From contig CAJOEV010000003.1 in the NCBI GenBank assembly GCA_905233545.1, positions 1-64,000 of the forward strand: a stretch of DNA of 64,000 nt, written 5' to 3'. The DNA comes from an uncultured Eubacterium sp. GTDB lineage: Bacteria; Bacillota; Clostridia; Oscillospirales; Acutalibacteraceae. The notes below the pieces were generated by a model. It was not told where the DNA came from and did no database searches. It saw only the letters and a program-made list of their open reading frames with translations. Positions 1 to 64,000 of this stretch are shown in pieces; the first letter of the stretch is position 1, and each line of letters begins with the position of its first letter. The position numbers were made by a program, and so were the translations under genes.

Positions 1-1
1 T

Positions 2-172
2 TTTATGCTGAACTTTGCAGGTGATGAATTTGATATGATGATTTCGGTATCGCCGCGTACGCTGATAATAAGCTCGGCAATCACGCTCGGCGTATCAATT
101 CTCGTCAGCTTCCTGTTCAGAAGAAAGATAAACAAACTTAATATGGTCGAAGCCCTCAAAGGCGTAGAATAA
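2..172 (+). CDS. ABC transporter permease, FtsX-like family (C-terminal end only)
   Basis: The window opens inside this gene; the last 56 codons are present. They read as a transmembrane segment (roughly RTLIISSAITLGVSILVSFLF) followed by a short basic cytoplasmic tail ending in NKLNMVEALKGVE. A final helix with the tail motif K-L/I-N-x-V-E-A-L-K is characteristic of FtsX/MacB-type permeases, in which it closes the permease domain. Such proteins pair with an ABC ATPase for lipoprotein release, peptide export or antimicrobial resistance; the substrate cannot be inferred. The gene ends in TAA and is followed by a hairpin terminator. Confidence 0.75.
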   Translation, partial: FMLNFAGDEFDMMISVSPRTLIISSAITLGVSILVSFLFRRKINKLNMVEALKGVE

Positions 173-177
173 TAATC

Positions 178-210
178 AAGGCAACAGTTCATCCGTTGCC
201 TTTACTTTTG
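178..210 (+). terminator. Terminator of the FtsX-like permease gene
   Basis: AAGGCAAC (178-185) pairs with GTTGCCTT (195-202), followed by a T-rich tail. The right arm also contains the -35 box of the next promoter, so the two signals share DNA. Confidence 0.7.
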
Positions 211-224
211 CCATGTGATATAAT
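196..224 (+). promoter_or_regulatory. Sigma-A promoter for the ferritin-like gene
   Basis: TTGCCT (196-201), a 17-base spacer and a perfect TATAAT (219-224). The start codon is about 30 bases downstream. The -35 lies inside the upstream terminator stem. Confidence 0.7.
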
Positions 225-255
225 GAAACATACAAACAATTAAGGAGTGATATAA

Positions 256-639
256 TTGAACGATAAAGAAATGAAAATCCTGATCAAGTCGCAGCAGGGC
301 GAACTTGACGCAGTGCTTATGTATAAAGCACTTGCCGAGGTTGTAAAAGATGAGAAGGACAAAGAAACGTTCCTTCAGCTTGCGGCAGAGGAAGGTCATC
401 ACGCTTCCGTATTCAAAGGTCTAACGGATAAAACACTTACGCCCAAAAAGACGCTCGCAACGATACTGCCTATAATGTACAAATTGCTCGGTAAGAAACG
501 TTTATACCCGATTATTGCTAAAGGCGAGTATAATGCGGTTAATACATATCAGCCCATAGCTGATGCGTTCCCTGAAGTTGAAAGTGTAAAGAATGACGAA
601 CACCGCCACGGCGATACTGTTATGGAATTACTCAAATAG
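256..639 (+). CDS. Ferritin-like / rubrerythrin-family diiron protein
   Basis: A 127-residue four-helix protein. The second helix carries an E-E-x-x-H motif (AAEEGHH near residues 44-50) and the last helix D-E-H-x-H (near 113-118). Helices 1 and 3 supply the other acidic ligands (GELD, KGEYN). This pattern is the diiron site of the ferritin-like/rubrerythrin superfamily; there is no C-terminal rubredoxin domain. Such proteins serve in peroxide reduction or iron handling in anaerobes. The middle carries a hydrophobic and basic stretch (ILPIMYKLLGKKR) seen in the subgroup related to VIT1-type N-terminal domains. I chose the TTG at 256 because AAGGAG sits 8 bases upstream; the next ATG is internal. 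It is monocistronic, between its own promoter and a strong terminator. Confidence 0.75.
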   Translation: MNDKEMKILIKSQQGELDAVLMYKALAEVVKDEKDKETFLQLAAEEGHHASVFKGLTDKTLTPKKTLATILPIMYKLLGKKRLYPIIAKGEYNAVNTYQPIADAFPEVESVKNDEHRHGDTVMELLK

Positions 640-645
640 CAAAAC

Positions 646-676
646 AAGCAAGGAGTGAAATCTCCTTGCTTTTTTG
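646..676 (+). terminator. Strong intrinsic terminator of the ferritin-like gene
   Basis: AAGCAAGGAG (646-655) pairs perfectly with CTCCTTGCTT (662-671) around a six-base loop, followed by a run of T. Confidence 0.9.
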
Positions 677-1099
677 CTACCCATATACAAAAAGCTTTTC
701 GGCTCCGCGCCGAAGGATGTGCAGGCGGCAGTTCAGGACAAGCCCGAGCGCTTTAAGGGCGCAAAAACAATAGGCGGAGTGCTTCTCGGCGTCAGTCTTT
801 GCGGTTGTGCGTTTGCATTTATTTGCGGAGCGATTAACGGCATACAAAACGGCTTTACGTTTTGGCAGTTCTTTGCAAGGTTTTTAATAATGCTATATCT
901 TTATAAAGCGTTTGATATGGTTTGCTTTGACTGGCTATTGCTTACGAAATCGCATTTCTTTCAGCACTATTTTCCGGAAATTGAGGGCTGCGAAAGCCTT
1001 AAAAAATACGGCTTTAATCTGAAATCACAAATTGCAAAGCTGATTGCATTTCCGTTTGTATCGCTGCTTGCGGCGTGGATTTGCACAATGGTTGTATAG
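674..1099 (+). pseudogene. 5'-truncated membrane protein remnant (or very weakly started small membrane protein)
   Basis: An open frame of about 141 codons codes for a protein with two or three hydrophobic segments (GVLLGVSLCGCAFAFICG; FFARFLIMLYLYK; AFPFVSLLAAWICTMVV) and a conserved-looking middle (FDWLLLTKSHFFQHYFPEIEG). The only candidate start near its beginning is a TTG inside the T-run of the preceding terminator, and no ribosome site precedes it. The frame is closed by a stop at 656-658. Residues just after that stop (LLAFLLP) look like the end of a membrane helix, so the natural N-terminus, probably a first transmembrane segment, seems to have been lost. The family is not recognised. 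It could instead start at the internal GTG near 719, also without a ribosome site. Confidence 0.4.
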
Positions 1100-1179
1100 C
1101 AAAAACCAAAAAGGCAACTACACAAGAAGCCAAATCTGAGCGTGATTTTTTCGTTCACAAAATATTTTTAAAAAAAGTG

Positions 1180-1206
1180 TTGACAAATTGCACTTTTGGG
1201 TATAAT
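1180..1206 (+). promoter_or_regulatory. Sigma-A promoter of the hrcA-grpE-dnaK-dnaJ operon
   Basis: TTGACA (1180-1185) and TATAAT (1201-1206) with a short 15-base spacer; an overlapping TAATAT at 1203-1208 gives 17. The CIRCE operator follows, so the start site should lie at or inside it. Confidence 0.8.
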
Positions 1207-1217
1207 ATACTCATAGA

Positions 1218-1244
1218 TTAGCACTCTGGTATCGAGAGTGCTAA
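1218..1244 (+). promoter_or_regulatory. CIRCE operator (HrcA binding site)
   Basis: TTAGCACTC (1218-1226), nine bases, GAGTGCTAA (1236-1244): a perfect match to the CIRCE inverted repeat. It lies directly downstream of the promoter and upstream of hrcA, so HrcA should repress its own operon and release it on heat shock, when GroE is titrated by unfolded protein. Confidence 0.97.
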
Positions 1245-1270
1245 TAAGTGAAACGGAAGGAGGAACAGTG

Positions 1271-2314
1271 ATGATTGGCGAGAGACGCGAAGCCATTTTA
1301 GGTTTGATAATAGATTACTATATCAAAACAGGCGAGCCCCTCGGTTCAAAAACGCTCTGTTCAATGCTCCCGTATTCAATAAGTTCTGCAACAATCAGAA
1401 ACGAAATGGCGTTTTTAACCTCAATCGGATTTCTTGAGCAGAGACACACAAGCGGCGGAAGAGTGCCGACAAAAAAGGCATATCGGTATTATGTTGATAA
1501 TATGATTAATTCCGAGGCGCTTTCGGCATACGAAATGCAGAAGATTGACGAGGTTCTCAGCATAAATGCTTCCGACCCCGAAAGACTGCTTTCAAGTGCA
1601 GCCGAGCTCTTATCCGAACTTACAGGATGCGCGTCGTTCTTTTCAAGCATCAAAGATAAGTACGACTGCATTCAGGGAATAGAGCTGATTCCCGCAGGGA
1701 ATAATAAAGCAATGCTTGTTATGCTCTCACTCGGAGGAAAAATCAAATCCTCCGTTTGCACGGTTAACTGCGTTATTGATGATGAATTCAAAGAGCTTTT
1801 CTACAAGATAACAAAGGAAAGATTCATCGGAACGGCGCTGGGTGATATTGATTTAAGCTTCATACAAAGCACTGTACCGCTTCTCGGCGCAAGAGTTTTT
1901 GATATGCTTCCGATACTTTCAACGCTCTGCTCACTGTGCAGGGAGGCGTCAAACGGAACGCTTTCGGTTTTCGGCGAAACAAAGCTCTTATCTCAGACGG
2001 AACTCGGAAACAGCGTATACAATCTTCTTGTTTTTCTTGCACAAAAGGAAAAGCTTGAATATCTCTTAACGGAGTTCGCAAAATCAAAAACGCCCTCGGC
2101 GCTGCTTATCGGAGATGAAAATCCGATTTACGAGCTGAGAGACACGGTTATGGCTGTTCAGAAATTTAACTACAATAATAATCAGACGGCAACTCTCGGA
2201 ATTATCGGTTCACTCAGAATTAACTACAGAGAGATTTTGCCGCGGGTTGATTATATAATGAAAACCGTTTCGGCATATCTTTCGCCGAAAGCAAGGGAGG
2301 CGCAATATGAGTAA
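1271..2314 (+). CDS. hrcA: Heat-inducible transcription repressor HrcA
   Basis: A 347-residue protein with the HrcA layout. An N-terminal winged helix (MIGERREAILGLIIDYYIKTGEPLGS and SSATIRNEMAFL, with EQRHTSGGRVPT in the linker) is followed by a GAF-like regulatory region and the conserved end SLRINYREILPRVDYI. I start it at ATG 1271, seven bases after AAGGAGG (1257-1263), not at the upstream in-frame GTG at 1238, which falls inside CIRCE. It represses the class I heat-shock genes through the CIRCE site just upstream. It overlaps grpE by 8 bases, so the two are translationally coupled. Confidence 0.95.
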   Translation: MIGERREAILGLIIDYYIKTGEPLGSKTLCSMLPYSISSATIRNEMAFLTSIGFLEQRHTSGGRVPTKKAYRYYVDNMINSEALSAYEMQKIDEVLSINASDPERLLSSAAELLSELTGCASFFSSIKDKYDCIQGIELIPAGNNKAMLVMLSLGGKIKSSVCTVNCVIDDEFKELFYKITKERFIGTALGDIDLSFIQSTVPLLGARVFDMLPILSTLCSLCREASNGTLSVFGETKLLSQTELGNSVYNLLVFLAQKEKLEYLLTEFAKSKTPSALLIGDENPIYELRDTVMAVQKFNYNNNQTATLGIIGSLRINYREILPRVDYIMKTVSAYLSPKAREAQYE

Positions 2315-2822
2315 GAAAGAAAAAGAAGTGAATGAAGAGGTTTTGGAAGAAGAGGTTAAGGAAACTGAAACCGAAAAGGAAGACGAAACCTCATCCCTTG
2401 AAGCTCAGCTTAAGGATACAAAGGACCAGCTTCTTAGAACTGCCGCTGAATATGCAAATTTCAGAGCGCGCAGTGCAAAGGAAAAGGAACAGACCTATTC
2501 AAACGCAAAGGGAAATGTTGTAAGCGAAATACTTCCTGCAATAGACAATCTCGAAAGAGCGCTCTCTCAGGAAAATTCCGATTACGAATCCTTGAAAAAA
2601 GGCGTTCAGATGACCCTCGACGGACTTATGGCTTCTCTTGAGAAGCTCGGCGTTGAGCAATACGGCGAAAGCGGAGATGCTTTTGACCCGAATTACCACA
2701 ACGCAGTTATGCATGTTGAGGATGAAAGCCTCGGTGAAAATGTTATAACAGATGTTTTCCAGAAGGGCTACAGAATAAGCGACAGGGTTATCAGACCCGC
2801 GATGGTTAAAACCGCTAATTAA
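2307..2822 (+). CDS. grpE: Nucleotide exchange factor GrpE
   Basis: A 171-residue protein. A highly acidic, disordered N-terminus of about 30 residues is followed by a long coiled coil (about 30-90). The C-terminal beta domain carries the GrpE signature (AFDPNYHNAVMHVEDESLGENVITDV and KGYRISDRVIRPAMVKTA). It dimerises and releases ADP from DnaK. It begins inside the hrcA stop region (8-base overlap) and precedes dnaK by 214 bases, an unusually long and structured gap for this operon. Confidence 0.95.
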   Translation: MSKKEKEVNEEVLEEEVKETETEKEDETSSLEAQLKDTKDQLLRTAAEYANFRARSAKEKEQTYSNAKGNVVSEILPAIDNLERALSQENSDYESLKKGVQMTLDGLMASLEKLGVEQYGESGDAFDPNYHNAVMHVEDESLGENVITDVFQKGYRISDRVIRPAMVKTAN

Positions 2823-2867
2823 TGACGAAAGTCATTTATTATAAACAAATAACAAACTATATCACAT

Positions 2868-3036
2868 AAAGGAGATAAATAGTGTGAAAACACTATTGAT
2901 TATATTGCCCGCTCAGTTTGCCGAAAACGGCAACGAGCGATGGCTAAATTCACATTTACGCCTTGTCTGCCCAGCAAGGAAATACGCACAATGTGAAAAA
3001 ATTTAATTATTGGGCAGAAAGGCTATGTGAATTATT
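2868..3036 (+). promoter_or_regulatory. Structured dnaK leader (candidate RNA thermometer or translational switch)
   Basis: Between grpE and dnaK the RNA can fold into three elements. (1) A hairpin UAGUGU-GAAA-ACACUA at 2880-2895. (2) A long hairpin at 2907-2944 (GCC/GGC, CGCTC/GAGCG, then TTGCCG-AAAA-CGGCAA). (3) A long-range helix joining 2947-2973 to 3011-3033: AATTCACAT with ATGTGAATT, CCTT with AAGG, TCTGCCCA with TGGGCAGA. The last helix buries AAAGG (3018-3022), the only ribosome site before the dnaK ATG at 3037. An alternative pairing, TCACATT (2950-2956) with AATGTGA (2990-2996), would break the outer part of that helix. Inference: a heat- or translation-responsive switch on dnaK. 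I cannot say whether it matches a known RNA family. Confidence 0.6.
2884..3006 (+). CDS. Possible 40-residue leader peptide upstream of dnaK
   Basis: A GTG start at 2884 lies 9 bases after a good ribosome site AAAGGAG (2868-2874) and opens a 40-codon frame ending in TAA at 3004-3006. The peptide begins VKTLLIILPAQFAENG and has no recognisable domain. Its start lies in the first leader hairpin and its stop lies in the loop of the long-range helix that masks the dnaK ribosome site. Ribosomes finishing this frame would therefore unwind that helix, which would couple leader translation to dnaK translation. It may instead be a chance frame inside a structured RNA. Confidence 0.35.
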   Translation: MKTLLIILPAQFAENGNERWLNSHLRLVCPARKYAQCEKI

Positions 3037-4860
3037 ATGGGAAAGATTATTGGTATTGACTTAGGTACAACAAACAGCTGTGTTTCAGTTATCGAAGGCG
3101 GCGAGCCCGTTGTTATAACCAACGCAGAAGGCGCAAGAACAACACCGTCAGTTGTTGCATTCACAAAGGACGGCGAAAGAATGGTGGGAGCTGTGGCAAA
3201 GCGCCAGGCAATCACAAATCCCGATAAAACCATTTCTTCAATCAAAAGACATATGGGTTCCGACTATAAGGTAAATATAGACGGAAAGGCATTCACACCC
3301 CAGGAAATCAGCTCAATCATTCTTCAGAAGCTTAAGAGCGACGCAGAGGCTTATCTCGGCGAAACAGTAACAGAGGCAGTTATCACTGTTCCTGCATATT
3401 TCACCGACTCACAGCGTCAGGCAACAAAGGACGCAGGTAAGATTGCAGGTCTTGATGTTAAGAGAATCATCAACGAGCCCACAGCAGCTGCTCTTGCATT
3501 CGGAATTGATAAAGAGGAAGACCAGAAGGTTATGGTTTACGACCTCGGCGGCGGAACTTTCGACGTTTCAATCATCGAAATGGGCGACGGCGTTCAGGAA
3601 GTTCTTGCAACAGCAGGTAACAACCGTCTCGGCGGTGACGACTTCGATAAGAAGATTATGGATTGGCTTGTTGCAGATTTCAAGGCTCAGAACGGAATTG
3701 ACCTTTCAACAGATAAAATGGCTATGCAGAGAATTAAGGAAGCTGCAGAAAAGGCAAAGATTGACCTTTCGGGTATGACAACTGCCCAGATTTCACTTCC
3801 GTTCATCACTGCAGACGCAACAGGTCCCAAGCACCTTGAAACAACACTTACAAGAGCTAAGTTCAACGAGATGACAGCTGACCTTGTTGAAGCAACAATG
3901 GGTCCTGTTCGCCAGGCAATGAGCGACTCAGGTCTTTCAATGAATGAAATCGACAAGATTCTTCTTGTCGGCGGTTCAACCCGTATTCCCGCAGTTCAGG
4001 ATGCAATCAAAAACTTCTCAAAGAAAGAACCCTTTAAGGGAATCAACCCGGATGAATGTGTTGCAATGGGCGCTGCTCTTCAGGGCGGTGTTCTCGGCGG
4101 CGACGTTAAGGGACTCCTTCTTCTCGATGTTACTCCTCTTTCACTCGGTATCGAAACAATGGGCGGAGTAAACACGGTTATCATTGAGAGAAACACAACT
4201 ATTCCGACTAAGAAGTCACAGATTTTCTCAACTGCAGCAGACAATCAGACCTCTGTTGAGGTTCATGTTCTCCAGGGTGAGCGTCAGTTTGCAAAGGACA
4301 ACAAAACTCTCGGTATGTTCCACCTCGATGGAATTCTTCCTGCAAGAAGAGGCGTTCCGCAGATTGAAGTTACCTTTGATATCGACGCAAACGGCATTGT
4401 TCATGTTTCTGCTAAGGACCTCGGAACAGGCAAGGAACAGCAGATTTCAATTACCGCTTCCTCAAATATGAGCAAGGATGATATTGAAAAAGCTGTCCGC
4501 GAAGCTGAGCAGTTTGCAGAAGAGGATAAGAAGAAGAGAGATGCTGTTGACCTCAGAAACAACGCAGACCAGATGGTTTATCAGACCGAAAAGATGCTTT
4601 CAGAGGACGGAGACAAATTCTCTGCAGACGATAAGGCAGCTCTCGAAACAAAGGTTGCAGCTCTTAAGGAAGCTCTCAAGGGCGACGATACAGATGCAAT
4701 CAAGGCAACTCAGGAGGATTTGACAAACAAGTTCTATGAGGTATCCCAGAAGCTCTATGAAGCAGCTCAGGCTGCTCAGGGCGCACAGGCTGACCCGACT
4801 CAGGGCGCACAGCAAACTGACGACGGATATACTGATTATACTGAGGTTGACGAGAACTAA
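3037..4860 (+). CDS. dnaK: Chaperone protein DnaK (Hsp70)
   Basis: A 607-residue Hsp70. The N-terminal actin-like ATPase domain shows [14 protein letters not shown] (about 5-18), the connect motif region [13 protein letters not shown] (about 168-180) and [14 protein letters not shown] (about 310-323). The linker [20 protein letters not shown] leads into the beta-sandwich substrate domain, then the helical lid and a Gln/Ala-rich tail ending [10 protein letters not shown]. With GrpE and DnaJ it folds and refolds cytosolic proteins in an ATP cycle. The start is ATG 3037; its ribosome site AAAGG is 14 bases away and is predicted to be base-paired in the leader. Confidence 0.97.
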
Positions 4861-4878
4861 TATAGTTTCAATTCCCGG

Positions 4879-4947
4879 GTTTTCGGTTTCTCGATTTGCT
4901 CGGTCAATAAAAAACAAAGGGGAGGGTCTCTGTACCCTCCCGAAAAC
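4879..4947 (+). promoter_or_regulatory. Hairpin in the dnaK-dnaJ gap (processing or attenuation site)
   Basis: GGGAGGGT (4920-4927) pairs with ACCCTCCC (4934-4941). An outer arm TTTTCG (4880-4885) can pair with CGAAAA (4941-4946). No T-run follows, so this is unlikely to be a full terminator. It could protect the upstream mRNA end or lower dnaJ expression relative to dnaK. Confidence 0.5.
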
Positions 4948-4983
4948 TGATTATACATATAACAAACATATTTGGAGGCAAAA

Positions 4984-6141
4984 ATGCCTGAAAACAAACG
5001 CGATTACTATGAAGTTCTCGGTGTAAGCAAGGGAGCTTCGGATGATGAAATAAAAAAAGCATACAGACAAACCGCAAAAAAATACCACCCCGACCTTAAT
5101 CCCGACAACAAGGAAGCGGAGGCAAAATTCAAGGAGTGCAACGAAGCCTACGAGGTTCTTTCAGACCCCGAGAAAAAGGCTCGCTACGACCAATTCGGTT
5201 TTGCAGGCGTTGACCCGAACTACGGTGCAGGTCAGGGCGCAGGTGGCTTCGGCGGAGGCTTTAACGGCTTTGAGGGTGATATTGACCTTGGCGACATCTT
5301 CTCTTCCTTCTTCGGCGGCGGAGGCGGATTCGGAGGCTTCGGCGGCGGAAGAAATCCCAATGCTCCTCAAAGGGGAAGGGATATACAGTCCGCAGTTACA
5401 ATTACCTTTGAAGAGGCTGCAAAGGGATGCAAGAAAACTATTGAAGTTTCAAGAGTTGAGGATTGCTCCCAGTGCCACGGAATAGGTGCAGCAGAGGGAA
5501 CATCGGCAACAAAATGTCCCGAATGTCAGGGCAGGGGTGTTGTTAATGTTCAGCAGAGAACCGCTTTCGGTGTTATGAGCACCCAGAGAACCTGTTCACG
5601 CTGCGGCGGAAAGGGAAAGATTATCGAACATCCCTGCCAGAAATGCAGCGGCAAGGGCAAGGTGCGTAAAAAAGTCAAGGTTGACATTAATATTCCCGCA
5701 GGAATTGATAACCGCCAGGTTGTTAATGTTCGCGGTTACGGCGACAGCGGAATTAACGGCGGACCGAGCGGTGACCTCAGGGTTGTTGTTAATGTCAAGC
5801 CCCATAAGGAATTTGAACGCGAGGATTTCGATATCCTCTACAATAAGCATATCAGCATTGTTGAAGCAGCTCTCGGCGCAGAGGTCAGAGTTCCGACTCT
5901 CGACAATGATATCAAGTATTTCATCCCTGCGGGCACTCAGCCTGGTGATGTGTTCAAGCTTAAGGGCAAGGGCATTCAAAGGCTCAACGGAGTGGGCAAG
6001 GGCGATATGTTCGTTAAGGTTATTGTTGACATTCCCAAGGAGCTTACAAAGGAGCAAAAGGATATATTAATGCAGTTTGATAAATCCTATGTTCCTCCGA
6101 AAAACCAAGGTAAAAAAGGCTTTTTTGACAAGTTTAAATAA
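4984..6141 (+). CDS. dnaJ: Chaperone protein DnaJ (Hsp40)
   Basis: A 385-residue class A J-protein. The J domain (about 1-70) has the invariant HPD in [11 protein letters not shown] Gly/Phe-rich linker (about 78-125) follows. The zinc domain has four CxxCxGxG-type repeats ([32 protein letters not shown]), then the two substrate-binding beta domains and dimerisation end. It delivers clients to DnaK and stimulates its ATPase. The start is ATG 4984, five bases after GGAGG (4974-4978); an in-frame TTG at 4972 overlaps that ribosome site and was rejected. Last gene of the heat-shock operon. Confidence 0.97.
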
Positions 6142-6178
6142 AAAGAAATCCGACTCATTTCGAGTCGGATTTCTTTAT
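6142..6178. terminator. Bidirectional terminator between dnaJ and the esterase gene
   Basis: AAGAAATCCGACTC (6143-6156) pairs with GAGTCGGATTTCTT (6162-6175), with A-runs on the left and T-runs on the right. It serves both converging genes and overlaps the stop codon of the minus-strand gene. Confidence 0.9.
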
Positions 6179-7317
6179 TCTTCGTATTCATCAAATTTAA
6201 GAATAATCATTCTCTGGAAGAAGTCCGTTTCCTTTTCAATAACGTCTTTTCCTGCTGCGTCAAACGGATATAAAACGGAAAAAACATGGGGGAGGGGCTC
6301 TCCGAATTCTTCGCCGTAGTCCTCAAGTTCACATTTTGTTCCGCTTTTGGCAATTTGCTTATAAGCTCTAAGTGTCTGGTCGTGAGCAAGGGAATCGCCG
6401 CTGCTTGTTACAAGGAACGTGGGGGGAAGCTGAGCATATTCAATAATTTCGCTTAAGTCCATAAACTTATATGTTTCTTTCTGCTCATAATCCTTTCCCC
6501 AGAGGATTTTTGTATATATGCTGAACGCTCCGCCGTCCTTCATATATGAAACGGGAGAGGTGAGAACAAGTGCAGTGAGCTCCATTTTCGGATTTACAAC
6601 ATCAAATGTTTTTCTCAGCTCCGCATTCTGAAGCAGAACTGCGGAATAAACTGCAAGCTGACCGCCTGCCGAATCGCCCGTGAGCATTATATTATCCTTA
6701 TCGCATGGATAATTCTTCATATTCTTGCTAATCCATTTAAGAGCATGTGCAACGTCCTGAAGCTGTTCATTAACCGTAACATCGGGAACAAGACGGTAGC
6801 TCATATTGAAAACAACATAGCCCTTTTCGGCAAGCGCAAGGCAGTAGTATTCGTTTAAATCCTTGTCGCCGTACATCCATCCGCCGCCGTGAATATCAAT
6901 AATTACGGGGAGCTTGTCGCTTTTTTTCGTTCCCTTTGGATAGTAAATATCAAGCTGATGATAAATATTGCCGTCGTCTATGTAGGGAACATCTTCAATC
7001 TTATTAAGCGTTTGGGGCGGAGTCTGAACTGCGTGCTTTGCAGCGTCGCCGTCAGCACAGTAGCGCCATACCATCTGCATAATGCGGACAACGGGATTGT
7101 GTCTTATGCCTTTTGCACTGTCGTCCTTGTATTCAACGGTATCCGAAACAACCATTCCGCCGACTGCATATCGGTTTTCATCAGTATCCTTCGCGGGTCT
7201 TGTTACAATATTGATGAAGGCAATTGCCGCAATTGCTATAAAAAGAATTATGCAAACAATAATTATAAGCGCTTTCAGCCAGCCGTTCATCTTTTTTCTT
7301 GTTTTAACCTTTGGCAT
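6175..7317 (-). CDS. Membrane-anchored alpha/beta hydrolase, hormone-sensitive-lipase-like esterase
   Basis: A 380-residue protein. One transmembrane helix near the N-terminus (about 12-33, ALIIIVCIILFIAIAAIAFI) follows a basic start, so the catalytic part should face outward. The hydrolase domain shows the oxyanion-hole motif IDIHGGGW (about 141-148), the nucleophile elbow GDSAGG (about 214-219), a likely acid in SSGDSLAHD and a terminal His in LPHVFS. HGGGW plus GDSAGG is the signature of the HSL/acetyl-esterase (family IV) group; the substrate is not evident. GGAGAG precedes ATG 7317. It lies downstream of murF in the same direction. Confidence 0.85.
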   Translation of the reverse strand: MPKVKTRKKMNGWLKALIIIVCIILFIAIAAIAFINIVTRPAKDTDENRYAVGGMVVSDTVEYKDDSAKGIRHNPVVRIMQMVWRYCADGDAAKHAVQTPPQTLNKIEDVPYIDDGNIYHQLDIYYPKGTKKSDKLPVIIDIHGGGWMYGDKDLNEYYCLALAEKGYVVFNMSYRLVPDVTVNEQLQDVAHALKWISKNMKNYPCDKDNIMLTGDSAGGQLAVYSAVLLQNAELRKTFDVVNPKMELTALVLTSPVSYMKDGGAFSIYTKILWGKDYEQKETYKFMDLSEIIEYAQLPPTFLVTSSGDSLAHDQTLRAYKQIAKSGTKCELEDYGEEFGEPLPHVFSVLYPFDAAGKDVIEKETDFFQRMIILKFDEYEE

Positions 7318-7338
7318 ATTCTCTCTCCGTTCAGTTAT

Positions 7339-8706
7339 TTATGATAAATGTTTTTTGAGTGCTTCAAAAACCTCTTCCATTTTCATCCCTCTTGAGCCCT
7401 TAACAAGTACAGCGCTTCCTTTTGGAAGAGTGCTAATATATTCTTTAACATCACTGATCATTTCAGCCTTGTTTTTCTTAGCGAAGCTCTTTGAATTTTT
7501 GCTCATTCCCTTTTTGAAGGCTTCAAAATCGTCCCCGACAAAATATGCAAAATCTATATTGTTTTTTTCGCACATTTTTCCGAGATTTTCATGTTCCTTT
7601 GCAGAGAATTCACCGAGCTCAAGCATTTCGCCGAGAAGTGCAACAATCTTTCCGTTTTTGGAATATGATTCAAGTGTTTCAAGCGCAACCCTTGCGGAAT
7701 CGGGGCTTGAATTATAGTAGTCCTTAACAAAAATCAGTCCGCCGATTTCTTCGCTTTCACATCTCATTGAAACCTTCTGGAATCCTTCGAGCGCCTTGAA
7801 TGCTGTTTTGAGGTCGATGTCAAAATGAAGTCCGCAAAGCATTGCTTCAAGTGAATTTAAAACATTGTATTTGCCGAGAACGGGAATAAATCCGCTTGCC
7901 TCGTCATTTGAATACTTAACCGAAAATTCGGTTGTATCAATATCCGATTTGATATTATATGCAAGAATATCGGCGTTTTTGTTATCAATTCCCGTAAACT
8001 GTTTTTTGAAATCGCCCGTATCCGCTGTTGAAAGAAGCGGGTCGTCACCATTCAGAATCAGAAGTCCGTCTTTATTTAGCCCTTCAAGAATTTCAAGCTT
8101 TGCTTTAAGAATATTTTCCTGAGAGCCGAGATTTCCGATATGCGCTTTTCCGACATTGGTTATAATTGCAACATCGGGTTTTGCAATATTGGTAAGCCTG
8201 CTGATTTCGCCGAGATGATTCATTCCCATTTCGAGAACAGCAATATCATAGCTGTCATCAAGCTGAAAAACGCTTTTCGGAAGACCTATTTCATTGTTGT
8301 AGTTTTTATCGGTTGAATAAACATTATATTTTGAGGATAAAACCGTTTTTGTCATATCCCTTGTTGATGTTTTTCCGTTGCTTCCCGTTATTGCAACTAT
8401 TTTAATATCAAGAAGTGTTCTGTAGTAGGAAGCAAGTCGGTGCATTGCAAGAAGAGTGTCGTCAACCATCAAAACGGGAACGGAAGCTTCAACCTCCTGC
8501 GAGCAGACAACTGCAGCCGCGCCGTTTTTTTCGGCAACAGAAATATAGTCGTGACCGTTGAATTTTTCGCCAACAAGAGCAATGAACAAATCACCCTGCT
8601 CAATTGTTCTTGTGTCTGTGCTGACGCCTTTAATCTCGATGTCACCGCTGTAATCGCAGTTTGCGCCGATGTTTTTTATTATATCCGTGAGTTTTAAATT
8701 CTTCAT
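7339..8706 (-). CDS. murF: UDP-N-acetylmuramoyl-tripeptide--D-alanyl-D-alanine ligase MurF
   Basis: A 455-residue Mur ligase. The small N-terminal UDP-binding domain (FIALVGEKFNGHDYISVAEKNGA) is followed by the ATP-binding domain with P-loop ITGSNGKTSTRDM (about 105-117), the TDKNYNNEIGLP motif that separates MurF from MurC/D/E, and ELGMNHLGEI. The C-terminal Rossmann domain contains VKDYYNSSPDSARVALE and VLVKGSRGMKMEEV. It adds D-Ala-D-Ala to the peptidoglycan precursor in the cytoplasm. Here it sits apart from the usual dcw cluster, first in a two-gene transcript with the esterase. Confidence 0.95.
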   Translation of the reverse strand: MKNLKLTDIIKNIGANCDYSGDIEIKGVSTDTRTIEQGDLFIALVGEKFNGHDYISVAEKNGAAAVVCSQEVEASVPVLMVDDTLLAMHRLASYYRTLLDIKIVAITGSNGKTSTRDMTKTVLSSKYNVYSTDKNYNNEIGLPKSVFQLDDSYDIAVLEMGMNHLGEISRLTNIAKPDVAIITNVGKAHIGNLGSQENILKAKLEILEGLNKDGLLILNGDDPLLSTADTGDFKKQFTGIDNKNADILAYNIKSDIDTTEFSVKYSNDEASGFIPVLGKYNVLNSLEAMLCGLHFDIDLKTAFKALEGFQKVSMRCESEEIGGLIFVKDYYNSSPDSARVALETLESYSKNGKIVALLGEMLELGEFSAKEHENLGKMCEKNNIDFAYFVGDDFEAFKKGMSKNSKSFAKKNKAEMISDVKEYISTLPKGSAVLVKGSRGMKMEEVFEALKKHLS

Positions 8707-8735
8707 TGTTCCACCTCAAAAGATTCATTACCAGA

Positions 8736-8764
8736 ATTATAGTATAATATTTTCTAAAAATCAA
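8736..8764 (-). promoter_or_regulatory. Sigma-A promoter of murF
   Basis: On the minus strand TTGATT (8764-8759), 17 bases, TATAAT (8741-8736), about 30 bases upstream of the murF ATG. Confidence 0.75.
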
Positions 8765-8778
8765 CTTTAATGTATTTC

Positions 8779-8807
8779 TTGACAATTATTACTATAAAAG
8801 TTATATT
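8779..8807 (+). promoter_or_regulatory. Sigma-A promoter of the cytidylate-kinase-like gene
   Basis: TTGACA (8779-8784), 17 bases, TATATT (8802-8807). GGAGGTG at 8829-8835 precedes the ATG. It is divergent from the murF promoter. Confidence 0.8.
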
Positions 8808-8839
8808 ATCTATAATACTTTATTCCTCGGAGGTGCTGA

Positions 8840-9673
8840 ATGTATATAACAATCAACGGCCAGCTTGGCAGCGGCAAAAGTGAAATATGCAAATTTTTTC
8901 AAAGAGAACACGGATTTGATGTTTTCAGCACGGGAAGAATTCAGCGCGAAAGAGCGCAGAAGCAGGGGATTTCAACCCTTGATATGAACAAAGAATCGGG
9001 CAAGGATTATTCGCTTGATTATATAATAGACAACGCAACCGTTGAGTTTGCAAAGGAGCATCAGGGCGAGGATGTTATTTTCGATTCAAGACTCGCTTGG
9101 CATTTTGTTCCCGATTCATTCAAGATTCATCTTCTTGTAAGTCCTGCAGAAGCAGGAAGAAGAGTTTTCTGCAACAGAGTAACAAAAGAAGAAAAATATT
9201 CTTCCCAACAGGATGCAACCAATCAGCTTGTTGAGAGAAGAAGGCTTGAAAGCGAAAGATATCTCAAGGTTTACAATGTTGTTATGAATGATTATTCAAA
9301 TTATAATCTTATTCTCGACACAACCTCGCTTTCAATCAAAGAGGTCTGCGATATTCTTTACAGTGAATATCAGGAGTTCCTCAAGGGCAATTATCAAAAC
9401 AAAATTTTAGCTTCACCGAAAAACATCTATCCTGCAAAAAAGGTTTCATCCGACCATAACTGTGATGAAAGAATAGATATCATTTGCTATAACGACGCAA
9501 TGTTTGCTGTTGACGGAAACGAAAGACTCAGAAAAGCAAATGAGCAGGGAAAGAAAATAATCGAGGTTAATCTTATTCCCGAGAATAAAGATGAGGTTGA
9601 AATAACTCTTGATGAGCTTTATGAATGGGAAAAGGAAAACGGATTTATTTATTCTTATTATCCTATTGATTAA
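8840..9673 (+). CDS. Cytidylate kinase-like NMP kinase with a C-terminal extension
   Basis: A 277-residue protein. The first ~190 residues form a P-loop kinase: ITINGQLGSGKSEICKFF (P-loop about 7-14), FSTGRIQRERAQKQGIS as the NMP-binding helix, VIFDSRLAWHF, an arginine-containing lid (CNRVTKEEKYSSQQDATNQLVERRRLES) and NLILDTTSLS. This is the CMP-kinase-2-like family that acts on short nucleoside monophosphates. The last ~85 residues (from about 195) are not part of the kinase and read like a small alpha/beta module (ERIDIICYNDAMFAVDGNERLRKAN, ending SYYPID). The substrate could be CMP or another small phosphate acceptor. It is monocistronic, with a strong promoter and terminator. Confidence 0.75.
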   Translation: MYITINGQLGSGKSEICKFFQREHGFDVFSTGRIQRERAQKQGISTLDMNKESGKDYSLDYIIDNATVEFAKEHQGEDVIFDSRLAWHFVPDSFKIHLLVSPAEAGRRVFCNRVTKEEKYSSQQDATNQLVERRRLESERYLKVYNVVMNDYSNYNLILDTTSLSIKEVCDILYSEYQEFLKGNYQNKILASPKNIYPAKKVSSDHNCDERIDIICYNDAMFAVDGNERLRKANEQGKKIIEVNLIPENKDEVEITLDELYEWEKENGFIYSYYPID

Positions 9674-9686
9674 TAATGCATTATTT

Positions 9687-9713
9687 CAGGGCGGTTTTCC
9701 GCCCTGTTTTTTT
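9687..9713 (+). terminator. Intrinsic terminator
   Basis: CAGGGCGG-TTTT-CCGCCCTG followed by seven T. Confidence 0.95.
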
Positions 9714-9815
9714 GATTGAAAAACTTTTCAAAAAACTTTTTCATTTTAACATTCGTTTAACCTTTGCGATTTATTATGTGCACAACAAAGGCAAAAGCCG
9801 AAAGGAGTAAACACA

Positions 9816-11846
9816 ATGAAAAAGTCAAAAAGAACAATGAAAAATGTGATTATGGTGCTGATGATTGCGGCAATATGCGTTGGCTCATATTTCACAATGG
9901 ATAAAGCAAAAGACAGTCTTTCCCCTTCATTCAGTCAATCCGAAATGCAAACACCTCCGGGAGGATTTAACGGCGGTTCATCGGATAGTACACAAGGTGA
10001 TTCAGACAGCTCAAGCTCATCAAACAGCTCATCAAATTCAAACAGCTCGTCGGACAGCTCATCAAATCAGCCCCCTGAGATGCCGAGCGGTGATGGAAAT
10101 AGTGATTCAGGCAACCAGCCCCCGTCACCTCCGAGCTCGGACAGCAGTGACTCAAATAGTCAGCCCCCGTCACCTCCGAGTTCAGACAGCAGTGACTCAA
10201 ACAGTCAGCCTCCCTCACCCCCGAGCAATGACAATAACAACAGCAACACTTCAGATAACAGCTCGTCGGATTCAAGCAACAGCGATTCAAGCAACAGCGA
10301 TTCAAGCAATCAGCCTCCTCAGATGCCTGGCAGCAGCGACTCATCAAACAGCGGGGATTCATCAAATCAGCCCCCTGAAATGCCGAGCTCTTCAAGCAAG
10401 CTTTCAGTAAAATACTATATTATCTTTGCTTGTGAAGCTCTTGCTATTGCAGTTTTATTCATCTATCTGATTATGTCATCCTTCAACAAAAAAGGCTTCA
10501 AAGAAACCTTTAAGGGATGGAAAAAGATTTTAGCATTCGCTATTGCAACAGTAATTGCAACCTCAGCGTTAACAGTGGGTGAAGCAGTATTGACACAAAA
10601 AGTTCTGGCAGGCAATTCAACATCCCAGATGCAGCAGATGCCCGGCGGCGACCAAGGCTCATCAAGCGTTGACGCAAGCGGTTCAACAACTGTTGACGGC
10701 GATGAGCAAACGCTCAGCGAAAAATATACTTCAACTGAAAGCGATGAAAGCGCAATTCTTGTAACAAACGGCGGAAACGCAACAATAAGCGGAGCTACCG
10801 TCAACAAATCTTCGGGCGACAGCTCCAATACCGAAAATTCCGAATTCTACGGAGTGAACTCGGGCATTCTCGTTCAGGAAAACTCAACTGCAACAATCAA
10901 AAACGCAAAGATTTCAACAAGCGCAGGCGGTGCTAATGCAGTTTTCTCAACGGGCGAAAATTCAAAGATATATATTTCGGATTCAACAATAACAACAACG
11001 GGCGAAAGGTCATCAAGAGGACTTGATGCAACCTACGGCGGATATATCGAAGCGGACAATGTAACAATAACAACCCAGGGCGGTTCTTGTGCAACTCTTG
11101 CAACTGACAGAGGCGAAGGCACGGTTATTGCAAACAACTCAACTCTTGAAACAAACGGCACGGGCTCACCCGTAATCTATTCAACGGGCGATATCAGCAT
11201 TGATAACACAACGGGTACTGCAAACGGCTCACAGAATGTTGTTATCGAGGGCAAAAACTCGGCAACAGTGACCAACTCAACGCTTAAAGCGAGCGGAGCA
11301 GGCAACAGGGGCGATGTTGATACGGCAGGCGTTATGATTTACCAGTCCATGAGCGGTGACGCTTCCGAAGGTACGGGAACATTTACAGCAAAAAATTCCT
11401 CACTTTCGATTATGTCGGACAGCGATTACTATAAAACAGCTCCGATGTTTTTCATAACAAATACTGATGCGGTTATAAACTTGACAAACACAAAGCTAAG
11501 CTTCGGCAGCGGAGTGCTTATCAGTGCCAAAGGAACAAGTGAATGGGGAAATGAAGGCTCAAACGGCGGAAACATTACCCTCAACGCAACAAGCCAGACA
11601 CTGAAAGGCAATATTGAAGTCGACAAGATTTCAACTGCAACAATTAATTTAACAAAATCAACCTACGAGGGAACAATAAACGGTGATAACTCAGCAAAGG
11701 AAATCAGCTTAAAGCTTGATAAGAATTCAAAAATCACCTTAATGGGCGACAGCTATGTTACCTCACTTGATAATGCTGATTCATCAAACAGCAATATCGA
11801 TTTCAACGGCTATACTCTCTATGTAAACGGAAAAGCCGTAAACTAA
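9816..11846 (+). CDS. Three-pass membrane protein with Ser/Pro-rich ectodomain and large beta-helix domain
   Basis: A 676-residue protein. A basic N-terminus is followed by TM1 (about 10-29). Next comes a long low-complexity segment (about 40-195) rich in Ser, Asp, Asn and Gln-Pro-Pro, including near-identical copies of QPPSPPSSDSSDSNS. TM2 (about 200-221), a basic loop (NKKGFKETFKGWKK) and TM3 (about 238-260) follow. The last ~380 residues are a Thr/Ser/Asn-rich repeat of short strands (TNGGNATISGATVN, ENSTATIKNAKIST, ENSKIYISDSTITT), typical of right-handed parallel beta-helices. The basic loop between TM2 and TM3 predicts both large domains outside the cell. No catalytic motif or sortase signal is seen. 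AAAGGAG precedes the ATG. A surface adhesin or glycan-binding role is an inference. Confidence 0.7.
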   Translation: MKKSKRTMKNVIMVLMIAAICVGSYFTMDKAKDSLSPSFSQSEMQTPPGGFNGGSSDSTQGDSDSSSSSNSSSNSNSSSDSSSNQPPEMPSGDGNSDSGNQPPSPPSSDSSDSNSQPPSPPSSDSSDSNSQPPSPPSNDNNNSNTSDNSSSDSSNSDSSNSDSSNQPPQMPGSSDSSNSGDSSNQPPEMPSSSSKLSVKYYIIFACEALAIAVLFIYLIMSSFNKKGFKETFKGWKKILAFAIATVIATSALTVGEAVLTQKVLAGNSTSQMQQMPGGDQGSSSVDASGSTTVDGDEQTLSEKYTSTESDESAILVTNGGNATISGATVNKSSGDSSNTENSEFYGVNSGILVQENSTATIKNAKISTSAGGANAVFSTGENSKIYISDSTITTTGERSSRGLDATYGGYIEADNVTITTQGGSCATLATDRGEGTVIANNSTLETNGTGSPVIYSTGDISIDNTTGTANGSQNVVIEGKNSATVTNSTLKASGAGNRGDVDTAGVMIYQSMSGDASEGTGTFTAKNSSLSIMSDSDYYKTAPMFFITNTDAVINLTNTKLSFGSGVLISAKGTSEWGNEGSNGGNITLNATSQTLKGNIEVDKISTATINLTKSTYEGTINGDNSAKEISLKLDKNSKITLMGDSYVTSLDNADSSNSNIDFNGYTLYVNGKAVN

Positions 11847-11870
11847 CAGATTTTTCACTATACCTCCAAT

Positions 11871-11915
11871 AAAAAAAGCAACTGCACAGGGTAATTCCCG
11901 GGCAGTTGCTTTTTT
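11871..11915 (+). terminator. Intrinsic terminator of the beta-helix gene
   Basis: GCAACTGC (11878-11885) pairs with GCAGTTGC (11902-11909) and is flanked by A-run and T-run. An extra GGG/CCC pairing is possible in the loop. Confidence 0.85.
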
Positions 11916-11956
11916 CGCTCTGAGTTTTCGGGTGATACATTCACACTTTATTTTAA

Positions 11957-12003
11957 TCGGCGCGAAGCGCCCCCCTAAAACCTAACCCCTAATCCCTAAT
12001 ACC
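11957..12003. repeat. Mini-hairpin plus degenerate CCTAA-type direct repeat
   Basis: GGCGC-GAA-GCGCC (11959-11971) is followed by about 30 bases of imperfect CCCTAA/CCTAAT tandem units ending at 12003. It lies between the beta-helix gene terminator and the rnfC promoter. The GAA-loop palindrome resembles those at 27743-27808. Confidence 0.6.
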
Positions 12004-12007
12004 TTGT

Positions 12008-12037
12008 TTGACAATTAATTATCAATAATTGTATATT
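12008..12037 (+). promoter_or_regulatory. Sigma-A promoter of the rnf operon
   Basis: TTGACA (12008-12013), 18 bases, TATATT (12032-12037). This leaves a leader of about 70 bases before rnfC, in which I see no clear structure. Confidence 0.7.
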
Positions 12038-12113
12038 TTTATTCATTGATTTTTTTTTAATTATAAGTTAAAATGTAAAAGTATTAATATATTTAAACGG
12101 AAGGAAAGAGGAT

Positions 12114-13436
12114 ATGAAGCAAAAAACTTTCAGAAGGGGCGTTCATCCCTTCGGCGGTAAGGATTATGCGGCTGAATGCCCGATTAAAACCATACCTGCC
12201 GAAGAGATTATGGTCTTTCCCCTTTCACAGCATATCGGCGCGCCTGCAAAAGCAGTTGTTGCAGTGGGCGACAGAGTGCTCAAGGGTCAGCTTATTGCCG
12301 AGGCAGGCGGATTTATTTCGTCCCCCGTATACAGTTCTGTTTCGGGAACTGTAAAAAAGATTGAAAAGCGCCTCGTAACAAACGGCTCAATGGTTGATTC
12401 CATCGTTATCGAAAACGATTTTCAGGATGAAGCGGTCGAGGGCTTCAGTGTTGACAGAAGTCTTGACGGTTTAACAAAGGAAGATGTTGTTGATATCGTT
12501 AAGAATGCCGGAATAGTCGGTATGGGCGGTGCAGGCTTCCCGACGGGAGTTAAGATTTCACCAAAGAATGCAGACGATGTTGACACACTCATTATCAACG
12601 CTGCAGAATGCGAGCCCTATTTAACCTCGGACTACAGACTCATTCTTGAAAGAGCAGAGGAAATTATCAAGGGAATCAAGGCTGCGCTTGTTGCACTTCC
12701 TAAGGCTAAGGCTGTTATCGGAATTGAGGATAACAAGCCAAAGGCAATAAAGCTTCTTAAGATAATGGTTGAAAATGAGGATAAAATTGATGTTTGCCCT
12801 CTGAAAACAAAATATCCCCAGGGCGGTGAACGTCAGCTTATTTATGCAGTTACAGGAAGAAAGATTAATTCAAGAATGCTTCCTGCGGACGCATCCTGCG
12901 TTGTTTTGAACACTGCAAGCTGTGTTGCAATCTGCGAGGCGGTATATAACAATGTTCCGCTTATTCACAGAGTTATGACAATAACGGGCGAAGGCGTAAA
13001 CACCCCCTGCAATGTTGATGTTCCTCTCGGCATTTCCCACAGCTATTTATTGGAGCAGTGCGGCGGTGCAAAAGAGGGAGTAACAAAATTCATCTCGGGC
13101 GGTCCCATGATGGGTATGGCTATGACAACGCTTGATGTCCCCGTTGTTAAAACCTCTTCTTCTATTCTTGCATATATCAAGGACGAGGTTGCAAACATAG
13201 TTGAAACACCTTGTATTCATTGCGGACGCTGTGCAGCAGCCTGTCCCCAGAGACTTGTTCCACAGCTTATGGGCAAGGCTATCAAGTCGGATGATATTGA
13301 AAAATTTGAAAAAATCGGCGGAATGGAATGCATTGAATGCGGCTGCTGTTCATACGGCTGTCCTGCAAAAATTCCGCTCACCCAGATGTTTAAACTGGGC
13401 AAAATCAAGGTGCGCGAGCTTCGCGCTAAGCAGTAG
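12114..13436 (+). CDS. rnfC: Rnf complex subunit RnfC (ion-translocating oxidoreductase, NADH/FMN and Fe-S subunit)
   Basis: A 440-residue peripheral subunit. Order: N-terminal RnfC barrel-sandwich domain (GGVHPFGG-like start RRGVHPFGGKDYAAECP, then VSGTVKKIEKR), a Complex I 51-kDa-like NADH/FMN domain (GMGGAGFPTGVKI, INAAECEPYLTSDY), a SLBB region, and two 4Fe-4S motifs near the C-terminus (CIHCGRCAAACP about 368-379 and CIECGCCSYGCP about 407-418). It is short, without the Ala-rich tail seen in proteobacteria. It transfers electrons between NAD and the Rnf membrane core. First gene of a seven-gene operon. Confidence 0.95.
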   Translation: MKQKTFRRGVHPFGGKDYAAECPIKTIPAEEIMVFPLSQHIGAPAKAVVAVGDRVLKGQLIAEAGGFISSPVYSSVSGTVKKIEKRLVTNGSMVDSIVIENDFQDEAVEGFSVDRSLDGLTKEDVVDIVKNAGIVGMGGAGFPTGVKISPKNADDVDTLIINAAECEPYLTSDYRLILERAEEIIKGIKAALVALPKAKAVIGIEDNKPKAIKLLKIMVENEDKIDVCPLKTKYPQGGERQLIYAVTGRKINSRMLPADASCVVLNTASCVAICEAVYNNVPLIHRVMTITGEGVNTPCNVDVPLGISHSYLLEQCGGAKEGVTKFISGGPMMGMAMTTLDVPVVKTSSSILAYIKDEVANIVETPCIHCGRCAAACPQRLVPQLMGKAIKSDDIEKFEKIGGMECIECGCCSYGCPAKIPLTQMFKLGKIKVRELRAKQ

Positions 13437-13452
13437 GAAGGGGGAAGAATAG

Positions 13453-14427
13453 GTGTATAATGTTTCGGTTTCCCCTCATGTAAGGGATAAGAGCTCAACA
13501 AAATCAATAATGCGTGATGTTGCAATTGCGCTTGTTCCGACACTTGGATTCGGAATTTATCAGTTCGGCTGGAATGCGGCGCTTCTGATAGCAATATCAG
13601 CGCTTTCCTGCATTGGATTTGAGGCACTGTATGAGCTTCTGGCAAAAAAGCCCGTAACGATTTTTGATTACAGTGCACTTGTAACAGGACTTGTTCTTGC
13701 GGTAAACCTTCCGCCAACAGCAGCGTGGTGGATGCCGATACTCGGCTCAGCATTTGCAATCATTGTTGTTAAAATGCTTTTCGGCGGACTCGGTCAGAAC
13801 TTTATGAACCCCGCGCTTGCAGGACGTTGCTTCCTTATGATTTCCTTCACTGCAAGAATGACTAATTTCGCAGTTGACGAAGTTTCGGGCGCAACACCGC
13901 TTGCTTCTTTAAAAGCGGGCGAACTTGTCAGCATAAAGGATGTTTTCTTTGGCTTCCAGAGCGGATGTATCGGCGAGGTTTCGGCGCTTGCAATTTTAAT
14001 CGGCGCAGCATACCTCGTAATCAGAAAGGTTATTTCGCTTCGAATACCGCTTACATACATTATTTCAACGATTGCAATTATTGCATTTATAAAGCTTGTT
14101 TCACACCAGGATTTAAGCGTTGCTTATCTTCTCGGCGAGCTCTTCTCGGGCGGACTTCTTGTCGGTGCGTTCTTTATGGCAACCGACTATGTAACCAGCC
14201 CTGTAACAGTAAAAGGTCAGTATGTTTTCGGATTTGTTATCGGTCTGCTGACAGCGCTCTTCAGAACTCTCGGTTCAACGGCTGAAGGCGTTTCATATGC
14301 AATTATCATCGGTAACCTTCTTGTTCCGCTGATTGAAAACAAAACCATTTTCCGTCCGTTTGGATGTGAAAAAGAAACATGGTTCAAAAAATTAAAGAAG
14401 GAGGGCGAAGACGATGGCAAAAAGTAA
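13453..14427 (+). CDS. rnfD: Rnf complex subunit RnfD
   Basis: A 324-residue membrane protein with about nine transmembrane helices. The motif SGATPLASL (about 145-153) holds the threonine that receives covalent FMN from ApbE. The start is GTG 13453 after the purine-rich site AGGAAGGGGG. The end overlaps rnfG by 14 bases. It forms the ion-conducting core with RnfA and RnfE. Confidence 0.95.
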   Translation: MYNVSVSPHVRDKSSTKSIMRDVAIALVPTLGFGIYQFGWNAALLIAISALSCIGFEALYELLAKKPVTIFDYSALVTGLVLAVNLPPTAAWWMPILGSAFAIIVVKMLFGGLGQNFMNPALAGRCFLMISFTARMTNFAVDEVSGATPLASLKAGELVSIKDVFFGFQSGCIGEVSALAILIGAAYLVIRKVISLRIPLTYIISTIAIIAFIKLVSHQDLSVAYLLGELFSGGLLVGAFFMATDYVTSPVTVKGQYVFGFVIGLLTALFRTLGSTAEGVSYAIIIGNLLVPLIENKTIFRPFGCEKETWFKKLKKEGEDDGKK

Positions 14428-15010
14428 ATCAAACGCTTTCAAAAACATTTCGGTTCTCTTTGTTGTTGCACTTGTTTCGGTTGCCCTTCTTGCAGTGCTC
14501 AATCAGATAACAAAGGATAAGATTGCCGACGCGGAAACGCAGGCAAGAAATGAGGTATATCAGAGCGTATATACCGAGGCAGCATCCTTCGAGGAGCAGA
14601 AGATTGACTATACACCCGAGGATGAATCAATAGTTGTTAATACTGTGCTCTGTGCAAAGAGCAAAAGCAGTGAAAATATCGGCTATGTTTTTGATGTAAC
14701 GAGCAAAAACGGCTACGGCGGAGATGTTCAGATTGCAGTCGGAATAACAAACGAGGGCGAAGTTACCGCATTCAAGGTTATTGCTGCAAGCGAAACCCCG
14801 GGTCTCGGCGCAAAATCAATGGAGGATGAATATGCCTCTCAGTTTTCGGGACTTTCGGCGCTCAATCCTATTGCATTTTCAAAAACAGGCGCAAACCGCG
14901 ATAATAATGAGATAGACGCAATCAGCGGCGCAACAATAACAACAACGGCAACAACAAATGCCGTTAACGCCGCAATTGATATGTGGAATTCTCAGCTGAA
15001 AGGGGAGTGA
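14414..15010 (+). CDS. rnfG: Rnf complex subunit RnfG
   Basis: A 198-residue protein with one N-terminal transmembrane helix (about 14-31) and an outward FMN-binding domain. It has GEVTAFKVIAASETPGLGAK and the flavinylation motif ISGATITTTATTNAV, in which the Thr of SGAT would carry covalent FMN. It overlaps rnfD, and rnfE starts 5 bases after its stop. It passes electrons across the membrane part of Rnf. Confidence 0.95.
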   Translation: MAKSKSNAFKNISVLFVVALVSVALLAVLNQITKDKIADAETQARNEVYQSVYTEAASFEEQKIDYTPEDESIVVNTVLCAKSKSSENIGYVFDVTSKNGYGGDVQIAVGITNEGEVTAFKVIAASETPGLGAKSMEDEYASQFSGLSALNPIAFSKTGANRDNNEIDAISGATITTTATTNAVNAAIDMWNSQLKGE

Positions 15011-15015
15011 GATAT

Positions 15016-15690
15016 ATGAAGGGTATTTTAGAAAGACTTTATAACGGTATCGTAAAAGAAAATCCGACCTTTGTGCTTATGCTCGGAATGTGTCCCACCC
15101 TTGCGGTAACAACAAGTGCAAAAAACGGTCTTGGAATGGGATTTGCAACAATGGCAGTTTTAATTCTGTCAAACCTTATGATTTCTCTTTTAAGAAAAAT
15201 CATACCCGAAGGTGTTCGCGTTCCCGTTTATATAACGGTTATTGCTTCTTTCGTAACGATTATAGAAATGGTTATGCACGCATATGTTAAACCGCTTTAT
15301 GACAGCCTTGGAATTTTCATTCCGCTTATCGTTGTTAACTGCATTATTCTCGGCAGAGCGGAATCATATGCAAACAAAAACAATGCAATTCTCTCGATTT
15401 TCGACGGTGTCGGAATCGGTCTGGGCTTCACAATCGGCTTGACTATGATAGGAATTGTCCGTGAGCTTCTCGGCAACGGAACAATTTTCGGACTTCAGAT
15501 TATGCCGAAATCTTATGAGCCCGTTGCAATATTCGTTATGGCTCCGGGTGCGTTCCTTATTCTTGCACTCCTCTGTGCTGTTCAGAATAAGCTCAAGCTC
15601 AAGGGAGCAAACCGCCACGTTAAGGGTGACGGAGGATGCAGCGGAGACTGTGAATCATGTCCGATGAAGGAGGTTGAAAAAGATGGCTAA
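15016..15690 (+). CDS. rnfE: Rnf complex subunit RnfE
   Basis: A 224-residue protein with six membrane helices. The conserved opening NPTFVLMLGMCPTLAVTTSA contains the membrane Cys that, with its counterpart in RnfA, binds the intramembrane Fe-S cluster. The start is ATG 15016, 8 bases after GGGGAG; the in-frame codon at 14983 lies inside rnfG and was rejected. The C-terminal tail is Cys-rich (GCSGDCESCPMKE), an extra not needed for the fold. The stop overlaps the rnfA start. Confidence 0.95.
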   Translation: MKGILERLYNGIVKENPTFVLMLGMCPTLAVTTSAKNGLGMGFATMAVLILSNLMISLLRKIIPEGVRVPVYITVIASFVTIIEMVMHAYVKPLYDSLGIFIPLIVVNCIILGRAESYANKNNAILSIFDGVGIGLGFTIGLTMIGIVRELLGNGTIFGLQIMPKSYEPVAIFVMAPGAFLILALLCAVQNKLKLKGANRHVKGDGGCSGDCESCPMKEVEKDG

Positions 15691-16264
15691 TACTTTATTT
15701 CTTGTTTTGATTTCAACAGCCTTGATTAATAATGTAACACTGTCGCAGTTCCTCGGAATCTGTCCGTTTTTAGGAGTTTCAAGGAATGTTAAAACTGCAG
15801 CAGGTATGGGCGGAGCAGTTATCTTTGTTATAACTCTTTCCTCGGCAGTTGCTTCGCTTCTTTACACTTTCGTTCTTGAAAAATTCGGCTTAACCTATCT
15901 GAAAACAATCGTTTTCATAATGGTTATCGCGTTTTTAGTTCAGCTCGTTGAGCTGTTCCTGAAGAAATTTGTTCCTCCGCTTTACAGAGCGCTTGGTGTT
16001 TATCTTCCGCTTATAACAACAAACTGTGCTGTTTTAGGCGTTGCGCTTACAAATGTTCAGAAGGAATATGATTTCGTAACAAGCGTTGTTTCGGGCTTCG
16101 GAACAGCGGTAGGTTTCTGCGTTGCAATAGTTATTATGGCAGGAATCAGAGAAAAAACAGAAAGAAACGATTTCCCCGAAGCATTCAGAGGCACACCCGC
16201 TGTTTTGCTTACGGCTTGCCTTATGTCGATTGCTTTCTACGGCTTCGGCGTATTGCCGAAATAA
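15683..16264 (+). CDS. rnfA: Rnf complex subunit RnfA
   Basis: A 193-residue membrane protein, paralogue of RnfE with inverted topology. It shows NNVTLSQFLGICPFLGVS with the cluster-binding Cys, and TTNCAVLGVAL in the second half. The start is ATG 15683, nine bases after AAGGAGG (15667-15673), overlapping the rnfE end; an in-frame TTG at 15674 is flush with the ribosome site and unlikely. Confidence 0.95.
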   Translation: MANTLFLVLISTALINNVTLSQFLGICPFLGVSRNVKTAAGMGGAVIFVITLSSAVASLLYTFVLEKFGLTYLKTIVFIMVIAFLVQLVELFLKKFVPPLYRALGVYLPLITTNCAVLGVALTNVQKEYDFVTSVVSGFGTAVGFCVAIVIMAGIREKTERNDFPEAFRGTPAVLLTACLMSIAFYGFGVLPK

Positions 16265-16276
16265 GGAGGTGCCCGA

Positions 16277-17080
16277 ATGAATACAGGTGAAATTATTACT
16301 GCCATTGTTGTTCTTGCAGTGGTTGCACTCATAATCGGAATCATCCTTTCAATCGCCGAAAAAGCCTTCAAGGTTGAGATTGACGAAAAAGAGGTTGCAG
16401 TAAGGGAAGAACTTCCCGGAAGCAACTGCGGCGGCTGCGGATATGCGGGCTGTGACGCACTTGCAAAGGCTATCGCTTCGGGCGAGGCTCCCGTTTCGGG
16501 CTGTCCCGTCGGCGGAGCGCCCGTCGCTCAGAAAATTGCCGCAATTATGGGTCAGGAGCTCGGCGAGCTCGAAAGAATGGTTGCATATGTTAAATGCGAC
16601 GGAACAAGCGAAAAGAAGGAAGAGGACTATAACTATTTCGGAATAGACAGCTGTGTTTATGCAGCTCTTCTTCCCGGAACAAGCCCATATGCCTGCAAAT
16701 TCGGCTGTATCGGTCTCGGTTCCTGTGCAAGAGTCTGCGACCAGAAGGCAATAAGAATTATCAACAAAAAAGCCGTTGTTGATGAGGATATGTGCGTTGC
16801 TTGCGGAAAGTGCATAAAAATCTGTCCTCACCACTTAATCGAAATTATTCCCGCTTCTTCTCAGCAGAGAGTTCAGTGCTCCTCGCTTTCAAGGGGTAAG
16901 GATGTTAAAAATGCCTGTGCAGCAGGCTGTATCGGATGCGGACTCTGTGCAAAGAACTGCCCGAGCGAAGCAATTGTTTTCAATAACAATATTCCGAAAA
17001 TCGATTATTCAAAATGTACGCACTGCGGACTTTGCGTTGAAAAATGTCCCGTTAAAATCATTAAGGTTTACAATCAATGA
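16277..17080 (+). CDS. rnfB: Rnf complex subunit RnfB (multi-cluster ferredoxin subunit)
   Basis: A 267-residue protein. It has an N-terminal membrane anchor (about 5-27), then the A-F domain cluster motif NCGGCGYAGCDALAKAI with GCPVGG. Further Cys motifs follow: CKFGCIGLGSCARVCDQKAI, CVACGKCIKICPHHL, CAAGCIGCGLCAKNCP and CTHCGLCVEKCP. That gives one A-F cluster and probably four ferredoxin-type 4Fe-4S clusters. It accepts electrons from reduced ferredoxin and feeds the membrane core. It overlaps apbE by four bases (ATGA). Confidence 0.95.
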   Translation: MNTGEIITAIVVLAVVALIIGIILSIAEKAFKVEIDEKEVAVREELPGSNCGGCGYAGCDALAKAIASGEAPVSGCPVGGAPVAQKIAAIMGQELGELERMVAYVKCDGTSEKKEEDYNYFGIDSCVYAALLPGTSPYACKFGCIGLGSCARVCDQKAIRIINKKAVVDEDMCVACGKCIKICPHHLIEIIPASSQQRVQCSSLSRGKDVKNACAAGCIGCGLCAKNCPSEAIVFNNNIPKIDYSKCTHCGLCVEKCPVKIIKVYNQ

Positions 17081-18099
17081 AAAAACTGATATCAATAGCT
17101 TTAATATTGGTTTTGTCGGCGGTATGCTGCTCCTGCAGCGTACCGCTTAATAGTCGTTACTCAAAAACCTTCTCAGAGCTCTTTGACACCGTTTCAACGG
17201 TTACTGCTTATGACACTGATGAAAAGGCGTTTGATGAGCATTACAAGGCTTTTTACGGCAAGCTGGAGGAATATCATAAGCTATTTGATATCTATAATGA
17301 ATACGAGGGGATGAACAATCTAAAAACTCTCAATGATAAAGCAGGCAAAGAGTCCGTTGAGGTTGACGGGCGAATAATCAGCCTGCTTGAATACGGCAAA
17401 GAGGTCTATGAAATAAGCAGCGGTAAAACAAATATCTGCTTCGGCTCGGTGCTTTCGCTCTGGCATATCGCACAGGAAACAAAAACGCTCCCCGATGAGC
17501 AAAAACTCAGGGAAGCAGCGAAGCATACGGATATCAACGATTTGATTATCGACAAGGAAAACAAAACAGTTTTCTTTAAGGATAAGGATTTAAAACTCGA
17601 TGTCGGCGCAATAGCAAAGGGATGGACAGCAAAGGAAGTATGCAATTGGGCGCAGAAAAATATATGGAGCTCGGCAATGCTAAGCCTCGGCGGAAACATC
17701 TGCACTTTTGGTTTTAAGAATGACGACGGCAGTACTCCGTGGAATGTTGAAATCGAAAGTCCGAATAACAAGGATAAAAACGGCGTTGCGATAGTATCCG
17801 TTCACGATATGAGCGTTGTAACAAGCGGTGATTATCAACGCTATTTTGAAAAGGACGGCAAGCGATATTGCCATATTATCAACACCGAAACCCTATACCC
17901 AAGCGAGTATGTTTCAAGCGTTTCGGTTGTCTGCAAGGATTCAGCTCTCGCCGACGCACTTTCAACAACTCTTTTCAATATGACTATTGAAGAGGGCAAA
18001 GCCTTAATAGAAAAAACAGACGGCACCGAAGCCGTCTGGGTGGATAAAAGCTATAATGTTGAATATTCAAAAGGTTTCAATTTATATCTCGCTGATTAA
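17077..18099 (+). CDS. apbE: FAD:protein FMN transferase ApbE, lipoprotein type
   Basis: A 340-residue protein with a signal peptide ending in a Cys cluster (LSAVCCSCS), probably a lipobox, so it acts outside the membrane. The ApbE fold shows FDTVSTVTAYD, NICFGSVLSLWH, KLDVGAIAKGWTAKEV, AMLSLGGNICTFG and YCHIINTETLYPSEYVSSVSVV, plus the late metal-binding region DSALADALSTTLF. It attaches FMN to the Thr of SGAT motifs. Being coupled to rnfB, it most probably flavinylates RnfD and RnfG of the same operon. Confidence 0.93.
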   Translation: MKKLISIALILVLSAVCCSCSVPLNSRYSKTFSELFDTVSTVTAYDTDEKAFDEHYKAFYGKLEEYHKLFDIYNEYEGMNNLKTLNDKAGKESVEVDGRIISLLEYGKEVYEISSGKTNICFGSVLSLWHIAQETKTLPDEQKLREAAKHTDINDLIIDKENKTVFFKDKDLKLDVGAIAKGWTAKEVCNWAQKNIWSSAMLSLGGNICTFGFKNDDGSTPWNVEIESPNNKDKNGVAIVSVHDMSVVTSGDYQRYFEKDGKRYCHIINTETLYPSEYVSSVSVVCKDSALADALSTTLFNMTIEEGKALIEKTDGTEAVWVDKSYNVEYSKGFNLYLAD

Positions 18100-18142
18100 T
18101 ATTTAGCATATCGCGTTGCACAGAAACATATTGTAAAAATAT

Positions 18143-18177
18143 AAGCACAGGATTTTTATCCTGTGCTTTGTTTTATT
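18143..18177. terminator. Terminator of the rnf-apbE operon, also usable from the minus strand
   Basis: AAGCACAGGAT (18143-18153) pairs with ATCCTGTGCTT (18158-18168) around TTTT, followed by a T-rich tail. Its right edge meets the stop codon of the converging operon. Confidence 0.85.
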
Positions 18178-18650
18178 TATTCAACATTAATAGTTAAATA
18201 TAAAGAATCATCTTCAAGAACTTCATCATCAACAATGGTCATATTGTCGGATAAATTCTTTTTGATATGGTCATAGGTGTAAGCTTGAACGTTTCTGCCG
18301 TAATCAATCTCAAAAGATTTAATATTTTCAAGTAAACCTTCAACGTCGTTTATTTCATCAAGATATAATCTGAATGCTTCGTCGACACTGTTTCTTTTGT
18401 AAATGAGATTACCGCAGGTTGTTTCAACTATAAACTGGTTTTCATCAACCTGCTGAAAATGACAGTCAAAATTATTAAGAGTTTTTACAAGCAGCTGTGA
18501 GTCTGCAAAAATTGTTTCAAAGCCCTGATTTATCTGCGATTCTTCTTTTTCAGTCGCCGCAATTGTTGCCGAAACAGCTGTAACCGCAGCCTGTGTAAGC
18601 GTAACTCCCGCAACAATTGCACAGGAGGTTAAAGATAATACTAAAGACAT
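18177..18650 (-). CDS. DUF1257/Ycf35-like protein with an N-terminal membrane anchor
   Basis: A 157-residue protein, last gene of the Ycf46-type operon. A hydrophobic start (about 2-30, LVLSLTSCAIVAGVTLTQAAVTAV) looks like a signal anchor. The remaining ~110 residues follow the DUF1257 pattern: an early LLVKTLNNFDCHFQ, a middle predicted strand-helix region, and the closing QAYTYDHIKKNLSDN plus VLEDDSLYLTINV. The last part parallels the usual Ycf35 ending (a Q-x-Y-A-Y helix, then two strands). Ordinary DUF1257 proteins lack a membrane segment and begin with MSHF, so the anchor is unusual. AAGGAG lies 9 bases before the ATG, which fixes the start. Assignment is by pattern and by the company of Ycf46 and DUF2997. 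Function unknown. Confidence 0.6.
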   Translation of the reverse strand: MSLVLSLTSCAIVAGVTLTQAAVTAVSATIAATEKEESQINQGFETIFADSQLLVKTLNNFDCHFQQVDENQFIVETTCGNLIYKRNSVDEAFRLYLDEINDVEGLLENIKSFEIDYGRNVQAYTYDHIKKNLSDNMTIVDDEVLEDDSLYLTINVE

Positions 18651-18661
18651 ATAATCACTCC

Positions 18662-20296
18662 TTATAAATCAAAATCGACAATTCTTCCGCCTTGATTATT
18701 TATAAATGAACCTTCACCGTCACCGGTTGAGCCGCTCGGGCTTGCATTTTCTCTGTCACTCGGAGCCGTTGCCAGAACAGCTCTTTCCTGAGCCCATGCA
18801 CGAAGTTCAAGAATTTGCTCACGCTGGGTTGCCGAAAGCGGAACAGTTTCCTTAATTGCTTTCAAAACATCGTCTTTATTAAGACCTCTGTCATTATAAA
18901 ACGCCTCATACATAGCAGAGATAACAATCTGCTCGATTTCAGCGCCGACATATCCTGCCGAAGCCATAGCCAGTTCGTGACATGTTTCGGAATCGGGAAG
19001 TATATCGTGATTAATATCTGAATTTTTAAGAATTTTTTTAATGTGAACATTAAAGATTTTTTCACGCTCTTTAAGAGTAGGAAGGTCAACGAAAAAGATT
19101 TCGTCAAAACGTCCCTTACGAAGAAGTTCGGGAGGAAGCGAGCTTATGTCGTTTGCGGTAGCAATAACAAAAACGGGCTCGGTTTTTTCCTGCATCCAGG
19201 TTAAGAAGGTTCCGAATACACGCGCCGATGTTCCCGAATCGCCGCCGCTTTTAAGTCCCGAAAAGCCCTTTTCAATCTCGTCAACCCAAAGAATTGAAGG
19301 GGATACTGCTTCTGCTGTTGCAATCGCCTTTCTCATGTTTTCCTCAGAGCTTCCGACTATTCCGCCGAAGATTTTACCCATATCGAGTTTTAAAAGAGGA
19401 AGTCCCCAGATTGCGCTCATAGCCTTTGCGGTGAGCGATTTACCACAGCCGGGAACACCTGTAATTAAAACGCCTTTGGGAGCAGGAAGATTGTACTTTT
19501 TAGCCTTTTCAGACCACGAATTATTTCTTCTTAACAGCCAGGTTTTAAGGTTTTCCAAACCACCGATATCATCGATATTAAGGTCGGACTTAACAAATTC
19601 AAGAACACCCGTTTTTTTAACAACCTGATTCTTTTCTTCGTGAATAATAGAAAGAGCGCTTAAATCAAGCCCTTTAATATTAACTATAGCACGGCAAAAT
19701 GCGTTTTCAGCTTCCTGCATAGTAAGACCCAGAGCCGAGCGCGCAAGAAGGCTTTTATCATCCTCACTGAGTTTTACGGTTTCGGGGGTGAGTCCTTCAA
19801 TAAGCTCATCAAGCAGTCCTCTGATTTCCTGCTCGTTAGGTAAGTCGAAGTCGAGAATTGATATTTCTTTTTCCATATCACACGGAATAACAAGCTTGGG
19901 AGAAACGAAAACAACTGTTTTTCTAGTCATTTTCAACATTGGCAAAATATCTCTCAGCCTTCTTATAACAGCCGCGTCGGGACGCGCATTCCTTTCGCCA
20001 CCGAAATAGACGTGAAAATCTCTGAGAATGAATATTGCGTCGTCTTTCGTTTTAGATATAGCATTAATAGCGTTTATCGGAGATACTGTATCTCTTATTC
20101 TCTCGCTGTCGCCAACTATTCCCTCTGTCTGAGTCCAGGTGTATAACTTTCTTTCGCTCTTAATCAAATCCCTGTCATCCATAGCGGCTCTTATTGATTC
20201 GCTTATTCTGTCCTCTTCAAAGGAAGAGATGTAAATATAGGGGAATCCGGCATTTACAAGATTTGCGAAATTCTGTTTAAATGTACTTTTTGCCAT
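18662..20296 (-). CDS. Ycf46-type AAA+ ATPase
   Basis: A 544-residue protein. The N-terminal ~240 residues ([24 protein letters not shown]) match the non-catalytic half of Ycf46. The AAA+ module has Walker [16 protein letters not shown] (about 275-289), the Ycf46-like [24 protein letters not shown], Walker [12 protein letters not shown] (about 333-343), sensor 1 IATAND and arginine finger region [12 protein letters not shown] (about 390-401). A Ser/Gly-rich tail follows. I start it at ATG 20296, five bases after GGAGG; the upstream in-frame TTG forms part of that ribosome site. Ycf46 is widespread in cyanobacteria and plastids with no settled function. Here it lies between a radical SAM activase and a DUF1257-like gene. 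Confidence 0.8.
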
Positions 20297-20311
20297 GTTT
20301 ACCTCCAAATA

Positions 20312-20902
20312 TCAATTCTTAATTTTATCAATTAATTCTTTTAATTTTTCAACATTTCCCATTCCGTTAAAATGAATGGTTCCGTGCTCATCATATCTTA
20401 ATTCAAATCTGTTTTTGTAGTTTTCAATCTGAGATTTGCTAATACCGTCTCCGAGATAATAAAACTTCTGGTTTGAAGAGCCGACAAGCGGTCTTGAATA
20501 ATCGGTTTTTTCTTTGACAAACTCACCGTCAATAAGCAAATCGGTGTTTTCAAGAAGCGCTTTAGTTCCGATGTCATCCCTTCCTTTAAGTTCGGCATAG
20601 CTGTAACCCGTAAACGTGATAACATTCTTTTGAACACTTTTAACATACTTTGCGACCTCTGAAAGCTCGCTTGCCTTATCAAAAGGCTCTCCGCCGAGAA
20701 AAGTAATTCCGTCAAGCTCATCTTCAACAAGCTGGAAGCGATTAATTATCTCGTGTGCACTTATTTCATAACCCTTTTCATAATCCCAGAGCTCTGTTGC
20801 AAAACAGCCTTCGCAATTATGATTGCAGCCTTGCACCCAAATGCAAAATCTGCACCCGGGACCCTCGGCAAAAGTTTTTTCAACTATTCGGTTTACTCTC
20901 AT
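20312..20902 (-). CDS. Radical SAM activase, NrdG-like (4Fe-4S single-cluster family)
   Basis: A 196-residue protein with the radical SAM motif CNHNCEGC (Cys 26, 30, 33) and two extra cysteines just before it (17, 20). The GGEP motif (FLGGEPFDKA, about 70-79) binds AdoMet. Size and layout match activating enzymes of the NrdG/PflA type. No class III ribonucleotide reductase (nrdD) lies nearby; the neighbours are a Ycf46 ATPase and membrane proteins, so the client is probably within this operon. It starts at ATG 20902, sharing one base with the stop of the upstream gene (TAATG). Confidence 0.8.
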   Translation of the reverse strand: MRVNRIVEKTFAEGPGCRFCIWVQGCNHNCEGCFATELWDYEKGYEISAHEIINRFQLVEDELDGITFLGGEPFDKASELSEVAKYVKSVQKNVITFTGYSYAELKGRDDIGTKALLENTDLLIDGEFVKEKTDYSRPLVGSSNQKFYYLGDGISKSQIENYKNRFELRYDEHGTIHFNGMGNVEKLKELIDKIKN

Positions 20903-21921
20903 TATAAGTCAATCTGACGTCTTGATTTATGTGCAGCAGGCGGATTAGAGGTGCTTCCTGTGTCCTGCCCTGCCACAATAAGGTCGTCAATTTTAACTAA
21001 AATGTGCGGTTTAATATTAATTGCTTCATAAAACTCGTCTTTTGTATTGAAACTTCCGCTGTTTTCCCTTGCCTTAATCGCCCTCTTGGCATCAACAACT
21101 GTAAGCCCCGGAAGATTGGCAAATTCCTCTTCATTTGCCTTGTTTATATCGAGCATATCGGTTTTAGAGGCGGGTTCAGTTTCTTGAGTCTGCGACTGAG
21201 ACTGAACAGACTCACTAACATTCTCCTCCGGATTATCAGGCTGCACGTTGTCATTATTCTGATTCGGAGCTCCGCCGAGAAGCTGTTCCAATTCGGGACT
21301 GTTCTGAACGGATGGAGTTTGACTTGAAGCAGTCGCAGCGTCCTGAATTCTGTCAGCGGGCTTTCCTCCGTCACCGTATTTTAATGCGGGTGCGGTTTCA
21401 GATTGTGCGAGCTTATCTAAGAAAGTGTAATTCTGGGACGAAATATAAAAGAAAACAAAAATTGTATAAATTGTCAGACTTGTTTCAAGTGCGGTATTAA
21501 CACCTTGTATAGTGCCAATGTGATGTGCATTTTCAATTATCTTTTTTTGAATATCCTCATCGTTTAAATAATCATCCAAAGCTTTACTATATTTCTTATA
21601 TTCGTCAAGCTCTTTCATTTCCTTACGGGTATGAGTTTTAAGGTATTCCTCCTGCTCTTCTTGTGAAATGTAATCGGTTAACATCGGTTCATCGGGAACA
21701 TCATACAAATCATCGTAAGTAATAGAACCTACATAATACGAAGAAACAGTCAACGCGATACTTACGACAAGCGTTACCCAAACCATCATAAACCATTTTT
21801 TGTTTTTTACTCTTGCATACATATATACCAGACAAAATGAATTCAATACCGGAATCGGAGCTGCTAAAAGATACAGCGAATTCAGTATTTTCCATTTTGT
21901 ATTTTTTCCTTCAATTCCCAA
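20902..21921 (-). CDS. Three-pass membrane protein with C-terminal helix-hairpin-helix domain
   Basis: A 339-residue protein. Two N-terminal membrane helices (about 11-33 and 39-61), an acidic Lys/Glu-rich loop and a third helix (about 138-158) are followed by a disordered Gln/Pro/Asn-rich linker. The last ~65 residues (DMLDINKANEEEFANLPGL, VVDAKRAIKARE, FNTKDEFYEAINI) form a ComEA/photosystem-type helix-hairpin-helix module. I start it at TTG 21921 (GGAGG eight bases upstream). The longer frame from 21945 contains that ribosome site, and the TTG start aligns with the paralogue next door. The shared N-terminal half suggests gene duplication. Role unknown; the domain could bind DNA or a protein partner at the membrane. 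Confidence 0.65.
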   Translation of the reverse strand: MGIEGKNTKWKILNSLYLLAAPIPVLNSFCLVYMYARVKNKKWFMMVWVTLVVSIALTVSSYYVGSITYDDLYDVPDEPMLTDYISQEEQEEYLKTHTRKEMKELDEYKKYSKALDDYLNDEDIQKKIIENAHHIGTIQGVNTALETSLTIYTIFVFFYISSQNYTFLDKLAQSETAPALKYGDGGKPADRIQDAATASSQTPSVQNSPELEQLLGGAPNQNNDNVQPDNPEENVSESVQSQSQTQETEPASKTDMLDINKANEEEFANLPGLTVVDAKRAIKARENSGSFNTKDEFYEAINIKPHILVKIDDLIVAGQDTGSTSNPPAAHKSRRQIDL

Positions 21922-21946
21922 TTGATTTTCCTCCAAAATATACATT

Positions 21947-22555
21947 CTATCGATTATTAAGTCTTTCCTGCAGCATCATAGTATCAATTCTGCCGGAATA
22001 CATCTGCAAAAACTTTCCTCTTTGAAGTAAAAGATAAACAAAAGCAAATAAATTATACAGTAAAAATACTGCAGAGAAAATGGTCCTTGAGGTTTTAACA
22101 CTGTTTTGGAATCTTTCGTTTGCTTTTTTTGCCTTTTGAAGTTCCGCATTGTTTTCGTCATCTGTTTCTTTCTGTTTGTTATACTCAGCGTCTGCTTTTT
22201 CGTATGCTTTATATTCTTCGGTTTCATACCATTCTTCTTTGTATGAACCGTTCTCATTTTTGAAAGAATCTATGTAATCCTGGGTTGCAAAATCGTTAAT
22301 AGAAGGAGCTTCATTTATGTTATTATAGCCTTCCGATGCAATCTCAGTATATGCATAACTGTTTAATGTTGAAAATAAAGCAATAGTTACGGTAGAAACA
22401 GCAATGGTAATCCACATCAGTATTCTCCACGGTTTATGCTTGGTTCTGTCATACATATACATAAAACAGAAAGCATTAAGAAAAGGAATGAACGACATAA
22501 TCAGATAAAGCGAATTTTGCCTTTCCCACTTGTCGCCTTTGTTTGTAAGAGCCAT
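21947..22555 (-). CDS. Three-pass membrane protein, paralogue of the adjacent helix-hairpin-helix protein
   Basis: A 202-residue protein beginning MALTNKGDKWERQNSLYL, which matches KNTKWKILNSLYL of its neighbour. Helices lie at about 14-36 and 42-62. A highly charged, probably helical middle (EWYETEEYKAYEKADAEYNKQ and on) leads to a third helix (about 157-177, TIFSAVFLLYNLFAFVYLLLQ) and a short tail. It has the same layout as the next gene but lacks the linker and terminal domain. The ATG overlaps the stop of the DUF2997 gene (TAATG). No family recognised. Confidence 0.6.
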   Translation of the reverse strand: MALTNKGDKWERQNSLYLIMSFIPFLNAFCFMYMYDRTKHKPWRILMWITIAVSTVTIALFSTLNSYAYTEIASEGYNNINEAPSINDFATQDYIDSFKNENGSYKEEWYETEEYKAYEKADAEYNKQKETDDENNAELQKAKKANERFQNSVKTSRTIFSAVFLLYNLFAFVYLLLQRGKFLQMYSGRIDTMMLQERLNNR

Positions 22556-22758
22556 TATGCTTTAACCTCCTCAATGTTTTCTTCTTCGAGTTGGTTATCA
22601 ACCTCATAGTATTCATCAGTGAATTCAGAATCATCGCAAACAGCGTTAGCCATTTTTTCAATCTGTTCAAGATACTTCAGGCACTTTTTACCTTTGATGC
22701 CGAATGTTTCCGCCTCTATATGTCCGTCGGATGATATTTTTATTTTGATTTGCTGCAT
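22555..22758 (-). CDS. DUF2997 family small protein
   Basis: A 67-residue acidic protein beginning MQQIKIKISSDGHIEAETFG, then KGKKCLKYLEQIEKM and DDSEFTDEYYEV. The pattern (two strands I-x-I-x-I-x-x-D-G-x-I-x-x-E-x-x-G, then K-G-x-x-C and an E-Y-Y end) matches DUF2997, a family that accompanies DUF1257 and Ycf46 in cyanobacteria and other bacteria. I start it at ATG 22758, preceded by GAGGAGG; a longer frame reaching 22815 runs into the operator and is not credible. First gene of the six-gene operon. Function unknown. Confidence 0.7.
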   Translation of the reverse strand: MQQIKIKISSDGHIEAETFGIKGKKCLKYLEQIEKMANAVCDDSEFTDEYYEVDNQLEEENIEEVKA

Positions 22759-22795
22759 AAAAACCTCCTCAAAAAACGAGCGATAATACGCCATA

Positions 22796-22825
22796 TAATA
22801 ATTGTTTATATACAATTATTAATTG
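22796..22825 (-). promoter_or_regulatory. Palindromic operator over the Ycf46-type operon promoter
   Basis: TAATAATTG (22796-22804) and CAATTATTA (22813-22821) form a perfect 9-base inverted repeat with an 8-base spacer. CAATTA-T-TAATTG (22813-22825) is a second, overlapping palindrome. Both cover the -10 and start-site region, where a repressor would block transcription. No regulator gene lies next to it. Confidence 0.6.
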
Positions 22826-22850
22826 TAACATTCCATATAAAATTAGTCAA
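22822..22850 (-). promoter_or_regulatory. Sigma-A promoter of the six-gene Ycf46-type operon
   Basis: On the minus strand TTGACT (22850-22845), 17 bases, TACAAT (22827-22822). The start codon lies about 60 bases downstream. Confidence 0.8.
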
Positions 22851-22893
22851 GAAAAAAGAAAGGATTATAATTAATAATTTTAAAATAACAAAG

Positions 22894-22926
22894 AAAAAAT
22901 CGCCTGATGGAATCAGGCGATTTTTG
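22894..22926. terminator. Terminator of the PAP2 phosphatase gene
   Basis: ATCGCCTGAT (22899-22908) pairs with ATCAGGCGAT (22912-22921), with A-run and T-run on the two sides. It works mainly for the minus-strand gene ending at 22930. Confidence 0.9.
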
Positions 22927-22929
22927 GTT

Positions 22930-23853
22930 TTATTCATCTTCTCCGCTGAGTTGTTTCCAGTGGATTTTGCAATAGCGTTTGCCGTCTATTGCAGGATACT
23001 TTTCATCATCAAGTCTTGCTTCATTCTGACAGTCATATTCCTGATTGTATGCACAGCGTATAACATCTGCTCCGCCCTCTGAAAGTGAGGGGATGAAAGC
23101 AGCGCAGAAGAGAGCGAGAATAGCAACACAGATGATTGCTTTGTTCCATTTATATGGATGCTTATCTTCTTTATCGCACTTTTTAAAGAGCTTATCGCAA
23201 TCGATTGCGTCAAGGAATTTAACCTTTTCAAAAATCTTGCATACAAGCTTTGAAAGGAAGAATGCAATAACGCCTGCGCAGGTTCCGACAACGAGTCCGC
23301 AGAGAACGTCTGTTGCATAGTGAACCATTAAGTAAACTCTTGAGCCCATTGTGCAGATTGCAATGCAGGGGAAAATCCAGGCGATTTTCTTTTTCTTTTC
23401 GCTCATGAAGCAAAGGAACATTGAAATTCCCATTTCAAAAGCTGCGGTTGTGTGACCTGAGGGGAAGGAGTAGTCGCTTTCTGAAAGCTGACCGACGCCA
23501 ACGTACCAGCCCCAGTATTCAGCATTTGACTGAAGTGTGTTATAAGGTCTTACACGAAGTGCCATGGGTTTAACAACAACATTTGTTACTATTGTTCCGA
23601 TTGCAATTGCGAAAATCAGCGCGAAGCCGTATTTTCTTGTTTTCTTGAAGAAGCAAAGAACGATTCCGAGGATTGCCATCGGAATAACGAATGCTTCATC
23701 GCCAAAGGTTGTGAAAACCTTTGCAACAGCAGTTAAAAATCCGCATTGCATGCTCCCGAAGAAATGGAAAACCCATAAATCAAAAGCCTTGAATACTTCG
23801 TCAATTTTTGTGCCGAGCGTTTCTGTAGCTGCGGCAAGAAGAATAGGATTCAT
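22930..23853 (-). CDS. PAP2-family membrane phosphatase with Cys-containing C-terminal tail
   Basis: A 307-residue membrane protein with the three PAP2 phosphatase motifs: KPMALRVRP (C1), FPSGHTTAA (C2, with the catalytic His) and SRVYLMVHYATDV (C3, with the nucleophile His). Such enzymes dephosphorylate undecaprenyl pyrophosphate or phosphatidate-type lipids on the outer face. After the last helix there are about 45 residues with three cysteines and a histidine (RCAYNQEYDCQNE and GKRYCKIHW), possibly a small zinc site, not part of the usual fold. It is monocistronic, with its own terminator. Confidence 0.88.
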   Translation of the reverse strand: MNPILLAAATETLGTKIDEVFKAFDLWVFHFFGSMQCGFLTAVAKVFTTFGDEAFVIPMAILGIVLCFFKKTRKYGFALIFAIAIGTIVTNVVVKPMALRVRPYNTLQSNAEYWGWYVGVGQLSESDYSFPSGHTTAAFEMGISMFLCFMSEKKKKIAWIFPCIAICTMGSRVYLMVHYATDVLCGLVVGTCAGVIAFFLSKLVCKIFEKVKFLDAIDCDKLFKKCDKEDKHPYKWNKAIICVAILALFCAAFIPSLSEGGADVIRCAYNQEYDCQNEARLDDEKYPAIDGKRYCKIHWKQLSGEDE

Positions 23854-23875
23854 ATTTTACCTCCATAAAATATAG

Positions 23876-23937
23876 TTGAGAATTAAGAGTGAAGAATGAA
23901 AAATTGAGGGTGGGCTCTGCCCACACCCGATTATAAA
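23876..23937 (+). repeat. Dispersed intergenic repeat, copy A
   Basis: A purine-rich GAGAATTAAGAGTGAAGAAT segment is followed by the near-palindrome GGGTGGGCTCTGCCCACACCCG and ATTATAA. The same layout recurs at 42479-42535 and, inverted, at 45160-45240. Confidence 0.6.
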
Positions 23938-23939
23938 AA

Positions 23940-23975
23940 TTATGCATTATGCATTATGCATTTTGCATTGAGTTA
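23940..23975 (+). repeat. ATGCATT tandem repeat
   Basis: Four imperfect tandem units of TATGCAT/TTTGCAT, self-complementary, directly after repeat copy A. A related ATGCA-rich stretch occurs at 27573-27603. Confidence 0.55.
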
Positions 23976-24947
23976 AGCTCTTGCAACCATTTCGCCGTAC
24001 TCTTCCTTGCTCTTTTTGATGAACTCTTCAACCTGTTTTGCCGAAGGCATTGCATCCGAGCAGGAGTGAGCCGAAATGAGAATTGAAGCCGAAGCCGAAC
24101 CGAATTCAAGGCAGTCGATTATATCCTTGCCCTGAAGAAGTGAATAAAGGAAGGATGAGCCATATCCGTCGCCGCCGCCGAAGCCCTTGAGCTTAACTGC
24201 GGGGAAGGGCTTTATTGTGTAGAACTTGCCGTCGTTTGTATACGCTGTTGATCCTTCCTTGCCGTGCTTGATAACACAGATTGAAGCGCCGAAAGACTGC
24301 CAGTATTTTGCGCTTTCGGGGTCGCTTTCTCTTGCGCCTATAATTCCTTCGGTTAAATCGAACTCTTCTCTTGAGCCCATAATGATGTCTGCATTCTGAG
24401 CAACAAGGGAGTAGTAAACAGCGATTTCATCCTTGCTCTTCCATGTGTATTCACGGTAGTCGATATCGAAGATAATTCTTGTTGCGTTTTTCTTAGCAAG
24501 AATCATTGCCTTGAGACAAGCCTCTCTTGAAGGACTCTGAGCAAGAGCCGTTCCGCTGATAACAATTGCCTTTGCGGAAGCTATGTAGCTCTCGTCGATA
24601 TCCTCAGGAGCCATACAGAAGTCGGCAACCTTATCCCTGTACATAAGGATTGAGCTCTTTTCCTTTGAAAGAATTTCAGTGAAGGTTAAGCCAAGGCATT
24701 CGCCGTTTTTAGCTCTTGTGATTCTTGATGTATCAATTCCTTCTACACAGCCCTGGAAACCGACCTTGCAGCCGAGTCTTGCAAGACCAACCGCAATGTT
24801 TGCGGGTGAACCGCCGACATATTTGTTGAAATTTGATGACTCAGAAAGAGGCATATACATATCGGTGGGGTTGAAGTCGATTGCAATTCTTCCAATCGGA
24901 ATGAAGTCAATCGGTCTTGACATATCAAATGTAATATAATTTTGCAT
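23973..24947 (-). CDS. iolC: PfkB-family sugar kinase, 5-dehydro-2-deoxygluconokinase-like (IolC)
   Basis: A 324-residue ribokinase-fold enzyme. N-terminal IGRIAIDFNP and YVGGSPANIAVGLARLG form the sugar-binding motif; GFGGGDGYGSSFLYSLL (about 255-271) is the PfkB motif 2 with the catalytic Asp and anion hole, although the usual GAGD reads GGGD. The opening FDMSRPIDFIPIGRIAIDF is typical of IolC from the myo-inositol pathway. It follows a class II aldolase gene in the same direction, which fits phosphorylation and cleavage of DKG-6-phosphate. No other iol genes are in the window, so another ketosugar remains possible. Confidence 0.75.
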   Translation of the reverse strand: MQNYITFDMSRPIDFIPIGRIAIDFNPTDMYMPLSESSNFNKYVGGSPANIAVGLARLGCKVGFQGCVEGIDTSRITRAKNGECLGLTFTEILSKEKSSILMYRDKVADFCMAPEDIDESYIASAKAIVISGTALAQSPSREACLKAMILAKKNATRIIFDIDYREYTWKSKDEIAVYYSLVAQNADIIMGSREEFDLTEGIIGARESDPESAKYWQSFGASICVIKHGKEGSTAYTNDGKFYTIKPFPAVKLKGFGGGDGYGSSFLYSLLQGKDIIDCLEFGSASASILISAHSCSDAMPSAKQVEEFIKKSKEEYGEMVARA

Positions 24948-24959
24948 AATTCTTTCTCC

Positions 24960-25808
24960 TTAACATTTTGCTCTGTTATCTGTTCCGAAAATTAAAATGT
25001 GGCGCTTTGCGTTGCGGTATGCGCCCTCAACCTCGGCAGCCTGCAGGTCGTAGTAACCGCCAATGCTGTTTTCAGTATAACAGTCATGAACTGTTTTTTC
25101 AACCATATCAAAGGTTGCGGTTGCAATATTTATCTTCTTTATGCCTGTTTTAGAGCATCTGACAAAATCGTCGGGTGTTATTCCCGTTCCGCCGTGAAGA
25201 ACAAGGGGCGTTTTTGTTATACGCTCGACTTCTTCAAGAATGTCAAAACGGAGCTTCGGAGTCGATTTATAATTTCCGTGAGCATTTCCGATTGCAATTG
25301 CAAGCGCGTCTACATTTGTTTCTTTTTCAAAACGAACAGCGTCCTCGGGCTTTGTGCAGTTAATTGCAATGTCCTCGCTTCCGTCCTCGCTTCCGCCGAC
25401 ACAGCCGATTTCAGCCTCAACAGCAGCGCCGTACTGCTTTGCTTTTTTTATTACCTCATTTGTCTGTTTGATGTTTTCATCAAGAGGAAGATGGGAACCG
25501 TCAAACATAACGGAGGTAAAGCCGATATCAAGCGCCTGAGAGATTTTTTCCATTGTTTTGCCGTGGTCAAAATGAACGGCAACGGGGGTTGAAGCAGCTT
25601 TTGCCGCAGCAACCATAAGCGGACCGATGACCTCAAGCGGTGATTGCTTTAAACGAACTTCCGCAATCTGAAGAATAACGGGTGCGTTAAGCTCCTTAGC
25701 TGCCTTAAGAACGCCGAGAACCATTTCCATATTTGCAACGGAGAATGAACCGACTGCATAATTGCCATTTTCGGCATCGGCAAGCAGCTCTTTCATATTA
25801 ACAAGCAT
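24960..25808 (-). CDS. Class II (zinc) ketose-bisphosphate aldolase, IolJ/Fba-like
   Basis: A 282-residue TIM-barrel aldolase. It shows GSFSVANMEMVLGV, VHFDHGKTMEKI (metal-binding His and the catalytic Asp region), AEIGCVGGSEDG, IGNAHGNYK (second metal His), LHGGTGI (third metal His) and KINIATATF for phosphate binding. The length and these motifs fit the class II aldolase group that includes FbaA, GatY/KbaY and IolJ. With the IolC-like kinase 12 bases downstream, cleavage of 2-deoxy-5-keto-gluconate-6-phosphate (IolJ role) is the best guess. Confidence 0.8.
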   Translation of the reverse strand: MLVNMKELLADAENGNYAVGSFSVANMEMVLGVLKAAKELNAPVILQIAEVRLKQSPLEVIGPLMVAAAKAASTPVAVHFDHGKTMEKISQALDIGFTSVMFDGSHLPLDENIKQTNEVIKKAKQYGAAVEAEIGCVGGSEDGSEDIAINCTKPEDAVRFEKETNVDALAIAIGNAHGNYKSTPKLRFDILEEVERITKTPLVLHGGTGITPDDFVRCSKTGIKKINIATATFDMVEKTVHDCYTENSIGGYYDLQAAEVEGAYRNAKRHILIFGTDNRAKC

Positions 25809-25837
25809 AGTGGTATTCCTTTCAACTTATTTACAAT

Positions 25838-25866
25838 ATTTTACTACATATATATTTTGTTTGCAA
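25838..25866 (-). promoter_or_regulatory. Sigma-A promoter of the aldolase-kinase pair
   Basis: On the minus strand TTGCAA (25866-25861), 17 bases, TAAAAT (25843-25838). It is divergent from the rnpB promoter. Confidence 0.65.
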
Positions 25867-25883
25867 CTAATTTTTAATAATAG

Positions 25884-25912
25884 TTGATTTTAGTGAAAAA
25901 ATATTTTATTAT
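25884..25912 (+). promoter_or_regulatory. Sigma-A promoter of rnpB
   Basis: TTGATT (25884-25889), 17 bases, TATTAT (25907-25912). The predicted start, 6-8 bases on, matches the 5' end of RNase P RNA. Confidence 0.75.
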
Positions 25913-25918
25913 TATATC

Positions 25919-26253
25919 TGCGAGTTGTCCAGACGGTTGCGCGGATAGCAATATCCGTGAGGAAAGTCCGAGCAGCGCAGAGCAGGATGACGGCTAACGG
26001 CCGCCGAGGGTGACCTTAGGGAAAGTGCAACAGAAATAAACCGCCTACTTTGTAGGTAAGGATGGAAAGGCGGGGTAAGAGCCCACCGAGCAGATGGAGA
26101 CACCTGCTGCCATGTAAACCCCATCCGCTGCAACGCCGACAGAAGAGTTGTTTGCTCGACACATAACTTCGAAGGGCGGCTTGAGCGTATTGGCAACAAT
26201 GCGTCGAGATAGATAATCGTCCACGACAGAACTCGGCTTACGGGCAACTCGTA
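25919..26253 (+). ncRNA. rnpB: RNase P RNA, bacterial class A
   Basis: It is recognised by conserved blocks: the 5' strand CGAGTTGTCCAGACGGT, GAGGAAAGTCCGAGC (CR-I), GGGTAAGAGCCCACCG (CR-II/III region), the ACAGAA block (CR-IV) before ACTCGGCTTACGGGC (CR-V), and the 3' CAACTCG, which pairs with the 5' CGAGTTG to close helix P1. The P4 sequences are present at both ends. It is the catalytic RNA that matures tRNA 5' ends. The ends are given to within a few bases. A hairpin at about 26253-26280 (AGAGCGGG with CCCTGCTCT, one bulge) follows but has no T-run. Confidence 0.97.
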
Positions 26254-26305
26254 TAGAGCGGGCAAGTTATTTCCCTGCTCTGAAATTAGTATTGAAGGTG
26301 ATTAT

Positions 26306-27574
26306 TTGCCAAGATTTGATAGAGAGGGATTCAATCCCGAAAGAAGAATTGACAACGATTCAAGGGACAGAAGCGTTCCCGTTGATGAAAACTATTATAG
26401 TGACGGCGATTTCGAGCTCGCTCCCCCCGAGCGCAACACACGCCAGCTCAGTGAAGAGTTTTCTCCCGATGTTTTCAATGATTTCGACCGCCAGCGCAGG
26501 GAGCAAAACGAAAGGGAAGCTGAAATTCGAAGAAGAGAGCGTCCCGAAAGGCGGGAGCGCCCCGAAAAACCGAAGAAGTCTCCCAAAAACAAAAAGAAGA
26601 AAAAAGGCGTAAATCCGAAGGGTATTTTAGCCGCTGTTCTTGCCTTGATTCTTGTTATTGTTCTTATTGCCTCCGCAATGGTTAACGGCATTTTGAAAAA
26701 AATCAATTATGATGACAAGGTAGAAAATCAATATGTTCAAAGCTCCCAGCTTAAAAGCTCGCCGAGGGTTAAAAACATTCTTCTGCTCGGTGTTGACGCA
26801 AGAAAGAATCAGGATACAAAAACAAGCCATCCCGATTCAATGATGCTTGTTTCGGTTGACTCAAAGCATCACTGCATTAAGATGATTTCATTCCTGCGAG
26901 ACAGTTGGGTATACATTCCCTCAAAGGGATATAATCAGAGAATAAACACAGCGGGTCAGGAACACGGCTACAGCGGAGTTGTTGATGCGATTGAGTATAA
27001 CTACGGCGTTGACATAGACGGATATGTTGTAACCGATTTCGAGATGTTCAAAGCAATGGTTGACAGCATCGGCGGCGTTGAAATTGAGGTAACTGAAAAG
27101 GAAGCCGCCGAGGTTACCAATCACAAGGTAAGATACGGTCATGTTAAGCTCAAGGCGGGCAAGCATAAATTAACGGGTAAGCAGGCGCTTGCATATTCAA
27201 GAATCAGAAAAATCGATACCGATTTTATGCGTGCAAAACGCCAGAGAACGGTTATTAATGCAATAATCGACGAGGTCAAAACAAATCCGTTTAAGCTCTA
27301 TAAGCTTGCAAACGGTGCAGCGCCCTATCTTGAAACAGATTTATCAAAGGGTCAGCTTAAAAGACTTGTTATGGCAGCGCTCCCCTGCATGACAAAGGAG
27401 AGAACGGATGCAAGAGTTCCTTTTGACGGCACATGGGAATATGCAAATATAAATGGCGCTTCCGTAATCAGCGTTGACGCGGAGAAAAACAAAGAGCTTC
27501 TCAGAGAATATATTTATGAAAGAACAGCCGAAGATATTCTTGCAGAGGAAGCAGCGAAGGAAGCGGCTAAATAA
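26306..27574 (+). CDS. LytR-CpsA-Psr (LCP) family cell-wall glycopolymer ligase
   Basis: A 422-residue protein. It has a long charged, Arg/Glu-rich cytoplasmic N-terminus (about 1-105, with RPERRERPEKPKKSPKNKKKKK), one transmembrane helix (about 110-131) and an extracellular LCP domain. LCP motifs: NILLLGVDAR, HPDSMMLVSVD, KMISFLRDSWVYIP with the catalytic-type Arg-Asp, YSRIRKIDTDFMRAKRQRTVI. These enzymes move polymers from undecaprenyl carriers to peptidoglycan. The start is TTG 26306 after GAAGGTGA; no better start is available. It lies just downstream of rnpB and ends at a terminator. Confidence 0.9.
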   Translation: MPRFDREGFNPERRIDNDSRDRSVPVDENYYSDGDFELAPPERNTRQLSEEFSPDVFNDFDRQRREQNEREAEIRRRERPERRERPEKPKKSPKNKKKKKGVNPKGILAAVLALILVIVLIASAMVNGILKKINYDDKVENQYVQSSQLKSSPRVKNILLLGVDARKNQDTKTSHPDSMMLVSVDSKHHCIKMISFLRDSWVYIPSKGYNQRINTAGQEHGYSGVVDAIEYNYGVDIDGYVVTDFEMFKAMVDSIGGVEIEVTEKEAAEVTNHKVRYGHVKLKAGKHKLTGKQALAYSRIRKIDTDFMRAKRQRTVINAIIDEVKTNPFKLYKLANGAAPYLETDLSKGQLKRLVMAALPCMTKERTDARVPFDGTWEYANINGASVISVDAEKNKELLREYIYERTAEDILAEEAAKEAAK

Positions 27575-27603
27575 TGCATAGTGCAAAATGCAAAGTGCAA
27601 AGT
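27573..27603 (+). repeat. ATGCA/GTGCAAA low-complexity repeat
   Basis: Imperfect tandem units of ATGCATA / GTGCAAA run from the stop of the LCP gene to the next hairpin. Similar to the tandem at 23940-23975. Confidence 0.5.
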
Positions 27604-27650
27604 TAAGGGGCTGGCTCACGAAAAGTGAGACAGCCCCTTAGTTATATTTT
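27604..27650 (+). terminator. Long terminator hairpin of the LCP gene
   Basis: TAAGGGGCTG (27604-27613) and CTCAC (27615-27619) pair with GTGAG (27625-27629) and CAGCCCCTTA (27631-27640), with a single G/A mismatch between the arms. A T-rich tail follows. Confidence 0.8.
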
Positions 27651-27659
27651 GCGATTTCA

Positions 27660-27815
27660 TCGAAAAGTTATATTATTACGAGCTTGCGAGTAACAAGGTT
27701 CTAATCCAAAGGATTAGGTTCTTATATCTGCCTTTAATAAACTTGGCGAAGCCAAATATCACTGCGACAGCAATATAACTGCGAAGCAATATAACTCGCC
27801 GACGGCGAATATAAC
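27660..27815. repeat. Array of mini-hairpins joined by ATATAA-type linkers
   Basis: Consecutive short palindromes: CTAATCC-AAA-GGATTAG (27701-27717), TTGGC-GAA-GCCAA (27743-27755), TGC-GACA-GCA (27763-27772), TGC-GAA-GCA (27780-27788) and TCGCC-GAC-GGCGA (27796-27808). The last four are each followed by ATAT, and the last three by ATATAACT. No frame of note runs through it. It looks like a composite intergenic repeat; function unknown. Confidence 0.65.
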
Positions 27816-27823
27816 TGAAGGAA

Positions 27824-27858
27824 AAAGAACTTGGCTTAAATTACAAGCCAAGTTCTTT
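27824..27858. terminator. Terminator embedded in the end of the radical SAM gene
   Basis: AAAGAACTTGGCTT (27824-27837) pairs with AAGCCAAGTTCTTT (27845-27858). For the minus-strand gene, one arm codes for its last residues (KELGL) and the stop lies in the loop. Confidence 0.85.
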
Positions 27859-29253
27859 TTTTCCTTCTTCTGTGTCTCTCCAATACTGAGTAAACGGGTG
27901 GAAGCGTTCCTGTTCCTCCCAGATTTCCTTTGCTTTGGGAGCCCAGTTTTTGGCATATTCATCGGTTTTCGAGCAAAGCTCATCCGCGCTTTCTTCTTTA
28001 ACAAGGTTGGTTGATTTTGCTCCGCTTGTTTTAACGATGTTTCTGAGCTTTTCGGGATTTTCAAGCATTGGGCAGGGGCGAAGCATATTATCGTTGAACG
28101 GCTGTCCCTTGTAGAATTCTTTGAAAAGAGGGGATTTCAGGCATTCAAGAACGCTTTTCTCCTTGATATTGCAGTCGCTGTAGTGGATGAATACACAGGG
28201 CTCAACATCACCTTCGGAGTTAACATGGAAGTAGTTTCTTCCGCCTGCAATACATCCTCCGACGAATTCGCCGTCATGCTGAAAGTCAACGGTGAAAATC
28301 GGTTTACCCGTTTTGCTGTCTCTCTTTTCTCTGATAGCTCTGTAAACATGTTCTCTCTGTTCGGGAGTTAAAAGCAAGCTTGTGTCTGCGCCCGCTCCAA
28401 TCGGCATATAGTGGAAATACCATGAGAAAATTGCACCGTTTTCAATCTCCATATCATAGAACTCGTCGCTTGTAACAGCTTCATAGTTCTGGCTTGTGTA
28501 GCAAACCGAGGTGCCGAAAATGCATTTATGCTTTTTAAGAAGCTGCATTGCGTCGATAACTTTTTGATAAACGCCCTCACCGCGTCTTGCGTCGGTTGTT
28601 TCCTCGCTTCCTTCAACTGAAAGCGCAAGCGCAAGATTGCCCGCTTTTTTCATATCCTCACAGAACTTGTCGTCAACAAGAGTTCCGTTTGTGAAACAGA
28701 GGAAAATGCAATCCTTGTTTTCGCGCACAAGGGTTAAAACATCATCTTTTCTTACCAGGGGCTCGCCGCCTGTGAACATAAAGAAATGTGTTCCGAGCTC
28801 CTTTGCTTCTTTAATGAGCCTTCTCATATCGTCAAGCTCAAGGTTTGATTTATGACCGTATTCAGCTGCCCAACAGCCCTTGCATTTTAGATTGCAGGCG
28901 CTTGTCGGGTCTAGAAGAATAACCCAGGGAATGTTGCATCCGAGCTTTTCTCTGTTTGAACGAAGTGCCGAGGTGCCAACATATCCTGCGTCAATAGCAA
29001 AGGTGAGAGCAAGGGAGGTAAAGGCGTCCCTGTCCAGATTCTCAAGCCCGTTGAAGAGATACTCATGCCAGATATTGTTTTTATCGGTGATTATTTCAAT
29101 CGGTTTTTCAAAGGTTGATTTCGGATACATCTTTCCTGCAACCATCTTGCCGATTTTAACAATCCTGAGCAGATTTCTTTCGGGATTTTTATAAGCATAT
29201 TTAAATATTAGATTTCCTAATTTATGAAGGGTTTTACTGCTTATTTTAGCCAT
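27841..29253 (-). CDS. Radical SAM protein with C-terminal auxiliary cysteine region
   Basis: A 470-residue enzyme. The radical SAM core starts at LLDPTSACNLKCKGC (Cys 120, 124, 127), with the GGEP motif in FMFTGGEPLVR. After the barrel come CIAGGRNYFHVNSEGDVEPCVFIHYSDCN and MLRPCPMLENP, cysteines of a SPASM/twitch-like region for an auxiliary cluster. A ~110-residue N-terminal helical region precedes the core. The family (long N-terminus, WAAEYG after the cluster) is common in gut Clostridia, but I cannot name its substrate; peptide or lipid modification are possible. It lies 17 bases after argS in the same direction. Confidence 0.75.
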   Translation of the reverse strand: MAKISSKTLHKLGNLIFKYAYKNPERNLLRIVKIGKMVAGKMYPKSTFEKPIEIITDKNNIWHEYLFNGLENLDRDAFTSLALTFAIDAGYVGTSALRSNREKLGCNIPWVILLDPTSACNLKCKGCWAAEYGHKSNLELDDMRRLIKEAKELGTHFFMFTGGEPLVRKDDVLTLVRENKDCIFLCFTNGTLVDDKFCEDMKKAGNLALALSVEGSEETTDARRGEGVYQKVIDAMQLLKKHKCIFGTSVCYTSQNYEAVTSDEFYDMEIENGAIFSWYFHYMPIGAGADTSLLLTPEQREHVYRAIREKRDSKTGKPIFTVDFQHDGEFVGGCIAGGRNYFHVNSEGDVEPCVFIHYSDCNIKEKSVLECLKSPLFKEFYKGQPFNDNMLRPCPMLENPEKLRNIVKTSGAKSTNLVKEESADELCSKTDEYAKNWAPKAKEIWEEQERFHPFTQYWRDTEEGKKELGL

Positions 29254-29270
29254 ACTTTTTCTAAGCCTTT

Positions 29271-30959
29271 CTACATTGACTGAGGTGCGTCAATTTTTAG
29301 CATTGTAAGGATATTCTTAATAGTGTCTTTAACCGCTGTGCAAAGGCAGAGCCTTGCCTGCATCAGCTCTTCATCCTCAAGAACAACTCTTTTTGCATTA
29401 TAGAATTTGTGGAAAAGAGTTGCGAGGTCAATAACATAATGAGTGATTTTTGCGGGGTCGTACTGCTTTGCGGCTGAAACGATTTCGCCCGTCAGTTTTG
29501 AAAGGTGGGAGATAAGCTCTCTTTCCTCATCGCTTGAAAGAAGGTTGAGGTTAACATCTTCGGGTGATTTAAGAACAACACCCTGCTCCTCGGCTTTTCT
29601 GATGATTGAGCAGATTCGTGCGTGTGCATACTGAACATAGTATACGGGGTTATCGCTTGACTGCTTAGCTGCAAGCTCCAAATCAAAATCAAAGTGAGAA
29701 TTAGGCTCTCTGAGATTGAAGAAAAATCTTGCCGCGTCAATCGGAACCTCTTCAAGAAGGGTGTTAAGAGTAATTGCCTTACCGCTTCTTTTTGAAAGCT
29801 TGATTGTTTCGCCGTTGCTTACCAGTCTTACCATCTGCATAATGACTATATCAAGTCTTGAAGCGTCAATTCCAAGTGCGGTAAGCGCCGCCTTCATTCT
29901 TGCAATATATCCGTGGTGGTCGGCTCCGAGAACATCAATAGCCGTATCAAAGCCCCTCGTTATAAGCTTGTTATAATGATATGCAATATCGGGCACAATA
30001 TATGTCGGAAGTCCGTTTGCACGAACAAGAACTATGTCCTTATCATTGCCGTATTCGCTTGCTTTAAACCAGAGCGCTCCGTCTTGCTCATAGGTTACGC
30101 CCTTTTCCTTGAGCGCATTTATTACCTTATCAACAGAGCCGTCGTTGTGGAGCGTTGATTCCCTGAACCACTTATCATAGGTGATTCTGTATTTTTTAAG
30201 GTCTCTTTCAAGTCCTTCAATATTTTTCGGAAGCGCATAGTCAACAAGCGCATTTCTTCTTTGGGCGCTTTCGGTTTCTGCGTATTTGCTGCCGAATTCA
30301 TCAAAGAAATTCTTTGCGTGTTCGGTAATATCCGCGCCGTGATATGCATCCTCGGGCATTTCAATATCATTTCCGCAAAGCTGGAGATATCTGACTTCAA
30401 GCGAGGTTGCAAATTTTTCAATCTGATTGCCTGCGTCATTGATATAGAATTCTCTTTTTGTGTCAAAGCCTGCATATTCAAGAACTGCAGCAAGACAGTC
30501 GCCGATAGCGCCGCCCCTTGCGTTGCCGATATGCATAGGTCCTGTCGGGTTTGCGGAAACAAATTCAACAATAACGCTTTTTCCTTTGCCGAAATCCGAT
30601 TTTCCGTAATCTTCGCCCTTATCAAAAACATCACAGATGATTTGTGAATAGTATTTTTGAGAGAGATAGAAGTTGATGAAGCCGGGACCTGCAATTTCAG
30701 CTTTTTCAATGAGTGAATCCTCAAGCTTAAGATTATCGACAATGCTTTTTGCAATAAGCGGGGGAGCTTTTCTGAAAACTCTTGCACCTGCCATAGCAAC
30801 ATTTGTTGAAAAGTCGCCGTTTTTCTTGTCCGAGGGCTTTTCAATTATGAAATCGGGAAGCGCTCCCTCGGGGAGCTCACCCTTTTCAATCGCAGTGTTA
30901 ATTGCAGCAACAACCGCTTCTTTTATATAATTCTGAGTTTTTTCAACTAACTGAGACAT
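29271..30959 (-). CDS. argS: Arginyl-tRNA synthetase
   Basis: A 562-residue class I synthetase. It has the Arg-specific N-terminal domain (about 1-110), the HIGH-like motif SANPTGPMHIGNARGG (about 123-138), the KMSKS-like KLSKRSGKAITL, and the DALR anticodon-binding domain with YVQYAHARICSIIRKA and YNAKRVV near the end. It charges tRNA-Arg in the cytoplasm. It sits 22 bases after the ywiB-like gene, the same neighbour as in Bacillus. Confidence 0.96.
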   Translation of the reverse strand: MSQLVEKTQNYIKEAVVAAINTAIEKGELPEGALPDFIIEKPSDKKNGDFSTNVAMAGARVFRKAPPLIAKSIVDNLKLEDSLIEKAEIAGPGFINFYLSQKYYSQIICDVFDKGEDYGKSDFGKGKSVIVEFVSANPTGPMHIGNARGGAIGDCLAAVLEYAGFDTKREFYINDAGNQIEKFATSLEVRYLQLCGNDIEMPEDAYHGADITEHAKNFFDEFGSKYAETESAQRRNALVDYALPKNIEGLERDLKKYRITYDKWFRESTLHNDGSVDKVINALKEKGVTYEQDGALWFKASEYGNDKDIVLVRANGLPTYIVPDIAYHYNKLITRGFDTAIDVLGADHHGYIARMKAALTALGIDASRLDIVIMQMVRLVSNGETIKLSKRSGKAITLNTLLEEVPIDAARFFFNLREPNSHFDFDLELAAKQSSDNPVYYVQYAHARICSIIRKAEEQGVVLKSPEDVNLNLLSSDEERELISHLSKLTGEIVSAAKQYDPAKITHYVIDLATLFHKFYNAKRVVLEDEELMQARLCLCTAVKDTIKNILTMLKIDAPQSM

Positions 30960-30981
30960 TTGCTTCTCCTGTGGTTTGCTA

Positions 30982-31407
30982 TTAGTTTAGTTTAAATGTG
31001 ACCTCAACCTCATTCATTGATGAGATTGCGCCGTTAATATCAATATCGTAATCAAAATTAAAACTTCCGCCGTTTTCATCACAGCTGTGTTCAATATTCT
31101 TTCCGTATATGCCCATAAGAACATCGCCGAACTCGGTTGCATAGTTGCAGAGGTTTCTCTTTGAGCGTTCAATTATCAGAAGCGAACCGCTTTTTCCTTC
31201 TCTTAAAAGCTGAACGGTTTTCTTATCCTTCGAAACGCTTAAACTCGTTTTTACGGGAGCATAGGGAGGCTCCTGTTCCTCGGTATATCTGAGTATATAA
31301 TTATCTTTTGTTTCCTCAAAAGTTCCGACGGTTGTTAATTCAATTTTGTCGCGGTCTTTGCCGAAACGCTGAGTTCCGACAACCTTTATCAACGCTTTTT
31401 TGTCCAT
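30982..31407 (-). CDS. DUF1934 / YwiB-family beta-barrel protein
   Basis: A 141-residue protein of mostly beta strands. It opens with ALIKVVGTQRFGKDRDKIELTTVG, then DNYILRYTEEQE and NLCNYATEFGDVLMGIYGKNIE, and ends GGSFNFDYDIDINGAISSMNEVEVTFKL. The closing F-x-Y-x-x-D-I-N-x-x-x-x-S-x-N-x-x-x-I/V pattern is typical of DUF1934 (YwiB), a lipocalin-like fold of unknown role. Its place directly before argS supports the call. Confidence 0.8.
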   Translation of the reverse strand: MDKKALIKVVGTQRFGKDRDKIELTTVGTFEETKDNYILRYTEEQEPPYAPVKTSLSVSKDKKTVQLLREGKSGSLLIIERSKRNLCNYATEFGDVLMGIYGKNIEHSCDENGGSFNFDYDIDINGAISSMNEVEVTFKLN

Positions 31408-31415
31408 ATCATTTC

Positions 31416-32231
31416 CTATATAAACTTGAATATATCAATAAATTCGCATTTATCTTCAATGTCATCGCCGAGAAGAACATTTGCAACATCACAGAAATTC
31501 TGGGTTTTATCGGACACAAAGAATTTCTGAGTTCCGGTATGAGAGCTTTCGTTTGCAAGATTTTCCTTTTCGAGAACCTCTTTAACATACAGCGCTTCTT
31601 CATACCCCGTGTCGATTAAAGTGACATTTTCTCCTGCAATTTTCTGAATTATCGGAGAAAGAATAGGGAAGTGGGTGCAGCCGAGAATAATTGTGTCCGC
31701 TCCTGCATCAAGAATCGGAGCGATATATCTTTTGACTGCGGCATTTGCAACCTCGTCATCAATGTCTATCCAGTTGTTTTCAACAAGAGAAACAAGCATA
31801 GGACAGGCAACGGATATAACATTTGCATTCGGATTTGTTTTGTGTATCTCGTCGTTAAATGCGTTTGAGTTAACGGTTGCGCTTGTTCCCATAACGCCGA
31901 TAATATTGTTTTTTGTAGCAAGCGCAGCAGCTTTTGCAGAAGGCTTTGTTATTCCTGTTGCGGGCTCGTTTATTTTATCAATCAGTCCCGAGGCAACAGT
32001 TGAAACTGTTCCGCAGGCAGCAACAATCATTTTGCATGAGAAGGTTCTGAGAAATTTGATATCCTGAGCTGCATATGTTTCAATCGTTTCATTCGAACGG
32101 CTTCCGTAGGGAACTCTTCCCGTATCGCCGAAATAAACAATATCTTCACCGGGAAGTATTTTTTTCATAGCCCGAACGGTTGAAAGTCCGCCAAGCCCGG
32201 AATCAAAAACTCCAATCGGTCTTTTGTCCAT
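31416..32231 (-). CDS. murI: Glutamate racemase MurI
   Basis: A 271-residue enzyme with PIGVFDSGLGGLSTVRA at the N-terminus and both catalytic cysteines in conserved settings: MIVAACGTVST (about 74) and IILGCTHFPIL (about 185). It interconverts L- and D-glutamate for peptidoglycan. The start is ATG 32231, seven bases after AAGGTG; the ATG two codons earlier is too close to the ribosome site. First gene of murI-ywiB-argS-radical SAM. Confidence 0.94.
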   Translation of the reverse strand: MDKRPIGVFDSGLGGLSTVRAMKKILPGEDIVYFGDTGRVPYGSRSNETIETYAAQDIKFLRTFSCKMIVAACGTVSTVASGLIDKINEPATGITKPSAKAAALATKNNIIGVMGTSATVNSNAFNDEIHKTNPNANVISVACPMLVSLVENNWIDIDDEVANAAVKRYIAPILDAGADTIILGCTHFPILSPIIQKIAGENVTLIDTGYEEALYVKEVLEKENLANESSHTGTQKFFVSDKTQNFCDVANVLLGDDIEDKCEFIDIFKFI

Positions 32232-32276
32232 TTGCATTCACCTTCCTGAGAGCTCACAGCAATTTTAATTCTAATT

Positions 32277-32305
32277 ATTCTATCATATTATTTTATTAAT
32301 ATCAA
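32277..32305 (-). promoter_or_regulatory. Sigma-A promoter of murI-ywiB-argS
   Basis: On the minus strand TTGATA (32305-32300), 17 bases, TAGAAT (32282-32277). Confidence 0.65.
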
Positions 32306-32332
32306 CACTAACTTTAATTTTAAAAATAATTC

Positions 32333-32361
32333 GTGACAAAACAGAATCTTAGTGATATAAT
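32333..32361 (+). promoter_or_regulatory. Sigma-A promoter of the 279-residue unknown gene
   Basis: GTGACA (32333-32338), 17 bases, TATAAT (32356-32361). AAAGGAA precedes the ATG at 32395. Confidence 0.65.
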
Positions 32362-32394
32362 GTTTGTGTATGTTTATTTGAAAGGAACGAAAAA

Positions 32395-33234
32395 ATGCAA
32401 ATTAACGAAGCTTTTAGAATAATTGAAAAAAATCTTAACGATATAAATACCGAGCTCGGATTTAAAAAATCTTCCGAGAGCGATAACTCAATTTCTTTTT
32501 CGGGTGAAAACGGAATATACAGAATTGTTTTCGATGAAGAAACAAGCATTCTTTCATTTGAATGCGCTTATGAGGATAACGGAGAAAAAACCGAGTTCAA
32601 CACAACCTCAAGAAGCCTTTTTGAACTTGACAGGATTGATGAAAGGGATGTCCGTTCAACAGCCAATGAGGCAAGGGACGAAATAGACCACCTTTTCAAC
32701 ACAAAGAAAAAAGCAAATCTTGATAAAATAAAGATGCCCAAAGCCGTTTCAAGAACAAAGGCTAAAAACGGCTCAATCAGCTATGATGTTGATTCGCTTG
32801 CAAACCGTTTCGGAGCTCTTTATCCCGAATATAAGGAAGAGATAAAGATGAATATCGCTCAGTACGGCGAATTTCTCCCCGAAACCTTCTTTATTGAACA
32901 CGGAAACAAAAAGGTTCTTGATGTTATTAAAAACGGAACCGATGCAGAGCAGAAAAGACTTTTCAAAATGCTCGGCGAGATATTTGAAGACGGAACCAAT
33001 GAGGTTCAGGATATTATCGGTGTTACCATTCTCGGCGAAATGAAGAACGATAAAGAGATGATGGCTGTTGCCGATAAGTATATGACCGAGTATATGGCTG
33101 GTCCTGTTCACGAGATTAATAAAATCACAGCAAAGAAAGGCGGACTGACCAAGAAGCTTGAAAATCCGCCCGCTTACAAGCCGAAGAAAAACAAGTCTTT
33201 TTCAATTGCAAATGCGCTTAATCAGCAGAGATAA
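32395..33234 (+). CDS. Conserved-looking cytoplasmic protein of unknown function
   Basis: A 279-residue soluble protein with no signal or membrane segment. The first ~95 residues alternate strands and a helix (IYRIVFDEETSILSFECAYED). A Lys-rich linker (about 102-125) leads to a predicted all-helical domain (about 130-245, with RFGALYPEYKEEIKMNIAQYGEFLPETFFIEH and VQDIIGVTILGEMKND). A basic, Pro-rich tail closes it (PPAYKPKKNKSFSIANALNQQR). I do not recognise the family. It has its own promoter, and the two membrane-protein genes downstream may be cotranscribed. Confidence 0.6.
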   Translation: MQINEAFRIIEKNLNDINTELGFKKSSESDNSISFSGENGIYRIVFDEETSILSFECAYEDNGEKTEFNTTSRSLFELDRIDERDVRSTANEARDEIDHLFNTKKKANLDKIKMPKAVSRTKAKNGSISYDVDSLANRFGALYPEYKEEIKMNIAQYGEFLPETFFIEHGNKKVLDVIKNGTDAEQKRLFKMLGEIFEDGTNEVQDIIGVTILGEMKNDKEMMAVADKYMTEYMAGPVHEINKITAKKGGLTKKLENPPAYKPKKNKSFSIANALNQQR

Positions 33235-33268
33235 CGTTGAAAACACAATATAGCACAGAGAGGAAAAT

Positions 33269-33907
33269 ATGGACAAGGAATTTTTTAAAAGGGCAGTGAT
33301 GATGCCGCTGTGTGCGGGGCTTATTTTTGCCGTTGTTCTGTCTATTTATTTAAAGGTTAATGTTGACAGTTATATTCCGCTTGAAAACAATGTTCAATAT
33401 GCATACCACGATGAAAACATTCTGAAAGAAGATGTCAATGAATTCGATGGTAAAGCATCCAATAATAAGCGTGAATTTGTCACTGAAAAGATTGAATATA
33501 CTGAGAATAAAAACGCTGACCCCTCAACATTTGAAAAAAATCAATGCGTCGGTGTAATACGAGCAGGTGCAGGATACGGAATAAGATATGATATGGATTA
33601 TTCAAAAATCCAGAATTCCGTCTCCTATCTTCCGCAAAGTGTTCCCTTCGGACAAACCGGATTCACATATCTTTATTCGGGAAACAAAGTTGCAGAAGAA
33701 ATTGCAAAAGAGAAGAATCTTTCAATAGGAAGCATTTACGGCGAGAAACACTATGTTTTCAAGAGTGAAGAGAGCTTCAAAAACGAATACGGAGTTCTGA
33801 ATTATGCTCCAAAATGCAAAAGCGCGGTTATAATTTACTACAGAGAATCTGTTTCCTCGGGCTTTACTTCAAATTATATTGCTATGGTATATGAGGAGGT
33901 TAAGTGA
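33269..33907 (+). CDS. Membrane-anchored extracellular protein, weakly sortase-like but without catalytic residues
   Basis: A 212-residue protein with one N-terminal helix (about 10-28) and an outward domain. The stretch CVGVIRAGAGYGIRYDMDY, then NSVSYLPQSVPFGQTGFTYLYSGNK and GSIYGEKHYVFKSEESF, resembles the order of elements in sortase barrels (I-G-x-I, G-x-x-P-x-S-x-x-P-G, G-D-x-I-Y). The catalytic His and the TLxTC cysteine are absent: the equivalent positions read YSGNK and SAVIIYYRES. The stop shares a base with the next start. Function unknown; a pseudo-sortase is an inference. Confidence 0.5.
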   Translation: MDKEFFKRAVMMPLCAGLIFAVVLSIYLKVNVDSYIPLENNVQYAYHDENILKEDVNEFDGKASNNKREFVTEKIEYTENKNADPSTFEKNQCVGVIRAGAGYGIRYDMDYSKIQNSVSYLPQSVPFGQTGFTYLYSGNKVAEEIAKEKNLSIGSIYGEKHYVFKSEESFKNEYGVLNYAPKCKSAVIIYYRESVSSGFTSNYIAMVYEEVK

Positions 33908-34731
33908 TGAGTTTAAGTTTATCAAGAAGAATTATTGCCGTTATACTCGAAGTTATTATGGCTGTAAGCACGATAGTATTCTTGTTTTCGATTATGATGA
34001 CATTTACTGTTGGTGATAAAAACTATTTTATCAACAATTTTGCAAACCAGGAGTTGGTTGATGAGTGCGATTCACAGCTTAATATGAAATATGAAGCGCT
34101 TTCAAGTGAAACCAATATTCCCGCAAGAGTTTTTGAAAGAGTTGAAGAAGATTACCCGACCGATGAAGCTTTAAGACAGGCGGTGCTAAGTATTTTCAGC
34201 GAAGAAAACGAAACTCTTTACAGTGAAAATAAAATAAGTTATTTTTACGAGCTCAGTGTTGAATATCTGCAAGGCAACAATGTTCCATATAAAGACGAAG
34301 ATGTAAGACGTGCCGCAGAAAAGGCAGCAAGGATTTACAGTGATACCGTCGGCTTACACAATACAGGCGGAATCGAAGAGAGAATTACAGACTTTTCGAA
34401 GAGATTCCCCAGGGCAACGATTATTTCTTTTATTGTTGCTTTTGCATGTTTCCCATCAATAATGTTTATGTATAAGAAGAAAAAAGAGGGATATTTTGTT
34501 GCGATAGGCGGATTACTTGCAGGAACTGTTGCAACAACAATCGGGTCACTGCTGGCAATGGTGTTCAATCTGGGCGGCGGAATTGATATCCTTCCCGAGA
34601 TTCACAAGCAGTCAATAATTTCAACAACAATTAAAAGTTTTCTGATATTGGCATTCTTTTCAGCTGTTTTTTCAGCAACCGCAATATCAATAATGAAGGT
34701 TATTGATAACAAGAGTCCTAACGAAGACTAA
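33907..34731 (+). CDS. Polytopic membrane protein of unknown function
   Basis: A 274-residue protein. TM1 lies at about 10-35, followed by an outward, mostly helical domain of ~130 residues (LVDECDSQLNMKYEALSSETNIPARVFERVEEDYPTDEALRQAV). Three C-terminal helices follow (about 178-195, 205-225, 240-262) with a basic loop MYKKKKEGYF. The start is ATG 33907, six bases after GAGGAGGT. It is translationally coupled to the preceding gene (TGATG), so the two probably work together. Family not recognised. Confidence 0.6.
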   Translation: MSLSLSRRIIAVILEVIMAVSTIVFLFSIMMTFTVGDKNYFINNFANQELVDECDSQLNMKYEALSSETNIPARVFERVEEDYPTDEALRQAVLSIFSEENETLYSENKISYFYELSVEYLQGNNVPYKDEDVRRAAEKAARIYSDTVGLHNTGGIEERITDFSKRFPRATIISFIVAFACFPSIMFMYKKKKEGYFVAIGGLLAGTVATTIGSLLAMVFNLGGGIDILPEIHKQSIISTTIKSFLILAFFSAVFSATAISIMKVIDNKSPNED

Positions 34732-34743
34732 AATCATAATTTT

Positions 34744-34775
34744 GAGCGTCAGACATGGGTTTGGCGCTCTTTTTA
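34744..34775 (+). terminator. Intrinsic terminator
   Basis: GAGCG (34744-34748) pairs with CGCTC (34765-34769), with weaker inner pairs, followed by TTTTTATTT. Confidence 0.7.
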
Positions 34776-34869
34776 TTTGAATTTATACACAAGTTAGGTA
34801 TGAATATGTACGATATTGTTAAAAAAATAACAATCAATTGTAATATTCACCAAAGATTTTTAACCAACA

Positions 34870-34897
34870 TTGACAAAAAGTTGAATATCTATATAAT
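34870..34897 (+). promoter_or_regulatory. Sigma-A promoter of serC-serA
   Basis: TTGACA (34870-34875), 16 bases, TATAAT (34892-34897). The leader is only about 50 bases; no T-box or riboswitch-sized structure is present. Confidence 0.8.
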
Positions 34898-34954
34898 AAA
34901 CTATAGTGTTTTTTTAAAACATATATCTATAACAAATGAAATGAGGTATTAGTT

Positions 34955-36040
34955 ATGGCAAGAGTTTATAACTTTAGTGCAGGTCCTTCAACACTTCCCG
35001 AATCAGTGCTTGAAAAGGCTGGCGCAGAAATTATGGATTACAAGGGAAGCGGACAGAGCGTTATGGAAATGAGCCACCGCTCAAAGGTTTTTGATGAAAT
35101 CATCAAAGAGGCAGAGGCTCTTATGAGAGAGCTCTATCAGGTTCCCGATAACTATAAGGTATTATTCCTTCAGGGCGGCGCATCTGCTCAGTTCTCGGCA
35201 ATTCCGCTTAACTTTATGAACGGCAGCGGCAAGGCTGATTATATCATCACAGGTCAGTGGGCTAAAAAGGCTTATCAGGAAGCTCAGAAATACGGTGATG
35301 TTAAGGCAGTTGCTTCATCAGCAGACAAAACCTTCAGCTATATTCCCAAAACAAAGCCTGAGGACTTCAGAGAGGATGCAGACTATGTTTATATCTGCAT
35401 GAACAACACAATTTACGGAACAATCTATAAGGAGCTTCCTCCCGTTGGAGATAAGGTTCTTATTGCGGACGTTTCATCCTGCGCTCTTTCAGAGCCCCTT
35501 GACATCAGTAAATTCGGCGTTGTTTATTTCGGTGCACAGAAGAATGTTGCTCCCGCAGGTCTTGTTGTTGCAATCATCCGCGAAGACCTTCTCGGAAACG
35601 CAAGAGATATCACTCCCGTTATGATGAACTACAAGGTTCAAGCAGATGCTGATTCTCTTTACAACACTCCTCCCTGCTGGACTATTTATATCTGCAAGCT
35701 CGTTCTTGACTGGATTAAAGAAGAGTTCGGAAGCCTTGAGGCTATGAAGGCTCACAACGAGAAGAAGGCAAAGATTCTCTATGATTTCCTTGATTCTTCA
35801 GATATGTTCAAGGGCACAGTTGTTCCCGAGGACAGAAGCCTTATGAACGTTCCGTTTGTAACTGACAGCGATGAACTCAATGCAAAATTCATCAAAGAGG
35901 CAACCGAGGCAGGATTTGTTAACCTTAAGGGTCACAGAACCGTTGGCGGTATGAGAGCTTCAATCTACAACGCAATGCCTATCGAAGGTGTTGAGAAGCT
36001 TGTTGCATTCATGAAGAAATTTGAAGAGGAGAACAAATAA
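34955..36040 (+). CDS. serC: Phosphoserine aminotransferase
   Basis: A 361-residue class V aminotransferase. It begins RVYNFSAGPSTLPESVLEKA, has LFLQGGASAQFSAIPLN, and the PLP lysine in YFGAQKNVAPAG (about 193). It continues VTDSDELNAKFIKEA and closes GGMRASIYNAMPIEGVEKLVAFM, all typical of SerC. It converts 3-phosphohydroxypyruvate to phosphoserine. The TAATG junction couples it to serA. Confidence 0.96.
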   Translation: MARVYNFSAGPSTLPESVLEKAGAEIMDYKGSGQSVMEMSHRSKVFDEIIKEAEALMRELYQVPDNYKVLFLQGGASAQFSAIPLNFMNGSGKADYIITGQWAKKAYQEAQKYGDVKAVASSADKTFSYIPKTKPEDFREDADYVYICMNNTIYGTIYKELPPVGDKVLIADVSSCALSEPLDISKFGVVYFGAQKNVAPAGLVVAIIREDLLGNARDITPVMMNYKVQADADSLYNTPPCWTIYICKLVLDWIKEEFGSLEAMKAHNEKKAKILYDFLDSSDMFKGTVVPEDRSLMNVPFVTDSDELNAKFIKEATEAGFVNLKGHRTVGGMRASIYNAMPIEGVEKLVAFMKKFEEENK

Positions 36041-37200
36041 TGTTTAATATTAAAACTCTTAATAAGATTTCAAATGTTGGTCTTTCAAAATTTGATTTAT
36101 CAAAATATACCTATGGCGACGGTATTGAAAATCCCGATGCAATTATGGTAAGAAGTGCGTCAATGCACGATATGGAAATGCCTGAGTCACTTCTTGCAAT
36201 CGCAAGAGCAGGCGCAGGAACAAATAATATTCCCGTAGGCGACTGTGCTGAAAAGGGAATTGTTGTTTTCAACACTCCCGGTGCAAACGCAAACGCAGTT
36301 AAGGAGCTCGTTATTCTCGGTCTGCTTCTTTCATCAAGAAAGGTTACCAAGGCTATTGACTGGTGCAAGACCATCAAGGACGAGGGCGACAATGTCGGCA
36401 AAACCGTTGAAAAGGGAAAATCTGCTTTTGCAGGTCCTGAAATCAAGGGCAAAACTCTCGGTGTAATCGGTCTCGGCGCAATTGGAAGACTTGTTGCAGA
36501 AGCAGCAGTTGACCTTGGAATGAATGTTATCGGCTATGACCCGTTCCTTCCTGCTGACGCAGAGCTCAAGAAGGGAATTACTCTCAACAATAACCTTGAA
36601 GAGATTTTCCCCATTGCAGATTATCTCACTCTCCATGTTCCGCTTACTGACGAAACAAAGGAGCTTATCAACAAGGACACTATCGCAACAATGAAGGACA
36701 GCGTTCGCATTATGAACTTTGCAAGAGGTGCTCTTGCAAACAGCAATGATGTTATCGATGCTCTTGAAGAGGGCAAGATGAGCGCATATGTAACCGATTT
36801 CCCCGATGCTGCTCTTATCGGAGTTGACGGCGTTATTGCAATTCCTCACCTCGGCGCATCAACTCCCGAAAGTGAAGAAAACTGCGCTGCAATGGGCGCA
36901 ATGGAGCTTATTGATTTCCTTGAAAACGGAAATATCAAGAACTCTGTTAATATGCCCAATGTTTCGGTTGCAAAATCAGGCTCTGTAAGAATAACCGTTA
37001 TTCACAAGAATCAGCCGAATATGATTTCAACAATAACCGACACAATTTCAAAGGACGGCGTTAACATTGCTTCCTTTGAAGATAAAAACAGAGGTGATAT
37101 CGCATATGCAATCATTGACTGCGATACCGATGTTTCAGCAAGTGTTGTAACTGATATTGAAGCTATTGACGGCGTTATCAGAGTAAGAGTTATTAAATAA
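36040..37200 (+). CDS. serA: D-3-phosphoglycerate dehydrogenase (short form with ACT domain)
   Basis: A 386-residue D-2-hydroxyacid dehydrogenase. It has IARAGAGTNNIPVGDCAEKGIVVFNTPGANANAVKELV, the NAD motif GKTLGVIGLGAIGRLVAEAA (about 138-157), catalytic Arg in MNFARGALA, Glu in LEEGKMSAYVTDFPD, and His in IPHLGASTPESEENCA. A C-terminal ACT domain (about 318-386) suggests serine feedback. It opens the serine pathway that SerC continues. Confidence 0.95.
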   Translation: MFNIKTLNKISNVGLSKFDLSKYTYGDGIENPDAIMVRSASMHDMEMPESLLAIARAGAGTNNIPVGDCAEKGIVVFNTPGANANAVKELVILGLLLSSRKVTKAIDWCKTIKDEGDNVGKTVEKGKSAFAGPEIKGKTLGVIGLGAIGRLVAEAAVDLGMNVIGYDPFLPADAELKKGITLNNNLEEIFPIADYLTLHVPLTDETKELINKDTIATMKDSVRIMNFARGALANSNDVIDALEEGKMSAYVTDFPDAALIGVDGVIAIPHLGASTPESEENCAAMGAMELIDFLENGNIKNSVNMPNVSVAKSGSVRITVIHKNQPNMISTITDTISKDGVNIASFEDKNRGDIAYAIIDCDTDVSASVVTDIEAIDGVIRVRVIK

Positions 37201-37214
37201 CAATACAAAGAATT

Positions 37215-37242
37215 AAAGCCTCGGAAAACCCGAGGCTTTTTT
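37215..37242. terminator. Terminator of serC-serA
   Basis: AAGCCTCG (37216-37223) pairs with CGAGGCTT (37231-37238) followed by T-run; the A-run upstream lets it serve the converging PAP2 gene as well. Confidence 0.85.
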
Positions 37243-37263
37243 CGTTTTAAGCAGATTATTTGA

Positions 37264-38331
37264 TTAATTCTTTAACATGTTTTTCTGTGAAATGTTATCA
37301 AATATATCCATGATTCCGACAATCAAAAGAATAAGTGCAAAAATTATCATCGCGCCTGCGGATATGTCGGTTAAGTAGTGGGCGCCTTTAATCAGTCTTG
37401 TTATTCCCATAATCAGAGTGTATGCAAAACCGGCTAAAAATGCAGGAACAAAGTATTTATTAAGCTCTTTGCATTTTGAAAAGAGTGGAGCGATGAGCAT
37501 TGAAAATGCAGCCGCAGCGGTATGTCCCGAAGGGAAGGAGTGCGCTTCGCTGTAAACGCCCATATCGTTGCCGACTCTATACCATCTGTCATAAGCCGAA
37601 AAATCCGTTGAAGCAATCCATTCTCTCGGAATATCGGCGCTTCCTCTTGAGCTCCAGCCGTCCTCATTAACAAGCCCGTGGGAATATGCAATCATCTCTC
37701 TGAAACGGATTCTGTGAAAATGGTCTTTGATATAATTAATAATATCACCGCCGTGATAAAGGGCGATTCCGACTACTGCCATAAATTCAAGCGCCTTTTT
37801 ATACTTGTCATCAAGCTTTCTGAAAAACAAAACGAAAACTGCAACAAGCAGAGCTCTTAGAATTATCCACATAATTACCGCGAGTGTTTTTGACCATCCT
37901 GCATTAATCAAAATATCCTGCAGATTGTTTCCGAATAGGGGATACATTATTCTGTTGAGAACATCGTTGCTTTCCATAAATGCTTCATAGCAGAAGAAAA
38001 CATACATAGCTTTAAGCAGAACAAATCCGATGAAATGGGTTATTTTGTTGTTTTTCAGATGTTTGAAAAACGGAAAAATTGAAGCGGCAATATCAAACGC
38101 CTCATCTGTCGGATGAAATACCGAAATGAGCATTGCCCAGGAAAGCAGAGGAACAACATACATAACCTGCATTCCCCAATCCTCAAAAAGAATTGCAATT
38201 TTGTTTTGGTAGTTGAAAACCGCTTTGTCAATTTCAAGGTCGAAAAATGTTCCGACAATCATAAGTGTGCCAAAGAAAACGAAATAGAAAATAATGCAGA
38301 TGTTTATTTGCTTTTTCAGTTTCTTATCCAT
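37264..38331 (-). CDS. PAP2-superfamily membrane phosphatase
   Basis: A 355-residue polytopic protein. The phosphatase motifs are in the second half: RFREMIAYSHG region, SEAHSFPSGHTAAAAFS with the catalytic His, and GITRLIKGAHYLTDISAG with the nucleophile His. The first half adds extra membrane helices. The substrate is probably a lipid phosphate. I start it at ATG 38331, preceded by AAAGGA within the end of mntP; the longer frame from 38361 lies inside mntP. Tightly spaced after mntP. Confidence 0.8.
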   Translation of the reverse strand: MDKKLKKQINICIIFYFVFFGTLMIVGTFFDLEIDKAVFNYQNKIAILFEDWGMQVMYVVPLLSWAMLISVFHPTDEAFDIAASIFPFFKHLKNNKITHFIGFVLLKAMYVFFCYEAFMESNDVLNRIMYPLFGNNLQDILINAGWSKTLAVIMWIILRALLVAVFVLFFRKLDDKYKKALEFMAVVGIALYHGGDIINYIKDHFHRIRFREMIAYSHGLVNEDGWSSRGSADIPREWIASTDFSAYDRWYRVGNDMGVYSEAHSFPSGHTAAAAFSMLIAPLFSKCKELNKYFVPAFLAGFAYTLIMGITRLIKGAHYLTDISAGAMIIFALILLIVGIMDIFDNISQKNMLKN

Positions 38332-38332
38332 A

Positions 38333-38917
38333 TTAAATAATTCCTTTGACAAATATTTCAATACCTATTGCTATGAGAATAATACCGCCGACAATCTGGG
38401 CGCTTTTTGAATATTTATTGCCGACGTTTTTGCCTATAACAAGCCCTGCCATACATATTGCAAAGGTTACAATGAAGATTATAACGCATGCAATCAAAGC
38501 CGATATGAAATTATATTTTTCAATTGTAAAGCCAACGGAGAGCGCATCAATTGAGGTTGCAATTCCCTGAATGAAAAGTGTTCCCGCGCTGAGTTTTGAC
38601 GCGCCTTCCTGTTCTTCACCCTTTTTCAGACTGTCAAAAATCATTTTACCGCCGATATATGTAAGAAGCGCAAGTGCGATATACGGAACGAATTTTTCAA
38701 ACGCTTCAAAATAGCTGACAACGGTTTTAACACATACCCAGCCTATAAGCGGCATTAAAAACTGAAAAAATCCAAATGCTCCTGCAATAATCAGCATTCT
38801 TCTTTTTTTCATTTTAGGGTCTGCAAGTGCATTTGCAACCGAAACTGAAAAGGCGTCCATTGCAAGCCCTGCACCGAGAAGTATTGAATTTATAAAAAAC
38901 ATAAGATTGAGTTTCAT
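38333..38917 (-). CDS. mntP: Putative manganese efflux pump MntP
   Basis: A 194-residue protein with six membrane helices in two homologous halves. Each half has a membrane Asp: GAGLAMDAFSVSVANAL and QGIATSIDALSVGFTI. GAFGFFQFLMPLIGW also matches MntP (formerly DUF204/YebN). It exports Mn(II). The start is ATG 38917, seven bases after GCGAGGT. No yybP-ykoY riboswitch is visible: the predicted leader is only about 12 bases. Confidence 0.9.
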   Translation of the reverse strand: MKLNLMFFINSILLGAGLAMDAFSVSVANALADPKMKKRRMLIIAGAFGFFQFLMPLIGWVCVKTVVSYFEAFEKFVPYIALALLTYIGGKMIFDSLKKGEEQEGASKLSAGTLFIQGIATSIDALSVGFTIEKYNFISALIACVIIFIVTFAICMAGLVIGKNVGNKYSKSAQIVGGIILIAIGIEIFVKGII

Positions 38918-38936
38918 AGAATTACCTCGCAAGCAA

Positions 38937-38965
38937 ATATTAGCATATAATTTTTTTCATGTCAA
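38937..38965 (-). promoter_or_regulatory. Sigma-A promoter of mntP
   Basis: On the minus strand TTGACA (38965-38960), 17 bases, TAATAT (38942-38937). Its -35 is one half of the palindrome TGTCAATTAATTGACA (38960-38975). Confidence 0.8.
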
Positions 38966-38969
38966 TTAA

Positions 38970-38998
38970 TTGACAGTGTGCTTCTCTTTGGATATACT
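38970..38998 (+). promoter_or_regulatory. Sigma-A promoter of the NusG-II gene
   Basis: TTGACA (38970-38975), 17 bases, TATACT (38993-38998). Its -35 is the other half of the shared palindrome. The start codon at 39005 is only 6 bases past the -10, so the transcript should be leaderless. Confidence 0.8.
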
Positions 38999-39004
38999 CA
39001 TATT

Positions 39005-39382
39005 ATGAAGAATCTGAAGCTGAAAAAAGGGGATATTATAATCATTTGCTGTGTGCTGTGCATTGCGGCTTTGATTTTTTGCGGTATTTATTTCCTATCG
39101 CCTCAGGGAGATACAGTCAGAATTGAGGTCGATTCAAAAAACGCTGCAACCTTTTCCCTTGATGAAAATATAACCTATTCAGTAAAGAAAGACGGCAAGG
39201 TTACAAATGTTGTTGAAATAAAGGATAAAAAGGTCAGTGTTATATCCGCTGACTGCCCCGATAAGATATGCGTTAAGCACAGAGAAATATGCAAAAGCGG
39301 CGAAAGTATAATCTGTCTTCCTAACAGAGTTGTTGTCAGCATTGAGGGCAAAAATGAAGAAGTGGACGGTGTTGCGCGATGA
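39005..39382 (+). CDS. NusG domain II-containing membrane-anchored protein
   Basis: A 125-residue protein: basic start, one membrane helix (about 10-31), then an outward NusG-II domain. The domain shows VDSKNAATFSLDENITYSV, VVEIKDKKVSVISADCPDKICVKH, then CKSGESIICLPNRVVVSIEG. The D-C-P-D-x-x-C-V-x-x-G/E and I-x-C-L-P-N motifs define the family. In Firmicutes it commonly sits beside the Gx transporter gene, as here (four-base ATGA overlap). Start chosen at ATG 39005; there is no ribosome site, in line with a leaderless mRNA. Function unknown. Confidence 0.85.
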   Translation: MKNLKLKKGDIIIICCVLCIAALIFCGIYFLSPQGDTVRIEVDSKNAATFSLDENITYSVKKDGKVTNVVEIKDKKVSVISADCPDKICVKHREICKSGESIICLPNRVVVSIEGKNEEVDGVAR

Positions 39383-39879
39383 AGAAATCAAAAAAAGTTG
39401 CCGTTTTTGCGCTTTGCATTGCGCTTGCGTTTATACTCTCTTTTCTTGAAACGCTTATTCCGATTAACATCGGCGTTCCGGGAGTTAAAATCGGGCTTGC
39501 AAACTTAGTAGTTGTTGCAGCTCTTTATTTGCTTGATAAAAAGGAAGCTTTCGCAATTTCAATGATAAAAATACTGATTTCGGGCTTGGTTTTTACAGGG
39601 GCATTTTCGCTTCTTTACAGCTTCACGGGCGGAATTCTTTCGTTTTTGGTTATGCTTATTGCGATTAAAAGCGAAAAAATATCGATTCTCGGCGTTTCAA
39701 TTCTCGGCGCAACTGTCCATAATTTAGGGCAGATAATTGTTGCTGCAGTTGTTATGGAGACGGCAAGAATAGTTTATTATCTTCCCGTTTTGCTAATCAG
39801 CGGAGCCATTGCAGGAATAATCGTCGGAATAATTTCAAAAATAATTGTTGAAAGGCTTATTAAGATAGATATTAAATAG
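39379..39879 (+). CDS. Gx transporter family protein (COG4769)
   Basis: A 166-residue protein with five or six membrane helices. It opens VAVFALCIALAFILSFLETLIPINIGVPGVKIGLANLVVV, with the G-V-P-G-x-K-I-G-L-A-N motif typical of this family, once annotated as heptaprenyl diphosphate synthase component I. It continues GGILSFLVMLIAIK and GATVHNLGQIIVAAVV. It resembles ECF-type substrate-binding subunits; the substrate is unknown. Coupled to the NusG-II gene. Confidence 0.85.
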   Translation: MKKSKKVAVFALCIALAFILSFLETLIPINIGVPGVKIGLANLVVVAALYLLDKKEAFAISMIKILISGLVFTGAFSLLYSFTGGILSFLVMLIAIKSEKISILGVSILGATVHNLGQIIVAAVVMETARIVYYLPVLLISGAIAGIIVGIISKIIVERLIKIDIK

Positions 39880-39897
39880 CTCTTTTTATCATATAAT
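39868..39897 (+). promoter_or_regulatory. Weak candidate sporulation (sigma-E-like) promoter of yqfC-yqfD
   Basis: GATATT (39868-39873) and CATATAAT (39890-39897) resemble sigma-E boxes but are 16 bases apart, slightly long. Suggested mainly because the genes downstream are sporulation genes. Confidence 0.3.
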
Positions 39898-39914
39898 TTA
39901 TCGGTGATAAATTG

Positions 39915-40157
39915 ATGAACAGGGATAATATTATAAGCTATACATATGATTCACATCTTGAACTGACAGGCAATTCAAAATGTGTTATCGACGGACTTAA
40001 GGGCATTGCCTCATATTCCTCGGCTAAAATAAAGGTTAATCTCGGAAAATACTATGTAACATTTTTCGGGGATAACCTTTTTATTAATGCTTTTTCGCCC
40101 GAAGGCGCAGTTGTTGAGGGAATGATTGTTTCACTGGAGTTTGAGAGCAATGGTTAG
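39915..40157 (+). CDS. yqfC: Sporulation protein YqfC
   Basis: An 80-residue protein of the YabP/YqfC family: SYTYDSHLELTGNSKCVIDGLKGIASYSSAKIKVNLGKYYVTFFGDNLFINAFSPEGAVVEGMIVSLEFE. The H-L-E-L-T-G, G-I-x-x-Y and I-x-G-x-V/I-x-S-L-E-F elements are characteristic. In Bacillus it is made in the mother cell under sigma-E. ATG 39915 follows a GGTGAT site. It overlaps yqfD by 8 bases. Confidence 0.88.
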   Translation: MNRDNIISYTYDSHLELTGNSKCVIDGLKGIASYSSAKIKVNLGKYYVTFFGDNLFINAFSPEGAVVEGMIVSLEFESNG

Positions 40158-41325
40158 TTTTTTCAGGTGGCTTCTCGGATATGTTAAGTTTTCGTTCAGC
40201 TCAGGGTTTGCGGACGGTTTTGTTGATGATTGCTATCAAAGCAGGATTAATGTGCATAATCTGAAAAATGAAAAAGGAACAATCTATGGCGAGTGTCTTG
40301 CGAGAGATTATGAAAAACTGCATATTCCTGCAAGAAAAAACGGCGGAAGAATAAGAGTTTTAAAAAAGAGGGGACCGGTTTTTAGTTTTTTAAAAATCAG
40401 AAACAGGTGGGGACTGTTCGTCGGTGCAGTGCTTTTTGTCTTAATAGTAAGCTTTCTTTCGGGTTTCATCTGGAATGTTGAAATAATCGGAAACGAAAGA
40501 ATAAGCGATGAAGTAATTATTTCATTTCTCGAAGAAAACAACCTTAAAAGGGGCGCATATTGGAGGAGTATTGATAAGGATAAAATCGAAAATCTTATGA
40601 TGGCTTCTTTTGATGATTGCGCCTGGGTGCATATTAATGAACTGAATTCAACAGCAAGAATTGAAATCAACGAAACAGTGAAAAAGCCGAAGATAACGCC
40701 CAAAACGGTTTCAAACCTTAAGGCAAAGAAGGATGGTCTGATTGTTAAAGCCTCGGTTACAAGCGGTTGGAGAGTTGCAAAAGCGGGCGACAGTGTAACC
40801 AAGGGTGATTTGCTTATTTCGGGAGTTTATGAAAGCGAAAAGAAAAAGGGCAATCAGTTTGCCCATGCAAGCGGTGAATATGTTGCCCGGGTAAAAGAAA
40901 AGCTTTCGCTGAGAGTTGCAAGACAGCAGAGCTATAAATACTACAAAGAGGAAAAAACAATCAAAAAACTCAGCTTTTTCGGGCTTGATGTTCCGCTCGG
41001 AATACATTCAAAAAGCAAGCGAAACTGTGAAATAACAACTGATAATAATTATCTTAAACTCAATTCAAACGAGCTTCCCATCGGAATTGTAACCGTAAAA
41101 GAAAGGGTATATGATATAAATACAAGAGTGCTCTCCGACAGTGAGCTGAGTAAGCTTGTTAAAAGCGAAATTGAAAAGAAGCTTAAAGAGGATTTTTCAC
41201 AGTGTGAAATCCTGAAGAAAAACCTCGATATTTCACTCGGTGCGGATGAGGCGGTTGTTAAGGGCGAAATAATTTGTCTTGAAAACATAGGGGAGGATGT
41301 TGAAATAAAAATAAATGGGCGTTGA
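40150..41325 (+). CDS. yqfD: Sporulation protein YqfD (SpoIV-like membrane protein)
   Basis: A 391-residue protein. N-terminal MVSFFRWLLGYVKFSFSSGFADGF leads to one membrane helix (about 91-112, GLFVGAVLFVLIVSFLSGFIWNVEI). A POTRA-like stretch follows (GNERISDEVIISFLEENNLKRGAYWRSIDKDKIENLMMASFDDCAWVHI), then a beta domain (GDSVTKGDLLISGVYES). This is the YqfD layout. I start it at ATG 40150, with GGAG 10 bases upstream inside yqfC. In Bacillus phoH follows yqfD; here uronate genes do. Confidence 0.92.
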   Translation: MVSFFRWLLGYVKFSFSSGFADGFVDDCYQSRINVHNLKNEKGTIYGECLARDYEKLHIPARKNGGRIRVLKKRGPVFSFLKIRNRWGLFVGAVLFVLIVSFLSGFIWNVEIIGNERISDEVIISFLEENNLKRGAYWRSIDKDKIENLMMASFDDCAWVHINELNSTARIEINETVKKPKITPKTVSNLKAKKDGLIVKASVTSGWRVAKAGDSVTKGDLLISGVYESEKKKGNQFAHASGEYVARVKEKLSLRVARQQSYKYYKEEKTIKKLSFFGLDVPLGIHSKSKRNCEITTDNNYLKLNSNELPIGIVTVKERVYDINTRVLSDSELSKLVKSEIEKKLKEDFSQCEILKKNLDISLGADEAVVKGEIICLENIGEDVEIKINGR

Positions 41326-41356
41326 AACAGAAATTTGACAGCCCAAAAATAAGTTA

Positions 41357-41385
41357 TTGATTGAAGATGAAATCTATGCTAAAAT
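41357..41385 (+). promoter_or_regulatory. Sigma-A promoter of uxuA
   Basis: TTGATT (41357-41362), 17 bases, TAAAAT (41380-41385), 30 bases before the start codon; AAAGGAGG follows. Confidence 0.6.
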
Positions 41386-41414
41386 AAAAAAGTAAAAGTA
41401 AAGGAGGCAAAGCT

Positions 41415-42482
41415 ATGCAAATGACTTTTCGCTGGTTCGGTAAAGAGAAGGACACAATTTCTCTTGAGCAGATTAAGCAGATACCGGGCGTAACGGGCGT
41501 TGTTCCCGCTCTTCACGATTTGCCTGCGGGCGAGGCGTGGACAATGGACAGAGTTCAGGCAATGTATGATGAAATCACTGCAGCAGGACTCACAATGGAA
41601 TGTATTGAAAGTGTTAATGTCCACGAGGATATTAAAATAGGACTTCCCACAAGGGATAAATATATTGAGAATTATAAAACCTCAATAAGAAATCTTGCGA
41701 AGGTCGGCGTTAAGGTTATATGCTATAACTTTATGCCTGTTTTCGACTGGACAAGAACTGATTTATATATGCCGCTCGGCGACGGTTCAACCTGCCTTTG
41801 CTACGATGGAAAGCAGGTTGAGGGTAAATCTCCCGAGGATATGTTCAGGGAAATAGACGATAACTCAAATGGTTATGCAATGCCCGGATGGGAAAGCGAA
41901 AGAATGGATGAAATCAAGGAGCTGTTTGTTAAATTCAAGGATGTAACTGCCGACGATTTATGGAACAATCTTAAATACTTTCTTGATGCAATTATGCCTG
42001 TTTGCGAGGAATGCGATGTTAAAATGGCAATCCATCCCGACGACCCGCCGTGGAGCATTTTCGGACTTCCGAGAATCATTACGGGCAAGGATGCCATTGA
42101 AAAGCTTTTAACAATGGTGCCCAGCAAGTATAACGGCATAACGCTTTGCACGGGCTCTCTCGGAGCAAGCCCCGATAATGATATGGTTGAAATAATCAAG
42201 GCTGCAAAGGGAAGAATATATTTTGCTCATCTCAGAAATGTTCAGCATAATGAGCAGTGGTTCAACGAAACCGCCCACGAAAGTGCAGCAGGCTCGCTTG
42301 ATATGTATGAAATTGTCAAGGCGCTTCAGGAAGCAGGTTTTGACGGATATGTCCGCCCCGACCACGGCAGAATGATTTGGGGCGAGGTTGCCCGTCCCGG
42401 TTACGGACTTTACGACAGAGCTCTCGGAGTATGCTATCTTAATGGTCTCTGGGAAGCGGTAGAGAAATCCAATAAAAATTGA
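41415..42482 (+). CDS. uxuA: Mannonate dehydratase
   Basis: A 355-residue TIM-barrel enzyme: MTFRWFGKEKDTISLEQIKQIPGVTGVVPALHDLPAGEAW, CYNFMPVFDWTRTD, MAIHPDDPPWSIFGLPRI with metal-binding His, TLCTGSLGASPDND, IYFAHLRNV and the final DGYVRPDHGRMIWGE. These are UxuA motifs. It dehydrates D-mannonate to 2-keto-3-deoxygluconate (KDG), which KdgK and Eda then use. It is followed by a UxuB-type reductase after a gap carrying a dispersed repeat. Confidence 0.95.
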   Translation: MQMTFRWFGKEKDTISLEQIKQIPGVTGVVPALHDLPAGEAWTMDRVQAMYDEITAAGLTMECIESVNVHEDIKIGLPTRDKYIENYKTSIRNLAKVGVKVICYNFMPVFDWTRTDLYMPLGDGSTCLCYDGKQVEGKSPEDMFREIDDNSNGYAMPGWESERMDEIKELFVKFKDVTADDLWNNLKYFLDAIMPVCEECDVKMAIHPDDPPWSIFGLPRIITGKDAIEKLLTMVPSKYNGITLCTGSLGASPDNDMVEIIKAAKGRIYFAHLRNVQHNEQWFNETAHESAAGSLDMYEIVKALQEAGFDGYVRPDHGRMIWGEVARPGYGLYDRALGVCYLNGLWEAVEKSNKN

Positions 42483-42535
42483 GAATTGAGAGTTGAGAGT
42501 TTAGAATTGCGGGTCGCAAGCTACGATTATAATAA
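42479..42535 (+). repeat. Dispersed intergenic repeat, copy B
   Basis: GAGAATTGAGAGTTGAGAGT, then TTTAGAATTGCGGGTCGCAAGC and ACGATTATAATAACCG. The layout matches copy A at 23876 (purine-rich head, GC-rich core, CGATTATAA). It lies between uxuA and uxuB. Confidence 0.6.
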
Positions 42536-42587
42536 CCGTACATACCGCCAGAAAAACGGAACTCACAACTAATTAAGGAGAATAATT

Positions 42588-43436
42588 ATGACACATGAGA
42601 ATTTAAAAGGCAGAGTTGCCGTTGTAACAGGCGGCGGCGGAGTCCTTTGCGGAGCATTCGCAAAAACGCTTGCAAAGCAGGGATGCAAGGTTGCCGTTCT
42701 TGACTTAAATGAAGAAGCAGCTCAGAAATGCGCTGATGAAATTGTTGCTGACGGCGGAGAAGCTATTGCAGTAGGCTGCAATGTTCTCGAGCTTGAATCA
42801 ATGCAAAAGGCAAGGGAAGTTATTAATGAGAAGCTCGGAACCTGCGACATTCTTTTAAACGGCGCAGGCGGAAATAATCCGAAGGGAACAACAACCAAGG
42901 ACACTCTTGAAAAGATTGACCTTGTTCAGAAGGACGAGAATATTAAAACCTTCTTTGACCTCGACCCCAACGGAATCAGCTTTGTTTTCAATCTCAACTT
43001 CCTCGGAACGCTTATTCCCACTCAGGTTTTTGCAAGGGATATGGTTGAAAAGGAAAATACCTGCATTGTTATGGTAACCTCGATGAACGCTTTCAGACCG
43101 CTCACAAGAATTCCCGCATATTCGGCAGCAAAAGCGGCTGTTAAGAATTTCACCGAGTGGATGGCAGTTCACTTTGCACCGATGGGAATCAGGGTTAACG
43201 CAATCGCTCCGGGTTTCTTCTCAACAAAACAGAATGCCGCTCTCCTCTGGAATCCCGACGGAAGCCCTACGGAGAGAACAAACAAAATCCTTGCAGCAAC
43301 ACCAATGGACCGCTTCGGCAAGCCCGAAGAGCTCGACGGCGCGCTCCTCTTCCTTTGTGACGAGGCATACAGCGGATTTATCACAGGCGTAAACATTCCC
43401 GTTGACGGCGGATTTAACGCTTATTCAGGAGTATAG
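42588..43436 (+). CDS. D-mannonate oxidoreductase, short-chain dehydrogenase type (UxuB role)
   Basis: A 282-residue SDR. NAD motif VVTGGGGVLCGAFAKTL (about 13-29), LNGAGGNNP, catalytic SMNAFRPLTRIPAYSAAKAAV (Tyr-x-x-x-Lys), IAPGFF, and the closing GVNIPVDGGFNAYSGV. The GGGGVLCG variant and the NPKGTTT insertion are typical of the SDR-type fructuronate reductase/D-mannonate oxidoreductase group that stands in for classical UxuB in Firmicutes. Its position after uxuA fits reduction of fructuronate to mannonate. AAGGAG precedes the ATG. Confidence 0.85.
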   Translation: MTHENLKGRVAVVTGGGGVLCGAFAKTLAKQGCKVAVLDLNEEAAQKCADEIVADGGEAIAVGCNVLELESMQKAREVINEKLGTCDILLNGAGGNNPKGTTTKDTLEKIDLVQKDENIKTFFDLDPNGISFVFNLNFLGTLIPTQVFARDMVEKENTCIVMVTSMNAFRPLTRIPAYSAAKAAVKNFTEWMAVHFAPMGIRVNAIAPGFFSTKQNAALLWNPDGSPTERTNKILAATPMDRFGKPEELDGALLFLCDEAYSGFITGVNIPVDGGFNAYSGV

Positions 43437-43447
43437 ATAATATAAAT

Positions 43448-43490
43448 AAACAGTGCGTGTCAAACAAATGACACGCACTGTTTTTGTATT
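43448..43490. terminator. Bidirectional terminator between the uxuB-type gene and the DUF5067 gene
   Basis: CAGTGCGTGTCA (43451-43462) pairs with TGACACGCACTG (43469-43480), with A-run before and T-run after. Confidence 0.9.
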
Positions 43491-43492
43491 TG

Positions 43493-44086
43493 TTATTTTT
43501 CAAGTTTAACTGTTGTTACAAGTTTATCATCACTGAAAGATATCAGTTCGCTTACTTCAACTTCAAGGTCGGTTTTCTTGTCTCTTAATAAATATACTTT
43601 TGAAACTTCTTTTGTCATTCCCGGTTTAATTTTTACATCAATTCCCCAATCGTCATCATCATCTATGAATGATGATTCAAGCTGAATACCATCTTGATAT
43701 ACTTCATCACTCAAAGCAATATCAAAGCTTTCAGATTCTTTTGAATTGTTTGTAAAACTATAAGTTATTTTAACAGCGTCTTTGCCTTCCCAATTCTTGC
43801 ATACCTTTGCGTTCTTAACGACACAAACAAAATCACCTATTTTACCTTCGGCATTTGTGTCATTCTCTGCATCAACTTCTGAATTAGTATTTGTACTGTC
43901 AGAAGCGTTGATTTGTGATTTTGTGGTTCCCTTATCATCGTTACCACCTGAAGAGGCGAGAGCAATTCCGATAATTATTACTAAAAGAATAACACCAATA
44001 ATTATTAAGCTCTTTTTTCTCTTTTTCTTTTTCTGTTCTGCCATTGCTTCATTAACTGCCTGCTGAACCTCTGCGTTATTATCCAT
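43493..44086 (-). CDS. Membrane-anchored DUF5067-like lipoprotein/ectodomain protein
   Basis: A 197-residue protein. A short acidic, then very basic N-terminus (KKKKRKKS) precedes one membrane helix (about 26-44). A Ser/Thr/Asn-rich spacer leads to a beta-rich domain: FVCVVKNAKVCKNWEGKDAVKITYSFTNNSKESESF, YQDGIQLE, IKPGMTKEVSKVYLLRDKKTDLEVEVSEL. This is the DUF5067 (immunoglobulin-like) pattern of Firmicute surface proteins. ATG 44086 lies nine bases after AAGGAG; the longer frame to 44143 crosses the promoter and was rejected. Probably repressed by the divergent XRE protein. Confidence 0.7.
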   Translation of the reverse strand: MDNNAEVQQAVNEAMAEQKKKKRKKSLIIIGVILLVIIIGIALASSGGNDDKGTTKSQINASDSTNTNSEVDAENDTNAEGKIGDFVCVVKNAKVCKNWEGKDAVKITYSFTNNSKESESFDIALSDEVYQDGIQLESSFIDDDDDWGIDVKIKPGMTKEVSKVYLLRDKKTDLEVEVSELISFSDDKLVTTVKLEK

Positions 44087-44111
44087 AAATAATACTCCTT
44101 TCGTTTTCTTA

Positions 44112-44140
44112 ATCTTAACACATATGAATACAGATGTCAA
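44112..44140 (-). promoter_or_regulatory. Sigma-A promoter of the DUF5067 gene
   Basis: On the minus strand TTGACA (44140-44135), 17 bases, TAAGAT (44117-44112). Confidence 0.75.
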
Positions 44141-44150
44141 CATATGTGTT
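44117..44150. promoter_or_regulatory. Inverted-repeat operator, probably for the XRE regulator
   Basis: AACACATATG (44117-44126) and CATATGTGTT (44141-44150) are perfect 10-base arms 14 bases apart. They bracket the -35 of the DUF5067 promoter and touch its -10. Centre at about 44133, between the two divergent genes. Confidence 0.7.
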
Positions 44151-44195
44151 CATAAGCCGGCAAAAAATATCATACACTAAAATTAGGTGATATAT

Positions 44196-44429
44196 ATGTT
44201 TGTGCCAATGCTGGATTCTAAAATTGTTGGAGAAGTAATATTTGATATGAGAAAGAACAAGGGCGTTTCTCAGGAAGTTTTGAGCGGACTTGCAGGGATA
44301 GGCAGAACTCATCTTTCTGCAATTGAGAGAGGCGAAAGAAAACCCACGCTTGAAACGCTTTACAGAATCTCAGAAGCTCTTGGAATAAAAATGAGCGATA
44401 TTATTATTGAAATCGAAAAAAGGCTATAA
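44196..44429 (+). CDS. XRE-family helix-turn-helix regulator
   Basis: A 77-residue protein consisting of a single Cro/CI-type HTH: IFDMRKNKGVSQEVLSGLAGIGRTHLSAIERGERKPTLETLYRISEALGIKMSDI. The recognition helix should be THLSAIERG. There is no ligand-binding domain. I start it at ATG 44196, six bases after AGGTG. The boxes CATACACTA (44171-44179) upstream could be read as a sigma-A -10 (TACACT) or a sporulation-type -10; undecided. The perfect inverted repeat upstream is its likely binding site. Confidence 0.85.
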   Translation: MFVPMLDSKIVGEVIFDMRKNKGVSQEVLSGLAGIGRTHLSAIERGERKPTLETLYRISEALGIKMSDIIIEIEKRL

Positions 44430-44437
44430 CAGACATG

Positions 44438-44480
44438 AAAAAACAGGCAGTGCAAGAATTTGCAACTGCCTGTTTTGCTA
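44438..44480. terminator. Bidirectional terminator between the XRE gene and eda
   Basis: AAAACAGGCAGT (44440-44451) pairs with ACTGCCTGTTTT (44465-44476), with inner GCAA/TTGC pairing. Confidence 0.85.
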
Positions 44481-44485
44481 TTTTC

Positions 44486-45142
44486 TTATTTTGCCATTTC
44501 GGCTCTTGCTTCTTTGATGCGCTCAACAAAGATTTTACCTGTTTCGGTAATCTTTTCGTATTCGCCTGTTTTTGCGCCTGCTGTGAGTGATGAGCCTGCT
44601 CCGCAAGCGATTGCGCCTGCCTTAATCCAATCCTTAACGTTGTCAATATCAACACCGCCCGAGGGCATCATAACTGCGTGGGGTATGGGGCCGTGGATGT
44701 CCTTAATGAACTGCGGACCTGCAAGGTCACCGGGGAATACCTTAAGAACATCTGCACCGCATTCCATAGCCTGAACAGCCTCTGTGGGAGTGTAGATACC
44801 GGGCATTGAGGGAATTCCGTAGCGGTTGCAGCATTTCACTGTTTCGGGGTCAAAATAGGGAGCAACAACGTATTCAGCACCTGCGAGAATTGCGATTCTT
44901 GCGGTTGCATCGTCCATAACGGTTCCTGCGCCGATGATGATTTCTCCGCTGTTGTATTTAGCTCTCATAGCCTCGATAAGCTTATCTGCATGAGGAACTG
45001 TGAAAGTAAGCTCGATTGCGGCAACTCCGCCTGCAATACAAGCGCCAGTGATTTTTTCAGCCTGTTCGATTGAGGTTGCGCGAACAACGGCAACAATACC
45101 GACTTCCTGAATTTTTGCGAGTGTTTCAATTTTATTTGCCAT
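44486..45142 (-). CDS. eda: KDPG aldolase (2-dehydro-3-deoxyphosphogluconate aldolase)
   Basis: A 218-residue TIM-barrel class I aldolase: VVRATSIEQAEKI, AIELTFTVPHA with the catalytic Glu, IGAGTVMDDATARIAILAGAEYVVAPYFD, MPGIYTPTEAVQAMECGADVLKVFPGDLAGPQFIK with the Schiff-base Lys in LKVFPG, and MPSGGVD for phosphate. It splits KDPG into pyruvate and glyceraldehyde-3-phosphate. Downstream of kdgK, separated by repeat copy C. Confidence 0.93.
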   Translation of the reverse strand: MANKIETLAKIQEVGIVAVVRATSIEQAEKITGACIAGGVAAIELTFTVPHADKLIEAMRAKYNSGEIIIGAGTVMDDATARIAILAGAEYVVAPYFDPETVKCCNRYGIPSMPGIYTPTEAVQAMECGADVLKVFPGDLAGPQFIKDIHGPIPHAVMMPSGGVDIDNVKDWIKAGAIACGAGSSLTAGAKTGEYEKITETGKIFVERIKEARAEMAK

Positions 45143-45159
45143 AGTTTTTCTCCTTTATA

Positions 45160-45240
45160 ACGGGTCGCCGACCCCTACAATCGGGTGCGGACAGAGCACG
45201 CCCGAAATTCTACATTCTTAATTCTTAATTCTAAATTGCG
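45160..45240 (-). repeat. Dispersed intergenic repeat, copy C (inverted)
   Basis: Read on the minus strand: AATTTAGAATTAAGAATTAA, then GAATGTAGAATTTCGGGCGTG, CTCTGTCCGCACCCGATTGTAG and the palindrome GGGTCGGCGACCC. Same layout as copy A (GAATTAAGAA head, GGGxxGGGCTCTGCCCxxACCCGATT core). It lies between kdgK and eda. Confidence 0.65.
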
Positions 45241-45241
45241 C

Positions 45242-46339
45242 TTAGCGCTGAACGCGTGCCGAAGCTCCGTTAACCTTTGCTTCAACCTCTTTGAGTGATG
45301 CCATTGAGGTGTCACCGGGGGTTGTCATTGCGAGTGCGCCGTGAACAACGCCGTAGTTAACTGCTTTCTGAGCGTCCTCATATGTCATAAGACCGTAGAT
45401 AAGACCGCTTGCAAAGCTGTCTCCGCCGCCGACTCTGTCGAGGATTTCAAGAGCGGGGAATTCGATTGAGTTATAAATCTTTCCGTCAGCCCAGCAGATT
45501 GCCTTCCAGTCGTTAACTGTTGCGGTTTTAACTGTTCTGAGAGTTGTTGCAATAACTTTGAAATTAGGATAAGCCTTGGTTACGGTTTCAATCATCTTGT
45601 AGTATCCGTCCATGTTAAGCTCTTTAAGGTCTGCGTCGTTGCCCTCAACCTCAAAGCCCAAAGAAGCTGTGAAATCCTCTTCGTTACCTATCATAACATC
45701 AACATATTTTGCAATCTCTCTGTTGACTTCCTGAGCCTTTGCCTGTCCGCCGATATCCTTCCAGAGTGACGGGCGGTAGTTAAGGTCATAAGAAACGATT
45801 GTTCCGTATTCCTTTGCTTTTTTAACTGCAGCAATAGTGGTTTCGGCTGCAGTTTCGGAAAGAGCTGCATAAATACCGCCTGTGTGGAGCCAGCGAACGC
45901 CGAGGGTGCCGAAAATATAATCCCAGTCAATATCCTCTGGCTTAATCTGTGATGCCGCGGTATTTCCTCTGTCGGATGCGCCGACAGCGCCTCTGATACC
46001 GTATCCGCGCTCTGTAAAGTTAAGTCCGTTTCGTACAGTTCTTCCGATACCGTCGTATTTAACCCACTTGATGAGAGATGTGTCAACACCGCCCTGAAGA
46101 ATCAAATCCTCAAGAAGATAACCGATTTCGTTTTCTGCAAATGCTGTTACAACAGAGGTCTTAAGTCCGAAGCAGCGGCGAAGTCCGCGCGCAACGTTGT
46201 ATTCTCCTCCGCCCTCCCAGGCTCTGAATGAACGCGCTGTTTTAATTCTTCCTTCGCCCGGGTCAAGTCTGAGCATAATTTCACCGAGAGAAATCTCATC
46301 AAAGGTGCATTCCTCTTTTGGTCTTAAATTAAGATTCAT
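45242..46339 (-). CDS. kdgK: 2-keto-3-deoxygluconate kinase, PfkB family
   Basis: A 365-residue ribokinase-fold protein. It begins EISLGEIMLRLDPGEGRIKTARSF and EGGGEYNVARGLRRCFG. The catalytic motif is DRVGGGDSFASGLIYGLM (about 315-332). It is longer than the usual ~320 residues. Context between eda and uxaC supports phosphorylation of KDG to KDPG. GGAGG lies upstream of ATG 46339. Confidence 0.85.
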   Translation of the reverse strand: MNLNLRPKEECTFDEISLGEIMLRLDPGEGRIKTARSFRAWEGGGEYNVARGLRRCFGLKTSVVTAFAENEIGYLLEDLILQGGVDTSLIKWVKYDGIGRTVRNGLNFTERGYGIRGAVGASDRGNTAASQIKPEDIDWDYIFGTLGVRWLHTGGIYAALSETAAETTIAAVKKAKEYGTIVSYDLNYRPSLWKDIGGQAKAQEVNREIAKYVDVMIGNEEDFTASLGFEVEGNDADLKELNMDGYYKMIETVTKAYPNFKVIATTLRTVKTATVNDWKAICWADGKIYNSIEFPALEILDRVGGGDSFASGLIYGLMTYEDAQKAVNYGVVHGALAMTTPGDTSMASLKEVEAKVNGASARVQR

Positions 46340-46353
46340 AATATATTCCTCCG

Positions 46354-47754
46354 TTAAAACTCAAAGTATTTAATTGCGTTGTCATAACTGATTCCGCAAA
46401 TGATTTCTTTTAAAACTTCCTCGTCGTTTGCATACCAGCCGTCCTCAACCCAGCGTCCGATTAAACGGCAGAGAATTCTTCTGAAATAATCGTGGCGTCC
46501 GTATGATGTGAAAGAACGTGAATCCGTTTCCATACCTACGAATTTGCCGAGAACGCCGAGATTTCCGAGGGTTTTGAGCTGAGCGGTCATACCGTCCATT
46601 GTATCAAGGAACCACCAAGCAGGACCGAACTGAATTTTGCTTGCCGTTTCTGCGCTCTGGAAGTTGCCGAGCATTGTTGCAAGAACAACATTATCCTTGT
46701 CATTAAGATTGAAAAGAATTGTTTTCGGAAGATTGCCCTCTTTGCAAAGTGTGTCAAGAAAACGGGAGAGGGGCTGTGCAATCTCATGGTCATCTATGCT
46801 GTCGAAGCCGACATCGGGACCGAGCTTTTCAAACATCTTTGTGTTGTTATTGCGGAGTGCGCCGATATGGATTTCCATAGCCCAGCCGAGCTCGTTATAT
46901 TTCTTGCCGAGAGCAAGCATAATTGCTGTTCTGTAGCGGTCGATATCCTTTTGGTCAAGCTCTTCGCCTTTTAAGCCTTTTTTAAAGATTTTATCAAGCT
47001 TTTCCCTGGAACATTCCTTGAACGGAACATAATCAAATGCCTGGTCGGAAACCTTGCATCCGACTTCGTTGAAATATTCAGCTCTTTTATTGAGTGCGTT
47101 GATAACATCGTCAACGCTTTCAATTTTAATATCAGCTGCCTTGCCGAGTGCTTCAATATATTCAGAGAAACCTGCAAGATTAATATTCAGCGCCTTGTCG
47201 GGACGGAAAGAGGGAAGAACCTTGCAACTGAAGGAATCGACCTCTTTTAAAAGCTTGTGATATTCAAGCGTGTCAATCGGGTCATCCGTTGTGCAGACAA
47301 TCTTAACATTCGAGTTCACAATAAGGCTCTGAGGTCTGAAATCACCGTTTCTGATAGCCTCGTTTGCTCTTTCATAAATATCCCCGGCAGTTTTTGCACT
47401 GAGCGGAGTATCTATGCCGAAATACTTCTGAAGCTCGATATGAGCCCAGTGGTAAAGCGGATTGCCGATGCAGTACTGAAGTGTTTCGCCGAACTTGATA
47501 AACTTATCCTTTGAAGATGCGTTTCCCGTGCAGTATTCTTCATCAACTCCGCAGGAACGCATTGCTCTCCATTTGTAGTGGTCGCCTGAAAGCCAGAGCT
47601 GAGTTATATCCTCGGGCTGTTTGTTTTCATAAATCTCTTTCGGACTTAAATGACAGTGATAGTCGCAAATCGGCATATTTTCAGCGTATTCGTGAAACAG
47701 CTTTTTTGCACATTCGGTGTCAAGCAAAAAGTCCTTATCCATAAAAGCGTTCAT
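46354..47754 (-). CDS. uxaC: Glucuronate/uronate isomerase
   Basis: A 466-residue metallo-isomerase. It begins AFMDKDFLLDTECAKKLFHEYAENMPICDYHCHLSPKEIYENKQPEDITQLWLSGDHYKWRAMRSCG, the metal-binding HxH being in DYHCHL. It continues VCTTDDPIDTLEYH and EIHIGALRNNNT, and ends FVGMETDSRSFTSYGRHDYFRRILC. These are UxaC motifs. It converts glucuronate to fructuronate (and galacturonate to tagaturonate), the entry step for the genes around it. First gene of uxaC-kdgK-eda. Confidence 0.95.
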   Translation of the reverse strand: MNAFMDKDFLLDTECAKKLFHEYAENMPICDYHCHLSPKEIYENKQPEDITQLWLSGDHYKWRAMRSCGVDEEYCTGNASSKDKFIKFGETLQYCIGNPLYHWAHIELQKYFGIDTPLSAKTAGDIYERANEAIRNGDFRPQSLIVNSNVKIVCTTDDPIDTLEYHKLLKEVDSFSCKVLPSFRPDKALNINLAGFSEYIEALGKAADIKIESVDDVINALNKRAEYFNEVGCKVSDQAFDYVPFKECSREKLDKIFKKGLKGEELDQKDIDRYRTAIMLALGKKYNELGWAMEIHIGALRNNNTKMFEKLGPDVGFDSIDDHEIAQPLSRFLDTLCKEGNLPKTILFNLNDKDNVVLATMLGNFQSAETASKIQFGPAWWFLDTMDGMTAQLKTLGNLGVLGKFVGMETDSRSFTSYGRHDYFRRILCRLIGRWVEDGWYANDEEVLKEIICGISYDNAIKYFEF

Positions 47755-47796
47755 ATTTCTACCTCGTTTGTTGGGCGTATGAATTTTATCGCTAAT

Positions 47797-47825
47797 ATTA
47801 TATACTTATGTTTTTTTTATTTCAA
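47797..47825 (-). promoter_or_regulatory. Sigma-A promoter of uxaC-kdgK-eda
   Basis: On the minus strand TTGAAA (47825-47820), 17 A-rich bases, TATAAT (47802-47797). Confidence 0.7.
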
Positions 47826-47903
47826 TCATAAATTATGAATTATTGAAAAAATACATAAAAGATTAATAAAGCAATAAAAAAGTGTGAAAAATTCTTTGGG
47901 CAA

Positions 47904-47931
47904 TTGACAAACAATTGAATATATGTAATAT
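47904..47931 (+). promoter_or_regulatory. Sigma-A promoter of the TM2 protein gene
   Basis: TTGACA (47904-47909), 16 bases, TAATAT (47926-47931). AAGGAG sits at 47958-47963 before ATG 47971. Confidence 0.7.
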
Positions 47932-47970
47932 TAAGGTATAAATATAAATAATTTTTAAGGAGTAATAACT

Positions 47971-48498
47971 ATGTTTTGTACAAAATGCGGAAGAGAATTA
48001 CAGGACGGTGAGGTTTGCACCTGCACCCAGACAAATGGCGAGGCAAATATGCCCCGTGTTGATGAGAATCCGGTTGATAATGGACAGGATTATTATCAGG
48101 AAAATAATAATGCTGTATATTATCAGGGTGCATACTATAACCCGAACCAGGCATATAATCAGGAAAATCCTGCAAAGAATAAGGATATCCCTGCAAGAAC
48201 CGATTATCCTGAAGGATACAAAATAAAGAAAAAATATGTTGCAGTGCTTCTTGCATGGACTTTTGGTATGTACGGAATACATAATTTCTATCTCGGAAAG
48301 TCTGATAAAGCGCTCGCTCAGGTTCTTCTTTCAACTGTCGGAGCAATCCTTACCGTTGGCTTAAGCTTTATTGCCGTATGCATCTGGGCAACCGTTGAAG
48401 CAGTTCTTCTCCTTACAGAGAAATCCGATAAGGACGGAAACGGATACAAAATCCAGACACTTGAAGAAAGTATTGCAAAGCAGATTAATAAGGACTGA
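47971..48498 (+). CDS. Zinc-ribbon plus TM2-domain membrane protein
   Basis: A 175-residue protein. N-terminal zinc ribbon MFCTKCGRELQDGEVCTC (two Cys pairs). A Tyr/Asn/Gln-rich spacer (about 40-80) is followed by a TM2 domain with two membrane helices around a G-x-x-G-x-H-x-F-Y-L-G motif (FGMYGIHNFYLGKSDKAL). Last, a short charged tail. TM2 proteins of this kind are common in gut Firmicutes; function unknown. Two bases separate it from the next gene. Confidence 0.85.
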   Translation: MFCTKCGRELQDGEVCTCTQTNGEANMPRVDENPVDNGQDYYQENNNAVYYQGAYYNPNQAYNQENPAKNKDIPARTDYPEGYKIKKKYVAVLLAWTFGMYGIHNFYLGKSDKALAQVLLSTVGAILTVGLSFIAVCIWATVEAVLLLTEKSDKDGNGYKIQTLEESIAKQINKD

Positions 48499-48500
48499 TT

Positions 48501-48953
48501 ATGGGAAAAAGAGCAGAAATAGCATACAATAACTTCAAAAGCGGATACAACTGTGCCCAGGCGGTATTTATGGCATTCAGCGATAAATATGGGATTGATG
48601 AAGAAACCGCCGCAAAGCTCGCTTCCTCGTTCGGAGGAGGAATGGGAAGAATGCGAGAGGTCTGCGGAGCGTTCAGCGGAATGCTTCTTGTGAACAGTAT
48701 GGAAACGGGAAGTGCAGACGCTTCAGACAGGGAGGCAAAAGCTGCCAACTACGAAAGTGTTCAGAAGCTTGCAGAGCGTTTTAAAGAGGAAAACGGTTCA
48801 CTTATCTGCAGAGAGCTTTTAGGTCTGACGAAAAAGCAGGAGGAAAACGAGGGAACTGCTCCCGAGGCAAGAACTCAGAGTTACTATAAAAAACGCCCCT
48901 GTGCCGAAATAGTCAGATGTGCCGCTGAAATACTTGAAGAAACATTTGAATAA
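48501..48953 (+). CDS. C_GCAxxG_C_C family redox-type protein
   Basis: A 150-residue protein. NFKSGYNCAQAVFMAFSDKYG is followed by FGGGMGRMREVCGAFSGM (the G-x-x-C-G-A-x-x-G core), then ICRELLG and a late RPCAEIVRCAAEIL. The spaced cysteines (about 17, 55, 95, 134, 139) are those of the C_GCAxxG_C_C family, thought to hold a metal or disulfide centre. It is cotranscribed with the TM2 gene. Confidence 0.88.
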   Translation: MGKRAEIAYNNFKSGYNCAQAVFMAFSDKYGIDEETAAKLASSFGGGMGRMREVCGAFSGMLLVNSMETGSADASDREAKAANYESVQKLAERFKEENGSLICRELLGLTKKQEENEGTAPEARTQSYYKKRPCAEIVRCAAEILEETFE

Positions 48954-48954
48954 G

Positions 48955-48988
48955 AAAAAGAGGACGGAATTTCCGTCCTCTTTTTTTA
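48955..48988 (+). terminator. Intrinsic terminator of the TM2/C_GCAxxG pair
   Basis: AGAGGACGG (48959-48967) pairs with CCGTCCTCT (48973-48981) followed by seven or more T. Confidence 0.9.
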
Positions 48989-49011
48989 CTGAGCAGTGGT
49001 AACTGACTAAT

Positions 49012-49042
49012 AAAAAATGATGGGCAAACGCCCATCATTTTT
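49012..49042. terminator. Terminator of the minus-strand giant gene
   Basis: ATGATGGGC-AAAC-GCCCATCAT with A-run and T-run either side, 14 bases from the giant gene's stop. Confidence 0.9.
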
Positions 49043-49051
49043 TATTTTGTA

Positions 49052-52000
49052 TTATGCGAATTGCTTAAGGAGGTCAACGAGCTGTTCAATAACTTCGTCT
49101 GAATCACCCTTGAGCATTCCGAGAACCTGAGAAATAACATCGGAAATCGAAGCGCTTACATTGTCGCCGAGAAGTCCTGTGATGAGATTTACTATTGCGT
49201 CATAGTTATCTTTATAGTTAATAGTATCGATAACAAATCTGAGAACTGCAATAAGTGTTTCATCCTGGTCGGCAATAACTGCGATTCTTCCGCCATATGT
49301 TGCAGCCTGTGAGGTTGCCTTCGGAACGAATTCGCCGTGGCTTGCAAGCTTGAACCAATCAATCTCAGGAAGAACTATTCCAAGCGGAGTGCCCTTAATC
49401 TTGATTGTTCTGAGAATGCTGTTAAGAGTATCAACAACGTTGTCTGCGCCAACAAGAGGTTTGAGAGTTCCTGAAAGGTCGTAGAGATCGAACTTAGGAA
49501 CATTGAGACCTACTTTTTCGTTAAGGAGCTTGGGAATATCAAGTCCTGCTGCATTAAGAATTGCGTTTACATCAACTATCGGCTTGATTGCTTCAAGAAG
49601 AGCTGAAATCGGAGTAAAGAGATTGTCAACTATCTGAAGTAATCCGTCGTTAGCAAAGAAGAGTGAAAGGTTCGGAAGAATGTCTGCAAGCATTTCAACA
49701 GGTGCGTTGAGAATGTCTTCTACCTTATCCCAGAGAGGATTGATAATGTCAAGAAGCATATTATCATAAGCCTCAAAGGTGTCTTCTCTGTACTGATACT
49801 GAGTCTTGATGTTGTATACGCCGAATGCCTCAAGAAGAGGAACTATTGTTGAAGTATATCCGTCTGAACCAGGAATCTTAACAAGATTGAAGAGGTTGAG
49901 CGATGCATCGTTGAGAAGAACATCAACAACACCGTAGATTGGACGGAGAACTGCAACAAGTGCATTCATAAATGAATCTCTGTCTTTAACGCCGAACTTA
50001 AGGTCTTCAGCCTTAACATCTTTCCAAGAACCGGCTTCTTTGATTACATCGGCAACAGCCGGATAAGTCATACCGTAACTCTTGTTTGTCAGAAGGTCAG
50101 CAACATTTGATATCGAGAAGTCTATATCGGTCATCGCAAGAAGGTTTGTCAGTGAACCAATGTTATCATTGATGTTAACGCCTTCGATTGCACCGTAAAG
50201 ACCGGTTGCAAGTTTTGCTATGAGCTCATCTGTGTAGAGCTTTTCTTCAACAAGACCGCCGAGACCGCCTTCAAGAAGTCCGCCTACGAGTCCGTCAAGC
50301 ATCGGAGCGAGCTGACGGCAGAAGTCTTCATCCATATTACCGAATGAGAACTTGTAGCCATCTTTGTACTTGAAGTCTCTGTAATCAAAGAAGCTGTCGG
50401 TTGATCTTTCGGTTAAGAAGTAGAATACTGCGCGGACGATATCGTCCTTAGCTGCTGTTGCCATCTGGTTGAATACTGCGGAAATGATATTCTTAACAGT
50501 TTCATTATCCTTAAGACCGTCAATACCTGTGATGAGGTCTCTGATAGGTCTTGCATTTGTGATAAGAACATCCGAAACATATCTGAGAACTGCAACAAGA
50601 ACTTCGCCCTGACGAGCAACAATTCTTCTTGTTGTGTATTTGCCCTGGCTGTTCTTAGCCTTGCTTGAAACAACTCTGAGTGAGCCGTGGCTTGCAATAC
50701 TCTTGAATGTGAATGTCGGAAGTGTTAATCCGAGCTTATCCTTGAGAAGCTTCTGAACAAGCGGAACAACAAGATCCTGAACATTTGTTGCTGCGAGATT
50801 GTTAAGTTCGATATTGAGCTTAACCTTCTTGAGCCCGAGAGCATCGGTAACAATCTTGCCGAGCGTCTTACCTGTGAGACTCTTGATGAGTTTGTCAACA
50901 TCAATGCCGTTCTTCTTGAGAACTCCGAGAACGCCGTTCTTAGCGGTGATAGGAGCAAGAAGATTTCCGATTGCCTGGGATACTCCGTTGTTCTGAATGA
51001 AGTATGCAACGTTGGGAAGAATCTTTGTTACTGTGTAGAACGGATTGTTTGCAATGTCTTTAACAAGACCGAGAACAGGATTGAGAACATCGATAAGAAG
51101 GTTATCCTTAGCTTTCTTATAATCTCTCTTATACTGCTTATATGTCTTGACATTCTTGCACATGAAAGCTTCGAGAATCGGAATTACTGCGCTTTCATAT
51201 CCGTTTGTTCCGAAGTTTGCGTCACTGAAGAGTGCTTCGAAATCTTTAACTATCTTTTCAACATCAATTGTGAGAACATTTGTTGCTGTTCTCTTATTTG
51301 TATGAGTGATAGCATTGCTTCTTACGGTAAGTATAAAGGTTCCGTCCTTAAGCTTGTAAGTGATTGTTCCGCCGTACTCGCTGCCGTTTCCGTATTCGGT
51401 TGATCCCTTAAGCGAGAGTGACTTGATAACACCTTCAATGTTGAGCTTATCTGCATCAAGCTTGCCTTCTGCAAGAAGAACAGAGAGAACATTGTTGAGC
51501 GGACGGAGAAGAGCTGCAAGACCGTTGACAAATCCTGTCTGAGCCTTTGAGCTTCCGTCTGTGAAGCCCCAGTTGAGTGTTCCAACCTTATCCCAGCTCT
51601 TTGCTTTCTTAAGAGTTGCAGCAGCGCTTGAGAAGGTCTTGCCGTAGCTCTTGTCTGTTAAGTATTTAGCATAGCCCTTGGGTGAAACATCCATGCTTAC
51701 AGCGCCGAGAACTGTTGCAACAGTGCCCTTGCTGAGTGCTCCGTAGAGAGCCTTTGCTATCTTTGTGAGAATATCGTTTGTGTAAAGCTTATCGTTGATT
51801 AACGGATAGAGTCCCTGGATATCTGTTACGCCGAGAGCGTTGAGAAGCGGGAATACGTTTTCAACAAGGTCATCAAGCTGATAAACAGCGTTGCTTGCTT
51901 CGGAAGCAAGAACTCCTCTCGGATAGCTGAAGCTCTTTGAAAGCTTGTTTGCATATTCGCTGAATGTCCAATAGATTTCCGTCGGGCTCTGAACAACTGA

Positions 52001-55000
52001 AAGAACCTCTGTGAAGAGCTTAAGGATTTCTGCAGCCGAAAGCTTCTTGAGAATCTTTGTGAGTTCAGGTGATAAGCTGTCGATTATCTTCTGAAGCTTT
52101 TCATTTGAAAGCAGGAAGTCAACAACGAATCCGTAAACGAGGAGAAGAACCTCTTCAGGTGTTTTGGCAGCTGCAAGTTTCTTCCAGTTGATTTCAGGAA
52201 TTGTTGCAAGCTTCTTTATAGCGTCGATGCTGTTGAGAAGAGAAACAATTACGTTCTTCTCGGGAAGCTTTGAACTCAGGTCAATCTTGGAAGCAAAGCC
52301 GTCTACCATATTTGCAAGAGTTGGTGAAAGGTTATAAACAACCTTTGCAGCGCCCTTGATTAAGAACTGAATCGGGTCGGTTGCACCCTTAACGAATGAC
52401 TTAATGCTTGCATCGTCAAGAAGTCCGCTGACGCCCTTAACAAAGTTAAGAATGAATGTTGCGGGAGCGTCATACAAGGTATCAAGTGCACTTGAAATAG
52501 GAGTGATGATACCCTTGATGAGCTTGTCGGGAGCAGAAGCCTTGTTGAATTCTGCAGGAGTCATAACGCCGTTTGCGCCGAGAGCCTTGTTAATTGTGTT
52601 GAATACAGGATAAACAAGTTTGCTGTAGTAATTATCCTTCTTAGATGAGTTAGTATATGAAGCGGTGAGAACTGCTCCAATAATTCCTGCAACACCGCTG
52701 AGTGATTCACCGAGTGCAGTATAGAAAGCTTTCTTGTTACCCTTGCTGAAGCCGTACTTCAGGTAATCCTTAGTGTAGTAAATTCCGTTGTTGTCGTTAA
52801 CAGCATTGATTTCAACCTTGAATGAGTTCCAGTTCTTTCTGCTGTTTTCAAGAAGAATATTCTTGGTCTTTGAATATTTGCTTGAAAGACGAACTGCAAC
52901 TGCGTCGGGAGAAACAAGTCCGTATGCTGCGTCTGCGAGAAGCATATTCGGGTCTCTGTCCTTAAGGAAACCGCTGTCCTTATTATAGAAGAGATAATCA
53001 ATGATGTTTTCAATGAGTGAATATGTCTGAATAACAAGATTCGAAAGATTTGCAGAGGTGTAAACCTTTTCTTTGTTAACATCGCCCTTCTTGGGAAGAA
53101 TACCAATCTTGCCGTATTCGCCCGGGTGCTTGTTCGTTTCGCCAACTACATAATAGAAGTAGTTGTTGATGAGTTTAACCAAATCATTTGTGTTCTTTGC
53201 ACCGAAGTAGCTTGAAGCAACTGTTGCAACAGAATTAATGATATTGTCTGTCTTATCTAAATTGAATCCGTTAAGCTTTGTATTTTCAAGGAGAGATGCA
53301 AGTAATGTGTCGAGCGCTTCAACAAGTTTCTTTGCAGCCTTCGTGTTTTCTTTGGAAAGAAGCTCGCTGTACTTCGTTCCAACAGAAGATGTCTTGGACT
53401 TTGAAGAACCTGCAAGAAGAGGAGCACTGTTCTTATATATGTTAGTTAACTTATATTTTGCCGAACCGCCGTCTTTCTTGATAAGGGTTGTGATGAACGG
53501 GATGAGACCCTTTGTCTTTCCGCCGTCCTTATAAAGAATGTTGGAAAGAAGGAACATTCCGCTTTCTGAGCTGAAGCCAACGAATCCGTTATCTCTCTCT
53601 TTAAGAGTGAAGGAAGCGTCGTCATTGCGCTTGAGCTGGAACAAACCGTTAACAACGTCGGTAATAATACTCTTTTCTCCGAATCCGCCGAGTGTCTCAA
53701 GAAGACTCTGAACAAGTGAAAGATTTGAAGAAATCTTGTTGTTCTTGTCCATTACAGTGTCATTAACAATGTCGATAATCGGGTTAATCCATTCGCCGAT
53801 AAGAGTGTTAACGAAGTATTCAAGAACTGCGGTAGGATCATTTTCGGTTGCAAGATTTTTGAAACCGTCGAGAACATTGTTGTGTTTCTCGCCTGATATG
53901 GTTTCAATCTTGTAGTTGAGAGTCCAGTCGGAATCAATATCATACTTATCTATAAAGTTCTTACCCATACTGTCAAGAAGCTGGGGAAGAGCAACAAATA
54001 TGTTGTTAAGACCTCTCTGAACAACCTCGCCTTTATTGTTGTATCTCGGGTCGTTCTTGCATTCATCAAGGTAATCATTTACTGCATCAAGTGCAAACGA
54101 AGCAAGCTCGGTAACAGCCTCGTCGATTGCATTTGCAAGGTCTTCACTAAGACCCCTGCCTTTAAGAGTGCTTGCAAGACCGCCGTTAAGACGAGCACCG
54201 GCGATAGCCTTATCTGCTGCATAAATGTTTGTGAAAACAGGAACTGAAGTGTCAACGCCTGCAGCATATGCATCGTATGTTCCTACAATTGCTCTTGCCG
54301 CATCATCGTTGCCGAGCAGCCAGTTGAGAACTGAAGGAAGAACCTTGTTGAGGTCGAATGCAAGGTTTCCGATACCAACTGAAGTATCGCCTGCAGCCTG
54401 AGAACGAGCCTTTAATGCTTCGATTCCGCCGCCTTCAAAGAGACCGTTGACAAGAATACCGTAAAGTGCGCTGTCATCGGCACTGTTATCATTGAATACC
54501 ATGGGAACAAGAACTTCGTCCACAAGTATTACAAGAACGGGAAGAAGATTGAAAACAGTTTCAATGGGCTCGTTGTAGAGATTCTTCCAGATATCTGTAA
54601 GAGTTGCCTCGAGGTCGATATTAGAGGTGAGAAGCTGACCTAAAAGATCGCTGACAACCTTTCCGATATCGGTGTCGGGGTTGAGATATCCGAGATAGCT
54701 GTTAATAGTGTCGTTAACAACGTCAACAGCTAATGAATCGGGGATTTTGTAGTTATCATAATCATATTTATCATCGCCCATAAGTCCCTTAACGAGCTTG
54801 CCGATGTTTCTGTCTTCATAGAAGAATTTAACATTGGCTGTTCCTGGGAAGCCGAATGCAGCGTCGTCCTTGCCCTGAAGCTGCTGGATAATGATTGAGG
54901 GAAGAAGGAACTCGGTGATTTCATACATCGGAATGGAGTCATCCGAAGGATATGTATCGTCGAAGTACTGAATCATTACTTCTTCGCAGTCACTGTCGTA

Positions 55001-56512
55001 GAATCCGCCCATTTCTTCGTACTGGTCTTCAAGACCGATATTCTTGAACAGAGTTACTGCAGCGCTTTCGCTTGCGCAATTCCCAAGGTTATAATCAATC
55101 ATCTGGCTGAAATATGAACCATAAAGCCAGCTCTTGAAGAATGCCTTGGTGTAATCGCTGAAAGCACAGCTGTCATCATCAAGATAATCGTCGAATCTTC
55201 CGCCGTTCATAACATAGTGATAGAGGGCTTTGATTTCATCGTCCTTAACCATCTGGTCCTTAACGAAATCCTTTGCACTGCTGTATGCTTCGGTGTCGTA
55301 TGCCTTGGTCATTTCGAGTGCGCCGAGAGCAATAGCACTGTAGTAAGGGGAAGCAAATTCATTGCCCGAATCAATTTTTGAAGCAGCTGTAGAACCGTCG
55401 AAAATAGTGTTGTACACTTCGTTTAAGCAGTATGCCTCACAATAGGAATCATAAATATTCTGATATTCATCTTTTTGTTCATCAGTTGCAGTTGTAAGGT
55501 CAAAGCCTCTGGCTGTGCAGTATTCCTCAAAGGTCTTATCAGCATCGCCGATAACTGTTTTATAGTTTGAAGGAGTTATCTTTGTTCCGTTATATCTAAC
55601 GGTTGCACCGCCGAGGTTTGCAAGATAAAGATAGAACATTCCTTCAACATACTTCTGATTGTACTGATAGAAAAGTGCAGCAGCAATATTATCTATCTGG
55701 AAGGGAGCGCCGTCAAAATCAAGATACATATTATCGTATGCAATCTTGGTGTTGCAGCTCTTATCGGTTTTGTGAACATCTTTAAGCTTTGTTGAGCCGA
55801 TTTCAAAGTTTTCAAGCTCATAAAGAGTTAAATCATCATTAAAATGAATTCCGCCGTCTTTAACGGTTTCTTTGTAATCTTTAAGAGCAGCAGTACCTTT
55901 TACATCATCTCCGCCGTTTTCTGAGAAAAGTGCGTCAAATGCATCAAGATGCTTTTTGAGAAGAGCCTTGAGCTTGGGAAGATTTGTTGTTGCAAAATCT
56001 TTCTTCTCGTCGTTTGAAGAGTCCTGATTATCAAGGCAGAACTGATAAAGCGCATAGAAATCCATCACTGCGTCTTCATCATCGAGATAGTCATAGAGTC
56101 CGAATGAAGAGTATTTCTTATACATACTCTCTGCTTCGCTGTTTGAATATCCCTTTTCTTTGTAGTAATCAGTAATGATTTTTTGTTTGTCTCCCTTAAC
56201 TGCAAGCAGTTTCATAAGAGTGGGGGAAACGCCGGCAACTATATCCTGAAGTGAAGTGTTCTCGTTAACATTAACACCTGCACTCTCAAGAAGGCTCTTG
56301 AGGGGACCGTTTGCGAGAACGGGGACATAGTTGTTTACAAGGTCGGTTACGGCATTGAATGCCTCTTCCGCCTCAGTATTGTTGTTCCAGTATGCATTGT
56401 TTTTGTCGGTTTTATTGCCGTCTGCTGCAAAAGCAGTAAAACCAACGCTGCAAGAGGTAACAACCATTACCACAGCCAGAAACAGGCTGAGGAATTTCTT
56501 GCTCGTTTTCAT
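49052..56512 (-). CDS. Giant secreted protein (about 2,486 residues) with repeated helical modules
   Basis: A signal peptide MKTSKKFLSLFLAVVMVVTSCSVGFTAFAA with a clear A-F-A/A site is followed by ~2,450 predominantly helical residues rich in Leu, Asn, Asp and Lys. No enzyme motif, sortase signal, dockerin or S-layer domain is seen. It contains at least three diverged copies of a module of about 400-520 residues. The clearest two start near residues 1573 (NDKLYTNDILTKIAKALYG) and 2089 (EEKLYTDELIAKLATGLYG). Each runs through a W-x-x-V ... F-G-x-x-D/G segment, VIPILEAF / IVPLLEAF, ILPNVAYFIQNNG / ILPNLSLFFANDG, IASHGS / LASHGE and VLVAVLRYVSD / TLIAVLRFVID. An earlier copy (about 1170-1480) keeps YPVFNTI, LIKGIITPI and IPEINWKKLAAAK. 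The start is ATG 56512, eight bases after AAGGAG. Probably extracellular structural or scaffold material; function unknown. Confidence 0.8.
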   Translation of the reverse strand: MKTSKKFLSLFLAVVMVVTSCSVGFTAFAADGNKTDKNNAYWNNNTEAEEAFNAVTDLVNNYVPVLANGPLKSLLESAGVNVNENTSLQDIVAGVSPTLMKLLAVKGDKQKIITDYYKEKGYSNSEAESMYKKYSSFGLYDYLDDEDAVMDFYALYQFCLDNQDSSNDEKKDFATTNLPKLKALLKKHLDAFDALFSENGGDDVKGTAALKDYKETVKDGGIHFNDDLTLYELENFEIGSTKLKDVHKTDKSCNTKIAYDNMYLDFDGAPFQIDNIAAALFYQYNQKYVEGMFYLYLANLGGATVRYNGTKITPSNYKTVIGDADKTFEEYCTARGFDLTTATDEQKDEYQNIYDSYCEAYCLNEVYNTIFDGSTAASKIDSGNEFASPYYSAIALGALEMTKAYDTEAYSSAKDFVKDQMVKDDEIKALYHYVMNGGRFDDYLDDDSCAFSDYTKAFFKSWLYGSYFSQMIDYNLGNCASESAAVTLFKNIGLEDQYEEMGGFYDSDCEEVMIQYFDDTYPSDDSIPMYEITEFLLPSIIIQQLQGKDDAAFGFPGTANVKFFYEDRNIGKLVKGLMGDDKYDYDNYKIPDSLAVDVVNDTINSYLGYLNPDTDIGKVVSDLLGQLLTSNIDLEATLTDIWKNLYNEPIETVFNLLPVLVILVDEVLVPMVFNDNSADDSALYGILVNGLFEGGGIEALKARSQAAGDTSVGIGNLAFDLNKVLPSVLNWLLGNDDAARAIVGTYDAYAAGVDTSVPVFTNIYAADKAIAGARLNGGLASTLKGRGLSEDLANAIDEAVTELASFALDAVNDYLDECKNDPRYNNKGEVVQRGLNNIFVALPQLLDSMGKNFIDKYDIDSDWTLNYKIETISGEKHNNVLDGFKNLATENDPTAVLEYFVNTLIGEWINPIIDIVNDTVMDKNNKISSNLSLVQSLLETLGGFGEKSIITDVVNGLFQLKRNDDASFTLKERDNGFVGFSSESGMFLLSNILYKDGGKTKGLIPFITTLIKKDGGSAKYKLTNIYKNSAPLLAGSSKSKTSSVGTKYSELLSKENTKAAKKLVEALDTLLASLLENTKLNGFNLDKTDNIINSVATVASSYFGAKNTNDLVKLINNYFYYVVGETNKHPGEYGKIGILPKKGDVNKEKVYTSANLSNLVIQTYSLIENIIDYLFYNKDSGFLKDRDPNMLLADAAYGLVSPDAVAVRLSSKYSKTKNILLENSRKNWNSFKVEINAVNDNNGIYYTKDYLKYGFSKGNKKAFYTALGESLSGVAGIIGAVLTASYTNSSKKDNYYSKLVYPVFNTINKALGANGVMTPAEFNKASAPDKLIKGIITPISSALDTLYDAPATFILNFVKGVSGLLDDASIKSFVKGATDPIQFLIKGAAKVVYNLSPTLANMVDGFASKIDLSSKLPEKNVIVSLLNSIDAIKKLATIPEINWKKLAAAKTPEEVLLLVYGFVVDFLLSNEKLQKIIDSLSPELTKILKKLSAAEILKLFTEVLSVVQSPTEIYWTFSEYANKLSKSFSYPRGVLASEASNAVYQLDDLVENVFPLLNALGVTDIQGLYPLINDKLYTNDILTKIAKALYGALSKGTVATVLGAVSMDVSPKGYAKYLTDKSYGKTFSSAAATLKKAKSWDKVGTLNWGFTDGSSKAQTGFVNGLAALLRPLNNVLSVLLAEGKLDADKLNIEGVIKSLSLKGSTEYGNGSEYGGTITYKLKDGTFILTVRSNAITHTNKRTATNVLTIDVEKIVKDFEALFSDANFGTNGYESAVIPILEAFMCKNVKTYKQYKRDYKKAKDNLLIDVLNPVLGLVKDIANNPFYTVTKILPNVAYFIQNNGVSQAIGNLLAPITAKNGVLGVLKKNGIDVDKLIKSLTGKTLGKIVTDALGLKKVKLNIELNNLAATNVQDLVVPLVQKLLKDKLGLTLPTFTFKSIASHGSLRVVSSKAKNSQGKYTTRRIVARQGEVLVAVLRYVSDVLITNARPIRDLITGIDGLKDNETVKNIISAVFNQMATAAKDDIVRAVFYFLTERSTDSFFDYRDFKYKDGYKFSFGNMDEDFCRQLAPMLDGLVGGLLEGGLGGLVEEKLYTDELIAKLATGLYGAIEGVNINDNIGSLTNLLAMTDIDFSISNVADLLTNKSYGMTYPAVADVIKEAGSWKDVKAEDLKFGVKDRDSFMNALVAVLRPIYGVVDVLLNDASLNLFNLVKIPGSDGYTSTIVPLLEAFGVYNIKTQYQYREDTFEAYDNMLLDIINPLWDKVEDILNAPVEMLADILPNLSLFFANDGLLQIVDNLFTPISALLEAIKPIVDVNAILNAAGLDIPKLLNEKVGLNVPKFDLYDLSGTLKPLVGADNVVDTLNSILRTIKIKGTPLGIVLPEIDWFKLASHGEFVPKATSQAATYGGRIAVIADQDETLIAVLRFVIDTINYKDNYDAIVNLITGLLGDNVSASISDVISQVLGMLKGDSDEVIEQLVDLLKQFA

Positions 56513-56635
56513 AATCATCTCTCCTTTTCCTAATGATTTTGCACAAGTCGCTTTCGCGATTAACGACTTATACACAGCGCAGAAGACATGCAAAATTGAA
56601 TATAAGTCTCCTGCGAACGAACAATGTCAAGTATA

Positions 56636-56664
56636 TTTATAACAGATAATTATTATTAAGTCAA
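56636..56664 (-). promoter_or_regulatory. Sigma-A promoter of the minus-strand giant gene
   Basis: On the minus strand TTGACT (56664-56659), 17 bases, TATAAA (56641-56636). A second TTGACA (minus strand, near 56624-56629) has no well-placed -10. Confidence 0.7.
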
Positions 56665-56971
56665 TAGGTTTTTAACAATTAGTTAATAAATTCTTCACTA
56701 AATTTCTAATAATTGTTGAAATTATCAAAAAATCGCCATATTTTGCGGTGCAGTAATGTCGAAAAACATACCCAAAAAACGCCTTAAAAAGCTTGAAAAT
56801 ACCGAATAAAAATCGGCGTAAATATTTCTTGCAAGTAAATTAATTATGAACAAAATGTAAATTTTACCATTTTACAACCGTACAATCGTCAAAAATATCA
56901 ACAAAATATTAACAAACAGTTCACAAAAAAACGCCAATGTTTATTAATTGGATAAAAATTAAATAAATTTA

Positions 56972-57000
56972 TTGACTTTATATTAAATAAGTGCTTTAAT
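56972..57000 (+). promoter_or_regulatory. Promoter of the plus-strand giant gene
   Basis: TTGACT (56972-56977), 17 bases, TTTAAT (56995-57000); an alternative TAATAT overlaps. Leader of about 155 bases. Confidence 0.55.
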
Positions 57001-57018
57001 ATAGTTGCGTGATATGCG

Positions 57019-57123
57019 CTGTTGATAGAGATTTTTCTCTACTGCGGGGGCTTCGATTGCCTTCAATCTACTGTGATATTGTTACAGCGGGGTCAGAGAT
57101 TGCGACGTTCCGCAAGTCAACAG
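57019..57123 (+). promoter_or_regulatory. Multi-branched structured leader of the plus-strand giant gene
   Basis: CTGTTGA (57019-57025) pairs with TCAACAG (57117-57123), closing a junction. Inside it are four hairpins: TAGAGA-TTTT-TCTCTA (57026-57041), GATTG-CCTT-CAATC (57055-57068), CTGTGA/TTACAG with a wobble (57071-57087), TTGCG-ACGTTC-CGCAA (57100-57115). Two G-rich joints (GCGGGGGC at 57044-57051 and GCGGGG at 57087-57092) are unpaired and could bind CCGC at 57110-57113. It is riboswitch-like in size and layout; I cannot match it to a class I know. Confidence 0.5.
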
Positions 57124-57162
57124 ACATTATTCGTAAATCTTTAATTTGGAGGAAAATTTAAA

Positions 57163-60100
57163 GTGGAATTAAAAAAATCTAAAGTTTTCACAAAAAAACT
57201 TATTGCATTATTCCTTGCCGCTTTACTGGTAATTTCGACCTTCACAGGCGTTATGGCAGTTTTTGCTAAGTCCAGAGATGGATATAATGACGATAAATTA
57301 GCAGCAAACTTCCTTGCCTGGGCAGAAACAACCGATAACCAGACAGCTGAAGCGCTTTTGGATTATGCAGACTTATATCTTCCGCAGATTATGGAGGGAC
57401 TTGACCTCGGTGATATCAAACCGAGAGGAACAACCAGAATCAATTTCACATATAACGTACCCGTTATCGGAGATATTTCGATTAAGGGTTATGTGGACAG
57501 CGTTGACGGTGTCCTTGACCTTATCAGATACGTTCAGGAAGACGTATTGAATAAAAAGGTTCTCGGTCAGTCACTTAAGAACTGGGCTGGCGGAGATATT
57601 CAGAACATTGATTTAAGTGCAGTTTATGACCTCGACACTTCAACAACCGACGGCGTTGTTTCAAAGTGCGGCGTTGCATACAGATCACAGAATGATGCAA
57701 AGAAAATAATCATCACTGTTGCAAAGCTTATCTATATGCACTGTAACGACTATGGCGGAAAGAATGTTCTTAATCAGTTCGTAACAGGCAATCTCAACCT
57801 TGGTCTTATCGGAAACTTCCTTAACCTTTGGGATTTACTTAAAGACCCCCTTAATATGTGGGACAACTATCAGACCAACCTTGTTTATAACATCGTTGCA
57901 AACCTTATCTGGGAAAACACTGACTGGTATTCAGAATCCGAGGTTGAAGTTTTCAAGCAGGCTTTTGCTAACAACGGCAAAAATCAGACAGTTTGGGACT
58001 TCGATAACGAATTATTCGGAAAGCTCACATCAGAGCTTCTTCAGCTGATTAACGTTCAGGTTACATATTCAAATAAGGTTCCGAAGATTCAGCTTGATAC
58101 AGCAGCTGAAAACTACGGCGAAGTTGTTACTGACGAAAACGGCGAAGTTGTATATGAAAAGGACAATTCGAAGAGACGTTGGTTCTTAATCAGCAAATAT
58201 ATGAAGCAGGGTCAGACCTATGCTCAGGCTGTTGATTCTGTTAACGAGAACGAAGGTGCAGAACTTGGTTTCCAGTGCGACCCCAACCTCAGATATAAGA
58301 TGAATGAGGACGGAACAAGCGACGGTAACATTCTTCTCTTCACATACGGCGATAAGACATTAACCGTTGAAAAGACCGACAGTGCAAACACTATCGCTTT
58401 CAACGCTGCTGAAATCGCATGGCAGACAGTTCTTGAGCCGACTCTTGGTCTTCTTGAGATTGACTTTGACAGAAAAGTAGATTCAACAGTATTTGCTAAG
58501 CAGGAAAACAATTTCGACAGAGCATACTATGCTTGGAAATCTGCTCACAGCGGATGGGTTAAGTCCGATACCAATGAAAACAAGTGGAAGGACAACTACT
58601 CTGCAGCAAGCGTTGAGGCTTGGGCAGCAGCAGTTTACAACGATTATGAATATAAAGACGGAGTAACTCCTTCTGCAGCTAACTTCCTTAAAGGTGTTAA
58701 GGAAACTCTTGAGATAGACAGAACCCGCGCTGAAGATCCTAAGAATAACTGGAGAGACATTGACGCAACAAAGCTCTTTGTTGAACTTCGTTACAGTCCT
58801 CTTGCTGATATTTACTACGACATTCAGACAGGTCCTATCAACCTCTACTTTGCTGAAACAGGCGCATACAATATCAAGAGCTTCTTCAAGACTGCATTTA
58901 CTGATTACAACAGCATTCCGAGTGCTATTAACAATGCACTTGTTGCAGCAGTTAAGGATTTCTTCCTTGAAAGTAACAACATCGGTATGACAGTGAACGG
59001 CGAATATACAAGTCTTTCACGTCCTGCAATTGTAACAACTGCTACAAATGCTAACTCACAGACAATAGCATCAACACTTGTTACAAATGCAGCTCATGTT
59101 TTCGAGTATGCAGCTAATGCAGCTGATGAAAATATTCTCGGCGCATTCTATGCAAAGCACACAGGTGCAGTTGCAACTGCATCAAACAACCTCAGCGAGG
59201 CTAACTTCGAAGAGGCAGCTCTTCCGATGCTTATTGCTTGTCTCAAGCAGCTCAGCATCACAGATGTTATCCACAACGATGAGTGGGATAACTGTGTTGA
59301 CGCAGAGGGCGTTGCAGTTGTTGCTCTTGCTGAATACTTATCATACGTAATTCCCGATAAGGATTACTCATCAATGTATAAGGTTGAAAACGGCGCTCTT
59401 GTTGCTAACATCGACCTTGACAACGACGGTAAGAAGGAACTCTTTAAGGATGTTCTTATGCCTATGGCTCGTGACGCAGTAGGTTACCTTCTTCAGTCAG
59501 TTGTAACCGTTCGCAAGGACGACGGAACAGAGTGGAGCGTTTACACATCTGACCCGACAACGGACCAGACAACAATCTTCACACTTCTCAACTCCGTTCT
59601 TTGCTACTACGCTTCAACAGATGAATTCGAGAACTCACAGGGTTCAGGTTCATCAACAATCACAGGTAAGGGCGCTGCTGCTCTTCTCGGCTGCGTTGAC
59701 AGCAACGGTAAGTGTACGGTTACATTCGAAAATGACCTTTGGACAAATATTGATACAATCGCTAACACGGTTCTTCCTGTTGTTGGTGCTCTTCAGAAGA
59801 ATTCATACGGTCATGCTGATTCATATGATCTTATCTATACAAAGATGATTGAAGGTCTTCTTGAAATCAGCGCTAACGGCGGCGGAATCACAAATATTAT
59901 CAAGCAGGTTATTGATATTATTTCTTCTACACCTACAACAACGGGCGCAGACGTTGCTCTTTATGACTATGTTGTTGCTCCGACAGCAAATGCTATTTTC
60001 GGTCCTAAGTACAGCGGACAGACATTGACCGTTATACCCGAAAGCGCATCTTACTTCGCAAGCGACTCATCAAGCAACACAAACGCTGCATCACCGTTTA

Positions 60101-63100
60101 ATGCACTTATTCACGTTGATACACTTGGTGCTTATCAGGGCGTAGGCGTTCTCAGCATTCTTATTTCAAATCTTGTTGAGGCATTCGGCGTTAACGATTA
60201 TTGGTCAAAGAGCGGCGACAGATGGCAGGGCGCAATGTTTGCAGTTAAGGCTGTTAACAACTTCATCCCGTCATTCGTTCCTCAGCTTTCAGACCATACA
60301 TTCGGTCCTGTAACAGCTAAGATTGATAATCCGACTTATTCGGGTATGACAGGTAATACATCACTTGGTTCAGGTAACTATTTAACAATTACAAACTCAT
60401 CCATCGGTCTCAACAGATTCTATCGTCCGGGCCCGAACCAGAAGGTTCAGAGAGAGCCCAGATACTTTGCTGATATTAAGAGTGCTGAAATAACCAATGA
60501 TGATGGTATTAAGACTGTTCAGCTCTCAGGATCAGCAGCAGGCGTTCTTTCACCGGGTGAATATCTTAAGGTTCCGGTTATCGGAAGCACACCGAGAAGA
60601 GACGGCGTTTATGTTTTCAAAGTTGCTGTTACATATAATATGTTTGAAGCAGAGACTCAGGACGGTAATAAGCCTTCCGCAAGCGGAAATTATATCTTCG
60701 ATTCTGATATAACAACATATTGTTATCTTGTTATTTCGGTAGGCGGTTCATGGCAGGCTGCTCTTTATCCCGATGCTCGTGCTGATAAGGACGGCGACAC
60801 CATTACTAAGTATAAGTACGTTGCAGCTTCAACAAACAATAACAATGCAAGCGCAACACACGGTACAGGCGACGCTCAGGTTGTTAACTCAACTGCAGGC
60901 GGACAGGATAATAACCTTGTTGCTTCGGTTCCGAAGACAATCGTTATTCCTTCATCAGACCCTGCAATTGTTAACAAGTACTCAATCAGAGTAAGAAATA
61001 ACAACACAGGTTCATCACGTAAGTACAACGGTGCTGTTGCATTTATCGCTGAAGGCACAGAGTATTATGCAGTAAACGGAACAACTGTTGCTTCTTCACT
61101 TTCAACAATGGATAACAACACAACTTCCAATATGGCATATGCTTACATCGACAGCGAAGGTAACCTTCTCAACAGAGATTACTATGACTATCGCATTGAT
61201 AATGGCGAGTGGGTAAGAGGTTTCACAAGAGCTGAACTCGACGCTATGGAAGGTGAAGGCGGAAGCATTGAAACTGAATTCAATGCAAAGCGTGTAACAG
61301 AGCGTACTCATGTAACCTACACATTTGCCGAGGCTTGCGCTGCAGGCATCGTAACAGGTGTTCAGAGAACTGCAAACGCAGACGGTTCATACAACTATCA
61401 GAATGTATTTGTAAATCCGAATACAACTCTTGTAAGTGAATCTGCAAGCGGTATCACATTTGTAACTCCGTTCAGCGGATTCTACTTCCAGAACCACGGT
61501 TCAACCGTTGAAAAAGCAAATTCAAACTACGACTTCTTCATCGCTTATGATGAAAGCGGCGTATCCGCTCAGAAGGATGCATACAAGCTTAATGTTGCAT
61601 TCATCCCCGAAAGCGGAAACAGAATGATTGTTTCTACCGATGTTTATGTTGCTGACCAGAGCGACCAGTACAGCTTAACACAGGCAACTCAGGAAGAGGT
61701 TACAAAGATGGCGTCCTACCGTCCGTCCGACTTCCTTGATTTCGATGGAACATCTTCAGCAAACTATGATGAAATCATTTCTGCTATGACAGAGGCTAAC
61801 AAGCTTGCTGCAACCGCTCTTTCGGTTGAAGCAGCTTCAAAGGTAAGTTCAACAAAGATTACTCAGGCTGTAACAAGTGAAACAACTAACCACGGCGGCG
61901 ATAAAGCATATGTTCCCGCAACTGAGACTCAGATTCCTTCAAGCGTTCTTGCAGGCGCTTATAAGAAGGACGGAATCTTCTACCTCAATAAGGAATGCAC
62001 AATGCCGATTTACAGCAACGTTGAATTAACAGACGCTGATGTAACAGACGGCAAGGATGCTGCAGGTCAGGATGTTGTTAAGTACGGCGGAGTATGGTAT
62101 CTTGCAAACGAGCCTGAATACAGCTATGAGTGGGATACAGAAACCTATTGGCTTCCCAATCCTGATGATGAGAACGGCGCTAAGATAGGTGCTCCTTACT
62201 ATGCACCTGTTAAGGATGAAGACCACCTTGTTAAATGGGATGGTGCTCAGGTTTATCTCCAGAAGCAGTTCGTATACAGAGATGCATACGGTAACAAGGT
62301 TAACTCCGATGATAAGTATGACAACGGTAACTACAAGTGGACAGTTAAGTTCGCAGAGGGCGAAACCGTTATCAAGCCCAACGACGGTACAGACTACCGC
62401 GGAGCTTATCAGCAGGGTATTGATACTCTTAACTACTACAACTCAATCTTCTCCAAGATTCTTAAGCCCGTAGGCGCACAGAGCATTGCTGATGAAGTAA
62501 CTGCAGTAAGAAGCGTTGACTCGAACAGCGTTAACTACGATGTTGCAACCTATGAGAAGATGGTTCAGATAGCTCGTGAAGCTGAAAAGCTTATCTGGTA
62601 TGAAGATGCTAAGGACGAAGAAGGTAACATCCTCTATAATGAAGATGGTACAAGAAAGCAGACTCCTGTAACAGACAGATCTTCAATGGAAATTGAGATG
62701 GCTGTTAACCGCTTCAAGACATACTATGCAAGAGCTCAGGCTAACTCAAGAGGCTATATCGGCGGCAGACTTGAAGCTGAGATTTCAGATCACCATGCAA
62801 TCGGCGGTTCATATGCAAACTTCACTGCAACAAAGACCGGCGAAACCATCAGATTTGAATACTCAACCAAGGATGAAAACGAAGAAGACAATGTTGATGT
62901 TTACACAGTATCTGTTGCAGCAGGAACAGAGCTCGGCTTCGGTACCCGCGCTGCAGACGGCACACTTGTTAACGAAGATGCTGAAGGCAACAAGATTTAC
63001 ACAGATGAATCCTGGGCTGCTTATGTAAACGCTCTCGGTGCTGCAGTTGAAACTGCAACAGAAAAGACCGCTAAGGTTTCCGAGGTTTACACAGCTAAGT

Positions 63101-63606
63101 CACATCTTGTAATGGCTGAAAACAATCTCACTGAGTTCACAGGCGAAGAGAACAGCAAGTTCACCGTAACCGGTAAGGTTACAATCGCTGAGGACAGAGA
63201 AGGTTCAAGCGGAACATACGGTGTCGGCGGAATCCAGATTAAGCTCGGCGACGAGGTTGTCGGTGAATCCGCAGCAGACGGTTCCTTCGAGATTCAGCTT
63301 CCGAAGGGCGAAGCTTCAACAACTCTTACCATCACAGGTGAAACAACTGTTGACAGAACAATCACCATTACAGGTGAAGCTGATGTTGAAAACGTTAATA
63401 TCCCGATTATAATTTGCAACTACGAATCATCCGATAACCTTATCAACTATAAGGATGCCGGAATCTTCGTTGACTACCTCGGCTCAAGCTATGCATTTGC
63501 AAACCTTGAAGCATCCGACGGTGTTGTAAACTATAAGGACGCAGGATTGTTTGTTGACTTCCTCGGCAACACAGCAATAACTTATGCTGAGTGGTCTCAG
63601 GACTAA
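57163..63606 (+). CDS. Giant secreted protein (2,147 residues) ending in two degenerate dockerin-like repeats
   Basis: The signal peptide (KKLIALFLAALLVISTFTGVMAVFA) is followed by a long, mostly helical region (about 40-1080). A beta-rich section (about 1090-1330, with DGVYVFKVAVTYN and TTYCYLVISVGGSW) and helical FIVAR-like segments (about 1530-1570 and 1750-1860) come next. A carboxypeptidase-regulatory-like beta sandwich lies at about 1995-2080 (TVTGKVTIAEDREGS, then GIQIKLGDEVVGESAADGSFEIQLPKG). Last are SSDNLINYKDAGIFVDYLG and ASDGVVNYKDAGLFVDFLG. These keep the dockerin spacing D/N-G-x-I/V-N-x-x-D plus a hydrophobic helix but lack the first calcium-binding acids. The start is GTG 57163 (GGAGG ten bases upstream). 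Adhesion or scaffold role inferred. Confidence 0.8.
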   Translation: MELKKSKVFTKKLIALFLAALLVISTFTGVMAVFAKSRDGYNDDKLAANFLAWAETTDNQTAEALLDYADLYLPQIMEGLDLGDIKPRGTTRINFTYNVPVIGDISIKGYVDSVDGVLDLIRYVQEDVLNKKVLGQSLKNWAGGDIQNIDLSAVYDLDTSTTDGVVSKCGVAYRSQNDAKKIIITVAKLIYMHCNDYGGKNVLNQFVTGNLNLGLIGNFLNLWDLLKDPLNMWDNYQTNLVYNIVANLIWENTDWYSESEVEVFKQAFANNGKNQTVWDFDNELFGKLTSELLQLINVQVTYSNKVPKIQLDTAAENYGEVVTDENGEVVYEKDNSKRRWFLISKYMKQGQTYAQAVDSVNENEGAELGFQCDPNLRYKMNEDGTSDGNILLFTYGDKTLTVEKTDSANTIAFNAAEIAWQTVLEPTLGLLEIDFDRKVDSTVFAKQENNFDRAYYAWKSAHSGWVKSDTNENKWKDNYSAASVEAWAAAVYNDYEYKDGVTPSAANFLKGVKETLEIDRTRAEDPKNNWRDIDATKLFVELRYSPLADIYYDIQTGPINLYFAETGAYNIKSFFKTAFTDYNSIPSAINNALVAAVKDFFLESNNIGMTVNGEYTSLSRPAIVTTATNANSQTIASTLVTNAAHVFEYAANAADENILGAFYAKHTGAVATASNNLSEANFEEAALPMLIACLKQLSITDVIHNDEWDNCVDAEGVAVVALAEYLSYVIPDKDYSSMYKVENGALVANIDLDNDGKKELFKDVLMPMARDAVGYLLQSVVTVRKDDGTEWSVYTSDPTTDQTTIFTLLNSVLCYYASTDEFENSQGSGSSTITGKGAAALLGCVDSNGKCTVTFENDLWTNIDTIANTVLPVVGALQKNSYGHADSYDLIYTKMIEGLLEISANGGGITNIIKQVIDIISSTPTTTGADVALYDYVVAPTANAIFGPKYSGQTLTVIPESASYFASDSSSNTNAASPFNALIHVDTLGAYQGVGVLSILISNLVEAFGVNDYWSKSGDRWQGAMFAVKAVNNFIPSFVPQLSDHTFGPVTAKIDNPTYSGMTGNTSLGSGNYLTITNSSIGLNRFYRPGPNQKVQREPRYFADIKSAEITNDDGIKTVQLSGSAAGVLSPGEYLKVPVIGSTPRRDGVYVFKVAVTYNMFEAETQDGNKPSASGNYIFDSDITTYCYLVISVGGSWQAALYPDARADKDGDTITKYKYVAASTNNNNASATHGTGDAQVVNSTAGGQDNNLVASVPKTIVIPSSDPAIVNKYSIRVRNNNTGSSRKYNGAVAFIAEGTEYYAVNGTTVASSLSTMDNNTTSNMAYAYIDSEGNLLNRDYYDYRIDNGEWVRGFTRAELDAMEGEGGSIETEFNAKRVTERTHVTYTFAEACAAGIVTGVQRTANADGSYNYQNVFVNPNTTLVSESASGITFVTPFSGFYFQNHGSTVEKANSNYDFFIAYDESGVSAQKDAYKLNVAFIPESGNRMIVSTDVYVADQSDQYSLTQATQEEVTKMASYRPSDFLDFDGTSSANYDEIISAMTEANKLAATALSVEAASKVSSTKITQAVTSETTNHGGDKAYVPATETQIPSSVLAGAYKKDGIFYLNKECTMPIYSNVELTDADVTDGKDAAGQDVVKYGGVWYLANEPEYSYEWDTETYWLPNPDDENGAKIGAPYYAPVKDEDHLVKWDGAQVYLQKQFVYRDAYGNKVNSDDKYDNGNYKWTVKFAEGETVIKPNDGTDYRGAYQQGIDTLNYYNSIFSKILKPVGAQSIADEVTAVRSVDSNSVNYDVATYEKMVQIAREAEKLIWYEDAKDEEGNILYNEDGTRKQTPVTDRSSMEIEMAVNRFKTYYARAQANSRGYIGGRLEAEISDHHAIGGSYANFTATKTGETIRFEYSTKDENEEDNVDVYTVSVAAGTELGFGTRAADGTLVNEDAEGNKIYTDESWAAYVNALGAAVETATEKTAKVSEVYTAKSHLVMAENNLTEFTGEENSKFTVTGKVTIAEDREGSSGTYGVGGIQIKLGDEVVGESAADGSFEIQLPKGEASTTLTITGETTVDRTITITGEADVENVNIPIIICNYESSDNLINYKDAGIFVDYLGSSYAFANLEASDGVVNYKDAGLFVDFLGNTAITYAEWSQD

Positions 63607-63630
63607 TACGTTTTTAATAAACAATAAAAG

Positions 63631-63661
63631 CTTCGGGAGGGAGAACCTCTCCCTTCCGAAG
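63631..63661 (+). terminator. Hairpin after the plus-strand giant gene (weak terminator or processing site)
   Basis: TTCGG and AGGGAGA pair with TCTCCCT and CCGAA with one bulge on each side. The tail is not T-rich, so read-through into the next secreted-protein gene is likely. Confidence 0.6.
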
Positions 63662-63698
63662 AACAAATAATTTACAGAAATAAATGAGTAGTGATAAT

Positions 63699-64000
63699 AT
63701 GAAAAAGATTACTAAAGCGTTTATTACTGCCCTATCGTTTATATTTATTATTTCTATGATGCCCTTCTCAGTTCTTGCTGAGGGAGGCATGGGCTCCGAA
63801 AGCCCGTTTATCCAGGCAGTTTTCACCGGTGAAAACGGTGAAACAGCAAACGGTGATGTCCTTGAAGCAGGCGACTACACCGTGGATATAACCCTTTCAG
63901 GTATGGCTGCAGTTTCGTTCTTCGAGCTTACAGCTCAGTATACTGACGATATTACTGTTAACTCAGTTTCAACTATCGCAGACACAAACGAAGGATTCAG
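63699..64000 (+). CDS. Secreted protein, N-terminal part (possible cohesin-like domain; cut by window end)
   Basis: The first 100 residues are present. They form a signal peptide (KKITKAFITALSFIFIISMMPFSVLAEG, cleavage after VLA) and the start of a beta-rich domain: FIQAVFTGENGETANGDVLEAGDYTVDITLSGMAAVSFFELTAQYTDDITVNSVSTIADTNEGF. The pattern (G-D/E-x-x-V-x-I-x-L-x-G-M-x-x-x-x-x-F-E-L-x-x-x-Y-x-x-x-I-x-V-x-S-V) resembles the first strands of cohesin-type domains, which bind dockerins. Following a gene with dockerin-like ends this is suggestive, but too little is present to be sure. The ribosome site is weak. Confidence 0.5.
   Translation, partial: MKKITKAFITALSFIFIISMMPFSVLAEGGMGSESPFIQAVFTGENGETANGDVLEAGDYTVDITLSGMAAVSFFELTAQYTDDITVNSVSTIADTNEGF

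Follow-up and report, generated by a model that had tools for sequence, protein, structure and literature searches.

Two proteins that are unrelated in sequence, a AAA+ ATPase and a membrane protein with a helix-hairpin-helix (HhH) region, share a new C-terminal motif, R-x-[LIVMAT]-[DE]-[hydrophobic]-COOH, and are encoded in the same six-gene operon. The operon lies within 64,000 nucleotides of DNA from an uncultured Eubacterium sp. (the window), and comparison with other genomes supports the six genes as a conserved unit. With somewhat less than even confidence, we favour the explanation that the six genes code for a p97-like remodelling machine docked at the membrane, to which tagged membrane partners are recruited, probably by way of DUF1257/DUF2997. 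The original prediction for this DNA had proposed a membrane assembly of these proteins, which we also infer; it overlooked the shared tail, the likely tandem p97-like architecture of the ATPase, the wide spread of the set and the paralogy of its two transmembrane (TM) proteins.

Organization of the operon

The open reading frame list and translations confirm the six minus-strand ORFs within 18177..22850, and their coordinates agree with the predicted junctions of at most 25 bases or one-base overlaps. In gene order, the junctions are a 1-base overlap, a 1-base gap, a 1-base overlap, a 15-base gap and an 11-base gap. The gap between the DUF2997-side TM gene and the TM/HhH gene is 1 base, or 25 if the latter starts at an alternative, RBS-preceded TTG at 21921, which would give a protein of 339 aa.

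One promoter and one operator had been predicted, and a candidate for each was found. A sigma-70-like sequence, TTGACT-17-TACAAT (22822..22850, minus strand), agrees with the consensus at 10/12 positions, and an operator-like palindrome of 26 bp (22796..22821, no strand assigned; inverted repeat I3, 13-nt arms, 92% complementary) lies immediately downstream of its -10 box. Promoter-like matches are no more frequent across the region than expected by chance (15 in the sequence, 14.0 on average after shuffling), and so this sequence is plausible as the operon promoter by its position only. An intrinsic terminator, consisting of an 11-pair hairpin and a T-rich tail (18143..18168, minus strand), follows the last gene.

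Distribution of the gene set

Among the best 80 (named) of 570 AAA relatives, 34 loci carry the AAA, DUF1257-like, DUF2997, TM/HhH and radical SAM families together, with the gene order shuffled and at least six phyla represented. The predicted conserved unit is supported by this co-occurrence. Two plasmid loci carry all five families by the same profiles. Within the window's genus the set is sporadic, occurring in 4/60 genomes, many of which are incomplete. Mis-binning may affect some metagenome-assembled contigs, for example that of Methanosphaera. Genes were called with a simple ORF script, and the family profiles were grown iteratively on the same loci, so the membership of weak family rows is not independent of them.

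In a quick AAA tree, made without bootstrap, 40 rows from TM-bearing loci and four others fall on one side of a single branch (44/82 rows, SH-aLRT 99), and this side spans seven phyla. To fit the tree, the TM label has to change four times, and well-supported branches force at least two of these changes; L107 and L120 are long branches of unsure placement.

The AAA+ ATPase

The Ycf46-type AAA+ ATPase (18662..20296, minus strand; 544 aa from the ATG) matches PF00004 at residues 276-404 (E 7.6e-29). This is its second AAA domain (D2), in which the P-loop (GVPGCGKS) and Walker B (ILWVDE) motifs can be recognized by eye. The putative first AAA domain (D1) has no P-loop. Taken together, the sequence and an AF2 model suggest an intact D2 and a probable, degenerate D1. 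A Foldseek search with the model gave alignments across D1-D2 of p97/Drg1 (best E 5.7e-17, 531-593 gapped columns), with whole-chain TM-scores of only 0.33-0.46, rmsd of 14-16.5 and identity of about 16-20%. The low whole-chain scores argue that D1 and D2 match p97 domain by domain, and not as one rigid arrangement. Sequence searches against the PDB matched D2 only (query residues 238-471 for the best rows), and D1 had no match among the 59 PDB sequences listed at E<=1e-25.

Within residues 5-516 the protein is 43-46% identical to its relatives at 11 cyanobacterial loci where DUF1257 is a neighbour. We call it Ycf46-type from this similarity to cyanobacterial proteins adjoining Ycf35. In the row set A4, 35 of the 37 AAA rows listed were combined with the window and 2 rows from cyanobacteria. 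Residues 517-544 are disordered in the model (tail pLDDT about 30), and for that reason a tail folded back onto its own chain was rejected.

The DUF1257-like and DUF2997 proteins

The 67-aa protein (22555..22758, minus strand) was correctly predicted to be DUF2997, matching PF11211 with E 6.1e-12 (45.7 bits against a cut-off of 24.1). It carries a GxxGxxC motif, of which the G..C is near-invariant in the family (49/50 rows).

The 157-aa protein (18177..18650, minus strand) has a hydrophobic N-terminus, as expected of the predicted membrane anchor, followed by an alpha-beta4-alpha domain. Its assignment to DUF1257 holds for the family profile but not for the single sequence. PF06868 (DUF1257) has no match to the window protein at E<=1 and none in the window's own genome at E<=10, and it finds only 2 of 28 aligned relatives at E<=1 (best E 0.0006, 20.4 against 22.2 bits). 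The family profile aligns with 12 cyanobacterial DUF1257 rows in hhalign (95.2%, E 2.7e-8), two of which were scored on PF06868 at 79.9 and 65.5 bits. The alignment used (A2) held 28/52 listed ORFs of up to 260 aa, with two-domain, soluble and doubtful rows left out. Because the profile alignment holds and the single-sequence Pfam match fails, the protein is classed by sequence as a divergent DUF1257 homologue at profile level, and not as a scored Pfam member. At L127, a DUF1257 protein with a hydrophobic N-terminus does reach the Pfam model (35.4 bits, cut-off 22.2). The original prediction would have been undone by a mismatch to DUF1257 and DUF2997 or by a lack of co-occurrence elsewhere; it was not refuted, since DUF2997 is clear and co-occurrence was found, with DUF1257 recognized at profile level only.

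The hydrophobic N-terminus is present at 28 TM loci and missing at 10, against 5 and 16 for other loci; these counts are affected by errors of the ORF script in start positions and in some long GC-rich ORFs that overlap others. No solved homologue of the family was accepted: its best match among known structures, a designed NTF2 protein (E 0.00085), was put down to chance.

The TM and TM/HhH proteins

The remaining membrane proteins are one of 202 aa without HhH or tail motif (21947..22555, minus strand; recognized by hydropathy) and one of 347 aa with HhH (20902..21945, minus strand; PF12836, E 7.7e-8), which ends RRQIDL. They match each other with 75.7 bits, the HhH protein being the only other match of the 202-aa protein in the genome at E<=0.01, and by sequence the shorter protein and the N-terminal half of its neighbour are paralogous. 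NCBIfam MAG0110 reaches only 19.8 bits in the 202-aa protein, against a cut-off of 98. Both had been predicted to have three TM segments; at the hydropathy threshold used, this is so for the 202-aa protein, but the HhH protein has only two.

The inclusion of the TM/HhH protein in the set was well founded, as it is a conserved partner across loci. DNA binding by its HhH is not favoured, because the canonical hairpin pattern occurs in only 10/54 TM/HhH ORFs.

The shared C-terminal tail

The TM/HhH protein ends in R-Q-I-D-L-stop by the tail test (20902..20919, minus strand) and the translated ATPase in R-I-V-D-F-D-L-stop (18662..18685, minus strand), which is the motif plus two residues. The regular expression used for counting, R-x-[LIVMAT]-[DE]-[FLIVYWM], was composed after the tails had been seen; a trained profile and the plasmid loci provide less circular checks. 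It matches 50/54 TM/HhH ORFs and 38/81 AAA ORFs (44 if up to two further residues are permitted), 0/42 radical SAM, 0/59 DUF1257 and 1/47 DUF2997 proteins, and 2/673 other genes, both adjoining the L101 operon. The sole DUF2997 match (L092, ending RNTEY) is taken as chance. A profile made from 42 AAA tails alone separated TM/HhH tails from the 673 other genes with an AUC of 0.967, with only 20/54 TM/HhH tails above every background gene outside L101. At the plasmid loci, which were fetched later, the motif is present in 2/2 HhH tails and 1/2 AAA tails (the other ends RGGRTFEF).

The four TM/HhH ORFs without the motif are those of L097, which has one extra residue, L077 (2421), L080 (2459) and L082 (2043); these ORFs of L077, L080 and L082 appear to belong to the family falsely or only in part. 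Three loci have a motif-less ATPase though the partner has the motif: L104, L110 and L080, where the frame stops 15 bases short of the contig end. Among the 38 strictly tagged AAA tails, glycine is found at -6 in 36 and at -7 in 32. Cyanobacterial Ycf46-like proteins end mostly in QRMEF or QRLEF, which is only partly motif-like. DUF1257 is present in 18 loci with a motif-less AAA (11 of them cyanobacterial), and four motif loci have no detected DUF1257; because the two thus occur apart, the link between adaptor and tail is a correlation.

The tail-bearing partners vary in their domains, which include HhH arrays, GYF_2, TPR, zinc-ribbon-like domains and, in one TM protein, an Mrr nuclease domain; a recruitment tag would be expected to show such variety. 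To look for tagged clients in the rest of the genome, one pattern restricted to F/L as the last residue was used (F/L/I/V/Y/W all occur). Of its 12 matches, against 24 for a reversed-pattern control, only the HhH gene was a genuine R-x-Phi-D-Phi gene end, and further clients were rejected for this form of the tail.

The radical SAM protein

The fourth gene (20312..20902, minus strand) encodes a 196-aa protein with a CX3CX2C motif, which matches PF13353 with E 2.4e-35 (122.2 against 22 bits) and belongs to the radical SAM superfamily by PF04055 (35.6 bits, cut-off 29.5). Its description as NrdG-like is apt at this level, but the NrdG model itself, TIGR02491, gives 118.2 bits over positions 2-152 of 154, under its cut-off of 126.1. 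CX3CX2C is present in 43/48 rows of the family, and in the remaining five after short gene calls were extended.

A glycyl-radical-type target, which had also been suggested, is not supported. None of the six operon genes encodes a glycyl-radical enzyme, and the two NRDD matches of the genome lie on other contigs (C7 and C8, the operon being on C3), each with its own radical SAM (Fer4_12) gene 0.9 and 1.2 kb away. NrdG duty for the operon gene was rejected because both NRDD matches have this closer gene. A ferredoxin gene beside the operon was likewise rejected: a motif scan found no small ferredoxin-motif ORF within 1.5 kb at any of 42 loci (L075-L118 and L128, less three), and one nearby at 2/38 comparison loci.

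A model for the operon and its alternatives

In the model that we favour, the engine would be a presumed p97/Cdc48-like tandem AAA+ ring with D1 degenerate and D2 intact, the domains being read from sequence and model. An adaptor layer would be made up of DUF2997 and the DUF1257-like protein, whose hydrophobic N-terminus would anchor it, with the TM/HhH protein as client or partner. The AAA and TM/HhH tails may both fit a common type of pocket on this layer, which would hold ring and membrane protein together, and ATP hydrolysis would then remodel, extract or release the membrane partner. The weakest step is that the radical SAM protein might modify a component of the complex (the DUF2997 GxxGxxC loop, or the partner); also among the weakest is that the AAA motor might expose or release the site so modified. 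A broader version, possible but more doubtful, is that R-x-[LIVM]-[D/E]-[hydrophobic]-COOH is a portable tag by which interchangeable membrane proteins, ranging from HhH scaffolds to an anchored nuclease, are recruited to a membrane-docked p97-like ring with a member-modifying radical SAM protein. Such an arrangement would be the bacterial equivalent of the Cdc48 adaptors, the place of ubiquitin being taken by a C-terminal tag.

It is rather unlikely that the radical SAM protein is instead the heart of the operon, installing a modification or radical on a member (DUF2997 or the AAA RGGR tail) with AAA and DUF1257 as assembly or reactivation factors. This proposal draws on the NrdG/PFL-activase-like sequence, the constancy of CX3CX2C, the near-invariant G..C of DUF2997 and the glycines of the tagged AAA tails, and PMC4284462, in which cyanobacterial DUF2997 and Ycf35 occur with ferredoxin Fed7, adds a redox theme. 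However, the occurrence of DUF2997 and DUF1257 is not confined to loci with a detected radical SAM gene (exceptions include L115, L119 and L127), and the lack of both a glycyl-radical enzyme among the six genes and a ferredoxin-motif ORF near the 42 loci scanned argues against it.

An anti-phage or other conflict system, with the tagged membrane proteins as sensors or effectors, is improbable. Sporadic presence in the genus (with many genomes incomplete), plasmid carriage, the Mrr-type nuclease domain of one TM partner and the tandem array at L082 would all suit such a role, but the six proteins only cross-match PADLOC (AAA domain to IetA, TRIP13 and mad8; radical SAM weakly to viperin; HhH to DRT, E 0.03). 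PADLOC matches of neighbouring genes (E<=1e-5; 128/239 scanned, with no matched control set) are scattered over 61 families of at most six members each, and the 25 commonest neighbour Pfam families serve mainly transport, metabolism, signalling and ATPase functions. For that sample (A5), 140 neighbours were drawn at random and 12 of them then removed manually; these were mostly GC-rich ORFs, together with the tagged 926-aa protein of L101. A defence island was rejected, since no consistent defence gene adjoins the loci in this uncontrolled sample. Singleton matches among the 128 neighbours include CARF/Csx1, dGTPase and AbiH types. There is a similarly small chance that the set serves membrane quality control or the maintenance of complexes, as cyanobacterial Ycf46/Ycf35 are presumed to do, with HhH as structural scaffold and not client. 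The naming of ycf35 and ycf46 among four habitat-associated red algal plastid genes in PMC5940233 is consistent with that role; sporadic presence in the window's genus, and the absence of a detected TM/HhH or radical SAM gene beside 11 cyanobacterial DUF1257 loci, speak against it.

Comparison with known systems

Spirochaete contractile injection system (CIS) modules at L133, L134 and L181 all include a radical SAM protein and a Ycf46-like AAA, with DUF2997 detected in two. Unlike the window genes, these are surrounded by genes for tail sheath, tube and baseplate, with no TM/HhH gene detected. When ten CIS-cluster proteins of L133/L134 were compared with the window and 104 loci, matches (E<=1e-4) were confined to L133 and L134 (L181 being known by annotation only), and a CIS role for the operon was rejected on this ground.

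ComEA-type membrane-anchored proteins resemble the HhH protein in combining a TM segment with HhH (TIGR01259, 34.3 bits), but the score is far under the comEA cut-off of 152.35, and the tail motif and the rarity of the canonical hairpin set the window family apart. The radical SAM protein is close to NrdG and pyruvate formate-lyase activases by its PF13353 match and near-full TIGR02491 coverage; it differs in scoring below the NrdG cut-off and in not adjoining NrdD or another glycyl-radical enzyme. The likeness of the ATPase to p97/Cdc48 and Drg1/Afg2 extends over both AAA domains in the Foldseek alignment and over D2 only in sequence, and the window protein differs in a D1 without P-loop and in having, by eye, no p97-type N domain.

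Also close are the cyanobacterial and plastid Ycf46, Ycf35 (DUF1257) and DUF2997 proteins, which are widespread and whose biochemical function is not settled in the literature available to us. In cyanobacterial cluster g, duf2997 and ycf35 are the genes paired with Fed7 (PMC4284462), and in red algal plastids ycf35 and ycf46 have the habitat association noted above. The likeness lies in the AAA family, in DUF1257 at profile level and in DUF2997 over its cut-off. The window set differs in its extras: the hydrophobic N-terminus of DUF1257, the TM/HhH partner or partners, the radical SAM protein and the R-x-[LIV]-D tail. This version stands by itself and is at times carried on plasmids; its constant members and the tail common to two of them lead to concrete predictions of who binds whom, and a binding answer for the tail could extend to the cyanobacterial and plastid proteins.

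Organization and distribution of the operon

The six minus-strand genes lie at positions 18177-22758. Upstream of them, at 22850-22796, are a predicted promoter-like site and a palindrome, and a predicted terminator follows downstream. Among the six window proteins, matches to DUF2997, HHH_3, Fer4_12/Radical_SAM and AAA exceed Pfam cut-offs, and nothing passes any Pfam cut-off for the 202-residue TM protein or the 157-residue DUF1257-like protein. The 202-residue protein is paralogous to the HhH protein's N-terminal half, and it has no further match in the genome. The radical SAM protein has NrdG as its nearest NCBIfam model, at a score under the NrdG cut-off. Labelled by eye, an RNF electron-transfer cluster and an ApbE-like flavin transferase occupy 14414-18099 on the plus strand, convergent toward the operon.

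The AAA protein is sporadic in the genus, being present in 4 of 60 genomes, many of them incomplete (G000, the window's own, plus G013, G047 and G057). Order-wide it was matched in 10 of 394 genomes (E<=1e-35), and phylum-wide in 13 of 398. Six of 25 loci inspected from these searches (the window, L031, L032, L033, L043 and L044) combine TM/HhH, radical SAM, AAA and DUF1257-like genes, and DUF2997 was detected too in four of the six. The six-gene operon of the original prediction is a sound observation, and its conservation as a unit is broader than that prediction could see: in a survey of named genomes, limited to the best 80 of 570 confirmed AAA relatives, all five families (AAA, DUF1257-like, DUF2997, TM/HhH and radical SAM) occur at 34 of the 80 loci. 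Carriers of the full set include Paenibacillus aquistagni, Neobacillus, Clostridium peptidivorans, Gastranaerophilales, Dactylosporangium, Micromonospora, Microbacterium, Tenacibaculum, Sebaldella and an Armatimonadetes MAG, and they span Bacillota, Melainabacteria, Actinomycetota, Bacteroidota, Fusobacteriota and Armatimonadota. Because the order of the genes differs from locus to locus, selection on the set is favoured over an inherited neighbourhood.

In a quick maximum-likelihood tree of the AAA proteins, one branch (SH-aLRT 99) sets apart 44 of the 82 rows, namely 40 of TM type and four others (L076, where the contig is cut, L101, L107 and L120); the TM label needs four changes on this tree, at least two of them forced. 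Complete sets are also carried by plasmids, one a conjugative plasmid of Rhodococcus aetherivorans and the other from Paenarthrobacter. More generally, a plasmid collection has Ycf46-like AAA relatives (E<=1e-60) in 648 records, of which 563 are typed conjugative and many come from Enterobacterales. In a phage collection, 54 records carry a relative of the AAA protein (E<=1e-40) below 60% identity, most of them phages of Mycobacterium and Pseudomonas. Another type of neighbourhood (L046, L047, L048, L049, L050 and L074) pairs a Ycf46-like AAA protein with proteins of 530-600 residues and coiled-coil look, several having an additional protein of 150-190 residues.

A shared C-terminal tail

At these loci, the AAA protein and the TM/HhH protein have the same kind of C-terminal end. 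The expression R-x-[LIVMAT]-[DE]-[FLIVYWM], written after the tails had been inspected, matches 50 of 54 closed TM/HhH ORFs and 38 of 81 AAA ORFs (44 when up to two extra residues are allowed). It matches 0/42 radical SAM, 0/59 DUF1257 and 1/47 DUF2997 proteins, and 2 of 673 other genes, both adjoining the operon of locus L101. Because the expression was made post hoc, a position profile was trained on AAA tails alone (42 tails). This profile separates TM/HhH tails from background genes with an AUC of 0.967; its top two background scorers are the two L101 genes, and 20 of the 54 TM/HhH tails score above every other background gene. At two later plasmid loci the expression matches both HhH proteins and one of the two AAA proteins, the other ending in RGGRTFEF, one position off the motif. 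Counted by locus, the looser AAA tail and a TM gene are both present at 36 and both absent at 33, with the tail alone at 8 and the TM gene alone at 3; the corresponding counts for DUF1257 are 40, 18, 4 and 18. A search of the window's own genome with one tail pattern found no genuine gene end carrying it besides that of the operon's HhH gene.

Cyanobacterial Ycf46-like proteins have tails that partly resemble the motif of the membrane system, of QRMEF/QRLEF type at 9 of 11 loci (L132, L136, L138, L140, L146, L149, L150, L153 and L154; the exceptions are L126, KRMEF, and L145, KRLEWS). A possible second C-terminal motif, -WCG/-FCG, ends two DUF1257-DUF2997 fusion-like proteins (L066, 11417-11926; L067, 7044-7628) and one small uncharacterised protein (L115, 6780-6950).

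The proteins that bear the tail vary. No ordinary TM/HhH gene was found beside the L101 operon, and its two tail-bearing membrane proteins (5015-8549; TM by eye) carry TPR in one case and an Mrr-type nuclease domain in the other. Elsewhere the partner has seven HhH stretches (L117), GYF_2 plus HhH (L095), TM segments with no Pfam match (L114), or TM segments with a zinc-ribbon match under cut-off (L034). At locus L082 (1290-6332), eight ORFs of the TM/HhH family stand in tandem, their N-termini diverged, and the tail is present in seven. One pair among these ORFs overlaps and could represent a single gene broken across two frames. Since the tail is constant while its partners vary, the simplest reading of these sequences is that it would serve as a recruitment tag. 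DUF1257/DUF2997 are the putative receptor, as the small proteins left over in the set and because fusion-like proteins occur. The fusion-like protein of L066 scores 57.5 bits for DUF2997 and 15.8 bits, under cut-off, for DUF1257; that of L067 is recognized by alignment alone, with no Pfam match. The shared tail gives the gene set a testable wiring.

The AAA protein and the radical SAM enzyme

Foldseek alignments of the AAA model to p97, Cdc48 and Drg1 span D1 and D2 of these proteins (531-593 columns with gaps; best E 5.7e-17). Whole-chain TM-scores are low (0.33-0.46) and rmsd is 14-16.5, arguing that the two domains match without a common rigid arrangement. By sequence, the second domain alone matches solved chains. 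It contains GVPGCGKS, which we take to be the P-loop, and a presumed arginine-finger region; the first domain has no P-loop. Residues 517-544 are disordered in the predicted model.

Of 48 radical SAM family rows, 43 show an intact cluster motif, and the remaining five do so after short gene calls are extended. A glycyl-radical-type target, which the original prediction had tentatively offered, is not supported: no glycyl-radical enzyme is found among the six operon genes, and each of the two NRDD proteins in the genome has a candidate of its own nearby. Candidate targets are DUF2997, whose G..C is present in 49 of 50 family rows, or the RGGR segment that many AAA tails contain.

Relation to known systems

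A cyanobacterial gene cluster duf2997-ycf35-fed7 has been described (PMC4284462). The portions covered of the literature on Ycf46, ycf35/DUF1257, DUF2997, slr0374 and contractile injection with radical SAM, mostly outside subscription journals, do not tie these genes to membrane proteins of HhH type or to a radical SAM gene, and the same holds for the sections consulted of PMC4284462, PMC5940233, PMC13131479, PMC7496141 and PMC13214033.

Spirochaete gene clusters for contractile injection systems also contain radical SAM and Ycf46-like AAA genes (L133, 6360-8730; L134, 6371-9413; L181, 7336-9491), with DUF2997 present in L133 and L134. L133 has matches to CIS_tube, sheath and gp19; the L181 cluster was assigned by annotation, and its AAA protein ends in VRKLEM. 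For the Pvc15 ATPase, the part of the report considered here describes N-terminal signal peptides that permit effector loading with the help of the AAA ATPase (PMC11495950). Recruitment by the tail would be a loose parallel to this, in that a terminal peptide is used in each.
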